DNA from: Chryseobacterium gleum
GTDB lineage: Bacteria; Bacteroidota; Bacteroidia; Flavobacteriales_D; Crocinitomicaceae
Length of the DNA: 64,000 bases
Assembly: GCA_945862165.1 (NCBI GenBank)
Contig: CAMAXI010000007.1
Span: forward strand, 62,001 to 126,000
Direction of reading: 5' to 3'
The first letter of the stretch is position 1; each line of letters begins with the position of its first letter. The notes beneath the pieces were generated by a model. It had not been told where the DNA came from. It saw only the letters and a program-made list of their open reading frames with translations, and did no database searches. The translations under genes were made by a program, and so were the position numbers. This document shows positions 1 to 64,000 of this stretch, piece after piece.

Positions 1-306
1 CTTGAGTTTACGCCTAAAAAAAATTTTTGGATTAGTGCAGGATTTATTACAGGAATTAAACTTTCTTCAAACGTAAAGCAATTATACACGGATGAAACTA
101 ACCCTAACATATTATACGAGCGAACTATTAAAGGAACGTTTGCTTTAAACACATTGAAATGTGATGCGACGATTAGAGCCGGTTTTGGACAAAATTTTGG
201 AAGAATGTATGGTGCATTTATTTCCTATGCATTAGTCCCTACGTTTAACACTTCTTTGATGGCTAATGTTCATCCGCTTACATTTGGTGTAAGTTACAAT
301 TGGTAA
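1..306 (+). CDS. C-terminal end of an outer-membrane beta-barrel-like protein (5' truncated)
   Basis: An open frame enters from the left edge and ends at a TAA at 304-306, giving about 101 residues. The sequence alternates hydrophobic and polar residues with glycine and aromatic positions (for example WISAGFITGIKLSS, ATIRAGFGQNFGRMYGAF) and ends in SYNW. That pattern fits the last strands of a porin-like beta-barrel with a terminal aromatic residue. The start, signal peptide and most of the protein are outside the window, so family and function cannot be assigned. The nuclease gene begins 5 bases after its stop, so the two may be co-transcribed. Confidence 0.55.
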   Translation, partial: LEFTPKKNFWISAGFITGIKLSSNVKQLYTDETNPNILYERTIKGTFALNTLKCDATIRAGFGQNFGRMYGAFISYALVPTFNTSLMANVHPLTFGVSYNW

Positions 307-311
307 TTTCT

Positions 312-1091
312 ATGAAAAAATCGTTTATCCGAATAGTCGTTCTTACACTTTTCGGTTTTTATGTATTTGCAGGCTTTAGAAGTCAGCATACTACAATTCC
401 TAATTTATTAGAAATTCCTGCGCACAATTCGCACGACATAGTTATTTGTCATACTGGTTATTGTTTGTCATACGATGAAAAGTTTAAAGTAGCCAAATGG
501 GTTGCGTATGAACTTACGCTTGCAGAAACGGAAGGAGAAATTGGACGTAATGATAAATTTAAACCGGACCCATTAATTACACATAATAGTGCAGCTTTAG
601 AAGATTATAAAAAATCAGGATACGATAGAGGACATTTAGCCCCTGCAGCAGATATGAAATGGTCAGTTCAAGCGATGGAAGAATCTTTTTATCTTTCCAA
701 TATGTGTCCGCAAGATAAAAGTTTTAATCGCGGTATTTGGAAAAAGTTGGAAGAACATGTGAGAGAATATGCAAAACATAATAAACAAATAAAAGTTGTT
801 ACAGGTCCAATTTTAGAACAAGGCTTACCAGTTCTTGGGCCTAATCGAATTACTATTCCGCGCTATTTTTATAAAGCTTTGCTCGATTATTCGCAACCTT
901 CTGTTAAAGCGATTGCGTTTTTAATGAAAAATGAACACAGCGAATTACCTTTGAGTCACTTTGTTATTTCCATTGACAGTTTAGAGAAGGTTTCGGGTAT
1001 CGATTTTTTCCCATTATTGCCCGATGCGGATGAAATTAAGTTGGAAAAAGAAAAGTGTTATTCCTGTTGGGAATCGGATAAAAATCATTAA
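312..1091 (+). CDS. Secreted DNA/RNA non-specific endonuclease (NUC1 / EndoG-like)
   Basis: The protein is about 259 residues. The N-terminus (MKKSFIRIVVLTLFGFYVF) is a signal peptide or membrane anchor, so it should act in the periplasm or outside. The catalytic signature DRGHLAPAADM contains the family's general-base His, and downstream SNMCPQ and FNRGIWKKLE supply the Asn and Glu positions expected for Mg2+ binding. Family members cut single- and double-stranded DNA and RNA without sequence preference. The frame can be opened at a TTG at 300, which overlaps the previous gene, but the ATG at 312 places the signal peptide normally. Its physiological role (nutrient scavenging, biofilm DNA turnover, antagonism) cannot be told from the sequence. 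Confidence 0.9.
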   Translation: MKKSFIRIVVLTLFGFYVFAGFRSQHTTIPNLLEIPAHNSHDIVICHTGYCLSYDEKFKVAKWVAYELTLAETEGEIGRNDKFKPDPLITHNSAALEDYKKSGYDRGHLAPAADMKWSVQAMEESFYLSNMCPQDKSFNRGIWKKLEEHVREYAKHNKQIKVVTGPILEQGLPVLGPNRITIPRYFYKALLDYSQPSVKAIAFLMKNEHSELPLSHFVISIDSLEKVSGIDFFPLLPDADEIKLEKEKCYSCWESDKNH

Positions 1092-1095
1092 TAAA

Positions 1096-1126
1096 TTTGG
1101 AATTCATTAAAAAAAGCGTACATTTG
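1096..1126 (+). promoter_or_regulatory. Bacteroidota-type promoter of rimP-nusA-infB
   Basis: TTTG at 1096-1099, a 19-base spacer and TACATTTG at 1119-1126 match both elements of the Bacteroidota sigma-70 consensus (-33 TTTG, -7 TAnnTTTG). It is the best two-element match noticed in the window. Transcription should begin near 1130. Confidence 0.75.
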
Positions 1127-1152
1127 TGCAGTATTTATAAATAACTAAGTGC

Positions 1153-1180
1153 GAGGGGATGATTATCCCCTCTTTTTTTT
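1153..1180 (+). terminator. Terminator-like hairpin in the rimP leader (possible attenuator)
   Basis: A perfect 8-bp stem GAGGGGAT / ATCCCCTC (1153-1160, 1165-1172) with a GATT loop is followed directly by eight T (1173-1180). It lies downstream of the rimP promoter and ends 5 bases before the rimP ATG, so polymerases starting at that promoter must read through it. It could also stop transcription coming from the nuclease gene. Confidence 0.75.
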
Positions 1181-1185
1181 AGCAA

Positions 1186-1662
1186 ATGATTACAAAAGAA
1201 TTAGTACAAAAATTAGCGCAAGAACGTATCGATGAACTAGATAGAGGTCTATTTATCGTTGCTATTTCTATTTCTCCTAAGTTTGTGATTAACCTAGAGT
1301 TAGACAAAGTAGAAGGGTATGTTGCTATTGATGATTGTGTTTCTGTTTCTCGAAACGTAGAACATAATTTAGATCGTGAGGAACAAGATTTCGAGTTACA
1401 CGTTTCTTCTGCAGGATTAGATAAGCCCTTACGTGTTTTGCCGCAATATGTTAAAAATATTGGTAGAACAGTAGAGGTTATATTAAAAGACGGAAAAGAA
1501 AAAGAAGGTGTTTTGTTAGAAGCAACAGCAGAGAAAATTGTTGTTAAAACGACACGTACGGAGAAAAGTCCGGAAACAAAAAAGAAAGTAACCATTGAAG
1601 AAGAGGAAACTCTTCCATTGGCAACGATAAAGGAAACAAAAATTGTTATTTCATTTAAATAA
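1186..1662 (+). CDS. rimP: Ribosome maturation factor RimP
   Basis: 158 residues, the usual length. RimP helps assemble the 30S subunit, acting late on the 16S rRNA central pseudoknot region. The diagnostic stretch is present: an acidic N-terminal alpha/beta domain with DDCVSVSRNVEHNLDRE, then the family's FELHVSSAGLDKPLR and an SH3-like C-terminal half with a Lys/Glu-rich linker. It is first in the conserved rimP-nusA-infB order, with 6 bases between it and nusA. Expression probably depends on the promoter and hairpin just upstream. Confidence 0.95.
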   Translation: MITKELVQKLAQERIDELDRGLFIVAISISPKFVINLELDKVEGYVAIDDCVSVSRNVEHNLDREEQDFELHVSSAGLDKPLRVLPQYVKNIGRTVEVILKDGKEKEGVLLEATAEKIVVKTTRTEKSPETKKKVTIEEEETLPLATIKETKIVISFK

Positions 1663-1668
1663 ATAGGC

Positions 1669-2904
1669 ATGAACAGCTTAGAATTAGTAGATTCGTTTTC
1701 AGAATTCAAAGAGTTAAAAAGTATCGACAAACAAACAATGCAACACGTATTAGAAGACGTGTTTCGTGCAATGTTGAAAAAGAAATTTAACACAGACGAA
1801 CATATCGATATTATTGTAAATATTGAGAAAGGTGATGTGCAAATTTTCTTGAATAAAGAAATCGTTCCAGATGGTGAGGTAGAAGATTCAAATACGGAAA
1901 TTGCTTATTCTGAAGCGATTAAAATTGAACCTGATTTTGAAGTGGGTGAGGAAGTTTCTGAAGAATTTAAGTTTGCTGATTTTGGTAGAAGAAATATTCT
2001 TTCATTACGTCAAAATTTAATTTCTAGAATTTTAGAATTAGAAAAAGACCATATTTATAAAATCTACAAAGAGCGTATCGGTGAGATCGTTACTGGTGAG
2101 GTTTACCAAGTTTGGAAAAAAGAAATCATGGTATTGGATGATGAAGGGAATGAGTTAATCTTACCTAAATCAGAACAAATTCCAGCAGATTATTTCAAAA
2201 AAGGAGAATCAATTCGCGCAGTAGTTTCTAAAGTAGACATGCGTAACTCAAACCCAGTTATTATCCTTTCTAGAACTGCTCCAGAATTTTTAGAGCGTTT
2301 ATTCGAGTTGGAAGTTCCGGAAGTATTTGACGGATTGATTACCATTAAACGTATCGTTCGTGAACCAGGAGAAAGAGCGAAAGTAGCAGTTGAAAGTTAC
2401 GATGACCGTGTAGATCCAGTTGGAGCATGTGTTGGTATGAAAGGATCACGTATTCATGGAATTGTTCGTGAATTACGCAATGAAAACATCGATGTAATCA
2501 ACTTTACAACAAATACACAATTATTTATTCAACGTGCACTTTCTCCAGCAAAAATAACTGCTGTTGAAATTATTGAAGAAGAAAAACGTGCAAAAGTTTC
2601 CTTAAAACCAGACCAAGTTTCTTTGGCAATTGGTAGAGGAGGGAATAATATCAAATTAGCTACTAAATTAACAGGGTATGAAATCGATGTTTACCGAGAT
2701 GGTGAAGTGGATGTAGACGATGTGGATTTAGAAGATTTCGCAGATGAAATCGAAGGATGGATTTTGGACGAATTAAAAGCAATCGGTTGTGATACTGCTA
2801 AATCTGTTCTTGAAATAGGAGTAGAAGATTTAGTAAACAGAACTGATTTAGAAGAAGAAACAATTCAAGAGGTATACAAAATACTTCGTGCAGAATTTGA
2901 ATAA
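1669..2904 (+). CDS. nusA: Transcription termination/antitermination factor NusA
   Basis: 411 residues. NusA binds RNA polymerase and nascent RNA and modulates pausing, intrinsic termination and antitermination. Domain order: N-terminal polymerase-binding domain (about 1-130), S1 domain (about 135-200, containing GEIVTGEVYQVWKKEIMVLD), two KH domains (KH1 around RVDPVGACVGMKGSRI, KH2 around SLAIGRGGNNIKLATKLTG), then a short acidic helix-hairpin-helix tail. It lacks the two tandem acidic repeats of the longer E. coli protein, as usual outside proteobacteria. The gene sits between two terminator-like hairpins (1153-1180 and 2910-2938), both possible targets of its own activity. Confidence 0.96.
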   Translation: MNSLELVDSFSEFKELKSIDKQTMQHVLEDVFRAMLKKKFNTDEHIDIIVNIEKGDVQIFLNKEIVPDGEVEDSNTEIAYSEAIKIEPDFEVGEEVSEEFKFADFGRRNILSLRQNLISRILELEKDHIYKIYKERIGEIVTGEVYQVWKKEIMVLDDEGNELILPKSEQIPADYFKKGESIRAVVSKVDMRNSNPVIILSRTAPEFLERLFELEVPEVFDGLITIKRIVREPGERAKVAVESYDDRVDPVGACVGMKGSRIHGIVRELRNENIDVINFTTNTQLFIQRALSPAKITAVEIIEEEKRAKVSLKPDQVSLAIGRGGNNIKLATKLTGYEIDVYRDGEVDVDDVDLEDFADEIEGWILDELKAIGCDTAKSVLEIGVEDLVNRTDLEEETIQEVYKILRAEFE

Positions 2905-2909
2905 TAGTA

Positions 2910-2938
2910 AATGTGTGTACGAGTTGCACACATTTTTT
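2910..2938 (+). terminator. Terminator-like hairpin between nusA and infB
   Basis: AATGTGTG (2910-2917) pairs perfectly with CACACATT (2927-2934) around a 9-base loop, and the T run continues to 2938. It lies in the 90-base nusA-infB gap, so it could reduce read-through into infB. Confidence 0.6.
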
Positions 2939-2965
2939 ATACCATTAAGTCGCACAAAAAGTTAA

Positions 2966-2983
2966 CCTGTTTTTTACAGGAAG
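2966..2983 (+). promoter_or_regulatory. Small hairpin over the purine-rich infB ribosome-binding region
   Basis: CCTGT (2966-2970) and ACAGG (2976-2980) form a 5-bp stem with a T5 loop. Its 3' arm includes the first bases of AGGAAG (2978-2983), the only SD-like purine run before the infB ATG at 2995. The stem is weak, so any effect on translation is tentative. Confidence 0.3.
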
Positions 2984-2994
2984 AAATAAAAAAT

Positions 2995-5844
2995 ATGGCC
3001 GGAAAAACACAAAGATTAGGCAAGGTAGCAGGAGAGTTAAATGTTGGGATATCCACATTAACTGAGTTCTTGCAATCGAAAGGAGTATCAATTGACCCAA
3101 ATCCAAACTCAAAGTTGGAAGGGGAACATTATGATCTATTACGCCGACAATTTGCAGACGATCAATCGCTTAAAGAACAAGCGAAATTAAGCGCTGTGAA
3201 ACGTGAAAAAAGAGAAACAGTTAGTTTAACGGATTCTAAAACGGATTCGAAATCTTCCAATGACGATGAGGAAGATGATTTTGATCCAAGTATTTTGGAC
3301 AAAGTCAAAGCGCAAACACCTATCGTTACACCTCCTGTTGCAAAAGAGGTAGTGAAAGAGGCTGTGAAAGAGGAAACACCAGTTGAAAGCGATTCGAAAG
3401 AACCGGCGATGGACGGTGGTGCTAAAACACTTGGTGAAGGGGATATGCAATTACAAGTGTTAGGGAAAATTGATTTAGATAAAATCAATTCCAAAACACG
3501 TCCGGATAAAAAGAAAAAACCGGAAAAAGAGGTTAAAACAAAACAAGATAATACACCAAAGGTTGCGGCTAAATCGGAGGTTAAACCTGTTGTGGAAACA
3601 CCTAAAGTAGTAGTAGCTCCAGTTGTTGTTGCACCTGTTGCACCAAAAGAGCCGGATGCACAAAAAGAAATTGAAACAATACGTGTAGAGCGTAAAGTGC
3701 TTACGGGTCCTACAGTGCTTGGACGTATTGAACTTCCTGTAGATAAACCTAAAACGGATCATCGTCCAGCTAGACCTGGTGATGAACCACGTAAAAAACG
3801 TAAGAGAATCAAGAAAATTGATCCTACAAAAGCGAGTACAGGAACACCTGCCATTAATGATCCTAAGAGTGCACCAACGAAAGAACGTAAATTTTTAGGT
3901 AATTCAAGACCAATTGGTAGTAATGCTCCGAAAGTAGCACCTACGGAAAGAGATATTCAAAAAGAAATTAAAGATACGCTTGCACGTTTGTCGAATACTG
4001 GATCTAAATCCAAAGGTTCTAAAAACAGAAGAGTAAAAAGAGATAATAACTTACAACGTCGTGAACAAGAAGCATTAGACGCTGAATTACAAGAAAAAGT
4101 ATTAAAACTTACGGAATTCGTTACAGTTTCTGAATTAGCTTCGATGATGAATGTAGGTCCAACACAGGTAATCTCAGCGTGTATGTCCTTAGGGATTTTC
4201 GCTTCGATTAACCAACGTTTGGATGCAGAAACTATTCACATTATTGCAGATGAGTTTGGTTTTGAAACAGAATTCGTAAGTGCGGAAGTACAAGAAGCGA
4301 TTCCTACAGTAGAAGACAAAGAAGAAGATTTAGTATCTCGTCCTCCAATCATTACGGTGATGGGTCACGTCGATCATGGTAAAACTTCTTTACTAGATAG
4401 AATTAGAAATGCAAACGTTACTTCTGGTGAGTCCGGAGGTATCACGCAACATATTGGTGCATACTCTGTGGTACTTGGAGATGGTCGTAAAATGACTTTC
4501 TTAGATACTCCAGGTCACGAAGCGTTTACTGCGATGCGTGCACGTGGTGCGCAAGTAACAGACGTTGCAATTATATTAGTTGCTGCGGATGATGACGTGA
4601 TGCCACAAACAAAAGAGGCAATCTCTCACGCACAAGCTGCAAATGTACCGATGGTATTTGCGATTAATAAAATTGATAAAGACGGAGCAAATCCAGATCG
4701 AATTCGTGAACAACTTTCTGCTATGAATATTTTAGTAGAAGAGTGGGGTGGTCAATACCAATGTCAAGAAATTTCTGCTAAGAAAGGGTTAAACATCCAA
4801 GAATTATTAGAAAAAGTATTGTTGGAAGCTGAAATTTTAGCTTTACGTGCTAATCCAACTAAAAATGCGGTTGGTACAGTTATCGAATCTTCTTTAGATA
4901 AAGGGAAAGGATACGTAACAAACATACTTGTTGAGGCAGGAACTTTGAAAATAGGTGATGTTGTATTAGTTGGACGTAACTACGGTAAAGTTCGTGCAAT
5001 GCATGACGAACGTGGAGCGAATATTAAAATTGCAGGACCAGCTACTCCAGTATCTATTTTAGGTATAAATGGTGCGCCAAATGCAGGGGATAAGTTCCAC
5101 GTATTAGACGATGAGAAAGAAGCAAGATCTATTGCTACAAAAAGAGAACAATTGTACAGAGAACAAGGTTTACGTACAACAAAACATATTACATTGGAAG
5201 AGATTGGTCGTCGTTTGGCTATCGGAGATTTCAAAGAGCTTAACTTAATCATTAAAGGTGACGTGGATGGTTCTATTGAGGCACTTTCGGATTCCTTACA
5301 AAACCTCTCTACGGAAGAAATTGCAATTAAAATTGTACATAAAGGTGTCGGTGGAATCACCGAGGCGGATATCAACTTGGCGTCTGCGTCAGATGCGATT
5401 ATCCTTGGATTCCAGGTACGTCCATCGGTTGCTGCACGTAAATTAGCGGATGCAGAACAAATCGATATTCGTTTGTACTCTGTAATCTACAAAGCGATTG
5501 ACGAGATTAAAGCTGCAATGGAAGGTATGTTATCTCCTGAAATTGAAGAAATCGTTACTGGTTCTGCTGAAATCCGTGAGACATTCGACATCACGAAAGT
5601 TGGTACAATTGCAGGATGTTTCGTTACGCAAGGTATCATCAAACGTAATGCGAAAATCCGTGTTATCCGTGATGGAATTGTACTTCACACAGGTAAACTT
5701 GGTTCATTGAAACGTTTCAAAGACGATCAAAAAGAAGTGAAACACGGTTACGAATGTGGTTTGAATATCGATAAATTTAATGATATCAAAATTGGGGATA
5801 TCGTGGAAGCATTCGAAGAAAACGAAGTAGCTAGAAAATTATAA
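2995..5844 (+). CDS. infB: Translation initiation factor IF-2
   Basis: 949 residues from the ATG at 2995. An in-frame ATG at 2911 would lie inside the intergenic hairpin and add an unrelated leader, so it was not chosen. IF-2 is the GTPase that brings initiator fMet-tRNA to the 30S subunit and promotes 50S joining. The N-terminus has the IF2_N fold ([20 protein letters not shown]), followed by a long Lys/Glu/Pro-rich linker (to about residue 350) and a second IF2_N-like segment. The G domain has G1 [10 protein letters not shown]3 DTPGHEAF and G4 NKID, followed by domains II-IV. A terminator follows at 5887-5920. Confidence 0.97.
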
Positions 5845-5876
5845 ATTATGAATTATGAGTTATGAATTATAACTCA
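5844..5876. repeat. AT-rich short repeats and inverted repeat after infB
   Basis: Several near-copies of ATTATGAATTATGA follow the infB stop. Within them TGAGTTAT and ATAACTCA form a perfect 8-bp inverted repeat. No function is evident; it may add to the transcription stop region. Confidence 0.4.
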
Positions 5877-5886
5877 CATATAAAAC

Positions 5887-5920
5887 AAAAAGCCTGCTAA
5901 AATATTTAGTAGGCTTTTTT
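5887..5920. terminator. Bidirectional terminator between infB and pth
   Basis: AAAAAGCCTGCTA pairs with TAGTAGGCTTTTT around AAATATT-type loop bases, with one G-U wobble. A and T runs on both sides allow it to work for infB (plus) and pth (minus). The CCTGCTA stem core is shared with the terminator at 19238-19273. Confidence 0.85.
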
Positions 5921-5966
5921 GTTTCTAAAGATCCTTCTTTCGTCACTTCGTCACTCGTAACGAAAA

Positions 5967-5980
5967 CTGAGGCTCTCGAA
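5967..5980 (+). repeat. Copy of a dispersed intergenic repeat (partial)
   Basis: CTGAGGCTCTCGAA matches 14 bases of the longer element found at 37378-37396 (opposite orientation) and 42678-42696. It lies between the infB/pth terminator and the end of pth. Confidence 0.55.
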
Positions 5981-5982
5981 TG

Positions 5983-6546
5983 TTATTTTCCATTCCAGTT
6001 GGTCATCGTCAAACCAATACCAATAGTCGAAAATCCTTTTATGAATTCTGTAGCGGTTTTAATGCGATCCTCCAAAGTCGCTTTTTCGTGTGCGTTCCAT
6101 TCTCCAAGTACATAATCTACCTGTTGACCAGGTTTAAATTCATCGCCTACACCAAAGCGTAATCGTGCGTATTCAGTCGAATTTAAAACAGCTTGTATAT
6201 CTTTTAGTCCATTATGTCCTCCGCTACTACCTTTTCCCTTCATCCGTAATTTTCCAAAAGGAAGTGCTAAATCATCGGTAATAACCAAGATGTTTTCTAT
6301 CGGAATTTTTTCCGTTTGCATCCAGTAATTAACTGCTTTCCCACTTAAATTCATGAAGGTATTCGGTTTTAGAAGCTGAATTTGTCTCCCTTTATATTTT
6401 GCTTGCGCAAGTTCCCCAAGTTTCTTAACTTCAAAAGATGTGTCACATTCCTTTGCAAAAGCTTCTACAACCTTAAAACCGATGTTATGACGTGTTTCTT
6501 CGTATTTATAGCCTGGATTACCAAGGCCAATGATTAGATATTTCAT
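5983..6546 (-). CDS. pth: Peptidyl-tRNA hydrolase
   Basis: 187 residues. Pth cleaves the ester bond of peptidyl-tRNAs that drop off ribosomes and recycles the tRNA. The family landmarks are all visible: IIGLGNPGYKYEETRHNIGF with the catalytic His, KPNTFMNLSGKAV with the substrate-binding Asn, ITDDLALPFGKLR with the catalytic Asp, and KGSSGGHNGLKDI. The start ATG is at 6546. It may have its own promoter (CAAAAATA on the plus strand at 6554-6561) only 8 bases before the ATG, leaving almost no leader. Confidence 0.96.
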   Translation of the reverse strand: MKYLIIGLGNPGYKYEETRHNIGFKVVEAFAKECDTSFEVKKLGELAQAKYKGRQIQLLKPNTFMNLSGKAVNYWMQTEKIPIENILVITDDLALPFGKLRMKGKGSSGGHNGLKDIQAVLNSTEYARLRFGVGDEFKPGQQVDYVLGEWNAHEKATLEDRIKTATEFIKGFSTIGIGLTMTNWNGK

Positions 6547-6553
6547 GATGGTA

Positions 6554-6561
6554 CAAAAATA
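6554..6561 (-). promoter_or_regulatory. Putative -7 element of pth
   Basis: Read on the minus strand this is TATTTTTG, a full match to TAnnTTTG. Its final G is 8 bases from the pth ATG, so the transcript would have a leader of only a few bases. No clear -33 TTTG was seen. Confidence 0.45.
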
Positions 6562-7251
6562 CTATTTCACAATCAATTGAAATCCTTTTCCATGTACATT
6601 CATAATCTCAATCGCTGGATCTTCCTTCAATAATTTTCGCAATTTCGCGATATATACATCCATACTACGACCATTAAAATAATTGTCATCTCCCCAAATT
6701 GCACGTAAAGTTGCTTGACGATCGATGATTTCGTTGGTGTTTTTGGATAATAAACTCAATAGTTGATTTTCTTTTGTGGTTAATTTAACGACTCCAGAAG
6801 GTAAATGAAGCATGCGCGATTGCACATCAAAGACGATAGCTCCAATATTTATTTTACTATCTTCCGCATGATTTTTAAGGGAACTTCTTCTACTAATTGC
6901 TTCAATGCGGGCAATTAATTCTTCCATGGAAAATGGTTTGGTTAAATAATCATCTGCTCCAGCTGCAAAACCAGCTAATTTATCTTCTTCTAGTGATTTT
7001 GCAGTTAAAAATAAAATAGGAATCTGTTTATTTAATTCACGTATTTCTTTTGCTGTTGCAATTCCATCTAAAATTGGCATCATCACATCCAGGATACAAA
7101 AATCGATTTTTTCAGCATTGAAATATTCTAATGCTATTTTTCCGTTACGAGCTAATTTTACATGGTATCCTTTCGATGTAAGAAAGGTATGTAATAAAAG
7201 TCCTAAATTGTCATCATCTTCTGCGAGTAAGATTGTTAATTTATTTTCCAT
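6562..7251 (-). CDS. OmpR/PhoB-family response regulator (RprY-like)
   Basis: 229 residues. The receiver domain (about 1-120) has the acidic pair in LLAEDDDN, the phosphoacceptor Asp in CILDVMMPILDG, the switch Thr in FLTAKS and the Lys in DDYLTKPFS. The C-terminal winged helix (about 135-229) is of the OmpR type, with TKKENQLL-like and DVYIAKLRKLLK segments. It overlaps the 3' end of its kinase gene by 11 bases, so the two are co-expressed and almost certainly a cognate pair. The arrangement resembles RprX-RprY of Bacteroides, but the target genes cannot be deduced. Confidence 0.92.
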   Translation of the reverse strand: MENKLTILLAEDDDNLGLLLHTFLTSKGYHVKLARNGKIALEYFNAEKIDFCILDVMMPILDGIATAKEIRELNKQIPILFLTAKSLEEDKLAGFAAGADDYLTKPFSMEELIARIEAISRRSSLKNHAEDSKINIGAIVFDVQSRMLHLPSGVVKLTTKENQLLSLLSKNTNEIIDRQATLRAIWGDDNYFNGRSMDVYIAKLRKLLKEDPAIEIMNVHGKGFQLIVK

Positions 7252-8884
7252 GTGCTTGATTTTTAGTGTTAATTGGAATTTGTATGGTAAATTCCGATCC
7301 TATTTTTTCTTGACTTTTTACAGTTATCTGCCAATTGTTTAAGGTAACAATTGCTTTTACATAACTTAAACCTAGACCAAAACCCTTCACATTATGCAAA
7401 TTACCGGTTGGGATACGGTATAATTTATCAAAAATCTTTGCAATGTGTTCTTTAGATATCCCAATACCTTCATCTTTAATACTTAATAAAATGTATTGAG
7501 AATTACTGGTTAATGAAACCGTAACCCTAGGTATATCTTTACTGTATTTTATCGCGTTATCTATAAGGTTTGAAATGACATTTACTGTATGCATTTTATC
7601 TGCATGAATATGAATAGGGGTAGCATCCATGTTTTTTACAATTTCACCCCCAAAATCTTTTATTCTAAATTGCGCATGCGCACATAGTTCCTGAATAATT
7701 TCTGAAAGATTAATGTCTTCTTTTTTAAGTTCAATATCTTTTTTGTCGATAGCTGCACTTTGAAGTATTCGTTCCACAAGTAATTCAAGTCGATTGTTTT
7801 CTTGATTAATCATGTGAACAAATGGTTCTGTTTTCATATTTTCTTGTCCCATTAAATCTTTGTCGCGCAAGGCCTGACAAGCAAGTGAAATAGTAGCGAT
7901 GGGTGTTTTAAATTCATGCGTCATATTGGATATGAAGTCATTCTTCAATTCGCTCAATTTTTTTTGTGTGATAATTGTTTTAAACATGAAGGATATCGCA
8001 TATAGGATTAGTAGCACAAGTAAAAGACTAATACTAAAAGGGATAAACATTTCATGAAACAGAAACGATTTTTCAGTAGGAAATTTTAGATAAAGGTATA
8101 GACTTTCATCGATAATATTGGATGGAAATAATTGTGTTTTAAATGTATTTGTTGTGTCTATTGTACATGCGTAATGAGAGGTAGTTGTATTAAAATGAAT
8201 GGCTTCGTAACTTTCATTTTTTACTACAAAACGAAATTCTTTTGGAAGTTTATCCATTCTTGCCTCGTATGCAATAATAGAATCAAGAAAGTGTATATCG
8301 ATTCTTTTTTCTGGTGCTACAAATGTATTATCATGAAAGGCTACAAATAGCATTTCATTGATTAGTTTCGATTTTTTAAATATTTGCTGCATTACACGTT
8401 GATCTAATTGATTAGAAACGTTTTCGCTTTTATCTTGTTTTGATTTTACAATGTCTTGATTGAAAATGTCTTGAATATTTCTTACATCTTTTGCTAATAC
8501 TTGATGTTGTGTTTTTAATCCGGAAATTGTGTCAAAAGCTGAACCTTGAATAAGTAGGTATTTATTAAATTTTCCATTTTCTAGTAGAACAGTGTCACGT
8601 ATACTAATACTTTCTTCCGAAGTCAATAAATTCTGAAATTCCTTTTTGAGAATGTCTTTATATTCAGGGCTAAAATCTTTGTTGACGACATGCAGGTATT
8701 TACGAAGTTCAATCGCTTTTTCATGGCGAATTGCAATCCGCTCGATTAGCGTTTTTACTTTGTCTTTAAATTCTTCTGATTTTTGGTTGTACTGTTGAGA
8801 TACTTGGTAAAATTGAATAAGTAACAAGGAAATCATTGCAAAAGAAACAATTCCGATAATCCAATTAATTCTAATTTTACGCAT
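7241..8884 (-). CDS. Membrane sensor histidine kinase (RprX-like), partner of the adjacent regulator
   Basis: 547 residues. One transmembrane helix at about 9-27 and a second near 275-298 (LLLVLLILYAISFMF) enclose a periplasmic sensor domain of about 245 residues with no family I recognise. The kinase core has the H-box NMTHEFKTPIATISLA, N-box NLIDNAIKYS, G1 KDEGIGIS and G2 GFGLGLSYVKAI, so autophosphorylation should be intact. The near-consensus -7 box AATCTTTG ends 6 bases before the ATG. The sensed signal is unknown; Bacteroides RprX/Y homologues are linked to envelope and stress responses. Confidence 0.92.
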   Translation of the reverse strand: MRKIRINWIIGIVSFAMISLLLIQFYQVSQQYNQKSEEFKDKVKTLIERIAIRHEKAIELRKYLHVVNKDFSPEYKDILKKEFQNLLTSEESISIRDTVLLENGKFNKYLLIQGSAFDTISGLKTQHQVLAKDVRNIQDIFNQDIVKSKQDKSENVSNQLDQRVMQQIFKKSKLINEMLFVAFHDNTFVAPEKRIDIHFLDSIIAYEARMDKLPKEFRFVVKNESYEAIHFNTTTSHYACTIDTTNTFKTQLFPSNIIDESLYLYLKFPTEKSFLFHEMFIPFSISLLLVLLILYAISFMFKTIITQKKLSELKNDFISNMTHEFKTPIATISLACQALRDKDLMGQENMKTEPFVHMINQENNRLELLVERILQSAAIDKKDIELKKEDINLSEIIQELCAHAQFRIKDFGGEIVKNMDATPIHIHADKMHTVNVISNLIDNAIKYSKDIPRVTVSLTSNSQYILLSIKDEGIGISKEHIAKIFDKLYRIPTGNLHNVKGFGLGLSYVKAIVTLNNWQITVKSQEKIGSEFTIQIPINTKNQAHGK

Positions 8885-8946
8885 AACTACAAAGATTGAG
8901 ACTAAAGTAAAATTAATCTCCGAGATGTAACGGTCCTTAACTTTTT

Positions 8947-10146
8947 TTAACGCTCCATGATTTTTGCAGCAGCTCCTTTTGAATTTTCTATTTCAAGCAT
9001 ACATTTTTCTTGTAATTCTTTCAAATTAGATTCAATAAGTTGCATCGCATCAGAAAATTCCTCGCTTGTTTTGATCGAAAACCCAATCCCTGCATCTATA
9101 AATTGTTGTGCTTCTGGGAATTTCGCATGTAAAGGTCCAAAGATAACCGGTAGACCAAACACCACAGGTTCAAGTGTATTGTGCAACTTTCCTGTAAATC
9201 CACCTCCAATAAATGCGATTTTTCCATAGGAATAAGCATTAGCTAATTTGCCGATACAGTCAACTAACAAGATAGATTTGTCTTTTTGGTCCGTATACTT
9301 TGAATAACGAATAATTTCGTTTTGAAATAGTTTTTCGATGGATATTAGATGATTTTCTGAAATGTCATGTGGAGCGATGATTATTTTATTGGAAACTGAC
9401 GTAAAATAACGATACAATAATTGTTCTTCAACTGGCCAAGAACTTCCTAAAATAAGCGCTTTTTCCCCTTGTAAAAAGTCTTCTATTATTAAATCTTGCA
9501 CTACTGATTTTTTGTTTTCTATTACTTTATCAAATCGTGTATCTCCTGTTATACGCACATTATGAATACCAATTTTATGTAAAAGGATGCTTGTTTCTTC
9601 ATTTTGAACATAGAAATAATTAAAAGAATTAAGTCCTTTACGGAATAATCCTCCGTACCACTTGAAAAATATTTGGGATGGTCTTAAAATACAGCTGATG
9701 CTGTATAAAGGAATTTTTTGTTTGCTGATTTCAAAAATGTAGTTTAACCAAAATTCATATTTAACAAAATATACCGCTTTCGGGTTGAAGTGATTTAGTA
9801 ATTTTCGTGCGTTTTTTCGGGTGTCTATCGGTAAATAATAAACAAAATCAGCCGTGTGTTTTCGCTTGTGGTAATGTTCCATGCCGGAAGGACTAAAGAA
9901 AGTAACAAGTATTTTACAAGTAGGATTTCTTTCTTTTACTAAATTCATCACCGGTATCCCTTGATCGAATTCGCCTAAAGATGCGCAATGAAACCAATAG
10001 ATAGAAGTGTTTTTAGGAATCGTTGGTAATTTTTGCCAATAATTTTTTCGCCCTTGAATCCATGCTTTTGCTTTTGGATGAAAACCTTGAATAAGCCATA
10101 ACAATAAAGCATATGCTCGGATGGAAAAATTATAAAGCAAAGCCAT
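8947..10146 (-). CDS. waaA: 3-deoxy-D-manno-octulosonic acid (Kdo) transferase
   Basis: 399 residues, GT30 family. WaaA transfers Kdo from CMP-Kdo to the lipid A precursor at the cytoplasmic face of the inner membrane, the first step of the LPS core. A hydrophobic N-terminal anchor (YALLLWLIQGF) precedes the N-lobe with FHCASLGEFDQGIPVMN, holding the catalytic Glu. The C-lobe has IAFIGGGFTGKLHNTLEP and GLPVIFGPLHAKFPEAQ, typical nucleotide-sugar contacts. It follows the barrel gene by 3 bases and probably shares its transcript. Its presence shows a Gram-negative envelope with Kdo-type LPS. Confidence 0.95.
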   Translation of the reverse strand: MALLYNFSIRAYALLLWLIQGFHPKAKAWIQGRKNYWQKLPTIPKNTSIYWFHCASLGEFDQGIPVMNLVKERNPTCKILVTFFSPSGMEHYHKRKHTADFVYYLPIDTRKNARKLLNHFNPKAVYFVKYEFWLNYIFEISKQKIPLYSISCILRPSQIFFKWYGGLFRKGLNSFNYFYVQNEETSILLHKIGIHNVRITGDTRFDKVIENKKSVVQDLIIEDFLQGEKALILGSSWPVEEQLLYRYFTSVSNKIIIAPHDISENHLISIEKLFQNEIIRYSKYTDQKDKSILLVDCIGKLANAYSYGKIAFIGGGFTGKLHNTLEPVVFGLPVIFGPLHAKFPEAQQFIDAGIGFSIKTSEEFSDAMQLIESNLKELQEKCMLEIENSKGAAAKIMER

Positions 10147-10149
10147 GTT

Positions 10150-10905
10150 TTAATCGTAATAAAATTCTTTTGGTTTACTCTTATAAATAGGTATTAACCA
10201 ACCAGCTCTGAAGCCATATAGGTTATCTCTACGCATACTTGTTGAGACTTGTTCTGTTGGTTGATCAAATAAAATAGTTCTTTGGTTGAATGTATACCCT
10301 TGTAAGAAATAAAAACCAGCATAAAAATTAACCAATCCATTGTTTGCCATATAGGCATATCCTAAAAATTCATGGGTAGAAACACCTCCCGTTAATCGAT
10401 CATACCCTTTACGATAATCTAATTCTACTTGTGGAATAATTTGTTTATTAGACTCTATTCGAATGTGGTATTGCAAATACCCAGCACCTGCTTGAATAAA
10501 AATTCCAGAGTTTGGATTTGAACCAAAGATTGGTATTATTTTTCCAAAGGATAGATTAGTGTTATAGCCTCTCGAAAAAAGTAAAATAGCAGCAACATCT
10601 CCATTTACATCCGTAATGTTACCATACGAATCTCTCAAATTTTTTAAGATGTCTCCAGTTTTAATTTGATTGCCAAATAAGAAATTAACATCAACTCCTA
10701 AAAACCAATTTCGTTTTGTCTTATATCCAGCATTTATTCCAAGACTGTTTAATAAACCAAAGCGTTCTTGTAAAGAATTAATTGGTTGGTTTATTCCATA
10801 TTGAATCCCAACCCATGGCGTACCAATGGTTTCTGAACTTACATTTCTTTGACCAAGCAGAGAAGAGGATATAAGCGTTAGCAGAAATAGTAACTGTCGT
10901 TGCAT
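10150..10905 (-). CDS. Predicted outer-membrane beta-barrel protein, family not recognised
   Basis: 251 residues with a clear signal peptide (MQRQLLFLLTLISSSLLGQ). The mature part alternates amphipathic strands rich in Gly, Tyr and Phe (WVGIQYGINQ, FLGVDVNFLFGNQ, LVNFYAGFYFLQGYTF, YGFRAGWLIPIY), consistent with an 8-10 strand barrel of the kind common in this phylum. Nothing shows a specific substrate. It lies 3 bases upstream of waaA in the same direction, a link to the LPS/envelope theme but not proof of a role. A perfect -7 box sits 5 bases before its ATG. Confidence 0.7.
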   Translation of the reverse strand: MQRQLLFLLTLISSSLLGQRNVSSETIGTPWVGIQYGINQPINSLQERFGLLNSLGINAGYKTKRNWFLGVDVNFLFGNQIKTGDILKNLRDSYGNITDVNGDVAAILLFSRGYNTNLSFGKIIPIFGSNPNSGIFIQAGAGYLQYHIRIESNKQIIPQVELDYRKGYDRLTGGVSTHEFLGYAYMANNGLVNFYAGFYFLQGYTFNQRTILFDQPTEQVSTSMRRDNLYGFRAGWLIPIYKSKPKEFYYD

Positions 10906-10909
10906 AACT

Positions 10910-10917
10910 CAAAGATA
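10910..10917 (-). promoter_or_regulatory. Putative -7 element of the barrel-waaA transcript
   Basis: TATCTTTG on the minus strand matches TAnnTTTG. The last G is 5 bases from the ATG at 10905, which would place the transcript start at or next to the A of ATG. Confidence 0.45.
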
Positions 10918-11010
10918 CATTGAAAAATGAATTTAGGGATATTTGCTGAAAGGAATTGAAATTTCAAGTTTAAAAGTGTAATAAATTCAAGGAATTAAAA
11001 TCAAAATAAT

Positions 11011-11018
11011 TACTTTTG
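11011..11018 (+). promoter_or_regulatory. Putative promoter of the nucleotide-sugar operon
   Basis: TACTTTTG matches the -7 consensus and lies 54 bases before the ATG at 11073. No convincing -33 TTTG is present. No other strong match was found in the 167-base gap between the divergent genes. Confidence 0.45.
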
Positions 11019-11072
11019 TTGATTAGACTGAAAAGCATTAATAACGCTCAAATATTCGGAAAAAAACAACGA

Positions 11073-12209
11073 ATGAAAAAAATACAAATGGTTGACTTAC
11101 AGTCACAATATAAAAAGATAAAAACAGAAATTGATGCTGCAATTATCAATGTGATTGAACAGGCTAATTTTATTAATGGACCAGAAGTTGGTGAATTTCG
11201 TTCTGATTTAGAAAAATATTTGAATGTACAGCATGTTATTCCATGTGCGAACGGTACAGATGCATTGCAAATTGCATTGATGTCTTTGGGTTTAAAGCCA
11301 GGAGATGAGGTGATAACACCTTCTTTTACGTATATAGCTACAACAGAAGTTATAGCATTATTACATTTAGTTCCTGTTTTTGTAGATGTTCTACCAGACA
11401 CATTCTGTATCGATCCAACCAAAATAGAAGCGGCTATTTCCCCAAAAACAAAAGCGATAGTTCCTGTACATTTGTATGGACAATGTGCGGATATAGATGC
11501 AATTTTAGAAATAGCCAACAAACATAATCTTGCAGTTATCGAGGATACTGCCCAAGCGATTGGAGCTGAATATACCCATAAAGACGGTTCTGTGTCCAAA
11601 GCAGGGACTATAGGAGATATTGGTTGCACCTCTTTTTTCCCATCTAAAAATTTAGGGTGTTATGGTGATGGAGGTGCAATGTACACGAATAACGCAGAGC
11701 TAGCAGTGAATTTAAAGAAGATAGCAAATCACGGGCAAGTAGTTAAATATCATCACGAAGTAGTAGGGTGTAATTCCAGACTAGATACAATTCAAGCGGC
11801 AATTTTAAAAATTAAATTAAGAGATTTAGATAATTATTGTGCTGCTCGACAAAAAGTTGCTGCATACTATGATGCTGCTTTTGCTTCAATACCACAGATT
11901 ACAATTCCGGTAAGAGATGTTAAATCCACCCATGTTTTTCATCAATATACGGTAAAATTAGACGGTGTTGATCGCACAGGATTGATTAATTATTTGTCTG
12001 AAAACGGTATACCTTCGATGGTATACTATCCACTTCCTGCACACAAACAAGGAATGTTCAAAGCATTTGGTAAAGAGAATCAAGATTTACCAGTCACCAA
12101 TTTATTGACAACACAAGTGCTTTCTTTTCCTATTCATACTGAAATGGAAGAAGCGCAATTAGAATATATTACAAATCATATCATACACTTTATAAACGCT
12201 AACAAATGA
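11073..12209 (+). CDS. wbpE: DegT/DnrJ/EryC1 aminotransferase, WbpE/WlbC-like
   Basis: 378 residues from the ATG at 11073. A start at 11016 is possible in frame but adds a tail without family similarity. This is a PLP-dependent sugar aminotransferase: N-terminal VDLQSQYKKIK, cofactor region NGTDALQIAL, VITPSFTYIATTE, PVHLYGQCADID, the Asp in VIEDTAQAIGA, and the Schiff-base Lys in SFFPSKNLGCYGDGGA. WbpE/WlbC members convert UDP-3-keto-GlcNAcA to the 3-amino sugar with glutamate as donor. The presence of the oxidoreductase, acetyltransferase and 6-dehydrogenase in the same operon favours this assignment over other members such as FdtB. Its stop overlaps the ugd ATG by 4 bases. Confidence 0.85.
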   Translation: MKKIQMVDLQSQYKKIKTEIDAAIINVIEQANFINGPEVGEFRSDLEKYLNVQHVIPCANGTDALQIALMSLGLKPGDEVITPSFTYIATTEVIALLHLVPVFVDVLPDTFCIDPTKIEAAISPKTKAIVPVHLYGQCADIDAILEIANKHNLAVIEDTAQAIGAEYTHKDGSVSKAGTIGDIGCTSFFPSKNLGCYGDGGAMYTNNAELAVNLKKIANHGQVVKYHHEVVGCNSRLDTIQAAILKIKLRDLDNYCAARQKVAAYYDAAFASIPQITIPVRDVKSTHVFHQYTVKLDGVDRTGLINYLSENGIPSMVYYPLPAHKQGMFKAFGKENQDLPVTNLLTTQVLSFPIHTEMEEAQLEYITNHIIHFINANK

Positions 12210-13522
12210 AAAAAATAGCTGTCATAGGAACAGGTTACGTTGGTTTAGTTACCGGTACTTGTTTTGCTGAAACTGGTAATCAAGTAATATGTGTAGACAA
12301 CAATGTTGCTAAAGTAGAAAAAATGCGTAGCGGAGAAATTCCGATTTACGAACCACATTTAGACGTTTTATTTGAACGAAATATCAAAGCAAATCGTTTG
12401 GTTTTCACAACCGACTTATTGGAAGGTATAAAAGATGCTGAAATTATATTTTTAGCATTACCTACACCTCCAGGAGAAGATGGTTCTGCAGATTTATCGT
12501 ACATTTTAGGTGTCGCAGAAGAATTAGGTAAAATCATTACGGATTATAAAGTTGTAGTTGATAAGAGTACAGTTCCAGTTGGTACCGCAGAAAAAGTGCG
12601 TTTAGCGATGGCTAAAAATGCTACCGTTGATTTTGACGTGGTTTCTAATCCAGAGTTTTTGCGCGAAGGTTTTGCAGTGGATGATTTTATGAAGCCAGAT
12701 CGCGTGGTAATTGGTACTTCTTCGGACCGTGCAAAAAAAACAATGGACCAATTATACAAACCATTTGTTCGCCAAGGAAATCCTATCATTTTCATGGATG
12801 AAAAATCTGCGGAATTAACTAAATATGCAGCAAATTCATTCCTTGCAACTAAAATTACATTCATGAACGAGATTGCAAATTTTTGTGAGTTAGTTGGTGC
12901 GGATGTAGACAAAGTTCGTATTGGTATTGGTTCAGATGAGCGTATTGGAAAACGTTTCTTATTTCCAGGAATTGGCTATGGAGGTTCTTGTTTTCCGAAA
13001 GATGTGCAGGCATTAGTAAAATCTGGAAATGAATACAATTTTTCGTTTGAAATATTGAAATCTGTAATGACTGTTAATGAAGAACAAAAAACGGTTATTA
13101 TTCCAAAAATTAAAAACTTCTTTCGAGGCGACTTGAAAGGTAAAAAAATTGCGCTTTGGGGCTTAGCCTTCAAACCAGATACGGATGACATTCGTGAGGC
13201 TCCAGCGTTATATATTATTGATGCATTGGTAGATGCAGGCGCTACAGTTACCGCTTTTGATCCTGAAGCAATGCCAAATGTGCAAGGAGTAATTGGAGAT
13301 AAAATCACTTATGCTTCCAATGAATATGAAGCGTTAGAGAATGCGGATGCGTTGGTTGTTTGTACAGAGTGGGGTATTTTTAGAAATCCGGATTTTGATA
13401 AAATCGCTGCATTGTTAAACGATAAAGTGATTTTTGATGGAAGAAACCTGTTTGATTTAAACGAAATGAATGAAAGAGGTTTTTATTACAGCTCAATAGG
13501 TCGTTCTATTGTTGAAAAATAA
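12206..13522 (+). CDS. ugd: UDP-glucose 6-dehydrogenase
   Basis: 438 residues. It oxidises UDP-glucose to UDP-glucuronate with 2 NAD+. The Rossmann motif IGTGYVGLVTGTCFAETG opens the protein, followed by LPTPPGEDGSADLSY, DKSTVPVGTAEKVR, NPEFLREGFAVDDF and the catalytic Cys in GIGYGGSCFPKDV. The C-terminal domain has ALWGLAFKPDTDDIREAP. The product feeds the next gene, UDP-glucuronate decarboxylase. Translation is coupled to the preceding gene by a 4-base overlap. Confidence 0.94.
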   Translation: MKKIAVIGTGYVGLVTGTCFAETGNQVICVDNNVAKVEKMRSGEIPIYEPHLDVLFERNIKANRLVFTTDLLEGIKDAEIIFLALPTPPGEDGSADLSYILGVAEELGKIITDYKVVVDKSTVPVGTAEKVRLAMAKNATVDFDVVSNPEFLREGFAVDDFMKPDRVVIGTSSDRAKKTMDQLYKPFVRQGNPIIFMDEKSAELTKYAANSFLATKITFMNEIANFCELVGADVDKVRIGIGSDERIGKRFLFPGIGYGGSCFPKDVQALVKSGNEYNFSFEILKSVMTVNEEQKTVIIPKIKNFFRGDLKGKKIALWGLAFKPDTDDIREAPALYIIDALVDAGATVTAFDPEAMPNVQGVIGDKITYASNEYEALENADALVVCTEWGIFRNPDFDKIAALLNDKVIFDGRNLFDLNEMNERGFYYSSIGRSIVEK

Positions 13523-13528
13523 GCTAAA

Positions 13529-14524
13529 ATGGAAAGAAGAAAAAGAATATTGATTACAGGGGCAGCCGGATTTTTAGGTTCGCATTTGTGTGATCGTTTT
13601 ATCAAAGAGAATTACCATGTTATTGCCATGGATAATTTAATTACAGGGCGTTTAAAGAATATAGAACATCTTTTCAAATTAGAAAATTTTGAGTTTTATA
13701 ATCACGATGTTTCTAAATTTATTCATGTACCAGGAGAGCTAGATTATATATTGCACTTTGCATCTCCAGCAAGTCCGATAGATTATTTGAAAATTCCAAT
13801 ACAGACTTTAAAAGTAGGTTCGTTAGGAATCCATAATTGTTTAGGTTTAGCAAAGGTGAAGGGTGCGCGTGTATTAATTGCTTCTACTTCTGAAGTTTAT
13901 GGAGACCCAACGGTACATCCACAACCGGAAGAATATTGGGGAAATGTAAATCCTGTTGGACCTCGTGGGGTTTACGATGAGGCAAAACGTTTCCAAGAAG
14001 CAATGACCATGGCATATCATTCATATCATGGTTTAGAAACTCGAATTGTACGCATATTCAATACGTATGGCCCAAGAATGCGTTTGAATGATGGGCGTGT
14101 ATTACCAGCTTTTATTGGTCAAGCATTAAGAGGAGAGGATTTAACCATCTTTGGTGACGGTTCTCAAACACGATCTTTCTGCTATGTGGATGATTTAGTA
14201 GAAGGTATCTACCGTTTATTACATTCTGATTATGCAGAACCAGTGAATATTGGGAATCCAGACGAAATAACGATTAGTCAATTTGCGGAAGAAATCATAA
14301 AATTGACAAATACCGATCAAAAAGTTGTTTACCATGATTTGCCGGTTAATGACCCTAAACAACGTCAACCAAATATTACAAAAGCGAAAGCTATTTTAGC
14401 TTGGGAGCCAAAAGTATCCCGTAGTGAAGGTTTAAAATTGACCTACGAATATTTTTGTAGTCTTTCGGAAGAAGAATTGAGACACAAAGAACATAATAAT
14501 TTTGATAATTATATAGTAAAATAA
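13529..14524 (+). CDS. UDP-glucuronate decarboxylase (UDP-xylose synthase)
   Basis: 331 residues, extended short-chain dehydrogenase family. It decarboxylates UDP-glucuronate to UDP-xylose. NAD-binding [16 protein letters not shown], then [19 protein letters not shown] and the catalytic Tyr-Lys pair in [11 protein letters not shown], with [11 protein letters not shown] and [16 protein letters not shown] typical of the UXS branch. The bacterial or eukaryotic UXS1 type is recognisable by [10 protein letters not shown] rather than the 4,6-dehydratase pattern. It follows ugd by 6 bases and so completes UDP-glucose to UDP-xylose. It overlaps the acetyltransferase gene by one base. Confidence 0.92.
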
Positions 14525-15099
14525 TGGACTATTTTGCCCACGAAACAGCATTTGTTGATCCCGGTTGTACCATAGGAAAAGGAACTAAAATTTGGCATTT
14601 TTCGCATATTATGCCAAATTGTATTTTGGGTGAAAATTGTAATATTGGCCAAAATGTGGTTATATCTCCGGATGTAGTTTTAGGAAAAAACGTCAAAGTG
14701 CAAAACAATGTATCAATATATACAGGTGTTATTTGTGAAGATGATGTTTTTCTTGGTCCATCTATGGTTTTTACGAACGTAATGAATCCTAGAAGCGCTG
14801 TGAACCGTAAAAATGAATACCTTAAAACAGTAGTTCGAAGAGGTGCATCAATTGGTGCAAATGCTACTATTGTATGTGGGCATGATATTGGAGAGTTTGC
14901 TTTTATAGGAGCGGGGGCTGTAGTTACAAAAACAGTAGCACCATACGCTTTAATGGTTGGAAATCCCGCGCGACAATTAGGGTGGATGAGTGAATACGGA
15001 CAAAGACTAGAGTTCAATAATGAAGGAGTTGCTATATGCTCTGAAAGTGGAGAGGAATATAAGTTAGAAAATAATAAGGTCATTAAAATAAGCAAATGA
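14524..15099 (+). CDS. wbpD: N-acetyltransferase with left-handed beta-helix, WbpD/WlbB-like
   Basis: 191 residues, the usual length of WbpD/WlbB. Hexapeptide repeats cover most of the chain ([54 protein letters not shown], ending [16 protein letters not shown]), forming a trimeric beta-helix. Family members acetylate the 3-amino group of UDP-GlcNAc(3NH2)A using acetyl-CoA. The catalytic-type His-Asn region is in the [19 protein letters not shown] loop. It overlaps the next gene by 4 bases, which supports coordinated translation with the oxidoreductase. Confidence 0.88.
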
Positions 15100-16142
15100 T
15101 TGTAACGAACGAAAAAGTAAGATTTGCAGTTGTTGGTGCTGGACATATCGGAAAGCGTCATGCAGAAATGATTTCACGTGATCCAGAGGCAGAGCTAGTT
15201 GCAATGGTTGATGTAAGAAGTGCACAAGAATGTGGTTTAGATAAAAACATACCATTTTTTAATACAATAGAAGATTTATTAGCATCAGGTTTGGAATTTG
15301 ATGTTGTAAATATCTGTACGCCAAATGGCTTACATGCAGAACAGTCTATCAAGGCTTTGGAGGCAAGAAAACATGTAGTTTGTGAAAAACCTATGGGCTT
15401 ATCGAAAGAAGCGTGTGAACAAGTGATTTTTAAATCTTTACAAATGTCTCGCAATGTATTTTGTGTCATGCAAAATAGATATTCGCCGCCTTCTGAATGG
15501 ATTAAAAAAGTTGTGGAAGAAAAAATATTAGGTGATATTTTTATGGTCCAATTGAACTGTTATTGGAACAGAGATGCGCGCTACTATAAAAAAGGAGGGT
15601 GGAAAGGAACTCAAGAATTAGATGGAGGAACATTGTTTACTCAATTCTCTCATTTTATAGATATTATGTATTGGTTGTTTGGAGATATAGATAATATCAA
15701 AGGTAACTTTGCAGATTTTACGCATCAAGATACAACTGATTTTGAAGACTCTGGCTTTGTTTCTTTTGATTTCTTGAATGGAGGTATGGGATCGATCAAT
15801 TATTCCACAGCTGTTACAGATAAAAATCTTGAAAGTTCCATGACAATTATTGGAAGTAAAGGCAGTGTGAAAATTGGTGGTCAATATATGAATGAAGTGG
15901 AAGTTTGTAATATCCCAGGATATGAAATGCCTATTTTAGCTGAATCTAGTCCTGCAAATGATTATGGTCCGTACAAAGGTTCCGCTGCAAACCACCATTT
16001 TTTAATTTCCAATGTAGTTCAAACATTAAAAGGAAAAGCAAGTGCTACAACAAATGCTTTAGAAGGCTTAAAAGTAGTTGAGATTATTGAAAGAATTTAT
16101 AACGTAAGAAATGAGCAACTCAATGTATCAAAAGTTAATTAA
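15096..16142 (+). CDS. wbpB: Gfo/Idh/MocA oxidoreductase, WbpB/WlbA-like
   Basis: 348 residues. The N-terminal Rossmann domain has [15 protein letters not shown], the dinucleotide-sugar segment has [29 protein letters not shown] with the catalytic-type Lys, and the C-terminal Gfo/Idh domain includes [19 protein letters not shown]. WbpB/WlbA oxidises the C3 hydroxyl of UDP-GlcNAcA to the 3-keto sugar that the aminotransferase uses. Whether NAD+ is recycled by 2-oxoglutarate (as in Pseudomonas WbpB) cannot be read from the sequence. The 3' end overlaps the next gene by 32 bases. Confidence 0.87.
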
Positions 16143-17415
16143 TAAAGAAGCTAAATTAGCGGTTATCGGTTTAGGTTATGTTGGTCTACCGATAGCGTTA
16201 GAATTTGCAAGAACGATTAAGGTTATCGGATTCGATATCAATCAAGCACGTGTCGATATGATGCGTAATAATATCGATCCAAGTCAAGAATTAGATACAG
16301 CTGCTTTTGATGGATGTGATATTCATTTTACAGCTGATTTGGAAGATCTTAGAGAAGCAACTTTTTTTATTGTTGCTGTTCCAACACCGATTGATTCTGC
16401 AAATGTTCCGGATTTAAAACCCTTGTTAGGTGCTTCAACGACCGTTGGAAAAGTACTTAAAAAAGGGGATTATGTGGTGTTTGAATCTACCGTTTATCCA
16501 GGTTGTACTGAAGAAGATTGTGTTCCAGTTTTAGAAAAAGAATCTGGATTAAAATTCAGACAAGATTTTATGTTGGGGTATTCGCCTGAACGTATCAATC
16601 CAGGAGATAAAGAACATACGCTTAGAAATATTACTAAAATCGTATCGGGATGCTGTCAAGATTCATTAGATAATATTGCTTCAACCTATGAAATTGTGGT
16701 GGATGCAGGAGTACATAGAGCATCTTCGATCAAAGTTGCTGAAGCTGCAAAAATCATTGAAAATACACAACGCGATGTAAATATTGCGTTAATAAATGAA
16801 CTTTCTATTATATTCAATAAACTGAAAATAAACACTTTTGATGTCTTGGAGGCTGCTGGTACAAAATGGAATTTCTTAAAATTCTTCCCTGGACTAGTTG
16901 GTGGACATTGTATTGGAGTAGATCCCTATTATTTAACCCATAAAGCAGCGCAAGCTGGCTATATATCTAAAGTTATTACATCTGGTCGTTTTGTGAACGA
17001 TTCCATGGGTGGCTACATTGCAAAACAAATTGTTAAAAAAATGATTGCCCAAGGTAAGCACATTCAAGATACGCGTGTATTAGTTATGGGAGCTACATTT
17101 AAAGAAGATGTTACAGATATCCGAAATACAAAGGTGATTGATGTTGTAAAAGAGCTACAATCGTATCAAGTAACCGTTGATTTAGTAGATCCACATGCTT
17201 CTTCTAAAGAAATGGAACATGAATATGGAATTGGATTACATGAGCAACCTGAAGGGTTATATGATTCTATTATTGTAGCTGTCAACCATAAGGATTATAT
17301 GGGTTTAACAGAAGCATATTTTAAGTCTTTATTGATCGATGGTAAAGGTACTTTTGCAGATATCAAAGGGATTTATAGAGGTAAAATAAAAGAATTAGAA
17401 TACTGGAGTTTATAA
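16111..17415 (+). CDS. UDP-N-acetylhexosamine 6-dehydrogenase (TviB/WbpO-like; provides UDP-GlcNAcA)
   Basis: 434 residues. N-terminal LAVIGLGYVGLPIALEFA, catalytic-domain motif SPERINPGDKEHTL, GGHCIGVDPYYLTHKA with the nucleophilic Cys, and C-terminal VMGATFKEDVTDIRNTKV. SPERINPGDK is the form seen in TviB/WbpO rather than the WbpA of Pseudomonas O5. TviB is known to oxidise UDP-GlcNAc to UDP-GlcNAcA, so it can supply the first step here. The ATG at 16111 and another at 16123 both lie within the end of wbpB. The first is listed; the second would remove only four residues. Confidence 0.87.
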   Translation: MSNSMYQKLINKEAKLAVIGLGYVGLPIALEFARTIKVIGFDINQARVDMMRNNIDPSQELDTAAFDGCDIHFTADLEDLREATFFIVAVPTPIDSANVPDLKPLLGASTTVGKVLKKGDYVVFESTVYPGCTEEDCVPVLEKESGLKFRQDFMLGYSPERINPGDKEHTLRNITKIVSGCCQDSLDNIASTYEIVVDAGVHRASSIKVAEAAKIIENTQRDVNIALINELSIIFNKLKINTFDVLEAAGTKWNFLKFFPGLVGGHCIGVDPYYLTHKAAQAGYISKVITSGRFVNDSMGGYIAKQIVKKMIAQGKHIQDTRVLVMGATFKEDVTDIRNTKVIDVVKELQSYQVTVDLVDPHASSKEMEHEYGIGLHEQPEGLYDSIIVAVNHKDYMGLTEAYFKSLLIDGKGTFADIKGIYRGKIKELEYWSL

Positions 17416-17432
17416 AAAATAATTATCAGAAA

Positions 17433-18479
17433 ATGAATATATTAGTTACGGGAGGAGCTGGATTTATCGGATCACATGTTGTGCGTTTATTTGTAAATAA
17501 ATATCCGGAACATACCATTGTTAATTTTGATAAATTGACTTATGCAGGTAATCTTTCTAACTTGAAAGATTTAGCAGGTAAAACAAATTATCATTTTGTA
17601 AAGGGAGATATTTGCTCCCAAGCAGATGTTAAAGCGGTATTTGAAAAATATCAAATTACAGATGTAATTCATTTGGCAGCAGAATCGCACGTAGATAGAT
17701 CGATTGAAGGTCCTATGGAGTTTGCTATGACGAACGTTATAGGTACATTAAATCTATTAAACGAGGCCAAAGCATATTGGAATTTGACTGAAAAACATAC
17801 GTTTCATCATGTTTCAACGGATGAGGTTTATGGTTCATTAGGTGCTGAAGGATTATTTACAGAAACAACTTCCTACGATCCTAGAAGTCCTTATTCTGCG
17901 TCTAAAGCTTCCTCTGATCATTTTGTAAATGCTTTTTTCCATACGTACAATTTCCCGGTGAAAATGAGTAATTGTTCCAATAATTATGGAAGTCATCATT
18001 TTCCTGAAAAATTGATTCCTTTAATGATTCAAAATATTTTGAATATGAAACCTTTACCGGTATACGGAAAAGGAGAAAATATTCGTGATTGGTTGTGGGT
18101 GGAAGACCATGCACGTGCGATTGAAACGATTTTCTTTCAAGGGACATACGGAGAATCTTACAATGTAGGAGGTTTAAATGAATGGAAAAACATTGATTTA
18201 GTACATTATTTGTGTAAGATGTTAGACGAAAAATTAAAGCGTGAACCAGGAACTTCTGCAAGTTTAATCTCGTATGTTACTGATCGCTCTGGACATGATA
18301 TGCGTTACGCTATCGATGCTTCAAAACTGGAAAAAGAATTAGGTTGGACACCTTCTATTACCTTTGAAGAAGGATTGGATAAAACAGTTGATTGGTATTT
18401 AGCTAATGAAGAATGGGTGAAGGAAGTAACGAGTGGAGATTATCAAAAGTATTATTCAGACATGTATTCTAATAGATAA
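17433..18479 (+). CDS. rfbB: dTDP-glucose 4,6-dehydratase
   Basis: 348 residues. It converts dTDP-glucose to dTDP-4-keto-6-deoxyglucose, the second step to dTDP-rhamnose and related deoxysugars. NAD motif TGGAGFIGSHVVRLF, then FDKLTYAGNLSNL, HLAAESHVDRSIEGP, HVSTDEVYGSLG, catalytic SPYSASKASSDHFV and SNCSNNYGSHHFPEKLIP, all characteristic of RmlB. The matching rfbC lies on the other strand at 48384-48929. rfbA and rfbD are not in the window. Confidence 0.93.
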   Translation: MNILVTGGAGFIGSHVVRLFVNKYPEHTIVNFDKLTYAGNLSNLKDLAGKTNYHFVKGDICSQADVKAVFEKYQITDVIHLAAESHVDRSIEGPMEFAMTNVIGTLNLLNEAKAYWNLTEKHTFHHVSTDEVYGSLGAEGLFTETTSYDPRSPYSASKASSDHFVNAFFHTYNFPVKMSNCSNNYGSHHFPEKLIPLMIQNILNMKPLPVYGKGENIRDWLWVEDHARAIETIFFQGTYGESYNVGGLNEWKNIDLVHYLCKMLDEKLKREPGTSASLISYVTDRSGHDMRYAIDASKLEKELGWTPSITFEEGLDKTVDWYLANEEWVKEVTSGDYQKYYSDMYSNR

Positions 18480-18481
18480 TT

Positions 18482-19234
18482 ATGGGACTCTTCTCTATAT
18501 TTTCAAAAAAAAAGCCAGCAATTCAATTACCTCCATTTGATTTTTCAACGATTGGAGTAGATATGCATAGTCATTTATTACACGGAATTGATGATGGTGC
18601 AGCTACATTGGATCATAGTATTGGTATGATTTTGAAATTTAAAGAGTTGGGGTATAAAAAACTGATTGCTACCCCGCATATCATGATGGATTGCTATCAG
18701 AATACGCCTGAAATAATTGCTGCAAAACACGCAGAGGTGAAAGCAGAATTAGAAAGACTAAATATTGATATTGAATTTGAAGCCGCTGCTGAAAATTTTT
18801 ATGAGGAGGCATTAACAGAATCTATCAAAGAAAAACGCGCGGTTACATTTAATGGTAATTACCTATTGTTTGAGTTTTCATTTTTTAGTGAACCTGCTCA
18901 AATAGATCAGTTAATTTTTGATATGTCTGTAAATGGTTATATTCCTGTTTTAGCGCATTACGAACGTTATCCCTATTATTTTAAAAATCCAGCAAAAATA
19001 GAGGAATACAGAAGCAAAGGAGTACAGATACAAGTCAATTTACTTTCTATTGTTGGGCATTATGGTCCAGACGTGATGGAACAAGCACATTATTTAATTG
19101 ATAATCAATTAGTCGATTTTGTTTCTTTAGATTGTCATCGTATTGAACATCTTGAGATTTTAGAAAGATGTGCATCCCATCCTTATTTTCATAAGTTGGC
19201 GGATCTTAATTTGAAAAATAAAGCATTGCTATAA
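18482..19234 (+). CDS. CpsB/CapC-type tyrosine-protein phosphatase (PHP family)
   Basis: 250 residues. A metal-dependent PHP-fold phosphatase: the N-terminal DMHSHLLHGIDDGAATLDHS, ATPHIMMDCYQNTP, the metal ligands in AAAENFYEEAL and VLAHYERYPYYF, and the C-terminal SLDCHRIEHLEIL match the CpsB/YwqE pattern. These enzymes remove phosphate from the tyrosine tail of BY-kinases that control capsule or exopolysaccharide chain length. It ends the nucleotide-sugar operon and is followed by a strong terminator. The presumed kinase partner is the Wzc-like protein at 48926-51367. Confidence 0.88.
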   Translation: MGLFSIFSKKKPAIQLPPFDFSTIGVDMHSHLLHGIDDGAATLDHSIGMILKFKELGYKKLIATPHIMMDCYQNTPEIIAAKHAEVKAELERLNIDIEFEAAAENFYEEALTESIKEKRAVTFNGNYLLFEFSFFSEPAQIDQLIFDMSVNGYIPVLAHYERYPYYFKNPAKIEEYRSKGVQIQVNLLSIVGHYGPDVMEQAHYLIDNQLVDFVSLDCHRIEHLEILERCASHPYFHKLADLNLKNKALL

Positions 19235-19237
19235 AAC

Positions 19238-19273
19238 AAAAAATCCTGCTAATTTAATTTAGCAGGATTTTTT
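19238..19273. terminator. Bidirectional terminator between the sugar operon and glyS
   Basis: AAAAAATCCTGCTAA and TTAGCAGGATTTTTT form a perfect 15-bp inverted repeat with a 6-base loop, A and T runs on both sides. It lies between two converging genes. The CCTGCTA core matches the terminator at 5887-5920. Confidence 0.9.
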
Positions 19274-19287
19274 CGTTTATACTTGAA

Positions 19288-20829
19288 TTATAAATTTCGT
19301 AATAAATTTCGCAAGTTTACTTTTTGATCAATTAAAGTATGTAATTCTGAAATTGTGATACGTACTTGTTGCATTGTGTCTCGGTCTCTCACAGTTACTG
19401 TGTTATTTTCCATTGTTTCATGGTCCACCATCACGCAGAAAGGAGTACCAATTGCATCTTGACGACGGTAACGTTTTCCGGGGGAATCTTTTTCATCGTA
19501 TTGGCATTGGAAATCATATTTTAATGTATCGAAGATTTCACGTGCTTTTTCTGGTAATCCATCTTTACGTGTCAAAGGCATAATAGCAACTTTGTATGGT
19601 GCTAATGCAGCAGGTAAAGAAAGAACTACTCGTTCAGAGCCATCTTCTAGTTTTTCGGTGTTTAAGGAATTACTCATTACCGCTAAAAACATACGGTCTA
19701 GTCCAACAGATGTTTCAACTACATACGGAACATAACTTTCATTTAATTCAGGGTCAAAGAATTGTAATTTTTTACCAGAAAATTCTTCATGTTGTTTTAA
19801 ATCGAAGTCTGTACGAGAATGTATCCCTTCTAATTCTTTGAATCCCATTGGGAAATCAAATTCAATATCACACGCTGCATTTGCATAATGCGCTAATTTA
19901 ATATGGTCATGTAAACGGTAAGCTTCATCCCCTAATCCAAGTGCTTTATGCCATTTTACACGTGCTTCTTTCCAGTATTCGTACCATTTCATTTCTTCTC
20001 CTGGGCGTACAAAAAATTGCATTTCCATTTGTTCGAATTCACGCATACGGAAAATGAACTGACGTGCAACGATTTCATTACGGAATGCTTTACCAATTTG
20101 AGCGATCCCAAAAGGAATTTTCATTCTTCCAGATTTTTGTACGTTCAAGAAATTCACAAAAATTCCTTGTGCAGTTTCTGGTCGTAAATAAATAGTAGCA
20201 GCATCTCCAGCAACGGAACCTAATTCTGTCGAGAACATCAAATTGAATTGACGAACTTCCGTCCAGTTTTTAGAACCGCTTATTGGACATACTATTTCTA
20301 AGTCTATGATTAATTGTTGCACCCCTTCTAAATCATTGTTTTCTAAAGTCGTACGCATACGATCTTCAATCTCCGTAATTTTTTGAGCATTTCGCAACAC
20401 ATTTGGATTTGTCGCAATAAATTGTGCCTTATCAAATGCATCACCAAATTTTTTAGAAGATTTTTCAACTTCTTTGTTAATTTTTTGACGAATTTTCTCC
20501 ATGTGTTCCTCGATCAATACGTCTGCACGGTATCTTTTTTTAGAATCCTTATTGTCAATCAATGGATCATTAAAAGCATCTACGTGACCAGAAGCTTTCC
20601 AAGTTGTTGGATGCATAAAAATAGCAGAGTCAATACCCACAATGTTTTCGTGCATTTGGGTCATCGATTTCCACCAATATGTTTTTAGATTATTTTTTAA
20701 TTCAGAACCCAATTGACCATAGTCATACGTTGCTGCTAATCCATCATATATTTCAGAGGATGGGAATACGTATCCATACTCTTTTGCGTGGGAAATAACT
20801 TCCTTTAATTTGTCTTCTTTTTGTTCCAT
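19288..20829 (-). CDS. glyS: Glycyl-tRNA synthetase, single-chain dimeric type
   Basis: 513 residues. It charges tRNA-Gly in the cytoplasm. This is the alpha2-type class II enzyme: N-terminal FPSSEIYDGLAATYDYGQLG, motif 2 region IGKAFRNEIVARQFIFRMRE with FEQMEMQFF, motif 3 TSVGLDRMFLAVM, and a C-terminal anticodon-binding domain (LAPYKVAIMPLTRK to the end). Cys-containing stretch IVCPISGSKNWTEVR occupies the insertion. The gene stands alone, with a -7 box (TACTTTTG) 5 bases before the ATG. Confidence 0.96.
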   Translation of the reverse strand: MEQKEDKLKEVISHAKEYGYVFPSSEIYDGLAATYDYGQLGSELKNNLKTYWWKSMTQMHENIVGIDSAIFMHPTTWKASGHVDAFNDPLIDNKDSKKRYRADVLIEEHMEKIRQKINKEVEKSSKKFGDAFDKAQFIATNPNVLRNAQKITEIEDRMRTTLENNDLEGVQQLIIDLEIVCPISGSKNWTEVRQFNLMFSTELGSVAGDAATIYLRPETAQGIFVNFLNVQKSGRMKIPFGIAQIGKAFRNEIVARQFIFRMREFEQMEMQFFVRPGEEMKWYEYWKEARVKWHKALGLGDEAYRLHDHIKLAHYANAACDIEFDFPMGFKELEGIHSRTDFDLKQHEEFSGKKLQFFDPELNESYVPYVVETSVGLDRMFLAVMSNSLNTEKLEDGSERVVLSLPAALAPYKVAIMPLTRKDGLPEKAREIFDTLKYDFQCQYDEKDSPGKRYRRQDAIGTPFCVMVDHETMENNTVTVRDRDTMQQVRITISELHTLIDQKVNLRNLLRNL

Positions 20830-20833
20830 AATA

Positions 20834-20841
20834 CAAAAGTA
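20834..20841 (-). promoter_or_regulatory. Putative -7 element of glyS
   Basis: TACTTTTG on the minus strand is a full match to TAnnTTTG. Its G lies 5 bases before the A of the glyS ATG, so the mRNA may start at the start codon. Confidence 0.45.
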
Positions 20842-20935
20842 AAAGAAGTACGAAAACTAATGTGTCTTAAAAGTTAATTTTCTTCAAAAAAAGCCAACAA
20901 GATTGAACTTACAAACCAAGTCCTGAATTAATTAT

Positions 20936-20943
20936 TAAATTTG
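20936..20943 (+). promoter_or_regulatory. Putative -7 element of the prolyl isomerase genes
   Basis: TAAATTTG, 21 bases before the ATG at 20964, matches the -7 consensus. No clear -33 TTTG is seen. Confidence 0.4.
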
Positions 20944-20963
20944 TTGGGAATAAATTAAAAATT

Positions 20964-21689
20964 ATGAAAAAAATTATCTTAAGTGCTTCAGCTGTATTAC
21001 TTTCTTTAACAACGATGGCACAAGCACCAGCAACAAAAGCATCGAACAAAAAAGGAGATGTAGCACAAGGTATTCAGTTGAATAATGAATTAGATAGTGT
21101 ATCTTATTTAATTGGTAGAATATTAGGAGAAAATGTATTGCGTGATTTATCCAATGCGAATAAAGAATTGGTCATTAAAGGACTTTCAGATCGTTTGAAA
21201 GATAATCCGAGTATCTGTAATGATCCGCAAAACAAAATTATCAGTGCATACTTTCAAAAAGCGGAAGCTGAAAAAAAAGCGATCCTTGCAAAAGAAGGAA
21301 TGAAAGCGCGTGAAGAAGGAATTGTTTTCTTGAACGCGAATAAAACAAAAACAAATATTCAATCTACACCAAGTGGATTACAGTATGAAGTAGTTGTTTT
21401 AGGTAAAGGAGAAAAGCCGAAAGCTACCGACCAAGTAACTGTTCATTATCACGGTACAACTACCGAAGGTAAAGTGTTTGATAGTTCTGTAGATCGAGGA
21501 GAGCCAGCAACTTTTGGATTAAACCAAGTAATTAAAGGATGGACAGAAGGTTTACAGTTAATGCCAGTAGGTTCCAAATTTAAATTTTATATACCGCAAG
21601 AATTAGCGTATGGTGAACAATCTCCTTCTCCAGCTATAAAACCTTATTCTGTTTTGATTTTTGAAGTAGAGTTATTGAAAATTAATTAA
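20964..21689 (+). CDS. Secreted FKBP-type peptidyl-prolyl isomerase (FkpA/Mip-like)
   Basis: 241 residues. Signal peptide MKKIILSASAVLLSLTTMAQA, then an alpha-helical dimerisation-type N-domain (about 30-120, with SYLIGRILGENVLRDL) and a C-terminal FKBP domain (about 135-241). The FKBP domain has VTVHYHGTTTEGKVFDSS, the Phe and Trp of VIKGWTEGLQLMPVGSKFKF and LAYGEQSP. It should catalyse Xaa-Pro isomerisation and act as a folding factor in the periplasm. It is followed after 2 bases by a second isomerase, so the two form one folding module. Confidence 0.92.
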   Translation: MKKIILSASAVLLSLTTMAQAPATKASNKKGDVAQGIQLNNELDSVSYLIGRILGENVLRDLSNANKELVIKGLSDRLKDNPSICNDPQNKIISAYFQKAEAEKKAILAKEGMKAREEGIVFLNANKTKTNIQSTPSGLQYEVVVLGKGEKPKATDQVTVHYHGTTTEGKVFDSSVDRGEPATFGLNQVIKGWTEGLQLMPVGSKFKFYIPQELAYGEQSPSPAIKPYSVLIFEVELLKIN

Positions 21690-21691
21690 TT

Positions 21692-22738
21692 ATGAAGTTT
21701 TTAGCATTACTATTTTTTTGTGTAAGTTCTACTATTACTGTTTTTTCACAACAATTAGCGGATGGTTTATACGCAAAGCTTGAAACAAGCAAGGGCGAAA
21801 TACTACTTAAATTAGAACCTGAAAAAGCACCTCTAACAGTTGCTAACTTTGTTGGTTTAGCAGAAGGTAATTATCAATTTGCTGGTAAAAGTTTTACAAA
21901 ACCTTTTTACGATAGTTTGAAATTTCACCGTGTGATCGCAAATTTTATGATACAAGGTGGATGTCCTTTGGGAACAGGAAGTGGAGATCCAGGATATAAG
22001 TTCTACGATGAGTTTGATTCGTCACTAAAACACGATGGCCCCGGTGTACTTTCGATGGCTAATTCTGGACCAAATACAAATGGGAGTCAATTTTTTATTA
22101 CCCATGTTGCAACTCCATGGTTAGATAATAAACACGCTATTTTCGGACATGTGGTGGAAGGACAAGAAGTAGTAAATAAAATTGCACAAAATGATGTCAT
22201 TCTACATGTTAAAATTTTGCGGATTGGAGGTAAATACCAAAAATATAACCCCTTGACTGCTTTAGTAGAAAAACGTAAAGACCATACGCAGATAGTGTTA
22301 GATTCAGCCAAACGTAGTTTCCCAAATGCGAAACAATCTGTTACAGGATTAACCTATGTTTTAGAGACTAAAATGAATGGGTTAACTCCAAAAGCGGGAG
22401 ATACTTTAACGGTTCATTATACAGGTTATCTATTATCTGGAAAAAAATTCGAGTCCTCCCGAGATGGTGAAGCAACCCCTATTACTTTTGTTTACAAAAC
22501 ACAAGGGATGATTCCTGGTTTTGATGAAGCAGTAGGTATGTTGGTGAAAGGAGGAAAAGGACGTTTTTATTTACCTTATTATTTAGCATACGATCACCGT
22601 CAAGCAGGTTCAATAAATGCTTATTCTGATTTAATTTTTGACTTGGAGTTAGTGAATATTAAAGCAGCCACTCAAGTAACATCCGATTCTAAAAAATGGT
22701 ATCAAAAAATATTTTCTTGTCGTTCAAAACAATCCTAA
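21692..22738 (+). CDS. Dual-domain prolyl isomerase: cyclophilin fused to FKBP
   Basis: 348 residues with a signal peptide (LALLFFCVSSTITVFSQQ). Residues about 27-175 are a cyclophilin: FHRVIANFMIQGGCPLGTG with the catalytic Arg, GVLSMANSGPNTNGSQFFI and WLDNKHAIFGHVVEG. Residues about 215-325 are an FKBP: LTVHYTGYLLSGKKFESS, MIPGFDEAVGMLVKGGKGRF and LAYDHRQ. Both active sites look intact although the FKBP Trp position is Phe. Such cyclophilin-FKBP fusions (dual-family immunophilins) are known from some flavobacteria. A short tail of low conservation follows. The last 43 bases overlap the mannosyltransferase gene. Confidence 0.92.
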   Translation: MKFLALLFFCVSSTITVFSQQLADGLYAKLETSKGEILLKLEPEKAPLTVANFVGLAEGNYQFAGKSFTKPFYDSLKFHRVIANFMIQGGCPLGTGSGDPGYKFYDEFDSSLKHDGPGVLSMANSGPNTNGSQFFITHVATPWLDNKHAIFGHVVEGQEVVNKIAQNDVILHVKILRIGGKYQKYNPLTALVEKRKDHTQIVLDSAKRSFPNAKQSVTGLTYVLETKMNGLTPKAGDTLTVHYTGYLLSGKKFESSRDGEATPITFVYKTQGMIPGFDEAVGMLVKGGKGRFYLPYYLAYDHRQAGSINAYSDLIFDLELVNIKAATQVTSDSKKWYQKIFSCRSKQS

Positions 22739-24156
22739 TTGTAGGACTTTTTTTTCGTGTTTTAACTGCTGTTTTTTCGGAAGGGTATGGAATGCATGAT
22801 GATCATTTTTTGACCATCGAAGCTTCTTCTTCTTGGGCAAATAATTATGATTATAATCACTGGTTGCCTTGGACTGAAGGAAGTACAGGAAAACCGGAAG
22901 GACATAGTTTCACTTATGTTGGATTAAATTACTTGTTTTTTGCAAGTTGTAAATTCATAGGTATAAATGACCCTAAAATCTTAATGGTAATCAATCGATT
23001 ACTCCATGCACTATTATCCATTTTAGTAGTTTATTTTGGGGTTAAAATCACTGAAAAAGTATCTAATAGAAAAAATGCAATTACAGTTGGATGGATTTTG
23101 TCTTTGTTGTGGTTACTCCCTTTTATGTCGGTGCGAAATTTAGTAGAAATGGTTTCTATTCCATTTTTGATGTGGGGCATGTGGTTACTATTGAAAGCAG
23201 AAAATAGCCGGAAACTATTTTTTTATGCTGGGTTATTAATTGGTTTTGCAATTTCGTTTCGTTTTCAAGTGGCAATTTTTACGGTAGGTGTTGCCGGGTA
23301 TTATTTGTTTAGGCGTCAGTTTACGGCATTTTTCTATTTTAGTTTAGGAAATATAGTATCTTTTTGTTTGACGCAAGGACCAGTAGATTTTTATGTTTGG
23401 GGGTACCCTTTTGCGGAATTTATTGGGTATGTTGAATATAATTTGCATCAGGGTACGCAGTATTTGCCTAACACCAATTATTTCATGTATTTCTATGTTT
23501 TGTTTGGTGTATTGCTATTTCCTTTTGGATTATTGATCGGTACTGGCTTTTTTAGAAGTGCTAAAAAACAACTATTTTTATTTGTACCAACCGCTGCTTT
23601 TATTGTATTTCATACCCTATATCCAAATCGGCAAGAGCGGTTTATCTTGTCTATTTTACCGTTCTTCATCATTTTAGGAGTGATTGGTTTTGAATCGTTG
23701 AAAGAACGCGCTTTTTGGAATAAGGCTTGGAATTTCTCCTGGAAGTTTTTTTGGATCTTAAATATTCCTTTATTATTGTTTTTTACGTTTGCTTCGACTA
23801 AAAAATCTAGAATAGATGCTATGTATGCTTTGTATGGGACAGAAAAAAATAATCCAAAAATATTAATGGAGGGTTCTGGTGATGCAGCTACTTCTCAAAT
23901 GCCTAAATTTTATGCCAATAAATGGTATGCTAGTTTTAAAGATGTAGCGGTATTAACGAATGATTCTACTTTTAAAGCAGATTATATTTTCTTTAGTGGA
24001 AAAGGCGGATTGCAGGAGCGTGTTTCATATTATAAAAAACAATATCCTCATTTACATTTGTATAAGGTTTGTTCTCCAAGTACGATTGATCAAATTGTAC
24101 ATGATTTAAATCCTCGAAATGTGAATGAATATATTGAGGTTTGGAAAGTAAAATAA
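22696..24156 (+). CDS. Polytopic glycosyltransferase, GT22/Alg9-PIG-B-like mannosyltransferase
   Basis: 486 residues, about ten transmembrane segments. The first luminal loop carries the acidic motif YGMHDDHFLTIEASSSW; Asp/His here is typical of GT-C enzymes, which use lipid-linked sugars. The later TLYPNRQERFILSILPFF is the counterpart of the HKEERF-like motif of the GT22 family. Substrate and acceptor are unknown. The start at 22696 lies inside the end of the isomerase gene; the next Met (residue 32) would remove the first membrane helix, so the overlapping start is preferred. Confidence 0.72.
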   Translation: MVSKNIFLSFKTILIVGLFFRVLTAVFSEGYGMHDDHFLTIEASSSWANNYDYNHWLPWTEGSTGKPEGHSFTYVGLNYLFFASCKFIGINDPKILMVINRLLHALLSILVVYFGVKITEKVSNRKNAITVGWILSLLWLLPFMSVRNLVEMVSIPFLMWGMWLLLKAENSRKLFFYAGLLIGFAISFRFQVAIFTVGVAGYYLFRRQFTAFFYFSLGNIVSFCLTQGPVDFYVWGYPFAEFIGYVEYNLHQGTQYLPNTNYFMYFYVLFGVLLFPFGLLIGTGFFRSAKKQLFLFVPTAAFIVFHTLYPNRQERFILSILPFFIILGVIGFESLKERAFWNKAWNFSWKFFWILNIPLLLFFTFASTKKSRIDAMYALYGTEKNNPKILMEGSGDAATSQMPKFYANKWYASFKDVAVLTNDSTFKADYIFFSGKGGLQERVSYYKKQYPHLHLYKVCSPSTIDQIVHDLNPRNVNEYIEVWKVK

Positions 24157-24157
24157 T

Positions 24158-24880
24158 TTATTTTACCGTTTCAAAAACAGCTTTAAAATCTTCTTCATTT
24201 CCAAACCATGTATTGGCTTTTAATCCAATATTTCTAGCGCGTTCGGGTTGCTTAACACTTTTCAACCCTTCAATGGTTTGAATAACCGCTGTTTTTAGAA
24301 ATTCTTTCTCCTTTTCAGTGAAATAATCCAGATTAGTTAGACGCTCCAAAGAATTTTGATTTTCGTTCCAAACAATCATCGCTCCAGGAAGATCTTTTGT
24401 GTGTTTTTTTAAAGCACCGTCCATGAGTATAACCGAAATGTCATCTGCATATAAAGATTTTAATTTCGTGTTGAATTCTAGCGCTTTTTTATAATTCTTA
24501 TCTTTAAATTCCTCTAGGATATACTCAATTAAAGTTTCTTTCATTTCAAGATAAAATTCTACTTCCTTATCGTACACTTCTTTTGTAATGTCTTTCTGAA
24601 TACATTTTGCTAAGCATACTATGCTTTGTTCATAGGCGTCCTTGTATTTTGACTCTTTATTCTTTTGCTGAGAGATTTTAAATAAGGCTTTAGAAAGATA
24701 AACGTATGGTATAGCATCGTTTTTTGTTTCAGGTTTTAAGGCATATTTCTGTGCTTTATCGACCAATTTTTTATAATCGTTTCCTACATATAAAGTGAAT
24801 AAATCGCTATATAAAGGAGGTTGCGCTTTAAGCAGATTAAAAGAAAATAGAATAAATACTAGTACTATTGCTTTTTGCAT
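24158..24880 (-). CDS. Secreted protein of unknown function, helical repeat-like
   Basis: 240 residues with a signal peptide (IVLVFILFSFNLLKAQ). The rest is predicted all-helical, charged and Lys/Glu rich, with TPR-like spacing (AIPYVYLSKALFKISQQ, EEFKDKNYKKALEFNTKLK). No family was recognised. It is transcribed towards the mannosyltransferase gene with one base between stops. A full -7 box is at 24901-24908, 21 bases before its ATG. Confidence 0.6.
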   Translation of the reverse strand: MQKAIVLVFILFSFNLLKAQPPLYSDLFTLYVGNDYKKLVDKAQKYALKPETKNDAIPYVYLSKALFKISQQKNKESKYKDAYEQSIVCLAKCIQKDITKEVYDKEVEFYLEMKETLIEYILEEFKDKNYKKALEFNTKLKSLYADDISVILMDGALKKHTKDLPGAMIVWNENQNSLERLTNLDYFTEKEKEFLKTAVIQTIEGLKSVKQPERARNIGLKANTWFGNEEDFKAVFETVK

Positions 24881-24900
24881 CGTTTTTGATTTTTAGATTT

Positions 24901-24908
24901 CAAAATTA
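24901..24908 (-). promoter_or_regulatory. Putative -7 element of the gene at 24158-24880
   Basis: TAATTTTG on the minus strand matches TAnnTTTG and leaves a leader of about 16 bases. Confidence 0.4.
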
Positions 24909-24933
24909 CCCAAGACAATTAAATTGCAATAAT

Positions 24934-27009
24934 TTATTCCACACTCTTTATCAACAATTCTAGTATTGAAATAGCTGCAGTTGGAATTTTAGTGCCTGGA
25001 CCAAAAACTCCAAAAACTCCTTTTTCATACAAGAAATCATAATCTTTTGCTGGAATAACCCCACCAGCGATGACCATAATGTCTGCTCTTCCAAGTGACT
25101 TTAGTTCTTCAATAACTGCTGGAATTAAGGTTTTATGTCCTGCTGCTAATGAGCTAATACCAAGGATATGTACATCATTCTCAATCGCTTGTTTGGCTAC
25201 TTCTTGCGGTGTTTGAAATAAAGGGCTGATATCCACATCAAACCCCATATCCGCGAAGGATGTTGCAATAATTTTAGCTCCTCGATCGTGGCCATCTTGA
25301 CCCATCTTTGCTACCATAATACGCGGTCTTCTTCCTTCTAAGTACGCGAATTTATCGGCTAAAGCAATTGCTTTTTTAAAATCTTCATTTTTCATAACTC
25401 CTTTTGCATATACGCCTTGAATCGAATGTATTTTAGCTTGGTATCTTCCAAAAACACGTTCCAATGCATCTGAAATTTCTCCTAATGTTGCTCTATTTCG
25501 TGCGCAAACAATTGCTGCCTCCAACAAGTTACCTTCGTCTGTTTGCGCAATTTTTTCGATGGCTAAAAGGCTTTCTTGGACTAGCGTAGTATCTCTTTCG
25601 GTTTTCAACTTGTTAAGTTGTTCCACTTGCTGAATACGAACCGAATCATTATTGATTTCCAAAGTTTCAATCGGTTCTTCTTTTGCGAGTTGGTAACGGT
25701 TTACTCCAACAATTATGTCTTCCTCACCATCTATGCGTGCTTGTTTTGTTGTTGCTGCTTCCTCAATACGCATTTTCGGAATGCCTGCCTCTATCGCTTT
25801 TGTCATTCCACCCAAAGTTTCCACTTCCTCAATTAATTCCCAAGCTTCTTGACAAAGTGTTTCTGTTAAAGTTTCAATGGCTTTACTTCCTTCGGTTGGG
25901 TCAATAATTCCTGTAATTCCAATTTCTTCCTGTAAATAGATTTGGGTGTTTCGCGCGATTCTAGCAGAAAAATCTGTCGGTAAAGCAATCGCTTCATCCA
26001 ATGAATTTGTATGTAACGATTGTGTTCCCCCTAGAACAGCTGCTAATGCTTCGATACAAGTACGGGTAACATTATTGAATGGGTCTTGTTCGGTTAAACT
26101 CCAACCAGATGTTTGGCAGTGTGTTCGCAATGCCATCGATTTTTCTTTTTTAGGATTAAATTGTTTGACAATTTTCGCCCATAATAATCTTCCTGCGCGC
26201 AATTTGGCAATTTCTACCATGGGTTTCATACCGATTCCCCAGAAGAAACTTAAGCGCGGTGCAAAATCATCGATATCCAAACCTACATTAATTCCAGCAC
26301 GTAAATACTCTAATCCATCGGCAAGCGTATATGCAAGTTCTTGTGCAGCAGTCGCGCCAGCTTCATGCATGTGGTATCCAGAAATAGATATCGAGTTGAA
26401 TTTCGGCATATATTTAGTCGTGTACGCAAATATATCCGCGATAATCCGCATGGATGGAGTGGGAGGATAAATGTAGGTGTTACGCACCATAAATTCTTTC
26501 AAGATGTCGTTCTGTATTGTTCCTGAAAGTAATTCTTGTTTTACCCCTTGTTCTTCTGCGGCAACAATATAGAATGCTAAAATTGGAATTACTGCACCAT
26601 TCATTGTCATAGAAACAGACATTTGATCCAATGGGATTTGGTCAAATAATACTTTCATGTCTAAAACGGAGTCAATTGCTACTCCTGCTTTTCCAACATC
26701 CCCAGTAACGCGTGGATGATCAGAATCGTATCCACGATGTGTGGCCAAATCAAAGGCAACCGAAAGTCCTTTTTGTCCAGCTGCTAAATTGCGTTGATAG
26801 AATGCGTTGGATTCTTCTGCTGTCGAAAATCCTGCGTATTGTCGAATTGTCCAAGAACGAGAACGGTACATGGATGCATAGGGTCCGCCTAAAAATGGCG
26901 CAATACCTGACTTGAATCCAATGTGTTCAGGGTATGTATATGGTTTGATTACCGGATTTGAAGTTGGTAAGTCTTTCCAATCGGTTTTTGTGAAATCTAT
27001 GTTTTTCAT
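24934..27009 (-). CDS. mutB: Methylmalonyl-CoA mutase, large (catalytic) subunit
   Basis: 691 residues. An adenosylcobalamin enzyme that interconverts methylmalonyl-CoA and succinyl-CoA, linking propionate, odd-chain fatty acid and branched amino acid metabolism to the TCA cycle. The TIM-barrel domain holds [22 protein letters not shown], the substrate Tyr/His region [19 protein letters not shown] and [16 protein letters not shown]. The C-terminal B12 domain has the lower-ligand motif DGHDRGAK and [15 protein letters not shown]. It is 4 bases downstream of mutA in the same operon. Confidence 0.96.
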
Positions 27010-27013
27010 TTTT

Positions 27014-28243
27014 TTACAATTTTTCAGACAATCTATTTTCGAATTCCTTTTCCAAAATCAATGGATTTATTCCCATAAAAGTTTCTTCCGCTTCTCTCCA
27101 AGTTGTGTTTGAAAGATCCGGGTCTAAATAGTTATTTATTCCTACCAAAACTTGTTTTTTCTCCAAGATGTTTTGTATGCTTTTAGAACGTACACGTGCA
27201 ATTTCAGTTGTTAAATAAGCTTCTGCTGCTGAAGTATTTACACCTCCTTGTTCTTCAATTATTTGGAATAATTTCCACGCTTCGTTTGCTAGCGTTGTCG
27301 TATATTTTTCAAGAATCAGACTTCCTTCTAATGGATCTACGAGTTGATTTATTTCGGCTTCATCTTTTAAGATCAACGAAATATTAATCGCCATTCGCTC
27401 TGAAAAAGGGCTACTTCCAGTTGTTGCAAGTAAATCGTATGGTTGAATGATTAGTTGATCCACACCACTTAATACTGCGGATAAACCTTCCGTAGTTTGT
27501 CGAAGTAGGTTTGTGTAAGGATCTTGTAAGGATTTATTTACAAAACCTGTTTTAGCTGTAATATAAGTTTTAGCAGTTGCTCCATATGCTGTTTTTATTT
27601 TATTCCAAAGCACTTGAAATGCTCTAAACTTTGCAATTTCCAAGAGAAAATTTGGACCAATTCCAAAGGTGAAATGGATTGGTTCGTTTGGATCTTTAGC
27701 AAGTAAATTTTTTCCTTTTGCTAATGCGTATGCTAATGATTGCTTTATATTTCCGCCGATAGCATACACTCCATACGAATTTACGGTATTTTGCTTGGAA
27801 TTTACCTGTATAAATAACGGAGACTTATCCGAAAACCAAGCGCGAATTAAAGTAGCTTGTTCTTCGTCTTTTGTCGTGAAATAGGTATATATGTATGCAA
27901 TTTCAATGCCCGCGAGTAATACGGGTAGTTGAACATTTTGAAGTTGTGTTACATCGAAGTTTAATGCATTTGCTCCTAAATTTAGTTGGAGTAACGCAAA
28001 TTGATTCGCTGTCTTTTCATTGCTAACCTGAATTTCTACGCCAATTTTCCAATCGTTTGTTGTTGGTTTTTCATAGTTTAGAATTTTGGTGTTCGCTGTA
28101 TAGATATCGGTAAAAGTCAATTCCTCTATTTCGTTTTTAAAAGCGGTTGGATCATCCGTGTTTTCAGATTTTAATTCTTTGATTAACTGTGTTTTCCAAT
28201 CAGAAAGATTCGGTTTTTCAAATGCTTCAAATAGTTTTTTCAT
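27014..28243 (-). CDS. mutA: Methylmalonyl-CoA mutase, small (non-catalytic) subunit
   Basis: 409 residues from the ATG at 28243. An in-frame upstream ATG at 28315 is rejected because a full -7 box (28274-28281) lies between the two and the extra 24 residues look unrelated. The protein corresponds to the mutase barrel region: [49 protein letters not shown] and [21 protein letters not shown]. There is no C-terminal cobalamin-binding domain, so it is shorter than the small subunit of many other bacteria. It forms the heterodimer with MutB. Confidence 0.93.
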
Positions 28244-28273
28244 TCGTTTGGATTGAAAATAAAAATATACAAT

Positions 28274-28281
28274 CAAAGGTA
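28274..28281 (-). promoter_or_regulatory. Putative -7 element of mutA-mutB
   Basis: TACCTTTG on the minus strand matches TAnnTTTG, about 30 bases before the chosen mutA ATG. It supports the start at 28243. Confidence 0.45.
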
Positions 28282-28336
28282 AGGATATATCTAGGAAATA
28301 AAAAGTATACCGCAAAAGTCTATGCTTTAGATATAT

Positions 28337-28344
28337 TATATTTG
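28337..28344 (+). promoter_or_regulatory. Putative -7 element of the HMA lipoprotein gene
   Basis: TATATTTG, a full match, 35 bases before the ATG at 28379. No clear -33 TTTG. Confidence 0.4.
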
Positions 28345-28378
28345 TGCTATTAAATGCTAATTACTTTTATATCACCTT

Positions 28379-28762
28379 ATGAAAACAGTTTATTTTTTTT
28401 CGTTATGTATTTTACTTTTTGCATGTAACACTACTCCAGAAATTACCGAGGAACCAAAGAAAGTTCGTGTAATGAATCAATCGACTACAAAAAATGGGAT
28501 TACGACAGCGAAATTTACTGTTTGGGGAAATTGTGGCATGTGTAAAGAAACAATCGAAAAATCTTTAAAAATTAATGGTGTTAAACATGCAGATTGGCAC
28601 ATTGAAAGTAAAATATTGACGGTTTCTTTGGATACGGCTCTTGTGGATTTGCAAACGGTTCAACAAGCAGTCGCTAGTGTTGGCTATGATAATGTTAAAT
28701 ATACTGGGGATTCAAAGGCGTATGCAAAATTACATGCGTGTTGTCAATACGAACGCAAATAA
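28379..28762 (+). CDS. Lipoprotein with heavy-metal-associated (HMA) domain
   Basis: 127 residues. A lipoprotein signal with lipobox LLFAC gives a lipidated Cys at residue 16. After a short linker the HMA fold (about 40-110) has the metal site GNCGMCKETIEKSL with the CxxC pair, and the end of the chain carries a further HACC cluster. These domains bind soft metals such as Cu(I) and pass them between proteins. A membrane-anchored periplasmic HMA domain fits copper handling, but no metal ATPase or copper regulator lies next to it. The gene is preceded by its own -7 box. Confidence 0.85.
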   Translation: MKTVYFFSLCILLFACNTTPEITEEPKKVRVMNQSTTKNGITTAKFTVWGNCGMCKETIEKSLKINGVKHADWHIESKILTVSLDTALVDLQTVQQAVASVGYDNVKYTGDSKAYAKLHACCQYERK

Positions 28763-28827
28763 TAATATAGTGCACAAAGCGTAATAATTATTTAACATGC
28801 AGCGGTAATTGATTACGTATATATACT

Positions 28828-28852
28828 TAAATTTGTACTCTTTTTATTTTTG
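28828..28852 (+). promoter_or_regulatory. Two candidate -7 elements before the LuxR-type regulator
   Basis: TAAATTTG (28828-28835) and TATTTTTG (28845-28852) both match TAnnTTTG, 35 and 18 bases before the ATG at 28870. The first has TTG at 28809-28811 as a poorly spaced -33 candidate. Which is used cannot be decided. Confidence 0.35.
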
Positions 28853-28869
28853 TAATTCATTTTTTAACA

Positions 28870-29505
28870 ATGATTCATATTTTCTTGGTAGACGATCATA
28901 AAATTCTTCGTAAAGGATTGAAAATTTTGTTGGAATCTGAACGAAATTTTAAAGTGGTTGGAGAAGCAAATTCTGTAAGAGAAGCAATCACTGCAATTTC
29001 TTCCGCAGAAAAAATTGACGTAGTTGTTACGGGTATCAATTTACCAAATGAATCCGGTTTAGAGCTTGTAAAATATCTTACAGCAAATACTCCTAGTGTT
29101 AAAAGTCTCGTTTTTTCCATGAACCTTGCATGTTCTTACGCGTTAAAGGCGATGGAAATAGGTGCTAGTGGGTATGTAACCAAAAATTGTGAGGACTTTG
29201 AATTAATCAATGCTATAATGGAGGTACATCATGGAAACACTTTCGTTTCGGAATCAATAATCGAGGAACTAACTAAAAATCAAACAGCTAAATCAGTACA
29301 TGAAATTCCAATATCCCCCAGGGAATTAGAGGTTTTAAAGCATATTATTGATGGTTGGAGTAATAAAATGATCGGAGATATGATGTATGTAAGTGAAAGT
29401 ACGGTCAACACGCATCGCTATCATTTAATGAAAAAATTGAAGGCTAAAAATTCAGCGGATTTGGTGCGTATCGCGTTCTCTAAAAATTTGATTAATCAAA
29501 ATTAG
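28870..29505 (+). CDS. NarL/LuxR-family response regulator with a Gly in place of the phosphoacceptor Asp
   Basis: 211 residues. The receiver (about 1-120) keeps the acidic pair (FLVDDHK), the switch Ser (LVFSMN) and the conserved Lys (GYVTKNCE). At residue 55, where NarL-type proteins have the Asp of LLDLNMP, this one reads VVVTGINLP, so phosphorylation in the usual way is not possible. The C-terminal LuxR helix-turn-helix (about 145-205) is intact: ISPRELEVLKHIIDGWSNKMIGDMMYVSESTVNTHRYHLMKKL. No kinase gene is adjacent. It may work constitutively or through a ligand or partner. The 3' end overlaps the convergent FISUMP gene by 14 bases. Confidence 0.9.
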   Translation: MIHIFLVDDHKILRKGLKILLESERNFKVVGEANSVREAITAISSAEKIDVVVTGINLPNESGLELVKYLTANTPSVKSLVFSMNLACSYALKAMEIGASGYVTKNCEDFELINAIMEVHHGNTFVSESIIEELTKNQTAKSVHEIPISPRELEVLKHIIDGWSNKMIGDMMYVSESTVNTHRYHLMKKLKAKNSADLVRIAFSKNLINQN

Positions 29506-30154
29506 AACGCATACATCGAACACTTAAACCACCATTTACTTCAAAGTTGTAGTGATTTACAGTTGTTGTAGAAAAATACCACATCCAAGCAAACCCTTTG
29601 TAATCCAATGTATTTGACCAATAATAGGCAAATGTTTGTTGAAATATATAATTCCCAGTAAGCATTCTACTTCCAGCAAATCCCACTTCTTTAAAAAATG
29701 GAATTTCGCTAGAATTGGACTTTTTCTTGTAAATGAAATTAGAATTGTCCGTTTCAGTTACGTTTACACTATTTGTTTCATTGTAGATTTTGTCAATCGC
29801 TATTTTCCATTCCGCATCTGAAGGTACTTTCCAGCCTGCAGGACAAATACCGCGTTTATCGATTACCGTAGACCAAGTATATAAGTAGCCTTGCTCTTTG
29901 ATTTTATTTTTATCTCCAGCTGGAGCCCATCGGTAAATTTGGTTGGTGTCAGTGTTTAGCGGTGTGTTTATCGTTTTGGTTGTTCGTATAGAGTCGCCAT
30001 TAGAAAATCGGGTGGTTTTTAGATTTTCGAGAAACCATTCTGTACTATCGATGCGAAAGGTTTGGTAAATATTTCCATCCACATCTTTGACACTATTTTG
30101 TGCGGAAATAGTGCGAGAAAACACGATGAGTATTAGTAATGCTTTAAATTTCAT
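29492..30154 (-). CDS. FISUMP-domain secreted protein
   Basis: 220 residues with a signal peptide (ALLILIVFSRTISAQ). The Fibrobacter succinogenes major paralogous domain pattern covers most of the chain: VKDVDGNIYQTFRIDSTEWFLENLK, YLYTWSTV, GICPAGWKVPSDAEWKIAI, AYYWSNTL and the terminal GGLSVRCMRS. The family is common on the surface of Bacteroidota, with no agreed biochemical function. It lies 23 bases after the MORN-variant gene on the same strand, probably in one transcript. Confidence 0.82.
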   Translation of the reverse strand: MKFKALLILIVFSRTISAQNSVKDVDGNIYQTFRIDSTEWFLENLKTTRFSNGDSIRTTKTINTPLNTDTNQIYRWAPAGDKNKIKEQGYLYTWSTVIDKRGICPAGWKVPSDAEWKIAIDKIYNETNSVNVTETDNSNFIYKKKSNSSEIPFFKEVGFAGSRMLTGNYIFQQTFAYYWSNTLDYKGFAWMWYFSTTTVNHYNFEVNGGLSVRCMRSNFD

Positions 30155-30177
30155 GCATTTAAATTTTGCGGTTTGTT

Positions 30178-31026
30178 TTAATTGATTTTACCTTCTGAAA
30201 AGAAAAATCCATCCCGATAGATACTGATAGATTTTAAAAGTCCATTCGTATCATAGTTGTAAATTTTACCCGTGTAAATCGAACCAAATTTGAAATTTCC
30301 AACTTGGTATAATTCATCCTGTTTGTTGTACACAACATTATACCCATTTGGGTCAAATGGACCATCTTTTAAGATTGGACCTGCAACACGAATTGAATTA
30401 AATCCTTTGGTTAGTATTGGTATATTGGAATTGAATGCTAAATCGTTGTGAACGATTGCTTCTACTTTTCCTTGTTTTTTGATATGAATCTGACTACTTA
30501 TAACACCAGATTTTTCATACCAAGTAACATCCCCCCTCACTTTATCTTCTTTTGATTCATAGGATAATGCCAGTGTACCATTGTTGTAAAAGTGTTTAGT
30601 GACACCAAGTTGTTTTCCGTGTTTGTCATAGATGGATATGCTAGAAATTTTTCCACTTGGGAAATAATAAGTTAAAGTGTCATTATAATGTTGGTTGGAA
30701 AAAACGCCTTTTTCTTTAATTACTCCTGTTGGATAAAATTTTTCATAAGGACCATTAGGTACGTTGGATACATATTTTCCTTTTAGTTTTGGTGTTTTAC
30801 CATCTGGATAATATTTAGTCCACATCGCTTCCTTTTTCCCTTTTACCAAGATTCCTTCTTCGACTTTAGTATTTGCGTTATAATTACTATTCGGCAAATC
30901 TTTTCCGTAGTAGGTCATGAATACTGTATCCGTTTTTATTTTAGGGCGATTGGATTGAGAAAACCCGGTTAAATGGAAGCAAATTATCAAGATGAATGCG
31001 GGGTAATTAAGTTTTCTATTTTTCAT
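30178..31026 (-). CDS. Secreted MORN-variant repeat protein (MORN_2 / YwqK-like)
   Basis: 282 residues, signal peptide FILIICFHLTGFSQS. At least five repeats of the form GxWxxYYPDGK or GxxxFYxNG are visible (MWTKYYPDGKTPKLKGKY, PYEKFYPTGVIKEKGVF, TLTYYFPSGKISS, VTKHFYNNGTLALSY, VTWYEKSGVISSQ). Such repeats form extended beta structures. Proteins of this kind are often labelled YwqK-type antitoxin, but nothing here points to a toxin partner and the name should not be taken as function. Confidence 0.75.
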   Translation of the reverse strand: MKNRKLNYPAFILIICFHLTGFSQSNRPKIKTDTVFMTYYGKDLPNSNYNANTKVEEGILVKGKKEAMWTKYYPDGKTPKLKGKYVSNVPNGPYEKFYPTGVIKEKGVFSNQHYNDTLTYYFPSGKISSISIYDKHGKQLGVTKHFYNNGTLALSYESKEDKVRGDVTWYEKSGVISSQIHIKKQGKVEAIVHNDLAFNSNIPILTKGFNSIRVAGPILKDGPFDPNGYNVVYNKQDELYQVGNFKFGSIYTGKIYNYDTNGLLKSISIYRDGFFFSEGKIN

Positions 31027-31346
31027 TTTTGCACAATTTTATGCTTTTACGATGCCAAAGTTACGTAATCTATCGCGTGTTTTATATGATATTTATCATA
31101 AATTTGTTTTTTCATAGTTTTCTATGAGAACCCTATGTTTACTTAACTTTTTGTTAATTTTCACTTCATATTACTACCCTTTTTTATCTTTTTGTGTGTT
31201 GAATTTTGTTTAATAAATACTTGTTCTAAAACACGATAATACTAAATTTAATTTTTGGTTAATAAAAGATATAGAATAGTTGAAAGAAAATTTTATTCGT
31301 AAACCTTATTCCTTGTATATTTGCACCACATTTAAAGCTGTATATA
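31027..31346. other. 320-base intergenic region between the MORN gene and gcvP
   Basis: AT-rich region between divergent genes. It holds a -7 box for the MORN gene on the minus strand (TAACTTTG, plus-strand 31056-31063, leaving a leader of about 26 bases) and the gcvP promoter (31316-31323). Nothing else was recognised; no ORF, RNA fold or glycine-riboswitch-like sequence was evident by eye. Confidence 0.5.
31316..31323 (+). promoter_or_regulatory. Putative -7 element of gcvP
   Basis: TATATTTG matches TAnnTTTG, 24 bases before the gcvP ATG. The -33 region is only T-rich. Confidence 0.45.
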
Positions 31347-34220
31347 ATGAGTGCATTTTCTGAAAGACACATAGGGTCAAATGAAGCTGAAAAGCAAGCT
31401 ATGTTGGCGAAAATTGGAGTTTCTTCCATCGCTGAATTAATCGATAAAACAATTCCATCTCAAATACGTTTGGGACGTGAATTAAATATCTCGGATGCTT
31501 TGACAGAACAAGAATACCTAACACATATTAATGCGTTAGCTTCTAAAAACAAAGTATTTAAATCGTACATCGGATTGGGATATAACGATACAATCACGCC
31601 TTCTGTGGTTCTAAGAAATGTATTGGAAAATCCAGGATGGTACACGGCATATACGCCATACCAAGCGGAAATTTCACAAGGACGTTTAGAGGCTTTGTTG
31701 AACTTCCAAACAATGATTTTGGATTTGACAGGAATGGAAATTGCAAACGCATCTTTGTTGGATGAAGCTACTGCTGCTGCTGAGGCGATGCTTATGTTCT
31801 TTAATTCCCGTTCTAGAAATGATGTTAAAGCAGGAAAAAATAAATTTTTCGTTTCTGAATTTGCTTTCCCACAAACTATTGATGTAATCAAAGGTCGTGC
31901 AGCAAACTTAGGAATAGAATTAGTAATCGCTGATCCAGAGACAGTAACTTTTGACACTACATTCTTTGGAGCATTAACACAATACCCAGATGCATTAGGT
32001 CGTATTCAAGATGTTGCAGGATTTATTACAAAAGCACACGCATTAGAGATTAAAGTTGCAGTTGCTGCAGATATCCTATCCTTAGTGTTATTGAAATCTC
32101 CAGGTTCTTTAGGAGCGGATGTTGTGTTAGGTTCTTCACAACGTTTTGGGGTGCCAATGGGATACGGTGGACCACACGCTGCATTCTTCGCATGTAAAGA
32201 TGAATTCAAACGTACAATTCCTGGTCGTATCATCGGTGTTTCGAAAGATGCAGATGATAACCTAGCGTTACGTATGGCATTACAAACACGTGAGCAACAT
32301 ATCAAACGCGATAAAGCTACTTCCAATATTTGTACAGCACAAGCATTATTAGCAGTGATGGCGAGTATGTATGCGGTATACCACGGACCAGCGCGTTTAA
32401 AAGCGATTGCGACAGATATTCACACAAAAGCGACTACCGTTGCTACCGAATTAAAAAAATTAGGATATACGGTAAAATCGGATAACTATTTTGACACATT
32501 GTGGGTAGAATTACCTGCTACTGTTTCTGTAGCGACCTTGAAATACCAAACAGAGGCAAACGAAATCAACTTACGTTATGTAAATGATTCACAAGTGACT
32601 ATCAGTTTTGGTGAATCTATTACGAATGCAGATTTAAATACCTTAGTAAATGTATTTGCGCAAGTTTCTGTGAAACCAGTTGTAACGGTTGAGAAATCTT
32701 CAACAGTTACCATTGCTGCGAATGATTTACGCACAGAAGCAATTTTAACACACCCAACGTTCAATACCCATCACTCTGAATCTCAAATGATGCGTTACTT
32801 GAAACGTTTGGAAAACAAAGATTTATCTTTAGTACATAGCATGATTCCGTTAGGGTCTTGTACGATGAAATTAAATGCTGCGACGGAATTAATGCCTATT
32901 ACAAACCCATCGTTTGCAAATATGCACCCATTCTGTCCTGTAGAACAAGCGGAAGGATACCACGAAATGTTACGTCAGTTAGAAATCGATCTTTCTGAAT
33001 GTACTGGTTTTGCTGGAACTTCCTTACAGCCAAATTCTGGTGCACAAGGAGAATACGCAGGTTTAATGGTAATGAAAGCATACCACGAATCTCGTGGTGA
33101 TTTCCACCGTAAACACATGATTATTCCTTCTTCTGCCCACGGAACAAACCCAGCTTCTGCGGTGATGGCTGGATTTGAAGTAGTAGTTACTGGTTGTGAT
33201 GAAAACGGAAATATCGACATCGAAGCATTACGTGAAAAAGCAATTGAGTTAAAAGACACTTTAGGTGGTTTAATGGTGACTTACCCATCGACACATGGTG
33301 TATTTGAAGAAGGAATTATTGAAATCACTTCTATCATCCATGAAAATGGTGGACAAGTATATATGGATGGTGCAAATATGAATGCGCAAGTTGGATTAAC
33401 AAATCCAGGAAATATTGGTGCAGACGTTTGTCACTTGAACTTACATAAAACATTTGCAATTCCACATGGTGGTGGTGGACCAGGTATGGGCCCAATCGGT
33501 GTGGCAGCACATTTAGTTCCTTTCTTACCAGGAAGTCCAGTATTAAAAGCTGGTGGAGAGCAAGCAATTCATGCTGTTTCTGCTGCTCCTTATGGTAGTG
33601 CATTGATTTTGTTGATTTCTTATGGATACATCAAAATGTTAGGTGCAAAAGGGTTGAGAGAATCTACGGAAAACGCGATTTTAAATGCAAATTACATCGC
33701 TACGCAATTGAAAGCGCATTACCCAATCTTGTATACAGGTAAAAATGATACGGTAGCACACGAGTTAATCTTAGATTGTCGTGAGTTTAAAAAGAATGCA
33801 GATGTTGAAGTAGCGGATATGGCAAAACGTATGATTGATTTTGGATTCCATGCTCCAACCGTTTCTTTTCCAGTTGCCGGTACATTAATGATTGAGCCAA
33901 CAGAGAGTGAAGATAAAGCAGAATTAGACCGTTTCATTGAAGCAATGATCAAGATTCGTCAAGAGATAGCGGAAATCGAAAATGGACATGCAGATAAAGT
34001 AAACAACTTATTGAAAAATGCACCGCATACCGCAGATTGCATCATCAATAAAAACTGGGAATACCCATACACACCAGCAGAAGCTGTGTATCCAGTAGCT
34101 TACTTGAAAGAGTTTAAATATTGGGTTCCTGTGCGTCGTGTAGACAATGCGTTTGGTGATAGAAACTTAGTGTGTTCTTGTCCAAGTGTAGAGAGTTATG
34201 CGAATGTAGTGGAGGCTTAG
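31347..34220 (+). CDS. gcvP: Glycine dehydrogenase (decarboxylating), P-protein of the glycine cleavage system
   Basis: 957 residues, the full-length single-chain P-protein. It decarboxylates glycine with PLP and passes the aminomethyl group to the lipoyl H-protein. N-terminal half: [50 protein letters not shown]-terminal half: [39 protein letters not shown], and the PLP Lys in [20 protein letters not shown]. The H- and T-protein genes are not in the window. REP-like repeats and a terminator follow. Confidence 0.97.
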
Positions 34221-34326
34221 ACTTCGACAGGCTCAGTCTGACTTAAGTGATTGTCAGATTGAGCGGAAATGTCAGATTTATCTCAGTCGAAATAAATGTC
34301 AGATTGAGCGGAGTCGAAATCGACAT
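34220..34326. repeat. REP-like intergenic repeats after gcvP
   Basis: Several related units occur in 107 bases: ACTTCGACAGGCTCAGTCTGAC (34220-34241), GTCAGATTGAGCGG (twice) and TGAGCGGAGTCGAA (34305-34318). The last matches 14 of 14 bases at 40127-40140. Inverted copies (TTCGACAGGCTCAG versus TGAGCGGAGTCGAA) can fold on each other. Repeats of this kind are widespread between genes of Bacteroidota. Confidence 0.65.
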
Positions 34327-34343
34327 GAATTTTTTAAAAAATT

Positions 34344-34376
34344 AAAAGGGAGGATGTGATGTCCTCCCTTTTTTAT
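34344..34376 (+). terminator. Terminator after gcvP
   Basis: AAGGGAGGA (34346-34354) pairs with TCCTCCCTT (34362-34370) around a 7-base loop, followed by a T run. Extra A-T pairs extend the stem to 11 bp. It separates gcvP from the ATPase gene. Confidence 0.85.
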
Positions 34377-34378
34377 GT

Positions 34379-34436
34379 CTTTTTCGGAATGTAATCCAAA
34401 AAAATAGGTTCTTTTTTGGATTACATTCCAAAAAAG
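34379..34436. promoter_or_regulatory. 58-base near-perfect palindrome, probable operator of the ATPase gene
   Basis: Left arm 34379-34403 and right arm 34412-34436 are reverse complements over 25 bases with one mismatch. The inner 18 bases (GGAATGTAATCCAAAAAA and its complement) are perfect, with an 8-base centre. The right arm contains the TTTG that serves as -33 element of the downstream promoter, so a protein bound here would compete with polymerase. It has no T run typical of a terminator for the upstream gene. Confidence 0.65.
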
Positions 34437-34447
34437 TTGTATTTTTG
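34415..34447 (+). promoter_or_regulatory. Putative promoter of the AAA/DUF4143 ATPase gene
   Basis: TTTG (34415-34418) and TATTTTTG (34440-34447) with a 21-base spacer. The -7 box is a full match, 18 bases before the ATG. Confidence 0.5.
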
Positions 34448-34464
34448 ATTAAACTCATTTCGAT

Positions 34465-35589
34465 ATGATTACTCGATATATTCAAAAAAGCATTGAAGAT
34501 AAGTTGTTTAAAGGGAAAGTGATTACACTACTAGGCGCAAGACAAACAGGAAAAACTACTTTGTTAAAATTAATTGCAAAGAATTATTCAAAGATGGTTT
34601 GGTTGAATGCCGATGAATATGATATCCAAGAAAAATTCAAGAATCCAACATCAACGGGTTTAAAAGCATTGATTGGAAGTGCCGAGCTTGTGGTCATTGA
34701 TGAAGCGCAAAAGATTTCAGGAATTGGATTGGCACTAAAATTATTAGTGGATAATTACCCATCCATCCAAATAATTGCGACAGGTTCTTCCGCTTTTGAA
34801 CTATCGAATAAATTAAACGAACCTTTAACTGGTAGAAAATTTGAATTTCAATTATATCCAATTACAACAACGGAATTAAATCTACATCATACAGAACTCA
34901 TTGAAAATCGCATGTTACAACATCGATTAGTCTATGGTTATTATCCGGATGTAATCAATAATGAAGGTAACGAAATAGAAATCTTAAAGTTATTAGCGGA
35001 TAGTTATTTATTTAGAGATATTTTGATGCTTGAAAACATTAAAAAACCAGAGAAATTAATTAAATTAATCAAAGCATTAGCATTTCAAGTTGGCAATGAA
35101 GTTTCGTATAATGAAATTGGAAATTTAATTGGATTAGACAGTAAAACGGTAGAATCGTATATTCAAATACTCGAAAAATCCTTCGTTATTTATAAGTTGT
35201 CTTCGTTTAGTAGGAATCAGCGAAATGAATTAAAAAACGGGAAGAAAATTTATTTTTATGATAATGGTATTCGTAATGCATTGATTTCAAACTTTCAATT
35301 AGTAGAAGGCAGACAAGATATTGGTGCGCTTTGGGAGAATTACCTGATTTCTGAAAGGATAAAACAAAATGAATATTTAAAGCGATACGCAAATAGTTAT
35401 TTCTGGAGAACCAAAGATGGATTAGAGATTGATTATGTGGAAGAAGTAAACGGGGTTTTGTCTGCCTATGAATTTAAATGGAATGTCCATAAAAAACATA
35501 GAATTACATCGGTCTTTTCAAAAACATACGGAATTGCGGAGGTAAAAGTGATTACGCCAGAAAATTACATGGAATTTGTTACTTTTTAA
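34465..35589 (+). CDS. AAA_14 / DUF4143 ATPase
   Basis: 374 residues. The N-terminal AAA-type domain has Walker A GARQTGKTT (residues 24-32), Walker B LVVIDEAQ and the sensor stretch IIATGSSAFELS. A winged-helix-like segment follows (VSYNEIGNLIGLDSKTVESY, about 212-232), then the DUF4143 C-terminus, which resembles a nuclease-type core fold (FWRTKDGLEIDYVEE, YEFKWNVHKKHR). The family is very common in accessory DNA of Bacteroidota and archaea, and no cellular function is established. The winged helix and the large palindrome overlapping the promoter suggest self-regulation. Confidence 0.85.
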   Translation: MITRYIQKSIEDKLFKGKVITLLGARQTGKTTLLKLIAKNYSKMVWLNADEYDIQEKFKNPTSTGLKALIGSAELVVIDEAQKISGIGLALKLLVDNYPSIQIIATGSSAFELSNKLNEPLTGRKFEFQLYPITTTELNLHHTELIENRMLQHRLVYGYYPDVINNEGNEIEILKLLADSYLFRDILMLENIKKPEKLIKLIKALAFQVGNEVSYNEIGNLIGLDSKTVESYIQILEKSFVIYKLSSFSRNQRNELKNGKKIYFYDNGIRNALISNFQLVEGRQDIGALWENYLISERIKQNEYLKRYANSYFWRTKDGLEIDYVEEVNGVLSAYEFKWNVHKKHRITSVFSKTYGIAEVKVITPENYMEFVTF

Positions 35590-35671
35590 ACGTCTTTTAT
35601 CTTTTGGTTTATTCCATTAGAATACAACCGATACACTTCTATAATCATTCGATAAAAGAATAAACACCAAA

Positions 35672-35720
35672 ATTTGCGGTGAAAAAGCCTTATTTTCACC
35701 GCATAATCTGCGGTGTAAAT
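35672..35720. repeat. Fic upstream repeat, copy 1
   Basis: A 49-base unit with two inverted half-sites, GCGGTGAAAA (35676-35685) and TTTTCACCGC (35693-35702), separated by 7 bases, then a third direct half-site GCGGTGTAAA (35710-35719). Copy 2 lies 139 bases downstream with two mismatches. Confidence 0.75.
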
Positions 35721-35810
35721 CAACTAAAATAGCAACCATCCCTTTTTTTACCCGCTCAAATTTTACCTTGTACGCCTTTAAAATAATTAGATTAACGAAT
35801 AAAATCGCTA

Positions 35811-35859
35811 ATTTGCGGTGAAAAAGCCTTATTTTTACCGCATAATCTGCGGTGAAAAT
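35811..35859. promoter_or_regulatory. Fic upstream repeat, copy 2, overlapping the fic start codon (probable operator)
   Basis: It has the same architecture as copy 1: GCGGTGAAAA (35815-35824), TTTTTACCGC (35832-35841) and GCGGTGAAAA (35849-35858). The last base of the third half-site is the A of the fic ATG, so binding would block initiation of transcription or translation. Confidence 0.65.
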
Positions 35860-36988
35860 GTATATACACGAAAGAGAACATTGGACTAATTTTATTTGGG
35901 ATAACGATAAATTATCTGTCAAATTATTAGAAGTTAGGTATTTGCAAGGTCGGTTACTAGGCAAAATGGAAGGCTTAGGGTTTGATTTGATTGAAAGTGC
36001 TACGTTAGAATCCCTTATTTTAGATGTCGTTGATACATCTAGGATTGAAGGCGAATTCTTGAATCCAGAACTTGTAAGATCCTCTATTGCAAGAAAATTA
36101 GGTGTGGAAAATGCTGAATTTGTAACGACACCGAGAAATATTGATGGAATTGTTGATGTGATTTTAGATGCAAGCCAAAACTTTGAAAAGCCTTTAACAG
36201 AAGAAAGACTATTTGGTTGGCATAATTCGTTGTTTCAATCAGGATTTAGTGGGCATGTCCCAATTGATGTTGCAAAATATCGTTCAGGTGGGATGAAAGT
36301 TGTTTCCGGTAATTTTGGTAAAGAAAAAATTCATTTTGTAGCTCCATCTGCTGATAGAGTTTTATCCGAAATGGAACGTTTTTTGAATTGGCTTAACGAG
36401 GATACAAAGGTAGATTTAGTAGTGAAATCAATAATTGCCCATTTTTGGTTTGTGACAATTCACCCTTTTGATGATGGCAATGGCAGGATCGCACGTGCAA
36501 TTTTAGATATGTTATTAGCAAAAAGTGATAAAAGTAAAATCCGTTTTTATAGTCTTTCGAATCAAATATTTAAAGAGCATAAAAAATACAATGAAATCAT
36601 TGAGAAAACACAAAAAGGAACCCAAGATATAACAGCGTATTTGGATTGGTTTTTAGGTTGTTTTGAAAGAGCTTTGTTGGCAAGTGAACAAAATTTAGAG
36701 TTAATTTTAGATAAAGCGCACTTTTGGGAAAGACATAAATCCATCCAAGTAAATAAGCGTCAGAGATTTGTAATTAATTATTTTTATGATAATTATTACA
36801 ATGGTGTCGGTTTTTTACGTTCATCGGCGTATGCAAAATTGGTGAAATGCTCTACAGATACTGCTTTGCGTGATTTACAAGATCTAGTCTCCAAAGAAAT
36901 GCTAAAAATTGAAAATAAAGGCAAAAAGACAAACTATATTATAGTAAGTCCCAAGGGAATCCGGATTCCAAAAATTTCAGAATCATAA
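35858..36988 (+). CDS. Fic-domain AMP-transferase with N-terminal inhibitory helix and C-terminal winged helix
   Basis: 376 residues from the ATG at 35858; a GTG at 35852 would add two residues. The N-terminal DUF4172-like domain contains TSRIEG (60-65), matching the inhibitory motif [S/T]xxxE[G/N], in which Glu64 would block ATP. The Fic core has the full motif HPFDDGNGRIAR beginning at His202. The C-terminal domain (about 295-376, QRFVINYFYDNYYNG to KGKKTNYIIV) looks like a winged helix. Fic proteins transfer AMP (or other phospho-groups) to target hydroxyls. It is thus a class II, self-inhibited enzyme, probably repressing its own gene through the GCGGTGAAAA sites. Target unknown. Confidence 0.9.
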   Translation: MYIHEREHWTNFIWDNDKLSVKLLEVRYLQGRLLGKMEGLGFDLIESATLESLILDVVDTSRIEGEFLNPELVRSSIARKLGVENAEFVTTPRNIDGIVDVILDASQNFEKPLTEERLFGWHNSLFQSGFSGHVPIDVAKYRSGGMKVVSGNFGKEKIHFVAPSADRVLSEMERFLNWLNEDTKVDLVVKSIIAHFWFVTIHPFDDGNGRIARAILDMLLAKSDKSKIRFYSLSNQIFKEHKKYNEIIEKTQKGTQDITAYLDWFLGCFERALLASEQNLELILDKAHFWERHKSIQVNKRQRFVINYFYDNYYNGVGFLRSSAYAKLVKCSTDTALRDLQDLVSKEMLKIENKGKKTNYIIVSPKGIRIPKISES

Positions 36989-37006
36989 ACACCTGAACTC
37001 GAAGAT

Positions 37007-37333
37007 TTAATTTTTTTCGATTCTAGTATTTTTCAAATACACCCGATACGCCCACAATCCTGGTAATCCAACAAGGACAATACCTGCAAATAAATATCCT
37101 TTCGTTAACAGATAAAAATCTTTTACCCCCAATTGTACTAGTTGTTCTTTTGCCGCTCCGATTCCAATGAAATACGAAAGACTAATATTTGCTTTTACTT
37201 TCCATGTTTTAGCTACTGATTGGAAAACAATTTCTCCATCAAACAAATTAATTGGAAATAAAAAGAAGATACACGATGAAATGACTACACCTAGTGCAAA
37301 TACAAACCACGGATTTTTAAATTTTTGTTTCAT
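37007..37333 (-). CDS. Small membrane protein, unknown function
   Basis: 108 residues with two predicted transmembrane helices (about 9-29, FVFALGVVISSCIFFLFPI; about 80-100, LFAGIVLVGLPGLWAYRVYL) and a charged intervening loop of about 50 residues. No family recognised. It converges on the Fic gene with 18 bases between stops. Confidence 0.5.
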   Translation of the reverse strand: MKQKFKNPWFVFALGVVISSCIFFLFPINLFDGEIVFQSVAKTWKVKANISLSYFIGIGAAKEQLVQLGVKDFYLLTKGYLFAGIVLVGLPGLWAYRVYLKNTRIEKN

Positions 37334-37363
37334 TTTATTGTTTTTATCAGTTAGTCATCTCCC

Positions 37364-37410
37364 TCGCCCCCTTTCTCTTCGAGAGCCTCAGAGACCGGGG
37401 AAGTCTTTTA
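37364..37410 (-). repeat. Dispersed intergenic repeat, copy in opposite orientation
   Basis: TTCGAGAGCCTCAGAGACC (37378-37396) is the exact reverse complement of 42678-42696. Similarity extends on both sides (AGAAAG with G-rich flank). It is followed by a T-rich tract with repeated GTCTTTTATC-like words before the end of the kinase gene. Confidence 0.6.
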
Positions 37411-37454
37411 TCTTTTGTCTTTTAGTCTTTTGTCTAAGGTCTAATGTCTTTTAT

Positions 37455-39002
37455 CTAAACTCTCAAACTTATCCTAAAAGTAGTTCCTTTATCGATTTCG
37501 GAATGCAGTACAAACACATTTCCATTATGGTATTCATTGATAATACGTTTCACCAAGGAAAGTCCAAGTCCCCAGCCGCGTTTTTTCGTTGTAAAACCTG
37601 GTTTAAATATGGTTTTTAAATTACTATGTGCGATTCCTTTTCCGGTATCTTGAATGTCGATATGAACATGGTTTTCGTCTTTTGAAATGGTGATATTGAG
37701 TTCTCCGGAGGTTTCCATCGAATCGACGGCGTTTTTAGTGATGTTTTCAATCACCCATTCTATCAACGGAGGGTTGTGTGGAACGAGCATTTCCGGGGAA
37801 TCGCTTTGTATGGAAAAATGAATTTTGCTGGAGACACGTAATTTCAAATAATCAATCACCGTACTAACGGTTTCTACGATGTTTTTGTCTTCGAGTTGTG
37901 TTGCTGAGCCAATTTTAGAAAAACGGTTGGCCACTTGTTCCAGGCGACTCACGTCTTTTTGCATTTCGAGTGCAATACTCGGATCAATATTTTGTGTTTC
38001 TAAATATTGTACCCAAGCCAATAACGAGGAAAGTGGTGTCCCTAATTGATGGGCGGTTTCTTTCGCCATTCCTGCCCAAACTTGGTTTTGTTCCGCTTTA
38101 CGGAAGGTGTTGAAGATGAGGTAACCCACAAAAATAAATAAGGTAAAAATGATGAATTGCACATAAGGGAAATACTGTAATTTTTTTAATTCAGGACTAT
38201 CATCATAATACAACAAACTATGTTGTTTGCTACCAAAATTGATTGGGATCGCTTTATTGCTGTGTTTCAATCGTTCAATCGTTTCGGATAATTCACCCTT
38301 ACGCTGATTACTCAGAGGAAGATTTGTTGCTAATATGGAATCTGAATCAGCATCTACCAATAATACTGGAACAGCACCTTCATTTGCCTTTAGTTCTACA
38401 TTAAATGCGCGAATTAAGGAATCTCGTTCCCGTTCCAATCGCGTAATTTCTTTAGAATCGGTATAGGCACAATTCATCACCAATCCTTCGTCGATTTCGA
38501 TGGTGATTTTGTATTTCCAAGAGTTTGCTAAATATAGCAGCGTATCGTTAAACAATCGTTTTACGCTTGTGTCTGGAAGTGCGTCGTGTAAATTGTTGAA
38601 ATCGGAATAGGTGAAGTCGAGGTGAAGATGCTCCGAAATATCATTATTATTGTCATATAAAATAACAGGAATAGACTTGTTTATGCCAATAATTTTCAAG
38701 GGTAAGGTATAATCGGGCATCTGTTGGATGTCGATCGGTTTTAATATCTCTTTGGTTGCACTACTCCACAATTCCATTTCATTGCGTTCTTTATCCCGCA
38801 GTTGTGAGAAAGTGCGATTGGTAAGTTGTACTAATTCTGCTTTTTTCTTAATGGCTTCCGCCCATTGTTTTACGCGATAGCGTTCTCGTATACTTACTTT
38901 GGAAACGATGGAATTCGAGAAAAATAAAGACGCGGAAATCAATACCAGCGCGATGCCGAGTAAAATGATTTTCCAACGTTGTTTTTTTGAATAAAGATTC
39001 AT
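37455..39002 (-). CDS. Orphan sensor histidine kinase
   Basis: 515 residues from the ATG at 39002. The longer reading from 39077 is rejected because a full -7 box lies at 39021-39028, between the two. A transmembrane helix near 11-30 and another near 285-305 (FIIFTLFIFVGYLIF) flank a sensor region of about 255 residues. Kinase core: H-box KETAHQLGTPLSSLLAWVQY, N-box NITKNAVDSME, G1 DTGKGIAH, G2 GWGLGLSLVKRI. The AHQLGTPL form of the H-box is characteristic of a Bacteroidota kinase subgroup. No response regulator is nearby. Confidence 0.88.
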   Translation of the reverse strand: MNLYSKKQRWKIILLGIALVLISASLFFSNSIVSKVSIRERYRVKQWAEAIKKKAELVQLTNRTFSQLRDKERNEMELWSSATKEILKPIDIQQMPDYTLPLKIIGINKSIPVILYDNNNDISEHLHLDFTYSDFNNLHDALPDTSVKRLFNDTLLYLANSWKYKITIEIDEGLVMNCAYTDSKEITRLERERDSLIRAFNVELKANEGAVPVLLVDADSDSILATNLPLSNQRKGELSETIERLKHSNKAIPINFGSKQHSLLYYDDSPELKKLQYFPYVQFIIFTLFIFVGYLIFNTFRKAEQNQVWAGMAKETAHQLGTPLSSLLAWVQYLETQNIDPSIALEMQKDVSRLEQVANRFSKIGSATQLEDKNIVETVSTVIDYLKLRVSSKIHFSIQSDSPEMLVPHNPPLIEWVIENITKNAVDSMETSGELNITISKDENHVHIDIQDTGKGIAHSNLKTIFKPGFTTKKRGWGLGLSLVKRIINEYHNGNVFVLHSEIDKGTTFRISLRV

Positions 39003-39020
39003 GAATTTTCTTCGAACTAC

Positions 39021-39028
39021 CAAAGATA
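39021..39028 (-). promoter_or_regulatory. Putative -7 element of the orphan kinase gene
   Basis: TATCTTTG on the minus strand matches TAnnTTTG and leaves about 13 bases of leader to the ATG at 39002. It decides the start. Confidence 0.45.
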
Positions 39029-39140
39029 TAAAATTGCATAGGTAAACGATAATTAAGCTGAATTTATTTGTGTTCAAAACTTACGGTCCTTTATGTGGAT
39101 AACCCCCAATAATTTTAAGGTTTCTATCAAAGTAAAATTG

Positions 39141-39148
39141 TAAATTTG
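39141..39148 (+). promoter_or_regulatory. Putative -7 element of the PfkB kinase gene
   Basis: TAAATTTG matches TAnnTTTG, 26 bases before the ATG at 39174. Confidence 0.4.
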
Positions 39149-39173
39149 ACTCACAATTTTTTAAATAAGAATA

Positions 39174-40103
39174 ATGAATTTACTTACCGTAGGAAGTGTT
39201 GCGTTTGATGCTATTGAAACGCCATTTGGAAAAACAGATAAAATAATCGGAGGAGCAGGTACTTATATTGCCTTAGCATCTTCTTTTTTTGCTAAAAATC
39301 AAAACATCGTTTCTGTAGTTGGAGATGACTTTCCGCAAGAAATGTTAGACTTATTGTCGCAACGCGGAGTAGATCTTACAGGTTTACAAATCAAACAAGG
39401 TGAAAAAACATTTTTCTGGTCTGGTAAGTACCATAATGATATGAATACACGTGACACCTTGATCACAGAATTGAACGTATTAGAAAATTTTGATCCAATC
39501 ATTCCTGCAGATTACCAAGGTGCAGAATTATTGATGTTAGGTAATTTAAGCCCGCAAGTGCAACGTGCTGTGATTGAAAGATTGACGGAACGTCCAAAGT
39601 TAATCGCAATGGACACGATGAATTTCTGGATGGATATTGCGTTGGATGAATTGAAAAAAACAATGGCATTGGTAGACTTATTAATCATTAATGATGAAGA
39701 AGCGCGTCAATTGTCTGGAGAAAGTTCGTTAGTAAAAGCAGCGAAAGTAATTCGTGCGATGGGACCTAAATATTTGATTATTAAAAAAGGCGAACATGGC
39801 GCTTTATTATTCCATGGTGAAAAAGTATTCTTCGCACCAGCTTTACCTTTGGAAGAAGTTTTTGACCCAACAGGAGCAGGAGACACCTTTGCAGGTGGAT
39901 TTATGGGTTATTTAGCAAGTACGGGAGATATTTCTTTTGAGAATATGAAACGTGCAATTATTGCTGGTTCTGCATTGGCTTCATATTGTGTAGAAAAATT
40001 CGGGACACAAAAATTAGTGGAAATCACACAAGAAAATTTAGATGCACGTATACAAGAGTTCGTAGCGTTGTCTAATTATGATATGGTTTACCAAGCAAAT
40101 TAA
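39174..40103 (+). CDS. PfkB-family carbohydrate/nucleoside kinase
   Basis: 309 residues, ribokinase-like fold. N-terminal VGSVAFDAIETPFG and the glycine pair in IGGAGTYIALASSFF, then the signature DPTGAGDTFAGGFMGYLA near residues 240-257 with the catalytic Asp and the anion hole. The substrate (sugar, nucleoside or other) cannot be set from these motifs. It is a single gene with its own -7 box, followed by a REP-like hairpin. Confidence 0.9.
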   Translation: MNLLTVGSVAFDAIETPFGKTDKIIGGAGTYIALASSFFAKNQNIVSVVGDDFPQEMLDLLSQRGVDLTGLQIKQGEKTFFWSGKYHNDMNTRDTLITELNVLENFDPIIPADYQGAELLMLGNLSPQVQRAVIERLTERPKLIAMDTMNFWMDIALDELKKTMALVDLLIINDEEARQLSGESSLVKAAKVIRAMGPKYLIIKKGEHGALLFHGEKVFFAPALPLEEVFDPTGAGDTFAGGFMGYLASTGDISFENMKRAIIAGSALASYCVEKFGTQKLVEITQENLDARIQEFVALSNYDMVYQAN

Positions 40104-40109
40104 TAGTTT

Positions 40110-40157
40110 TAGTTTATAAGTCACACTGAGCGGAGTCGAAGTGTAACTTATAAACTA
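40110..40157. repeat. REP-like hairpin element after the PfkB kinase
   Basis: TAGTTTATAAGTCACAC (40110-40126) and GTGTAACTTATAAACTA (40141-40157) are inverted repeats with one mismatch. They surround TGAGCGGAGTCGAA (40127-40140), identical to 34305-34318. It may act as a transcript-end structure. The core sequence is frequent in Bacteroidota intergenic DNA. Confidence 0.7.
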
Positions 40158-40183
40158 CCTCTACACCCTAACAAATTTCAAGA

Positions 40184-41896
40184 ATGGAAAAGAAAGAATT
40201 TATTGATCGTCTGAAGGAATTAACTGTAAATGAAGATGTTTTTGCAGTTTCACGTGCTATAAATGAGTTGCGTGGTCAATTTGAAGATTTTTGTATCGAA
40301 CAAGATCGTTTAAAGCAAGTTGCACTTTTAGAAGCGCAAGAACGTGGAGAAACAGTTGATTTTACAAATGAATCGGATCCATTAAAAGAAGAATTCTATA
40401 CCGTTTTTGGCGAATATAAAGAACGTAGAAATAAACTTTCTTCGGAGAAAAAGTTAGAGGAAGAATCCAACTTGCGTAAGAAAAAGAGTTTAATTGATCG
40501 TTTAACAACGCTGATCGCTTCGGAAGAAAATATCGGAGCTGCGGTAGAAATGTATAAAGAAATACACGAAGCATGGAAAACGGTTGGTGATATTCCACGT
40601 GAAAAACGACAAGATATTCAATCCGAATACTCTAAATTGTTAGAGTCTTTTTTCTTTAATCTTAAAATTTATCGAGAGTTAAAAGACCATGATTTAAAAC
40701 GTAATTTCCAATTAAAAAAGGAGATTGTTACGAAAATCGTATCCTTATTAGCGAATGATACAATTCGTGATTTAGAAGCGCAAATCAAATTATTACAAAA
40801 TGAGTTTGATTCATTAGGACCTGTTCCAAAAGAAGAATGGGAAGCATTGAAAAATGAATATTGGATAGGTGTAAAAGCGGTATATCAAAAAATCACCGAT
40901 TTCTACGAGGGTAAAAGAGAAGAACAAAAACAAAACTTGGAACAAAAACATACACTTTTAGTTCAAGTGAAAGAATTTGTCCTTACGATACATGAAATTT
41001 TAGATGCAAAATCGTGGGAATCCGCAACTGAAAAATTGTTGACGATTCAAAACGAATGGAAAACAATCGGCCAAGGTCCCCGTAAAGAAAACGAAGAACT
41101 ATGGGGTGCTTTGCGTGCAGAGTGTGATGTGTTTTTTGCTGCTAAAAAAGCCTTCTATCAAGTTATTAAAGATAAATTTGAAGTTGTTGCAAAACAAAAA
41201 AATAGTTTAATTGAAAAAGTTTTAGCGCTTAAAGATTCTTCGGATTGGAAAGTTACTTCTGAAAAAATCATTCGTTTACAACAAGAATGGAGAAATTTAG
41301 GAAGTGCAGGACAAAAAAACGAACAAAAATTATGGAAAGATTTTCGCAGTGCATGTGATGCTTTCTTTGAAAATAAAAAACAATTCTTCGCAAAAGAAGA
41401 TGAAGTTAATGCAACGAATCTAGAGGCGAAAAAAGCACTAATCACAGAAATTGAAGCATATGTTGTTGGGGAAGATAAACAACAAGTTATTGCGGATTTA
41501 AAAGAATTCTCTAATCGTTTCAATGCGATTGGAAAAGTACCTTTCAAAGAAAAAGATATTGTGTATCAAGCATTCAAAAATGGTTTAGATATACATTATA
41601 AAAAAATAAAATTAGAAGGTGCTGAAAAAGAGCAAGTGATGTTTCAAGCGCATTTAGACACGTTGAAATCCAATCCAAACGCTTTTAAATTAATTGAAAA
41701 AGAACGTCGTGATTTAGAGCAAATGGTTGCGAAGCAACAACAAGATATCAATCAATTGGAAAATAATCTTGGTTTTGTATCTAAATCCAAAGCTGGAGAC
41801 GCGCTGCGAAAAGATGTAGAACATAAAGTTAATGTGGCTAAAGACCGTATCAAAGAATATAAAACGAAGATTAAATTACTTACTACGAATGAATAA
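40184..41896 (+). CDS. DUF349 repeat protein
   Basis: 570 residues, highly charged and helical. At least five DUF349 units are visible, each with a W/FxxxG turn and a following Tyr/Phe-rich helix: AWKTVGDIPREKRQDIQ, FDSLGPVPKEEWEALK, EWKTIGQGPRKENEELWG, EWRNLGSAGQKNEQKLWK and FNAIGKVPFKEKDIVYQ. A C-terminal coiled coil (RRDLEQMVAKQQQDINQLE) follows. The family's function is not established. The membrane protein gene starts within its last codons (8-base overlap). Confidence 0.85.
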   Translation: MEKKEFIDRLKELTVNEDVFAVSRAINELRGQFEDFCIEQDRLKQVALLEAQERGETVDFTNESDPLKEEFYTVFGEYKERRNKLSSEKKLEEESNLRKKKSLIDRLTTLIASEENIGAAVEMYKEIHEAWKTVGDIPREKRQDIQSEYSKLLESFFFNLKIYRELKDHDLKRNFQLKKEIVTKIVSLLANDTIRDLEAQIKLLQNEFDSLGPVPKEEWEALKNEYWIGVKAVYQKITDFYEGKREEQKQNLEQKHTLLVQVKEFVLTIHEILDAKSWESATEKLLTIQNEWKTIGQGPRKENEELWGALRAECDVFFAAKKAFYQVIKDKFEVVAKQKNSLIEKVLALKDSSDWKVTSEKIIRLQQEWRNLGSAGQKNEQKLWKDFRSACDAFFENKKQFFAKEDEVNATNLEAKKALITEIEAYVVGEDKQQVIADLKEFSNRFNAIGKVPFKEKDIVYQAFKNGLDIHYKKIKLEGAEKEQVMFQAHLDTLKSNPNAFKLIEKERRDLEQMVAKQQQDINQLENNLGFVSKSKAGDALRKDVEHKVNVAKDRIKEYKTKIKLLTTNE

Positions 41897-42563
41897 ATCG
41901 GTAAACATTCTCTTGATTTTACTTTTAATTCCCGTTTTTGGGTTGACAATCTTTATTGGGTTCGACCTACCGGTAGAGTTTTTAAAAACGAGTGGTAAAA
42001 ATCTTCCTTTTCAGCATTTAATCTTTATTGTATTTGGGGTCATCATTTTTCTTTTAGGTGCGCGTCGTTCCATGCAACGTTGGATAGGTGTGAAAATGGT
42101 AAATAAGGAAGAGAAATACCAATGGAATCAAGAAATTGATGCGAAAAGAAAAGCACAGATTAATATGTATTTAATTATTGAAGGTGTAATGCATATTTTA
42201 GTGGCATTTGCTTTAATATTGCTTACTCAAAAAGCATTAGTGATTGCTACGGTGTTTTTCGCATTGGGTTTAGATCACATTTTGTTTTGTGTCTTTGGTA
42301 ACATAAAAAAAGTGTGGCGTGTTGGTATCACGAATAAAGCGATTGTTATCGCAGAAAGGGATTTTAAAGTGATTTATTTTTCTGGTTTACGACGTGTGAC
42401 TGTCCACCAACAAACATTGTTTTTTGATTATATTAAAGAACTTCAATTAGCTATTTCGATCGATTCTATTTCTCCGAAAAATAGAGGGGCATTTAGAAAT
42501 GTCCTAGAAGAAAAATTGAATCGCGATAAGGTACATTTTTCCGAAACGTTTAAAGAGTTTTAG
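41889..42563 (+). CDS. Predicted membrane protein, unknown function
   Basis: 224 residues from the ATG at 41889. A longer reading from 41832 would lie entirely within the DUF349 gene. Transmembrane segments at about 4-24 (ILLILLLIPVFGLTIFIGF), 43-60 (LIFIVFGVIIFLLG), 105-122 (GVMHILVAFALILLTQKAL) and 125-145 are followed by a soluble C-terminal part (DFKVIYFSGLRRVTVHQQ). No family recognised. The 8-base overlap points to co-translation with the DUF349 protein. Confidence 0.65.
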   Translation: MNKSVNILLILLLIPVFGLTIFIGFDLPVEFLKTSGKNLPFQHLIFIVFGVIIFLLGARRSMQRWIGVKMVNKEEKYQWNQEIDAKRKAQINMYLIIEGVMHILVAFALILLTQKALVIATVFFALGLDHILFCVFGNIKKVWRVGITNKAIVIAERDFKVIYFSGLRRVTVHQQTLFFDYIKELQLAISIDSISPKNRGAFRNVLEEKLNRDKVHFSETFKEF

Positions 42564-42589
42564 TAAAGTTATTTAGAAGATTATACACT

Positions 42590-42607
42590 TCCCTCCTTGA
42601 GGAGGGA
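42590..42607. repeat. Short G-rich/C-rich inverted repeat in the 42.6 kb gap
   Basis: TCCCTCCT (42590-42597) and AGGAGGGA (42600-42607) are perfect inverted repeats with a 2-base centre, followed by CAGAGGGAGGTG, which can also pair with the upstream CACTTCCCTCC. REP-like; it may end transcripts from either side. Confidence 0.55.
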
Positions 42608-42677
42608 CAGAGGGAGGTGATTCCATTTCTTCTAACAAAAAAAGGAGGTAATATTTAAGTCACTTCCTTAATCCCTC

Positions 42678-42696
42678 GGTCTCTGAGGCTCTCGAA
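42678..42696 (+). repeat. Dispersed intergenic repeat, plus-strand copy
   Basis: GGTCTCTGAGGCTCTCGAA is identical, as reverse complement, to 37378-37396, and its 3' 14 bases recur at 5967-5980. It lies between convergent genes. Confidence 0.6.
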
Positions 42697-42755
42697 TAGA
42701 AAGAGGGAAAACTTACATTAATTTCGCAATCGAACGAAGAAAAGCGAATTAAAAA

Positions 42756-43439
42756 TTAAAAATTCGGTTTTAAGTCGTGATTTTTAAAGAATTCGTCCAC
42801 ATATTCCACCGCTTCATCTGCTGTATCCACAACCGTAAATAAATCTAAATCTTCTGGAGAAATATTATGTTCTTGTTCGAGCATCGCAGTTCGTATCCAT
42901 TCAATTAAACCATCCCAATAGGCATGACCAATCAAAACTACTGGTCTACGCGATATTTTCTTCGTTTGAATTAATGTAAGCGCTTCAAACAACTCATCAA
43001 TCGTTCCTAGTCCACCAGGTAAAATAACAAATCCCTGCGCATATTTTACGAAAATAACTTTACGCACAAAGAAATAATCAAATTGTAGATTATGTTCTTG
43101 ATCTATATATGGATTGTGATTTTGTTCAAATGGTAAATCAATGTTTAAACCTACCGATTTCCCTTTACCTTCTTGCGCTCCTTTATTTCCTGCTTCCATT
43201 ATTCCTGGACCACCACCAGTAATAATTCCATAACCACTTTCCGCAAATTTTCGGGCAACTTCTACCCCTAATTGGTAGTATTTATTGTCTGGTTTCGTGC
43301 GAGCAGAACCGAAGATGGAGATAGATGGTCCTATCTTTGCCATGCGTTCATATCCCTCTACAAATTCTGACATTATTTTAAATATGGCCCAGCTATCGTT
43401 TGTTTTTATTTCTGTCCAATCTTTGTGAAATCTGTTCAT
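42756..43439 (-). CDS. LOG-family protein (TIGR00730 Rossmann-fold nucleotide hydrolase-like)
   Basis: 227 residues. The family motifs are complete: GGGPGIMEAGNKGA and PGGLGTIDELFEALT (PGGxGTxxE). Members cleave the N-glycosidic bond of cytokinin-type or purine nucleoside 5'-monophosphates, releasing the base and ribose 5-phosphate, and were formerly mis-annotated as lysine decarboxylases. The natural substrate in this organism is not known. It is a single gene on the minus strand. Confidence 0.88.
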   Translation of the reverse strand: MNRFHKDWTEIKTNDSWAIFKIMSEFVEGYERMAKIGPSISIFGSARTKPDNKYYQLGVEVARKFAESGYGIITGGGPGIMEAGNKGAQEGKGKSVGLNIDLPFEQNHNPYIDQEHNLQFDYFFVRKVIFVKYAQGFVILPGGLGTIDELFEALTLIQTKKISRRPVVLIGHAYWDGLIEWIRTAMLEQEHNISPEDLDLFTVVDTADEAVEYVDEFFKNHDLKPNF

Positions 43440-43578
43440 CGCTTCAATATTTCGTAATTTAACAATAAAACAATATATACATTATTTTTCAGTATTTAAA
43501 TAGGTCTTCGAATATATTTGTCCTTGGAACATCTAGGAAATAGGTGCTTGAAACTAGTTAACTAATACGTATTCAGGA

Positions 43579-46395
43579 TTATCGTGCTAGTTCTTTCTTT
43601 AAATAGGGTGCTGTATGGGAACGTGTTTTTTTTAGTTTTGCTAATGCTTCAGGTGTACCTTCAAACAATACTTCACCGCCATTTTTTCCGCCTTCAGGAC
43701 CTAAATCTACCAGGTAATCAGCAACTTTAATGATGTCTAAATTGTGTTCAATAACCAAAACGGTATTCCCTTCATCCACTAATTTTTGGAGTACAATTAA
43801 TAATAGCCTAATATCTTCAAAGTGAAGTCCAGTAGAAGGCTCGTCTAAAATGTAAATAGTTTTTCCAGTTCCTTTTTTGGCTAATTCTGTGGCTAATTTA
43901 ATACGTTGCGCCTCACCACCAGAAAGTGTTGTAGATGCTTGTCCTAGTTTTACATACCCTAATCCTACAGAAACTAATGTTTCTAGAATACGGTGAATTT
44001 TTGGTATTTTATCGAAGAAATGACACGCTTCCTCAATATTCATCTCCAACACATCACTGATCGATTTTCCTTTAAAACGTACTTCCAAAGTTTCACGATT
44101 GTAACGTTTACCATTGCAAGTTTCACAGTTAACATACACATCTGGTAAAAAATTCATTTCAATCACTTGAATTCCTGCTCCTCCACAAGTTTCACAGCGT
44201 CCACCAGCAACATTAAAGGAAAATCTCCCTGGTTTATAACCTCGTATCTGCGCTTCGGGTGCTGCCGCAAATAAACTACGTATTTCCGTAAATAAATTCG
44301 TGTACGTAGCAGGATTAGAACGTGGTGTTCTACCAATAGGACTTTGATCTATTTCGATCACTTTATCCAAATGTTCTAAACCTTCAATGGATTTATATGG
44401 CATTGGTTTTTTAACCCCTTTGTAAATGTGTGCATTCAAAATAGGGTAGAGGGTATGGTTAATCAATGTCGATTTTCCACTTCCAGAAACACCAGAAACA
44501 CAGGTTAAAGTTCCTAATGGTATGTTTAAATCAACATTACGCAAGTTATTTCCAGTTGCGCCAAGCAAACGTAAGGTATTCCCATTTCCCTTTCTACGTA
44601 TTTTTGGGATTTCTATTTTTTTGTGCCCTAATAAATATTCGGTGGTCAGTGAATTACTTTCTTTAATTTCATGGAAGTTACATGCGTTCATAATGCGACC
44701 ACCATGTACCCCAGCTCCAGGGCCAATATCCACTAAAAAATCAGCTGCTTCAATCATTTCTTGGTCGTGCTCAACTACTAAAACTGAATTTCCACGATCG
44801 CGTAAATTTTGAAGCGAATGAATTAATTTTGAGTTGTCCCGTTGGTGAAGTCCAATACTTGGTTCATCTAAAATGTACAATACATTCATTAATTCGGAAC
44901 CAATCTGCGTTGCTAAGCGTATTCGTTGTGCTTCACCACCTGATAGACTATTTGCAGAACGATTTAAACATAAATAATTTAGTCCAACTTGCAGTATAAA
45001 TTGCAAACGGGATTTGATTTCTTTTAAAATTTCAGTGCCAATCGTAAGTTCACTTTTGGATAATTGTTCTTCTAAATGTGAAAACCAGGTTGCTAATTCT
45101 TCGATATCCATTTGGGTTAATTCCCCAATATTCTTATCGTTGATCTTAAAGTATAAGGATTCTTTTTTTAAACGGGAACCTTTACAAGAAGGACACGTAA
45201 CTTTATTCATAAACGATTGCGCCCAGCGTTGAATGGCTGCACTACTATCTTCGGAATGTCGTGTAATAAATTGTATAATCCCTTCAAAGATAATTTTATT
45301 CGCTTTTTTGTCATACTCGATTCCTTCGTTTCCATTGAGGATCGTTTGTAGTAAATCTGCAGGGATTTCCTCTAACGGTGTATCTAAACTTAAATTTTCA
45401 TGACTTAATAAGGTCTGTAATTTTTCGAAAATCCATGTTTTTTTATATTCTCCTAATGGAATTATCCCTCCATTTTTGATTGTTTTTTTAAAGTCAGGAA
45501 TTATTTTTTGAATATCTATTTCTGCAACATCTCCCAATCCACTGCATTGTGGACAAGCTCCATAAGGTGAATTGAATGAAAATATATTCGGTTCTGCTTC
45601 TTGGTAACTAATACCAGAACTAGGACACATCAACAAACGACTAAAGTGCTTGATTTCGTTCGTGTCATAATCTAAAATCGAAATGGTTTTTTCACCATAC
45701 TTCATGGCAGTAACAACGGAATCATAGACACGTTTTGGGTCAATTCCTTCTATTTGTAATCGGTCAACAACAATAGAGATATCGTGAATTTTATACCGAT
45801 CTACCTGCATACCAGGAGTGATATCTACCACAACACCATCGATAAATACTTTTGAGAACCCCATTTTGAGAATTTGTTCAAATAATTCTCTATAATGACC
45901 CTTTCTACCCTTGATCTTTGGTGCTAAAACACTAATTTTTTTTCCTTTGTATTTCGCAAGTATAAGCTCTACAATTTGTTCGTCGGAGTACTTTACCATT
46001 TGTTCTCCAGAATTATAGGAATATGCGGTTCCTATTCTTGCATAGAGTAAACGTAAAAAGTCATATATTTCTGTAATTGTTCCAACGGTAGACCTAGGTG
46101 AGCGTGAAACCGTTTTTTGTTCAATGGAGATAACAGGACTCAATCCATTTATTTTATCTACATCTGGTCGTTCTAGATTTCCTAAAAATTGACGTGCGTA
46201 TGCAGAAAAAGTTTCAATATATCTACGTTGACCTTCCGCAAAAATGGTGTCAAAGGCTAAAGAGGATTTTCCCGAACCAGACAAGCCAGTAAAAACTACT
46301 AATTTATTACGTGGAATAACTAAATCTATATTTTTTAGATTATGCTCTCTTGCACCAAGTATTTCGATAACATCTTGCGGTTCTTCCTTTTTCAT
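43579..46395 (-). CDS. uvrA: Excinuclease ABC subunit A
   Basis: 938 residues. UvrA scans DNA for bulky lesions and loads UvrB in nucleotide excision repair. Two ABC cassettes: Walker A GLSGSGKSSLAFDT (N-terminal) and GVSGSGKSTLINHT (C-terminal), signatures SLSGGEAQRIRLA and TLSGGEAQRIKLA. Zinc-type motifs CPQCSGLGD, CPSCKGSRLK, CETCGGAGIQ and CETCNGKRYN are all present. The start ATG shares one base with the stop of the upstream lytic transglycosylase gene, so it probably sits at the end of a long minus-strand transcript. Confidence 0.97.
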   Translation of the reverse strand: MKKEEPQDVIEILGAREHNLKNIDLVIPRNKLVVFTGLSGSGKSSLAFDTIFAEGQRRYIETFSAYARQFLGNLERPDVDKINGLSPVISIEQKTVSRSPRSTVGTITEIYDFLRLLYARIGTAYSYNSGEQMVKYSDEQIVELILAKYKGKKISVLAPKIKGRKGHYRELFEQILKMGFSKVFIDGVVVDITPGMQVDRYKIHDISIVVDRLQIEGIDPKRVYDSVVTAMKYGEKTISILDYDTNEIKHFSRLLMCPSSGISYQEAEPNIFSFNSPYGACPQCSGLGDVAEIDIQKIIPDFKKTIKNGGIIPLGEYKKTWIFEKLQTLLSHENLSLDTPLEEIPADLLQTILNGNEGIEYDKKANKIIFEGIIQFITRHSEDSSAAIQRWAQSFMNKVTCPSCKGSRLKKESLYFKINDKNIGELTQMDIEELATWFSHLEEQLSKSELTIGTEILKEIKSRLQFILQVGLNYLCLNRSANSLSGGEAQRIRLATQIGSELMNVLYILDEPSIGLHQRDNSKLIHSLQNLRDRGNSVLVVEHDQEMIEAADFLVDIGPGAGVHGGRIMNACNFHEIKESNSLTTEYLLGHKKIEIPKIRRKGNGNTLRLLGATGNNLRNVDLNIPLGTLTCVSGVSGSGKSTLINHTLYPILNAHIYKGVKKPMPYKSIEGLEHLDKVIEIDQSPIGRTPRSNPATYTNLFTEIRSLFAAAPEAQIRGYKPGRFSFNVAGGRCETCGGAGIQVIEMNFLPDVYVNCETCNGKRYNRETLEVRFKGKSISDVLEMNIEEACHFFDKIPKIHRILETLVSVGLGYVKLGQASTTLSGGEAQRIKLATELAKKGTGKTIYILDEPSTGLHFEDIRLLLIVLQKLVDEGNTVLVIEHNLDIIKVADYLVDLGPEGGKNGGEVLFEGTPEALAKLKKTRSHTAPYLKKELAR

Positions 46396-47312
46396 CAGTG
46401 GTAATACGAATAAGGTCTTAATTTTTCTTTACTATCTGGTAAAAGTAAGGTGTATTTTTTATTTTTAATCGTCAAATGTGTTTTCAATAACCAAGGATTT
46501 AATTTTTTTAAAATTTTGTAATTATATCCTTTTCCAATTGCCCAATCGGATAGATTTAGTATGCTAGAACTAATTACATGTTTTTTTGTTTGAATAGTAG
46601 TATATTTTTGTGAATCTGGAATTGAAAATCCATATGCAAGTTGATTTTCAAGGATGATTTTTAAAGCTAATAAGCGATAGACATACCTACCGGTTTCGTG
46701 GTTTTGTTCCATGTCGAAATAATTTGTTGCTTTTTGCCAATGTAAATCAGCATTTACTCCTCCTATTCCTCGGTTATAGGACGCTGCTGCTAACAACCAA
46801 TCGTTAAATTGAAGGTTTGCTTGTTTTAAGTATTTGCATGCTGCATGTGTACTTTTTTCGATGTCCAAACGTTCATCTACTTCAGGGCTTATTTCCAATT
46901 GATATTCTTTCGCTGTAAATGGCATAAATTGCCAAAATCCTTGCGCTCCAACTGGACTTACAGCCTGTTCAACTAAAGCACTTTCGATTACTGCTAAATA
47001 TTTAAAATCGTCCGGAATATTTTCTTTTTTTAGAATGTTTTCGATGATAGGAAACCAGCGATGTGCACGTTTAATAATTTGCGAAGTGGCAGATTGTAAA
47101 TAAACATTGATTAATACTTCGCGATCTAATCGTTCTTGGATATCCGCATCTTCCAAATAAATTTCTTTTCCAGCAAAATACATGCTCTTTGGTAAATCCG
47201 GAAGTTGAAATGGAAGTTGTTTTTGATTGTTTATAAGTTCTTTATGAACTTCTTTTTTCTCGGTACATGCATACATAAATATGCAAAGCGATAGAATACT
47301 AATTATCTTCAT
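46395..47312 (-). CDS. Lipoprotein lytic transglycosylase (SLT/MltD-like)
   Basis: 305 residues. A lipoprotein signal (SILSLCIFMYACTEKK) gives a lipid-anchored Cys at residue 15. The SLT domain (about 90-220) contains YLAVIESALVEQAVSPVGAQ with the catalytic Glu, GFWQFMPFTAKEYQ and AASYNRGIGGV. It should cleave peptidoglycan glycan strands, producing 1,6-anhydro-MurNAc ends. The C-terminal region (ILKKLNPWLLKTHLTIK) may be a degenerate LysM-like segment. Overlaps the WecA-like gene by 14 bases. Confidence 0.88.
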   Translation of the reverse strand: MKIISILSLCIFMYACTEKKEVHKELINNQKQLPFQLPDLPKSMYFAGKEIYLEDADIQERLDREVLINVYLQSATSQIIKRAHRWFPIIENILKKENIPDDFKYLAVIESALVEQAVSPVGAQGFWQFMPFTAKEYQLEISPEVDERLDIEKSTHAACKYLKQANLQFNDWLLAAASYNRGIGGVNADLHWQKATNYFDMEQNHETGRYVYRLLALKIILENQLAYGFSIPDSQKYTTIQTKKHVISSSILNLSDWAIGKGYNYKILKKLNPWLLKTHLTIKNKKYTLLLPDSKEKLRPYSYYH

Positions 47313-48378
47313 TTTTTGGGATAGGCTGTTTATATTTTAATGTTATAAAATACAATGTACCAAAAACGATAATAAAATAGATTGGGAATATAAGCAAGTA
47401 ATTAAATTCCTTTTTTCTACTCAAATAAATCATTATTAAACTTAATAATGCAGAGAAAAAGCCAATAATTGTAAAAACATACCAAACTTGTTTATCTTTT
47501 AATCCAGCATACACCAAATGATGTGTTGTGTGGTCTTTTCCACCTACCATCGGTGATTTTCCTTTTCTTAATCTATTGATAACAACTGTTAACGTATCTG
47601 CAGCAGCAGGTGTAAATGCAATTAAACAAATTGCAAAACCAACCCAAGATGGTGTATTCGTTGATAAACCAAGATTCCATAGATCGTGCGTACTGAAATA
47701 GGCTACAAATAAACCTATAAACTGACTTCCTGCATCCCCCATAAATAATTTAGATGGGTTTACATTATAATATAAAAATCCAAGTAAAGCACCTAGTATA
47801 GAAATTACCATAATAGAATCAACGTTTACTATAACACCATCGATCATGAAAATACTTAACAAGCAAGCTAATAAAATCCAAACAACCGTAATTCCTGTGA
47901 TACCATCCATGTTATCTAACATGTTTAAGGAGTTCATTAATGCTACCACCCAGATTATGGTAATTATTTTATCATAAATTTGGATATGTGTTAATTCGAT
48001 AATTGTACCAGAATAGATAAAGGTTATACCGCAAAGAATTTGTACTAGTAATTTACCCCACGGTTTTGTGTTATAGGTATCATCTGCTAATCCCATTGCA
48101 AATGAAATACTACCAGCAATCAATAATCCTATAATTTGTTGGTCGTGTAGAATTGGTTTGTCTGAAAAGATACTATAACAAATAATCGCAAAAAGAAAAA
48201 CAACATAAAAACTTACACCTCCTAAAGAAGGTTTGGATTCATTACTCCATCGAATAACAACATCATTTCTATTTCGAATTCCAAGCGATTGCGAAAAATT
48301 TAATAATAATTTATTTACAACTAAGGATATGAATATTCCTCCAGTTAAAAAACTAAGTATGTAAATGAAATTTTCCAA
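47299..48378 (-). CDS. WecA/TagO-type undecaprenyl-phosphate sugar-1-phosphate transferase
   Basis: 359 residues, about ten transmembrane helices. Conserved cytoplasmic-loop motifs: SLGGVSFYVVFLF, MGLADDTYNTKPWGKL, NMLDNMDGITGI (metal-binding Asp) and LFMGDAGSQFIGLF. Enzymes of this group move GlcNAc-1-P (or a related sugar) from the UDP-sugar to undecaprenyl phosphate to start O-antigen or exopolysaccharide repeat units. It lies between rfbC and the transglycosylase in the export cluster, so it is the likely priming transferase. Confidence 0.88.
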   Translation of the reverse strand: MENFIYILSFLTGGIFISLVVNKLLLNFSQSLGIRNRNDVVIRWSNESKPSLGGVSFYVVFLFAIICYSIFSDKPILHDQQIIGLLIAGSISFAMGLADDTYNTKPWGKLLVQILCGITFIYSGTIIELTHIQIYDKIITIIWVVALMNSLNMLDNMDGITGITVVWILLACLLSIFMIDGVIVNVDSIMVISILGALLGFLYYNVNPSKLFMGDAGSQFIGLFVAYFSTHDLWNLGLSTNTPSWVGFAICLIAFTPAAADTLTVVINRLRKGKSPMVGGKDHTTHHLVYAGLKDKQVWYVFTIIGFFSALLSLIMIYLSRKKEFNYLLIFPIYFIIVFGTLYFITLKYKQPIPKNEDN

Positions 48379-48383
48379 ACGAA

Positions 48384-48929
48384 TTAAAATGGGGATACAA
48401 AAGTACTAAAATCTTTCGCAATTTGGTCCTTGTCGGATACTATTGGGTTTTCTACACCCCAATTGATATCTAAAATACTTGAATCCCAAGCAATAGCATC
48501 TTCGGATGGTTGGTTATAATAATTGGTGCATTTATAGTTTAATAAGCTATTTGCTTCTAAACTTACAAATCCATGCGCAAAACCTTCTGGTATCCATAAT
48601 TGTTTTCCATTTTCTTGAGAAAGTTCTATAGAAAAGGTTTGTCCATATGTACTAGAATTCGAGCGAATGTCGACTACTACATCGATTACTTTTCCAAAAG
48701 ATACACGTACCAATTTCCCTTGCGCAAATGGTGGTTTTTGAAAGTGTAAACCTCTTATAACATACAATGAAGACATAGATTCATTCTCTTGTACGAATTT
48801 AATTTCTTTTCCTATGAATTCAGAAAATTTTTGATGTTGGTAACTTTCAAAAAAATAACCTCTTTCATCTGCATATTTTTTTGTGTCAATCACAACTAAG
48901 CCCTCAATATCTGTTTTAGAGAAAATCAT
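48384..48929 (-). CDS. rfbC: dTDP-4-dehydrorhamnose 3,5-epimerase
   Basis: 181 residues, cupin fold. Motifs VIDTKKYADERGYFFESYQ, NESMSSLYVIRGLHFQKPPFAQGKLVR (catalytic His) and LWIPEGFAHGFVSLE match RmlC. It acts after RfbB (17433-18479) on the route to dTDP-L-rhamnose. rfbA and rfbD must be elsewhere. It overlaps the 3' end of wzc by 4 bases. Confidence 0.93.
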   Translation of the reverse strand: MIFSKTDIEGLVVIDTKKYADERGYFFESYQHQKFSEFIGKEIKFVQENESMSSLYVIRGLHFQKPPFAQGKLVRVSFGKVIDVVVDIRSNSSTYGQTFSIELSQENGKQLWIPEGFAHGFVSLEANSLLNYKCTNYYNQPSEDAIAWDSSILDINWGVENPIVSDKDQIAKDFSTFVSPF

Positions 48930-51367
48930 CTTCGTAAGATTTTGTTAATTATTCTTTTAAATAATGGTTGTGTTGTTTGTTCAGGTTCATCGTAGTATCC
49001 TGAATTTGCACCATATCCATACCCATATCCGTACCCATACCCATATCCGTACCCATACCCATACCCATATCCGTATCCATACCCATATCCACTTCGTTTA
49101 GGATCGATACCATTTAGAATGATATTTAAAGATTTAATTTGTTCAATTTCTAAAATTTCAGCAACCTTGTAAGCAGATATTCGTTTCGAATAGTGTGCTT
49201 TAAATACATAAATTGGAATGTCAGCGTTCGCAAGCAATTGAATACCATCCGATACAAGTCCTACAGGAGGGTTGTCAATGATAACAATGTCATACGTAGA
49301 TTTTAAAGTAGCAAGTATACTTTGGAATTCTTTACTTAATATTAATTCCGATGGGTTAGGTGGTATTGGTCCTGCTGTTATAAAATCCAGATTGTTAAAC
49401 TTAGATTTTTGTATTGCTACTTCTAAGGTAATTTGATTCACGATTAAATTACTCATCCCTTGTTCATTCGTTGAATTAAATCCTAAATGCACTTTTGGTT
49501 TACGTAAATCTAAGTCTAATACAATTGTTTTTTTACCAGACATCGCAAGAATTCCAGCAAGATTTAATGCGATAAATGTTTTTCCTTCCCCAGATATAGA
49601 TGAACTAATAACAATTGTTTGCGCGTTTTTGTTTATAAAAGTAAGGTTTGATCGAATGTTACGAAGGGACTCTGCTAGCATCGATTTCGGAGATTCTTGC
49701 ACAACCAATTGCGAGAACTCCATGCTTTGTTTGGTTAGCGGAACACCGCCAAGGATATTTACTTTGTCCGATAAAATATTCTTTAATTCTTCAATATTGT
49801 TTATCTCGTTAAATGTAAGGTATTTAAATGTTAGAAATAAAAGTCCTATAAGGAGTCCACCTCCAATAAATGCAAGATAAATTATTTTACCTTTTGGACT
49901 AAATGGTTCACTTGGTATCGTTGGATAGCTAAGAATTCTATTGGAAGGAACGTAACCTGCATTGGAAATAGCGTAGGTAAATTTCTTTTCCTCAAACATT
50001 TTGTAATATTTCTCATTTACTTGAACAATATTGTCTAGTTTTTTAAACTTTATTTTGTTTTTTGGCAGTGAAAACGATTCTTTTTCTAAGTCATTTAAAT
50101 CTTTTTCTTTTTTAGAGATCTTTTCGAGTAAATCTTTTTCCCCATTTAAAATTTCTTTGAGTATGTTTTTTATTACAACTTTTATCTTTTTGTTAACTTG
50201 TTTAACTTCGCTCGTCTCTTCTGTTAAAGAATAAAGAATTTCTTCCCGTTTATCGATTAATTCAGACAAGGCTTCTTTATTTTTTTCTAAATTAGTAAGT
50301 ATACCTTCTTGATTAAAATCAGGGGTTATTTTATATAAATCAACTTTATTAGGATTATTTTGTAGTTTATGCTTTAGATTTTGAATAGATGTTAAGTCTT
50401 CGTAATTTAATTTTAATTCATCTTTTAATTCATTGATTTGGTTGGATATATCTAGTTCTTTTGAGTCTGGATTTGTCATTTTAGACGCTTTTTGAATGGC
50501 TAAAATACTATCATTAGCATACCTCATTTCTTTCGCTAAAGAATCTAATTGACTTTCAATAAATAATAAACTATTATTTGCCCCCTGTGTTCTAATTTCT
50601 TCGTCATAATCAAAAAAGGAAGTTGTTACAGCATCCACAATGTCATGACATATGTTTTCATTTTCATGCGAAAAACTAATGCCTATTGTTTTGGCTGCCG
50701 GGTCTAATGGCGTAACAAGTAGATTAGGGAAAAACTTTGTAAATAACGCATTTTTACTATTAATGGTAAAATAGATTCTATTTCCATTAACGGAGGAAAT
50801 AAATGAGTTGTAATTCGGTACCGATATAAAAACTTGAAATTTAGAACAAATAATCGTGCTGTTTATTTTTCCATAAATTTTGTTTTTTTTATTCCCATTT
50901 AGGTACTCTAAAACGATTGTTGAACCTTCAATAGATTTGATAAAAATAGGTTTGTCTAAAATAGTAGAATCTGTTATTTGTAATAGGTTGATTTTAAAAG
51001 AACTTTTATTATATAAATCTTCTGTTAAGATTTTTCCTTCCGCATACGCACTAACTTTTAGATTTAATTTTCCTAGCGCTTTTTCAAACAAAAATGGGGA
51101 GCTTAAAAATTGAATCTCTGCGGAAATATCCTTTGCGGCGATGGCATTATCAATTCCAATAACTTCTTTACTTTGATCTTGATCGGAAATTTGGATAACA
51201 GAATTTGATTCATAAACTGCTTTTGTATATCTCAAATAAAAATACCCAACAACATAAAAAAATCCAAGTGTTAATATTGGAAAATACCAATACCTTCTTA
51301 AGATGTTTCGTATAATATGTGGATAAAAACCTTTATTAACGATTATGCCCTTTGGTGCTTCTATCAC
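48926..51367 (-). CDS. wzc: Polysaccharide co-polymerase / BY-type tyrosine autokinase (Wzc-like)
   Basis: 813 residues. N-terminal Wzz domain with a transmembrane helix (about 25-45) and a long periplasmic coiled-coil region. A second transmembrane helix (about 500-520, IIYLAFIGGGLLIGLLFLTF) is followed by the cytoplasmic kinase: Walker A SSSISGEGKTFIALNLA, Walker A' TIVLDLDLRKPK, Walker B IVIIDNPPVGLVSD. The tail is an unbroken run of 13 Tyr-Gly pairs, then NSGYYDEPEQ, the sites of tyrosine phosphorylation. It controls chain length and export with Wza, and the CpsB phosphatase at 18482-19234 is the expected antagonist. Confidence 0.93.
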   Translation of the reverse strand: MIEAPKGIIVNKGFYPHIIRNILRRYWYFPILTLGFFYVVGYFYLRYTKAVYESNSVIQISDQDQSKEVIGIDNAIAAKDISAEIQFLSSPFLFEKALGKLNLKVSAYAEGKILTEDLYNKSSFKINLLQITDSTILDKPIFIKSIEGSTIVLEYLNGNKKNKIYGKINSTIICSKFQVFISVPNYNSFISSVNGNRIYFTINSKNALFTKFFPNLLVTPLDPAAKTIGISFSHENENICHDIVDAVTTSFFDYDEEIRTQGANNSLLFIESQLDSLAKEMRYANDSILAIQKASKMTNPDSKELDISNQINELKDELKLNYEDLTSIQNLKHKLQNNPNKVDLYKITPDFNQEGILTNLEKNKEALSELIDKREEILYSLTEETSEVKQVNKKIKVVIKNILKEILNGEKDLLEKISKKEKDLNDLEKESFSLPKNKIKFKKLDNIVQVNEKYYKMFEEKKFTYAISNAGYVPSNRILSYPTIPSEPFSPKGKIIYLAFIGGGLLIGLLFLTFKYLTFNEINNIEELKNILSDKVNILGGVPLTKQSMEFSQLVVQESPKSMLAESLRNIRSNLTFINKNAQTIVISSSISGEGKTFIALNLAGILAMSGKKTIVLDLDLRKPKVHLGFNSTNEQGMSNLIVNQITLEVAIQKSKFNNLDFITAGPIPPNPSELILSKEFQSILATLKSTYDIVIIDNPPVGLVSDGIQLLANADIPIYVFKAHYSKRISAYKVAEILEIEQIKSLNIILNGIDPKRSGYGYGYGYGYGYGYGYGYGYGYGYGYGANSGYYDEPEQTTQPLFKRIINKILRR
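49011..49088 (-). repeat. In-frame hexamer repeat (13 units) coding (Tyr-Gly)13 in wzc
   Basis: Thirteen units of CC(A/G)TA(T/C) on the plus strand, 78 bases, with no interruption. Each unit encodes one Gly-Tyr pair on the minus strand. Third-position variants (CCATAT, CCATAC, CCGTAC, CCGTAT) recur in patches, suggesting larger units of 12-18 bases have duplicated. Length change by slippage would preserve the frame. Confidence 0.92.
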
Positions 51368-52131
51368 TTGACGAAAGTTTTATATAAGGTTATGGATGTA
51401 ACAATTACGGATACTGGAGTTAATATTTGCTGAAATTCTTTGGTTAACTCCTGCACATAATTAATGTTAGATTCGATATAGATGTAATCATTGGATTGGA
51501 CTAACATATCCCCATTTTCAATTTTATCAATCGTGGATAAATCAATTAAATAGATTTTTCGAATACCATTTTCTTTCCGAACTAATTTAATTGTTTTTGC
51601 ATCACCTCTTTCTGGGATTCCTCCTGACATAGCAATCACTTCCAAAATTGTAGTTTTATTATTGGGTATTGGTATGATGCTTGCTGTTGATCCAACGCCT
51701 TTGAATAATACTATCCGAGCATTTGAAACAGACAGTCTTACATATGGATCATTGATGAATTTTGAAAATTCCCGCTTAAATACTTCTTCCGCTTCTGTTG
51801 TAGTTAATCCTACCAAGTGTATATTCCCAATTAATGGTAAGAATGCTGTACTATCCTGTTTAACTGTGATTTCCCCTTTTCCATATTCTCCAGAGTTTCC
51901 TCCTGCTGAAGGGGTTAAAAACATCCTTTCCCCATTATTGGTAAGCACTGAGAAACTAATTTTATCCCCAACTGCAATTTTGTATTCTTTGTTAGTTTCA
52001 GGGGTAAGTGTATCGAATGCATATTCAGTTCCTCTAGGAATTTTAAAAATGCGTGATTTTTGAACTGCACAGGATGAAATGAATGTGAGTAGTGAAAATA
52101 AAAAACTAAATTTAAGTATACTATTTCGCAT
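51364..52131 (-). CDS. wza: Polysaccharide export lipoprotein, Wza-like
   Basis: 255 residues. Lipoprotein signal (FSLLTFISSCAVQ). A Poly_export domain (about 45-130: YKIAVGDKISFSVLTNNG, LPLIGNIHLVGLTTTEAEEVF) and one SLBB-like domain (about 140-215: RIVLFKGVGSTASIIPIPNN, GDMLVQSNDYIYIE), ending in a hydrophobic C-terminal segment (LTPVSVIVTSITLYKTF). It should form the outer-membrane or periplasmic export channel. It is shorter than E. coli Wza. Overlaps both neighbouring genes (4 and 11 bases). Confidence 0.9.
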   Translation of the reverse strand: MRNSILKFSFLFSLLTFISSCAVQKSRIFKIPRGTEYAFDTLTPETNKEYKIAVGDKISFSVLTNNGERMFLTPSAGGNSGEYGKGEITVKQDSTAFLPLIGNIHLVGLTTTEAEEVFKREFSKFINDPYVRLSVSNARIVLFKGVGSTASIIPIPNNKTTILEVIAMSGGIPERGDAKTIKLVRKENGIRKIYLIDLSTIDKIENGDMLVQSNDYIYIESNINYVQELTKEFQQILTPVSVIVTSITLYKTFVK

Positions 52132-53293
52132 TTTTCTCCAATAATTTTCGATATAATTCTTCCATATCTCTCGTCAATCTTGTATAATGAAACTTTTCTT
52201 TCACAAAATTCCAGCCATTCGAAGATAATTCCATGCGAAGTTCTTTATTATTTATCAAATTTCCCAATTTTTTCACGTAATCTTCTAAATCTCCTCTTTT
52301 TATTACAAAGCCTGTTTTTCCTTCGAGGAGGATATCCTTAACTCCGCCAACATCGCTTGTTATAATTGGTACATTTGAAGCCTGTGCTTCGATCAAACTT
52401 ACAGGTGTGCCTTCATTGTCTGAAGTCAAACAAATTATATCCATTCCGGCATTAAATGTTGCAATGTCTTTGATCCAAGAGGTAAGTATTATTTTTGCTT
52501 GGTATTTTTCAATTAAAACAGAAACTTTTTCTTGAATTTCATCCATTAGTTCCCCATCTCCAACGATAAAAAAAGTAGCTGTTCCTTCTTGTTTTAGCAA
52601 TAAATTTTCAACAACTTCTAAAAAAAACGCATGATTTTTGATTTTGGTAAGTCGACCAATAATCGCAACTGCAACATCTTCTTCTTGTAATTGATAGGTC
52701 TCTCGTGTAATTTTTCGCTTTTCACTGATGTTGTCTTGAAATTTCTGTAAATCAAAACCTAAGGGGATAACATGAATTTTTTTTGCAGGACAAATATGAT
52801 GAATTTCCGATAATTCTTTTTTCTGAATTTCGCTGATTGCTACAATTGCTGTTGATTTTCTAGCTAGTTTTCGTTCGATATACTTGAATAATTTCGTTTT
52901 TAGTTGTCCAAAATAAGAGTGAAAAACATGTCCGTGAAATGTATGAATGATTACAGGTACATTACAAGCATATGCTGCTCTACGGCCAATTGCTCCTGCT
53001 TTGGAAGCATGTGTGTGCACAATGTCTGGTTTGAACTCAAGTATAATTTCTTTAATTTTTTTATATGCTTCTCGGTCTGATTTTATATTGGGTTTACGTT
53101 TTAATTCTTCAATAATCGTGGGTGTAATCCCATATTCTCCAGGAATATGAAGGGAGTCTGATTCCCCTTCTTCAGGTAAACCTCCAATTAATAAGGTTTC
53201 AAAATCTTTATGTAAAAATCGCGTGAGAAATGTTGCGTTGTAGGTTGGGCCTCCAATATTGAATCGATTGATAATACGTAATACTCTGGGCAT
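52121..53293 (-). CDS. GT4-family glycosyltransferase
   Basis: 390 residues, GT-B fold. N-lobe: RVLRIINRFNIGGPTYNATFL and DIVHTHASKAGAIGRRAAYA, followed by FHGHVFHSYFG. C-lobe: IIGRLTKIKNHAFFLEV, and the nucleotide-sugar site DIICLTSDNEGTPVSLIEAQASN with the EX7E-type Glu pair. It adds a sugar to the growing repeat unit; the sugar is not predictable. First gene of the export cluster; no convincing -7 box was found before it. Confidence 0.88.
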   Translation of the reverse strand: MPRVLRIINRFNIGGPTYNATFLTRFLHKDFETLLIGGLPEEGESDSLHIPGEYGITPTIIEELKRKPNIKSDREAYKKIKEIILEFKPDIVHTHASKAGAIGRRAAYACNVPVIIHTFHGHVFHSYFGQLKTKLFKYIERKLARKSTAIVAISEIQKKELSEIHHICPAKKIHVIPLGFDLQKFQDNISEKRKITRETYQLQEEDVAVAIIGRLTKIKNHAFFLEVVENLLLKQEGTATFFIVGDGELMDEIQEKVSVLIEKYQAKIILTSWIKDIATFNAGMDIICLTSDNEGTPVSLIEAQASNVPIITSDVGGVKDILLEGKTGFVIKRGDLEDYVKKLGNLINNKELRMELSSNGWNFVKEKFHYTRLTRDMEELYRKLLEKNAK

Positions 53294-53419
53294 ATACTAG
53301 TTTTTAACCTGCTAAATTAAAATTTTGAACTTGAGTTTTAGGTTTTATATTGAAAGGTTATTGAAGGTTTAATGTTAAAAAGTTTTAGTAGACTACTTAT
53401 TTTATGGGTAATTACATCC

Positions 53420-53427
53420 GATTTTTG
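53420..53427 (+). promoter_or_regulatory. Near-consensus -7 element of dacB
   Basis: GATTTTTG matches TAnnTTTG except the first base and lies with its G 5 bases before the ATG at 53432. It supports that start and suggests a leaderless transcript. Confidence 0.35.
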
Positions 53428-53431
53428 TACT

Positions 53432-54883
53432 ATGAAAGTAGCTATTTTTTTCTCTTTTTTTTGTTCCCTTGTTTTCTCGCAAGCGAATTTGGATAGCGTT
53501 TTAACCGCTTTCCAAAAAGATAAAAGTTTAGCAAATGCGTCTATCAGTTTTTTAGCTATAAATTTAACAAACGATTCAGTTGTAGGTAGTATCAAAGATT
53601 CAATTTCTTTACCGCCAGCATCTACTGTTAAGTTGTTTTCTACTGCTACCGCTATTGAGTTGTTAGGTCCTAGTTATGCGCCAAAAACAAAAGTTTATAC
53701 TAATTCTTTTATTTCAAAAGATTCCATTTTACAAGGAAATATATTTATTCGTGGTGCGGCAGACATTTCGCTTGGTAGTCAATATTTTAATACAGAAGAC
53801 AGTTTAAGTCAATTTTTAATGAGCTGGGCTGATTCCCTCTATAAAAAAGGAATACGAAAAATTTCCGGAGATATAATAGGGGATGGCTCTGCTTTTGGAT
53901 ATAATGGAGTGCCTAATGGCTGGGCGTATGATGATATTGGGAACTATTACGGCGCTTTTCCTGCTGGACTCTCTATTTATGATAACTGGATTCGCTATTA
54001 TTTTCAAGTTCCAGCCCCAAAATTAAAACCTATCTTGCTAAAAACTTTCCCTGTAGTTCCGAATCTAACTTTGAAGAATCAATTGATTGCTGTAAATGGG
54101 GTAGGTGATAATTCGGTAATTTATGGAGGACCATATAATTACGACAGAACAATAAGAGGTTCATTATCTGCAAATTCACCAGTTTTCATTGTAAAAGGAA
54201 GTATGCCTGATCCTGAACTTCAATTTTTGCAAGCTTTCAAGGATGTTTTACAATTGAGAGGGATTCAAGTAGATGGACAATTAATTTCCTGTCGCGGAAA
54301 TCAAGATAAATTAAACCTGCCAATCGATTATACAAAATTGCATTTGTTGCTAGAACATTCCGGGAAATCTTTAAAAGAAATCGCCTATTGGACGAATATG
54401 AAAAGCATCAATGTGTATGCTGAAACTCTAAATGCTTGGATAGGGTACGAAAAGTTTGGGGAGGGTACAACCGAGAATGGCGTGAAAGCGATGGAAGAAC
54501 ATTGGGCTTCTAGAATCAATACCATAGGCATGAATTTAACCGATGGAAGTGGACTTTCCCGATCTAATAGTGTGAGTGCAAAAAATTATTGTGGATTGTT
54601 AAAATACATGTATTTGTCCAAGAATCGGGATATTTTTAAAGCTACACTTCCAGTGGCAGGTGTTTCGGGTACATTATCTTCTTTTTGTAAAGGACAATGT
54701 GCCGAAGGAAAAATTTATGCGAAAAGTGGAACAATGCGTAGAATAAAATCCTACGCAGGATATGTCGAAACAGGCTCTGGTAAAAAAATAGCCTTTGCGC
54801 TAATTGTCAACAATTATTCTTGCTCTAATAATGCAGTCATGAAGAAAATGGAAGCAATTATGAATGCCTTGTATCTACAATAA
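53432..54883 (+). CDS. dacB: D-alanyl-D-alanine carboxypeptidase/endopeptidase (PBP4-like)
   Basis: 483 residues from the ATG at 53432, which begins a good signal peptide (VAIFFSFFCSLVFSQ). The in-frame ATG at 53372 would put 20 extra residues in front of it. Penicillin-binding motifs of the S13 family: SxxK in LPPASTVKLFSTATA, SxN in YWTNMKSINVYAE, and KSGT in IYAKSGTMRRIKSYAGYV. It should trim or cleave cross-links in peptidoglycan in the periplasm. It faces the ddl gene (convergent, one base between stops), a neighbour in the same pathway. Confidence 0.92.
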   Translation: MKVAIFFSFFCSLVFSQANLDSVLTAFQKDKSLANASISFLAINLTNDSVVGSIKDSISLPPASTVKLFSTATAIELLGPSYAPKTKVYTNSFISKDSILQGNIFIRGAADISLGSQYFNTEDSLSQFLMSWADSLYKKGIRKISGDIIGDGSAFGYNGVPNGWAYDDIGNYYGAFPAGLSIYDNWIRYYFQVPAPKLKPILLKTFPVVPNLTLKNQLIAVNGVGDNSVIYGGPYNYDRTIRGSLSANSPVFIVKGSMPDPELQFLQAFKDVLQLRGIQVDGQLISCRGNQDKLNLPIDYTKLHLLLEHSGKSLKEIAYWTNMKSINVYAETLNAWIGYEKFGEGTTENGVKAMEEHWASRINTIGMNLTDGSGLSRSNSVSAKNYCGLLKYMYLSKNRDIFKATLPVAGVSGTLSSFCKGQCAEGKIYAKSGTMRRIKSYAGYVETGSGKKIAFALIVNNYSCSNNAVMKKMEAIMNALYLQ

Positions 54884-54884
54884 A

Positions 54885-55847
54885 CTACAATTCTTTTTGA
54901 AGAATATCCCCCCAAAATTCTTTAATGCTCTTACCTTGGTATGCTAACATACGCGGTACGATACTTGCCTCTGAAAATCCTGGAGTGGTATTCACTTCAA
55001 TAACATGCGGAATTTCGTTAACGAGCATAAAATCGATACGTGCGATTGAACGTAATTTAAGAAGTTGATAAATTTTAATACTCAATGCATTTACGCGACT
55101 AACTTCAATTTGACTAATACGAGCAGGAATAATCTCTTCCGATTTACCAAGATATTTCGCTTCGAAGTCGAAAAATTCATTTTCACTAACAATTTCAGTA
55201 ATGGGAAGCGTTTGTATTCCTGCTTCGGAATTGTAAACGCCACAAGTAACTTCGGTCCCTTTTAAAAAGGATTCAATAACAACAGTTCTTCCTTCTGCAA
55301 ATGCTTTTTCAAGAGCTGGTTGTAATGCTTCTTGCGTATTAACTTTTGAAATACCATAACTTGAACCAGAGTCAGATGGCTTTACAAAACATGGCAAACC
55401 AAGGTTGGAAATTATTTCCTCGGATGTAAAATCATTGATTTTAGTTAATAACAAAGATTTTGCAACTGGAATATCAAACCCTTTTAAAAACTGATTACAA
55501 TACCATTTGTCAAACGATAACTCGGATGCTAATGAACCTGAATTGACATAAGGGATTTCTTGCATTTCAAGCATGGCCTGAATTTTTCCATTCTCTCCTG
55601 GATTACCATGAATGTAAATTATTGCGGCGTCGATTTGTCTTTTTTGTCCTTCATAAACATAGGATTGTTCCCAAGGATTATAAGCTACTCGTTGATTGGA
55701 AATTAAAGCGGTCCAACCTTCTTTTGTCACTTCTACCAAAAATGGAAAATATCCTTCCGGAAAATTGTTAAGAATAGTTGTTGCACTTTTTTTGGAAATT
55801 TCAAACTCGGAAGAAAATCCTCCGCATAATATCGCAATGTGTTTCAT
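54885..55847 (-). CDS. ddl: D-alanine--D-alanine ligase
   Basis: 320 residues from the ATG at 55847. The frame extends upstream to 55904, but a full -7 box (55867-55874) lies there and the family begins at HIAILCGGFSSEFEIS. ATP-grasp enzyme making D-Ala-D-Ala for peptidoglycan: IIYIHGNPGENGKIQAMLE, PYVNSGSLASELSFDKW, PCFVKPSDSGSSYGISKV and the terminal VNTTPGFSEASIVPRM. The conserved metal-binding EVNTTPG is present. Its promoter faces that of the PASTA gene. Confidence 0.94.
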   Translation of the reverse strand: MKHIAILCGGFSSEFEISKKSATTILNNFPEGYFPFLVEVTKEGWTALISNQRVAYNPWEQSYVYEGQKRQIDAAIIYIHGNPGENGKIQAMLEMQEIPYVNSGSLASELSFDKWYCNQFLKGFDIPVAKSLLLTKINDFTSEEIISNLGLPCFVKPSDSGSSYGISKVNTQEALQPALEKAFAEGRTVVIESFLKGTEVTCGVYNSEAGIQTLPITEIVSENEFFDFEAKYLGKSEEIIPARISQIEVSRVNALSIKIYQLLKLRSIARIDFMLVNEIPHVIEVNTTPGFSEASIVPRMLAYQGKSIKEFWGDILQKEL

Positions 55848-55866
55848 AGTGTACGAATTGAATACC

Positions 55867-55921
55867 CAAAAATAGATACTATTATGTTTAAATCCATAAT
55901 TCATAATTATATTTATATTTG
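55867..55921. promoter_or_regulatory. Divergent promoters of ddl and the PASTA gene
   Basis: On the minus strand TATTTTTG (plus-strand 55867-55874) lies 20 bases before the ddl ATG. On the plus strand TATATTTG (55914-55921) lies 20 bases before the PASTA ATG at 55941. Both match TAnnTTTG fully. They fix the starts of both genes and show these are not the longer, mutually overlapping ORFs. Confidence 0.55.
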
Positions 55922-55940
55922 TTTGTTAAATTTAGTCCTC

Positions 55941-56768
55941 ATGAAAATCTTAAAGAATATACTTGCCTTTATCACAACGAAACATTTTGTCAAGCAAGTC
56001 GGTTTGTTGATTTTATGCTATTTATTGATAATTGGCGGTACTTTACTTTATTTAGATATTCGAACACATCATGGAGAAAAAATAGCTGTTCCGAACATTG
56101 TAGGAAAACATATTGAGAATATTGAGGAATTACTGGAAGAGTCTGAATTGGATTATATTGTTTTAGATTCAATCTATAGGCCAGATGTGCGCGAGGGAAC
56201 AATTATCAAGCAAAATCCGGAACCAACTTCTAGAACCAAAGTTTTTGTAAAAAGTTCGCGCATTGTTGAAATTAGTCTTTCCAAAAAAATCAATTACGTT
56301 GTTGTTCCTGATTTAATGCATAAATCCAAAAGATATGCCGAAAGTATTCTGAAAAATAGAGGTTTGAAATTTCAATTTTCATTTAAAATTAGTCCGAACG
56401 ATATCGATGCTGTAATTTCTCAAAAATATAAAGGAAGAAGAATCAAGGAAGGAGCGAAAATACCGCACGGTTCTATTATTCATTTAATTATCGGTAAAGG
56501 TTCAAAAGAAGATCCTTTTGAAGTTCCAGATTTATACGGGATGACCTATACACAAGCAGACTCTGTAATTTATGAGTTACCTTCTGTATCTTTAATCATT
56601 GGGGATTGTGTAGGTTGTAAAACCAAAAAAGATACATTAAGAGCACGTATATCTTCACAAACACCTGAATTCTTCAAAGGTAATATGCGTCCTCCAGGTT
56701 CCGACATTGTTATCTTTCTTGAAAAAGATTTTGAAGATAAACGCTCCGATGAATCGAGTGAAGAATAA
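55941..56768 (+). CDS. Membrane-anchored PASTA-domain protein
   Basis: 275 residues from the ATG at 55941. One transmembrane helix (about 20-42, VGLLILCYLLIIGGTLLYL) and then three PASTA domains (about 48-112: AVPNIVGKHIENIEELLEE; 113-185: VVPDLMHKSKRYAESILKN; 186-265: EVPDLYGMTYTQADSVIYE). PASTA domains bind peptidoglycan stem peptides or beta-lactams. There is no kinase or transpeptidase domain, so it differs from PknB- and PBP-type PASTA proteins. Next to ddl and dacB, a role in cell-wall metabolism is plausible. Confidence 0.88.
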   Translation: MKILKNILAFITTKHFVKQVGLLILCYLLIIGGTLLYLDIRTHHGEKIAVPNIVGKHIENIEELLEESELDYIVLDSIYRPDVREGTIIKQNPEPTSRTKVFVKSSRIVEISLSKKINYVVVPDLMHKSKRYAESILKNRGLKFQFSFKISPNDIDAVISQKYKGRRIKEGAKIPHGSIIHLIIGKGSKEDPFEVPDLYGMTYTQADSVIYELPSVSLIIGDCVGCKTKKDTLRARISSQTPEFFKGNMRPPGSDIVIFLEKDFEDKRSDESSEE

Positions 56769-56816
56769 TAAATTCTCCTTCTTTTCGTTGAAGTAAAATT
56801 GATTTAATTTTTGGAT

Positions 56817-59093
56817 ATGCGTTTTATTTTTTTTGTTGTTTTATTTTCTCTGACTAGTTTAAAACTTGTTGCTCAAGATGAAATTTTATCTCCATTAGAA
56901 ACTAATTTAGCAGGTACTTCAGAAAATAATATAAAACGCAATAAATCAATTGATTCGATTATTATTTACAGTGTTGACACACTCAAGCTACCAATTTTTG
57001 ACGATTTTTCTACCAATCGTTTTCAAAAGTATGATTCTTCCTTTACTGGTAACATTCAAAACACACTGTATTATTCTTTAAAAAATAAATTAACCGACAA
57101 GCCCTTATATACGTTTGCTCAGTACACTTTTAATAAATCCTACACTTCAACCTATGATACTTCTACAAAAAAAGACACAAGTATTTTAAATAAACCGGTC
57201 ACAATTGTTGCGTATAATTTAACGACTTATCCACCAACTTTTCAAGATCGTATTGTATATCCTGCGTATACTTATTTTGATACGATTGGGAGTAAGAATT
57301 CTCATGACTCCCTTAAAATAAACACGAAAGATGTCCTATTAGATTCTGCGCGCGTTTTTTTTAAATCCTTGAAAGACAATAATGCAATTTGGGTGGATTC
57401 ATTTGCGTTTCATAATTACACCTTGGCGTATCAACCTTGGTCTTTAGGAGTAGCAAGTTTTGATGGTTTAAATGATAAAGGATATCCCTATGCAATAAAC
57501 ACACAGTCAAGAGGATATGGAGACTATCTAACTTCCAAAAATATTGATTTGTCTTCTTTGGTCCCAGCGGATTCCGTTTATATAAGTTTTTTATACCAAC
57601 CAAAAGGATTTGGAGATGCGCCTGAAAATATAATCGATGGATCGAAACAACAGCATGATTCATTGTGTTTACAAGTCTACCGACCGGATTGGGATCTATG
57701 GGTCTCTTTTTGGGCTACCACCGTAGAATCGGACCCAGTAAAATTTGAAGCCGAATCAAAAACATTTAAAAAAGTACATTTAGCCATTACGAATCCAGCA
57801 TTTTTCAAGAAAAATTTTAAATTCCGTTTTGTTAATTTTGGGGATATCTCTGGAAGTTTAGATCATTTTCATTTGGATTATGTAGAGTTGAAAAAAGATT
57901 CTAAATTAACCGATACGAATGTATTTAAAGATTTTGCTTTAGTATATCCTACAGGTTCTCTTTTAGAAGAATACACAGCTGTTCCCTGGAAGCATTATCA
58001 ATATGTTCCTAAAAATGTAATTAACGATTCTGTTACCATATCTGTACATAATGGCTTTGCTATTCCACAACAAAATTTAGATGGTACAGTTGAAATTTAC
58101 CATAAGAATAGTAAACTAAAATCCATCAATTTACCGGGGCAGCAATTGTCCGGAGGAGATATAAATTACTTACCTTTAACTACCTATAATAATTACTTCG
58201 ATTTTTCTAAACAGGCGTTTAGTTTTCCTTCGAATTCCGATGATTCTGCAACTTTTTATATAAAAACAATTATTCCCGCGCCGTTCGAACAAAAATATTA
58301 TGCGGCGTATGTTCAGAATGATACTGCTTATTCCTATCAGATATTTCGTGATTATTATGCTTATGATGATGGTACTGCAGAGTTAGCATATGGATTAAAA
58401 ACTCCTTCGGCAACTGTTGCGTACAAATTTGAACCTTATATGTCAGATTCTTTGTTAGGCGTATCCATTCATTTTGTACCTACCGTATCTGATAAATCAA
58501 AAAAACTTTTTTCATTATATGTGTGGGATGAGAAAAATGGACTACCGAATTCCATCATTTATAAAGATGAAGAGTTTTCTCCGCAACAACCTATCTATCA
58601 AGATAAAAGAAATAAGTTTACAAATTATTATTTTAAAGATTTTAAACGTCTGCAAATGTCGGGAACATTTTTCGTAGGAATTAAGCAATTTGATCAAGAT
58701 CCTTTAAACATCGGATTTGATGTAAATACATTAACAAATTCTAAAATGTTTTATTCAAATTCTGGGACAGACTGGAATAAATCATTGACAAAAGGTGCAT
58801 TAATGATTCGGCCTATATTTTCCTCTAATCTGAATAAGCATGTAGGGTTACATGAAGCAAGTATAGTGGAACAACATATCATCAAAATCTACCCTAATCC
58901 GACACAGGAATTTATTACAATTATACCTAATTATCATGGGTTTGAGGGCGGTTTTTTAAGGGATATTCAAGGTAAGATATTACTGCAAATAGAAGAAAAT
59001 CAATCCAAGGTTTCAATGGTAGATTTCCCAACAGGAATCTATCTTTTTCAAGATAAAAAAACAGGTCAAACATATAAAATAAGCAAACTATAA
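56817..59093 (+). CDS. Large secreted protein with T9SS type A sorting domain
   Basis: 758 residues from the ATG at 56817; a TTG at 56811 would add two. The signal peptide FIFFVVLFSLTSLKLVAQ is followed by a long beta-rich, Asp/Ser/Lys-rich region without a family I recognise, containing jelly-roll-like stretches (IRPIFSSNL, DHFHLDYVELKKD). The C-terminus has the T9SS type A pattern: KIYPNPTQEFITIIP, GGFLRDIQGKILLQI and GIYLFQDKKTGQTYKISKL. It should be exported across the outer membrane. Its TAA shares a base with the rluD ATG, placing it between the PASTA gene and rluD. Confidence 0.85.
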   Translation: MRFIFFVVLFSLTSLKLVAQDEILSPLETNLAGTSENNIKRNKSIDSIIIYSVDTLKLPIFDDFSTNRFQKYDSSFTGNIQNTLYYSLKNKLTDKPLYTFAQYTFNKSYTSTYDTSTKKDTSILNKPVTIVAYNLTTYPPTFQDRIVYPAYTYFDTIGSKNSHDSLKINTKDVLLDSARVFFKSLKDNNAIWVDSFAFHNYTLAYQPWSLGVASFDGLNDKGYPYAINTQSRGYGDYLTSKNIDLSSLVPADSVYISFLYQPKGFGDAPENIIDGSKQQHDSLCLQVYRPDWDLWVSFWATTVESDPVKFEAESKTFKKVHLAITNPAFFKKNFKFRFVNFGDISGSLDHFHLDYVELKKDSKLTDTNVFKDFALVYPTGSLLEEYTAVPWKHYQYVPKNVINDSVTISVHNGFAIPQQNLDGTVEIYHKNSKLKSINLPGQQLSGGDINYLPLTTYNNYFDFSKQAFSFPSNSDDSATFYIKTIIPAPFEQKYYAAYVQNDTAYSYQIFRDYYAYDDGTAELAYGLKTPSATVAYKFEPYMSDSLLGVSIHFVPTVSDKSKKLFSLYVWDEKNGLPNSIIYKDEEFSPQQPIYQDKRNKFTNYYFKDFKRLQMSGTFFVGIKQFDQDPLNIGFDVNTLTNSKMFYSNSGTDWNKSLTKGALMIRPIFSSNLNKHVGLHEASIVEQHIIKIYPNPTQEFITIIPNYHGFEGGFLRDIQGKILLQIEENQSKVSMVDFPTGIYLFQDKKTGQTYKISKL

Positions 59094-60145
59094 TGGACAA
59101 TTTCAATGATGCCGAATGGGAAGAAAATGCTGGGGAAGATGAGTTATTTGAGCACCATAAATTTAAAGTCGATAATGGGCAAGAAATTATTCGTATTGAT
59201 AAATTTTTATTAGATCGTTTACCAAATACATCTAGAAATAAAATTCAAGTTGCTGCTAGAAATGGGAATGTTTTAGCAAACAAATTACCTATAAAACCAA
59301 ACTACAAGGTTAAACCTGGCGATGAAATTTCTGTGGTTTTTCCGTATCCGATTCGAGAAATTGAATTGATTCCGGAAAACATTCCAATTAAAATAGCCTA
59401 CGAGGATGAATATTTAGCAGTGGTACATAAACCATCTGAAATGGTAGTTCATCCAGGGTATGGTAATTATTCAGGTACATTAGTTAACGCTTTAGTCTAT
59501 CATTTTGATAATTTACCTGTTAAAACCTCTGATTATTCTGGAAGACCAGGTTTAGTGCATCGTTTAGATAAAAACACAACCGGATTAATGGTGATTGCTA
59601 AAACGGAATTTGTCCTTACACATCTTGCTAAACAGTTTTTTGACCGTACAACTGAACGACGATATAATGCGCTTGTTTGGGGAGATGTAAAGGAGGATAC
59701 AGGTACTATTATTGGTAATATAGGAAGATCATTGAAAAATAGAAAAGTCATGGCTGTTTTTCCAGAGGGTAGCGAGCACGGGAAACATGCTGTAACGCAT
59801 TATACTGTCTTACAGCGATTTGGATTAGTGACTTTAATTGAGTGTAAACTAGAAACCGGGCGTACGCATCAAATTCGTGCACACTTGAAATCCATTGGAC
59901 ATCCGCTATTTAATGATAATGAATATGGCGGAGATGCAATTTTAAGAGGAACAACCCATACGAAATACAAACAATTTGTAGAGAACAATTTTTCGCTTAT
60001 TCCTGGCCAAGCTTTACATGCTAAAACACTAGGTTTCATGCATCCAATGACGAATACATATTTAAGTTTTGATTCAGATTTACCACAAGGTTTTCAAGAG
60101 ATTGTGAAAAAATGGGAAAATTATACACAAGGTTCGAGAGAGTAG
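59093..60145 (+). CDS. rluD: RluD-type 23S rRNA pseudouridine synthase
   Basis: 350 residues. N-terminal S4 RNA-binding domain (about 25-95: IRIDKFLLDRLPNTSRNKIQVAARNGNVLAN) and the RsuA/RluD catalytic domain. The catalytic Asp is in LVHRLDKNTTGLMVIAKTE; ERRYNALVWGDV, LETGRTHQIRAHLKSIGHPL and the final segment complete it. RluD modifies U1911, U1915 and U1917 in helix 69 of 23S rRNA in E. coli. RluA/RluC-type specificity cannot be excluded, but length and S4 domain favour RluD. Confidence 0.9.
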   Translation: MDNFNDAEWEENAGEDELFEHHKFKVDNGQEIIRIDKFLLDRLPNTSRNKIQVAARNGNVLANKLPIKPNYKVKPGDEISVVFPYPIREIELIPENIPIKIAYEDEYLAVVHKPSEMVVHPGYGNYSGTLVNALVYHFDNLPVKTSDYSGRPGLVHRLDKNTTGLMVIAKTEFVLTHLAKQFFDRTTERRYNALVWGDVKEDTGTIIGNIGRSLKNRKVMAVFPEGSEHGKHAVTHYTVLQRFGLVTLIECKLETGRTHQIRAHLKSIGHPLFNDNEYGGDAILRGTTHTKYKQFVENNFSLIPGQALHAKTLGFMHPMTNTYLSFDSDLPQGFQEIVKKWENYTQGSRE

Positions 60146-60229
60146 TTAATTTTCTATCTATCATTTTGTAGTTTCGTGATTTATACTTACTTTCAAATTC
60201 TATTTGTTAGAATTAAATTGATAAACATT

Positions 60230-62371
60230 ATGTTATTTCGTAATATACTTTTCTTTTGTGTGTTAACACTTGCTTTTCAAGTGTTTAGCCAAGAGCCAAA
60301 AGAAATCAAAAAAGCAAATAAAGCATTTCAAGACGAAAATTACATTGAGGCCGTTAAGCTAACTATGTATGCTTTTGAAAAGGTAAATCCAAAAAGCAGA
60401 AAAGCTTCTGAAAGAAAAGGGGATATGGCATTCAAAACAGGGGAATGTTATCGCATGGTAGAAGATTATAAAAATGCGTTGGATTGGTATCAAAAAGCCT
60501 TAGTAGTGAATTACCAAACAATTCATCCAGAAGTATTATTTTACTACGCAGAAATGATTCGTTATATGGGCGATTATAATTTAGCGATCGAAAATTATAA
60601 TGCTTATAAAAATATTGCACCTACCGATTCCAGAGCGGATGCAGGTTTAGTTGCTTGTAAGGAAGTGGCTAAATTTATGTCACGTAAAACAAATCACTTA
60701 GTAACCAATATTTCTGTTTTAAACAAAGAAGGCTTTGATATGTCTCCAGTTTTTGCAGATAAAAAGAAAACTTCCATTGTATTTAGTTCAAATAGAACAA
60801 GTTCCATGTCCGGTGAAACGGACCCAAGAACAGGTGAACCGCATATGGACTTATGGTTTACACAAATTGATAAAAAAGGGAATTTTGGAGAACCTGTTTT
60901 ATTACCTGGTGAAAAAATTAACACCGAATTTAATGAAGGAACGGTATGTTTTGATAGTAAATTCAAAAAGATGTTTTTTACACGTTGCCCATATGAAAAA
61001 AATAAAAATTTAGGGTGTGAAATTTGGATGTCTGAATTACGCGGAAAAGATTGGGCTGAACCGATTAAACTACCATTAAAAAATGCAGATTCTGTTTCAA
61101 TTGGCCAACCTTGTGTTTCTGCAGATGGTAACTTTTTAATTTTTGTTGCCGAACTACCTGGCGGATTTGGAGGTAAAGATTTGTGGTATTCTACCTACTC
61201 TAAAAAAGCAGATATTTGGGCTCCTCCTGTAAATTTGGGTCCAGAAATTAATACCGCTGGAAATGAAATGTTCCCAACGTTTAATGCCTACGAAGATTTA
61301 TATTTTGCTACAGATGGTAGACCTGGATTAGGAGCTTTGGATATTTTTAAAGCGATTAAGAGTTCGGCAAATGGAAAGAATTTATGGGAAAAAGCAGAAA
61401 ATATTGGCTATCCTAGAAATTCTGAGGCAAATGACTTTAGTTTAATAGAAATTAACGAAACCGAGGGATATTTAACTTCCGAAAGAAAGTCAGGATTAGG
61501 TAAAACATTCAAGACAGATTTATATAAGTACCAATTACCTCCAAATAAATACGATATCAAAATTATTGTAAGTAAACTAGGACAAATAGAAAAGAAAATA
61601 GGGAATGTAAAGGTGTTAATTATTGGTTCCGATAGCTCTAAAGTGGAAGGTGTTACAGACAAAAAGGGTGTAATCTTTTTTGAAACAAAAGCAAATGGAG
61701 AACGCGTAATTAAAGAAAATACAGACTATACGATTTTAACCTATCGTGTTGGTGCTGAAAAAAATAAAAGTGAAACGCAATTCACAACACGTGGTTTACG
61801 CTATGATCAAAACTTTATTATCGATGTTCCATTACTAATCCCAGAAGAAAAAATTCGTATCCCAGAAGTAAGATATGCTTTTGGTAAATGGGAATTGTTA
61901 CAAGATTCTACAATCAGTTCGAAAGACTCTTTAAATTTTGTATATGATGTATTGATGAAATATCCGAAATTGATTTTGGAATTAAGTTCGCATACAGATT
62001 GTCGTGGTAATGATGATTTTAATTTAAAACTTTCCAAAAACAGAGCAAGGGAATGTGTACTTTACTTGGTAGAGGAAAAAGGAATTGATATTCGTCGCCT
62101 GATTCCGGTAGGTAAAGGGGAAAAAGAACCTGTAAAATGGATAGATGAAAGAGGAAAAGCAGTGGTTTTATCCGAAAAATACATCACGCAATTTAAAACA
62201 AAAGACCTAGTTAAATTTGAAAAATTACATGCTTTAAATAGACGAACAGAAGGTTTTGTTAGAGGTATGGACTTTGATCCAGATTTGGCAGAACAAAAAT
62301 TACTTTCTCCGGTAGAAAATTTAAAATTGGAGAAGAAAGATTCCAAAAAAGGGAAAAAGAAAAAAAAATAA
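60230..62371 (+). CDS. PorE-like OmpA-family protein: TPR, beta-propeller, regulatory domain, OmpA C-terminus
   Basis: 713 residues from the ATG at 60230 (a longer reading from 60176 lacks a signal peptide). Order: signal peptide (ILFFCVLTLAFQVFSQ), TPR-like repeats (about 20-140: AFQDENYIEAVKLTMYAFE, GDYNLAIENYNAYKN), PD40/WD40-like propeller (about 160-420: DMSPVFADKKKTSIVFSSNR, EMFPTFNAYEDLYFATDGR), a carboxypeptidase-regulatory-like domain (about 425-540) and an OmpA domain (about 560-650: LELSSHTDCRGNDDFNLKLS, NRARECVLYLVEEKGIDI). This is the architecture of PorE of the T9SS, which anchors the machine to peptidoglycan. A Lys-rich tail ends the chain. Confidence 0.85.
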   Translation: MLFRNILFFCVLTLAFQVFSQEPKEIKKANKAFQDENYIEAVKLTMYAFEKVNPKSRKASERKGDMAFKTGECYRMVEDYKNALDWYQKALVVNYQTIHPEVLFYYAEMIRYMGDYNLAIENYNAYKNIAPTDSRADAGLVACKEVAKFMSRKTNHLVTNISVLNKEGFDMSPVFADKKKTSIVFSSNRTSSMSGETDPRTGEPHMDLWFTQIDKKGNFGEPVLLPGEKINTEFNEGTVCFDSKFKKMFFTRCPYEKNKNLGCEIWMSELRGKDWAEPIKLPLKNADSVSIGQPCVSADGNFLIFVAELPGGFGGKDLWYSTYSKKADIWAPPVNLGPEINTAGNEMFPTFNAYEDLYFATDGRPGLGALDIFKAIKSSANGKNLWEKAENIGYPRNSEANDFSLIEINETEGYLTSERKSGLGKTFKTDLYKYQLPPNKYDIKIIVSKLGQIEKKIGNVKVLIIGSDSSKVEGVTDKKGVIFFETKANGERVIKENTDYTILTYRVGAEKNKSETQFTTRGLRYDQNFIIDVPLLIPEEKIRIPEVRYAFGKWELLQDSTISSKDSLNFVYDVLMKYPKLILELSSHTDCRGNDDFNLKLSKNRARECVLYLVEEKGIDIRRLIPVGKGEKEPVKWIDERGKAVVLSEKYITQFKTKDLVKFEKLHALNRRTEGFVRGMDFDPDLAEQKLLSPVENLKLEKKDSKKGKKKKK

Positions 62372-62428
62372 TAGGTTAAGTGTGCAAAATAGCTTTTTGT
62401 ACTTTTTTCAACCAAATAGTTAAACAAC

Positions 62429-63487
62429 TTGAAAAATACCTCTACTTTTTTTTTGTTTTTATTTCACTTAATTTTTTGGGTTGCATTTTATTTAGTTCCT
62501 TTTATAGATCCCCGCGGGATTCATTCCGTGCACAAAAGTTTGCATCCAAATTTCTTTTTTGATGCACATTTACTAATCAATCATGCTTTCTTTATTTCCC
62601 TTTTTTATTTAAACAGTAATTATTTAATTCCCAAATTTTTAAAGAATTCTAAAAAAATAGAATATTCAATTTTTATCGTTTTTTTATTTATTCTAATCCT
62701 CACATTATCGTATTTAATTTTCCCTTCTATACGTTTACCTAAACCTCCTTTGGGTGCACCAAGGTTGCCAGATATTGAAGTACGTCGACTTAATCAAACG
62801 ATTGCCTTGTCAATCCCCTTGTTTTTTGTGTTGATGGTAAGTCTAACCTATCGTATATTGATGGATAAATTTTTACAGGACAAGATAAACAAGGAGAAAG
62901 AAACGGAAAATTTAAAAACGGAACTTTCTTTTTTACGGTCTCAAATTAGTCCCCATTTTATTTTTAATGCACTAAATAGTAGTATTATTTTAGTTCGAAA
63001 ACATTCCGATTTAGCAGAAAGTTGTTTACTTAAATTAGCGTCTTTGTTACGGTATATGTTGTATGAATCAGATGAAGATAAAGTATTGATTGAAAATGAA
63101 ATTCAGTATATTTCTGATTATATTGATCTTCAAGGTATTCGGTTTGGAGAAAGTGTAGTTATTGAAAAGAAAATCGCGATTGAGGGTTTAAATGATCGAT
63201 TTATTGAACCAATGCTTCTAATTCCTTTTATCGAAAACGCTTTCAAGCATGGAACATCCGTATTAAAAAATCCGGAAATCCGAATTTCGCTTACAGAAAA
63301 AGACGATAAATTAATTTTAGAAGTTGCCAATAAATTTGTGAAAATAGCCCATGAAAATAAGAATAATGGAATTGGATTAAGTAATGTTAATAGACGATTA
63401 GAATTATTATATCCAAATAATCATACCTTTAATTTATCGGTTGATAATGATTGGTTTTCAGTGTATTTATCCATAGACCTTGCATAA
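62429..63487 (+). CDS. LytS/YehU-type sensor histidine kinase (His_kinase family)
   Basis: 352 residues. The start is a TTG at 62429; no ATG is in frame until near residue 130, inside the fourth membrane segment, which would destroy the sensor part. Four transmembrane helices (about 5-25, 44-62, 74-95, 120-142) precede a helical linker. The catalytic part has FLRSQISPHFIFNALNSS with the phospho-accepting His, and FIENAFKHG and GIGLSNVNRRLELLYP of the ATPase domain. Coupled by a one-base overlap to the LytTR regulator gene. Confidence 0.88.
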   Translation: MKNTSTFFLFLFHLIFWVAFYLVPFIDPRGIHSVHKSLHPNFFFDAHLLINHAFFISLFYLNSNYLIPKFLKNSKKIEYSIFIVFLFILILTLSYLIFPSIRLPKPPLGAPRLPDIEVRRLNQTIALSIPLFFVLMVSLTYRILMDKFLQDKINKEKETENLKTELSFLRSQISPHFIFNALNSSIILVRKHSDLAESCLLKLASLLRYMLYESDEDKVLIENEIQYISDYIDLQGIRFGESVVIEKKIAIEGLNDRFIEPMLLIPFIENAFKHGTSVLKNPEIRISLTEKDDKLILEVANKFVKIAHENKNNGIGLSNVNRRLELLYPNNHTFNLSVDNDWFSVYLSIDLA

Positions 63488-64000
63488 TGATTAAATGTAT
63501 TTGTATTGATGATGAGCCTTTGTCGCGCGAAATGATGGAAGAGTTCATTCGGAAGGTTCCTTTTTTACAATTTGTTACAGCATGTAGAAATGCAATGGAA
63601 GCTTATCCGATTTTAGAAAAAGAAACCATCGATCTAATCTTTGTAGATATTGAAATGCCGGAAATTAACGGGATACAATTTGTTCAATCTCTAAAACAAA
63701 AACCTTTTATTATTTTTTCTACCGCGTATAAAAAATATGCTCTAGACGGTTTTGAATTGGATGTTATCGATTATTTGGTAAAGCCTTTTTCATTTGATCG
63801 TTTTTATAAAAGTGTCATGAAAGTAAAGGAGGCACATAATTTGATAAATAGTTCTACTCCAGCAATCCTAAAACAACTACCGCCGGATTATATCTTTGTA
63901 AATTCCGATTATAGCTTGGTAAAGGTTAATATTCCTGAAATTGCATATATAGAGGGTTTAAAAGATTATATCAAAATTTACTTATCCGCAAATTCAAAAC
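63487..64000 (+). CDS. LytTR-family response regulator (3' truncated by the window edge)
   Basis: 171 codons are present. The receiver domain (about 1-115) has the acidic motif CIDDEP, the phosphoacceptor Asp in LIFVDIEMPEINGI, the switch Thr in FSTAYKKYALDGF and Lys in DYLVKPFSF. The beginning of the LytTR DNA-binding domain (VNSDYSLVKVNIPEIAYIEGLKDYIKIY) follows before the window ends. Its ATG overlaps the kinase stop by one base, so the two form a cognate system. Confidence 0.93.
   Translation, partial: MIKCICIDDEPLSREMMEEFIRKVPFLQFVTACRNAMEAYPILEKETIDLIFVDIEMPEINGIQFVQSLKQKPFIIFSTAYKKYALDGFELDVIDYLVKPFSFDRFYKSVMKVKEAHNLINSSTPAILKQLPPDYIFVNSDYSLVKVNIPEIAYIEGLKDYIKIYLSANSK

What the first reader, a model, noticed from the sequence alone, without database searches (positions are those of the whole stretch)
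35672..35860. Two 49-base repeats with six GCGGTGAAAA half-sites; the last one ends on the fic start codon
Each repeat has the order half-site, inverted half-site, direct half-site. The copies are 139 bases apart and differ at two positions. The third half-site of copy 2 shares its last base with the ATG. The Fic protein has a C-terminal winged helix, so autoregulation with looping between the two copies is an attractive model. Copies in different sequence contexts suggest selection on the whole 49-base unit, not just the half-site.
Basis: partly seen in the sequence, partly recalled or inferred. Interest (0 to 1): 0.7.

Follow-up and report, generated by a model that had tools for sequence, protein, structure and literature searches.

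The report
Self-regulating DNA sites of Fic enzymes
The repeated DNA motif in front of this bacterial Fic enzyme gene looks like the landing site that the enzyme's own DNA-binding tail uses to switch off its gene, and the same layout recurs in front of most related Fic genes that were examined, in many kinds of bacteria.

Summary
In detail: two 49-base units, 139 bases apart, 2 mismatches; the last half-site ends on the A of the fic ATG. The inverted pair occurs only here in its own genome.
The unit is a 29-bp inverted pair (TGCGGTGA-N13-TCACCGCA type) plus a third half-site 34 bases from the first. Such a lattice stands in front of 176 of 193 DUF4172-Fic genes (shuffles 7.8; neighbouring reading frames 7 of 243), and of 68 of 78 viral-contig relatives.
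The gene-proximal pair contains a -10-like TATAWT in 40 of 74 cases against 5 of 90 for distal pairs. Half-site letters differ between genes and covary best with residue 333, the first residue of the predicted recognition helix of the protein's own winged helix. Tree-based and small-sample tests of this last point are weak or mixed.
Best reading: the Fic dimer represses its own promoter. Looping is not supported: the distal copy is missing in 11 of 11 full-length orthologues at 72-85% identity. Self-repression is already proven for another Fic protein, CccR; new here are the family-wide operator and its apparent specificity code.

The parts
35814..35842 (+). Gene-proximal operator: 29-bp inverted pair of half-sites TGCGGTGA / TGCGGTAA
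   Evidence: an inverted pair of TGYNNNRA half-sites at this spacing (21 nt start to start) in 106 of 151 fic upstreams, shuffles 0.2
35848..35858 (+). Third, direct half-site TGCGGTGAAAA, 34 nt from the first, ending on A of the ATG
   Evidence: 34 is the commonest direct spacing in the own-family set (30 pairs, with 23 at 33) and in the named set (47 pairs)
35830..35835 (+). TATTTT at positions 17-22 of the proximal operator, where many relatives have TATAWT; candidate -10/-7 promoter element
   Evidence: TATAWT at this position in 40 of 74 proximal against 5 of 90 distal pairs; inference for this gene
35675..35703 (+). Distal copy of the inverted pair (copy 1), perfect 11-bp arms
   Evidence: among the orthologues seen only in window and L029, and changed more than copy 2
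35709..35719 (+). Third half-site of copy 1, TGCGGTGTAAA
35858..36988 (+). fic gene: DUF4172 + Fic domain (HPFDDGNGRIAR, inhibitory TSRIEG) + C-terminal winged helix
   Evidence: Pfam DUF4172 9.3e-28, Fic 2.1e-17; PADLOC SoFic profile 9.2e-39; model pLDDT 92.2, best match 8CIL TM 0.90
36755..36943 (+). Predicted winged helix (residues 300-362: helices 300-311, 322-329, 333-345, wing 349-354 / 357-362)
   Evidence: AlphaFold2 model from alignment A2
36854..36892 (+). Predicted recognition helix, residues 333-345; residues 333 (T) and 337 (L) covary with half-site letters
   Evidence: for weaker tests

Best explanation
The 49-base unit is the operator of a self-repressing Fic gene. A dimer of the Fic protein, joined through its DUF4172 region, puts its two C-terminal winged helices on the inverted half-sites 21 bp (two turns) apart, over the promoter's -10 region; further half-sites 33-34 bp away on about the same face let a second dimer join. 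RNA polymerase is kept out, so a potentially toxic AMP-transferring enzyme stays scarce. Copy 1 upstream is probably a duplicated promoter segment or relic, at most an auxiliary site. Shown by comparison: conserved geometry, promoter overlap, statistical match of motif and recognition helix. Inferred: binding, dimer occupancy, repression, toxicity.
For: Lattice in 176 of 193 fic upstreams against 7.8 in shuffles and 7 of 243 neighbouring reading frames; three or more linked sites in 113 of 193 against 0.2 and 1 of 243. The spacings were read off the own-family set; in sets not used for that the lattice holds in 69 of 80 named loci and 68 of 78 viral-contig loci (no shuffle run there, near-copies not removed). 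Spacing peaks: convergent 21, direct 34 (own family also 33), divergent 12/13. TATAWT inside the proximal pair in 40/74 against 5/90 distal. Residue 333 has the highest mutual-information score with half-site positions 4-6 among the protein columns: 105 sequences, z 12.9; 145 sequences, z 12.8, 319 columns; 71 named sequences, z 5.5 (position 6 alone 7.0), 269 columns; it stays first for position 6 without K/R333. It is the first residue of the predicted recognition helix. Clade counts: T333 clades carry T at half-site position 6 in 17 of 18, Q/P/S/N333 clades in 19 of 56, p 5e-6; Q/P clades carry A in 19 of 37, T/S/N clades in 1 of 37, p 2e-6 (contrasts chosen after seeing the table). Precedent: CccR represses its own promoter through inverted repeats and must dimerise (PMC9755527, passages). 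The DUF4172-Fic CbFic2 binds DNA by its winged helix and is brought to dimers by 20-bp but not 10-bp DNA (PMC10628234, passages).
Against: No binding or expression data exist for this protein. The sister-pair test did not single out residue 333 (p 0.39 and 0.14, 52 pairs). The tree co-change test was mixed: ranks 4, 1, 6 of 361 with 105 sequences, ranks 39, 14, 2 and 233 with 145; residue 337 never stood out there. For half-site positions 2-3 and 4 taken alone other columns lead, some through very few sequences, and for position 5 with 145 sequences 337 is ahead of 333. In 39 new viral-contig sequences residue 333 ranked 77 and 65 of 283; the letter rule from the first set was right in 18 of 35 (permutation p 0.009; always guessing C gives 14). 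17 of 193 genes failed the lattice test, though several of these show half-sites by eye. 14 intergenic operator copies have no recognised fic remnant, so fic may not be the only gene with such sites.
Confidence: 0.86

Rival explanations
1. RNA-level control: the inverted arm and the third half-site form a hairpin in mRNA that hides the start codon.
For: window 35826-35875 folds at -15.2 kcal/mol, z -4.25, with the AUG in the stem; divergent half-sites 12/13 apart recur.
Against: Does not explain the direct 33/34 repeats, the upstream arrays, the -10 element inside the pair, or covariation with the winged helix. If the -10 lies at 35830-35835 the transcript would begin after most of the 5' arm (inference). 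The lattice test placed a third half-site within 22 nt of the ATG in only 35 of 193. It could act in addition on read-through mRNA from upstream.
Confidence: 0.06
2. The units are mobile-element ends or dispersed repeats that carried the fic gene and remained as scars.
For: 14 intergenic copies without recognised fic and 5 beside fic remnants among 71 places; 4 related genomes share one copy next to a cytidine-deaminase-like gene; several lie between convergent frames. Copy 1 may be such a relic.
Against: 46 of 71 stand in front of fic; the -10 element and the covariation are not expected of element ends. Only two copies in the own genome. I made no dedicated search for transposases or terminal repeats.
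Confidence: 0.05
3. The sites bind a different, unlinked transcription factor; covariation with the Fic winged helix reflects shared ancestry.
For: Sister-pair and tree tests and the small viral-contig sample do not firmly single out residue 333.
Against: The best column falls on the first residue of the predicted recognition helix in three overlapping samples, with almost no background in the named set (median z 0.1). The motif is largely tied to fic in a 240-genome scan (46 of 71 places). Paralogues in one genome mostly carry different half-sites (13 of 14 scorable pairs differ, against 76% of between-genome pairs; not significant by itself).
Confidence: 0.03

Closest known systems
CccR of Yersinia pseudotuberculosis (PDB 7XUX; PMC9755527)
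   Same: Fic enzyme with C-terminal helix-turn-helix; dimer binds inverted repeats near -35 and -10 of its own promoter and represses itself (passages)
   Different: Distant fold relative (TM 0.50; E 6.6e-4 by sequence); footprint is AGATAATCAT-N26-ATGATAATCT, unlike the 29-bp lattice here; secreted by a type VI system
CbFic2 (PDB 8CIL; PMC10628234)
   Same: Same architecture DUF4172 + Fic + winged helix; E 4.7e-87, TM 0.90; dimer through DUF4172; DNA binding by the winged helix (passages)
   Different: Random DNA was used in that paper's binding and activity assays and its specific site is left open
SoFic / EcSofic single-gene anti-phage system (PMC12249575)
   Same: Class II Fic with C-terminal domain; PADLOC SoFic profile matches at 9.2e-39
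   Different: Lower fold match (Shewanella SoFic TM 0.57-0.59); no DNA-mediated regulation in the passages seen

Membership tests
DUF4172-Fic (CbFic2-like) proteins | DUF4172 + Fic domains with HxFx(D/E)GNGRxxR and N-terminal (S/T)xxxE(G/N) (motifs recalled) | tested here: met
   Pfam hits; HPFDDGNGRIAR and TSRIEG in the sequence
DUF4172-Fic (CbFic2-like) proteins | C-terminal winged helix | tested here: met
   model residues 300-362, Foldseek 8CIL TM 0.90 over the full chain
Autorepressed Fic gene (as CccR) | Inverted repeats over the own promoter | tested here: met
   promoter by sequence motif only
Autorepressed Fic gene (as CccR) | Protein binds its promoter and represses it | not testable with these tools
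   needs binding and reporter assays
CccR operator type | 10-bp inverted boxes separated by 26 bp | tested here: not met
   here the inverted half-sites are 21 nt start to start, 29 bp outer length
SoFic anti-phage system | Protection against phage | not testable with these tools
   only profile similarity
SoFic anti-phage system | NCBIfam SoFic equivalog cut-off (550 bits) | tested here: not met
   51.5 bits
Dispersed repeat / mobile element | Many copies at unrelated loci of one genome | tested here: not met
   only the two copies in the own genome

The most novel reading that the evidence does not exclude
The operator is also the enzyme's off-switch. Tight autorepression keeps roughly as many Fic dimers as sites, parked on the chromosome in the de-AMPylating dimer state reported for CbFic2 on DNA. 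Loss or masking of the chromosome, for example when a phage breaks it down, would free monomers that AMPylate and stop the cell: a chromosome-integrity sensor with a paralogue-specific address code read by residue 333.
Probability: 0.1. Interest if true: 0.9.

Novelty: new variant of a known kind. Interest (0 to 1): 0.6.

Why it matters
It supplies a concrete candidate DNA target for a widespread class of AMP-transferring enzymes; the CbFic2 study left the specific site of its enzyme open (PMC10628234, passages). It also offers a natural, comparative data set for how a winged helix reads DNA, and predicts that many such enzymes keep themselves scarce. My literature searches found CccR and CbFic2 but no report of this operator family; they cover open-licence PMC papers only.

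Tried and rejected
Looping between copies: rejected as a conserved feature. Link with the upstream AAA_14-DUF4143 gene: rejected, a homologue was found in 4 of 199 fic loci, two of them (window and L030) close relatives. Half-site as genome-wide motif: outside this promoter the genome has five exact TGCGGTGAAAA copies; four printed with context (L001, L002, L003, L008) are single sites, one (C8:82194) was not read. An early pattern was misspelt by one base and found nothing; it was repeated with changes. A first structure job without an alignment gave pLDDT 38 and was not used. A word-count statistic on 8-mers was too blunt and was replaced by the lattice test. Within-genome paralogue difference (1 of 14 scorable pairs alike against 23.7% between genomes) points the expected way but is too small to lean on; four paralogues without a half-site call were left out. 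The place classes were sorted by hand. Rows dropped: six of 199 loci before (too little upstream DNA or odd start); proteins under 340 residues and near-copies (85% or more) before the covariation tests; one phylum match at a contig edge was not fetched; two of 80 viral loci.

Full report
Observation. The two 49-base units lie at 35671-35719 and 35810-35858, 139 bases apart with 2 differences. Each holds half-sites in the order direct, inverted, direct. The last ends on the A of ATG 35858. In the own genome (2.89 Mb, 38 contigs) the pattern TGCGGNGA-N13-TNNCCGCA occurs only at these two places, a looser pattern finds nothing else below 3 mismatches, and the 193-base region has no second full copy.

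The gene. The reading frame codes DUF4172 + Fic. A model built from the window's protein and the 80 named relatives has mean pLDDT 92.2. It ends in a winged helix with a predicted recognition helix at 333-345, and matches CbFic2 (8CIL) at TM 0.90. The upstream AAA_14-DUF4143 gene is not a conserved neighbour (4 of 199 loci).

Relatives. Of 240 genomes of the same family, 58 have matches, 77 in all (DNA). By their record titles, mostly of metagenome bins, they come from Bacteroidota, Proteobacteria, Planctomycetes, Verrucomicrobia, Acidobacteria, Chloroflexi, Nitrospira and others, one from an archaeal bin. Of 395 genomes of the phylum, 40 (the own genome among them) match at E 1e-50 and gave 42 further loci. 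Six of these 199 were dropped for too little upstream DNA or an odd start. A few loci of different sets are near-copies of each other (for example L034 and L106, by their upstream DNA); near-identical proteins (85% or more) were removed before the covariation tests only. L106, titled a Flavobacteriales bacterium, shares its upstream DNA with L034 of the window's family, which hints at that order for the window.

Lattice. With half-sites T-N5-R-A, spacings convergent 21, direct 33/34 or divergent 12/13 and at least 6 of 8 equal letters, 176 of 193 genes have two or more linked sites and 113 have three or more. Dinucleotide shuffles give 7.8 and 0.2, and 243 neighbouring reading frames of the named loci give 7 and 1. 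Three or more were found in 43 of 71 own-family, 55 of 80 named and 15 of 42 further phylum loci. The spacings were read off the own-family set, so that set alone would be circular. The named set, without preselection, peaks at convergent 21 (57 pairs, next 6), direct 34 (47; then 55 with 17 and 54 with 15; 33 has 8) and divergent 13 (28). Viral contigs, not used before, give 68 and 42 of 78 (no shuffle run, near-copies kept). At about 10.5 bp per turn (recalled), 21 and 33-34 bp place the sites on nearly the same face. CccR's DNA-binding helices are 70.2 A apart, close to 21 bp of B-DNA (recalled rise), but CccR's own footprint has a longer spacer, so this is only suggestive.

Promoter. Among 164 convergent pairs, the 74 nearest the gene have T 85% and A 89% at positions 17 and 18 and TATAWT in 40. 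The 90 distal pairs have 37% and 17%, and TATAWT in 5. This fits a -10 element built into the proximal operator, hence repression by occlusion.

Specificity. Half-site cores differ: GGT, GGA, GGC, AAC, TAC and rarer ones. For positions 4-6 together the highest mutual-information score belongs to residue 333 (z 12.9) and the second to 337 (z 8.1) with 105 sequences (361 columns). With 145 sequences it is again 333 (12.8) and 337 (11.7), 319 columns. In 71 named sequences 333 is first for positions 4-6 (5.5) and for position 6 (7.0), median column 0.1; for position 6 it is also first when K/R333 sequences are left out. These samples overlap and are not independent. T333 goes mainly with T at position 6, Q and P mostly with A, K mostly with C; clade counts give p 5e-6 and 2e-6, for contrasts chosen after seeing the table. 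Against this: for positions 2-3 and 4 alone other columns lead, and for position 5 with 145 sequences 337 leads; the sister-pair test found nothing for 333; the branch co-change test was mixed; and in 39 new viral-contig sequences 333 ranked 77 and 65 of 283, although the letter rule still beat chance (18 of 35, p 0.009; the commonest letter alone would give 14). I regard residue 333 as a likely but not proven specificity residue.

Copy 1. Only the window and L029 have it; 11 orthologues at 72-85% have the proximal unit alone within 210 bases (L092 left out, only its 3' half matches). Copy 1 differs between window and L029 at 3 of 45 positions, copy 2 at none. The looping model therefore has no comparative support.

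Where else. The pattern TGCGGNGA-N13-TNNCCGCA hits 71 places in 240 genomes; the reversed control gives 4 hits. Sorted by hand: 46 in front of fic, 5 beside fic remnants (four by tblastn, one by eye), 14 intergenic without recognised fic, 6 inside reading frames. In three lineages (L217 with L218, L224, L231) the operator is followed by a piece of the fic 3' end that starts at about codon 337-343 of the matched relative. So fic genes are lost and can leave operators behind. Some orphans between convergent frames are followed by T runs and might serve as terminators (inference).

Known or new. CccR is a proven self-repressing Fic protein (PMC9755527, passages read) and CbFic2 a DNA-binding DUF4172-Fic without a known site (PMC10628234, outline with abstract and passages). 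EcSofic acts in phage defence (PMC12249575, passages). The present operator family is therefore a new variant of a known kind. Searches showed no earlier description in the held open-licence papers.

Noticed in passing
L217:2999-3128, L218:2973-3102, L224:2922-3079, L231:1738-1873: Operator followed by a remnant of the fic 3' end starting at about codon 337-343 in three separate lineages, so at least the first part of the recognition helix is gone. Its LRD codons (TGCGNGA-like) may recombine with a half-site.
   Followed up: partly
L220:2920, L221:3021, L223:2533, L225:2973: The same orphan operator next to a cytidine-deaminase-like frame (named by eye) in four related genomes for which one search listed no fic match; could be a relic or a two-way terminator.
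   Followed up: no
L219:2769-2830: Two operators about 900 bases upstream of fic, beyond a 193-aa frame, in what looks like a duplicated promoter region.
   Followed up: no
L021 (own genome, C2), upstream of another fic: A fic gene that the window protein does not match at E 1e-30 has several ACGGTAAA / TTTTACCGT-like repeats upstream (by eye), perhaps another self-operator class.
   Followed up: no
L271, L272, L273, L274, L275: Distant relatives (32-35%) show, by eye, TGAGCCGA or TGAGGCGA half-sites with the same 29-bp layout and a different recognition helix (ATATRD).
   Followed up: partly
window 34465-35589: AAA_14-DUF4143 ATPase gene matching the PADLOC candidate defence family PDC-S01 at 2.7e-159.
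   Followed up: no
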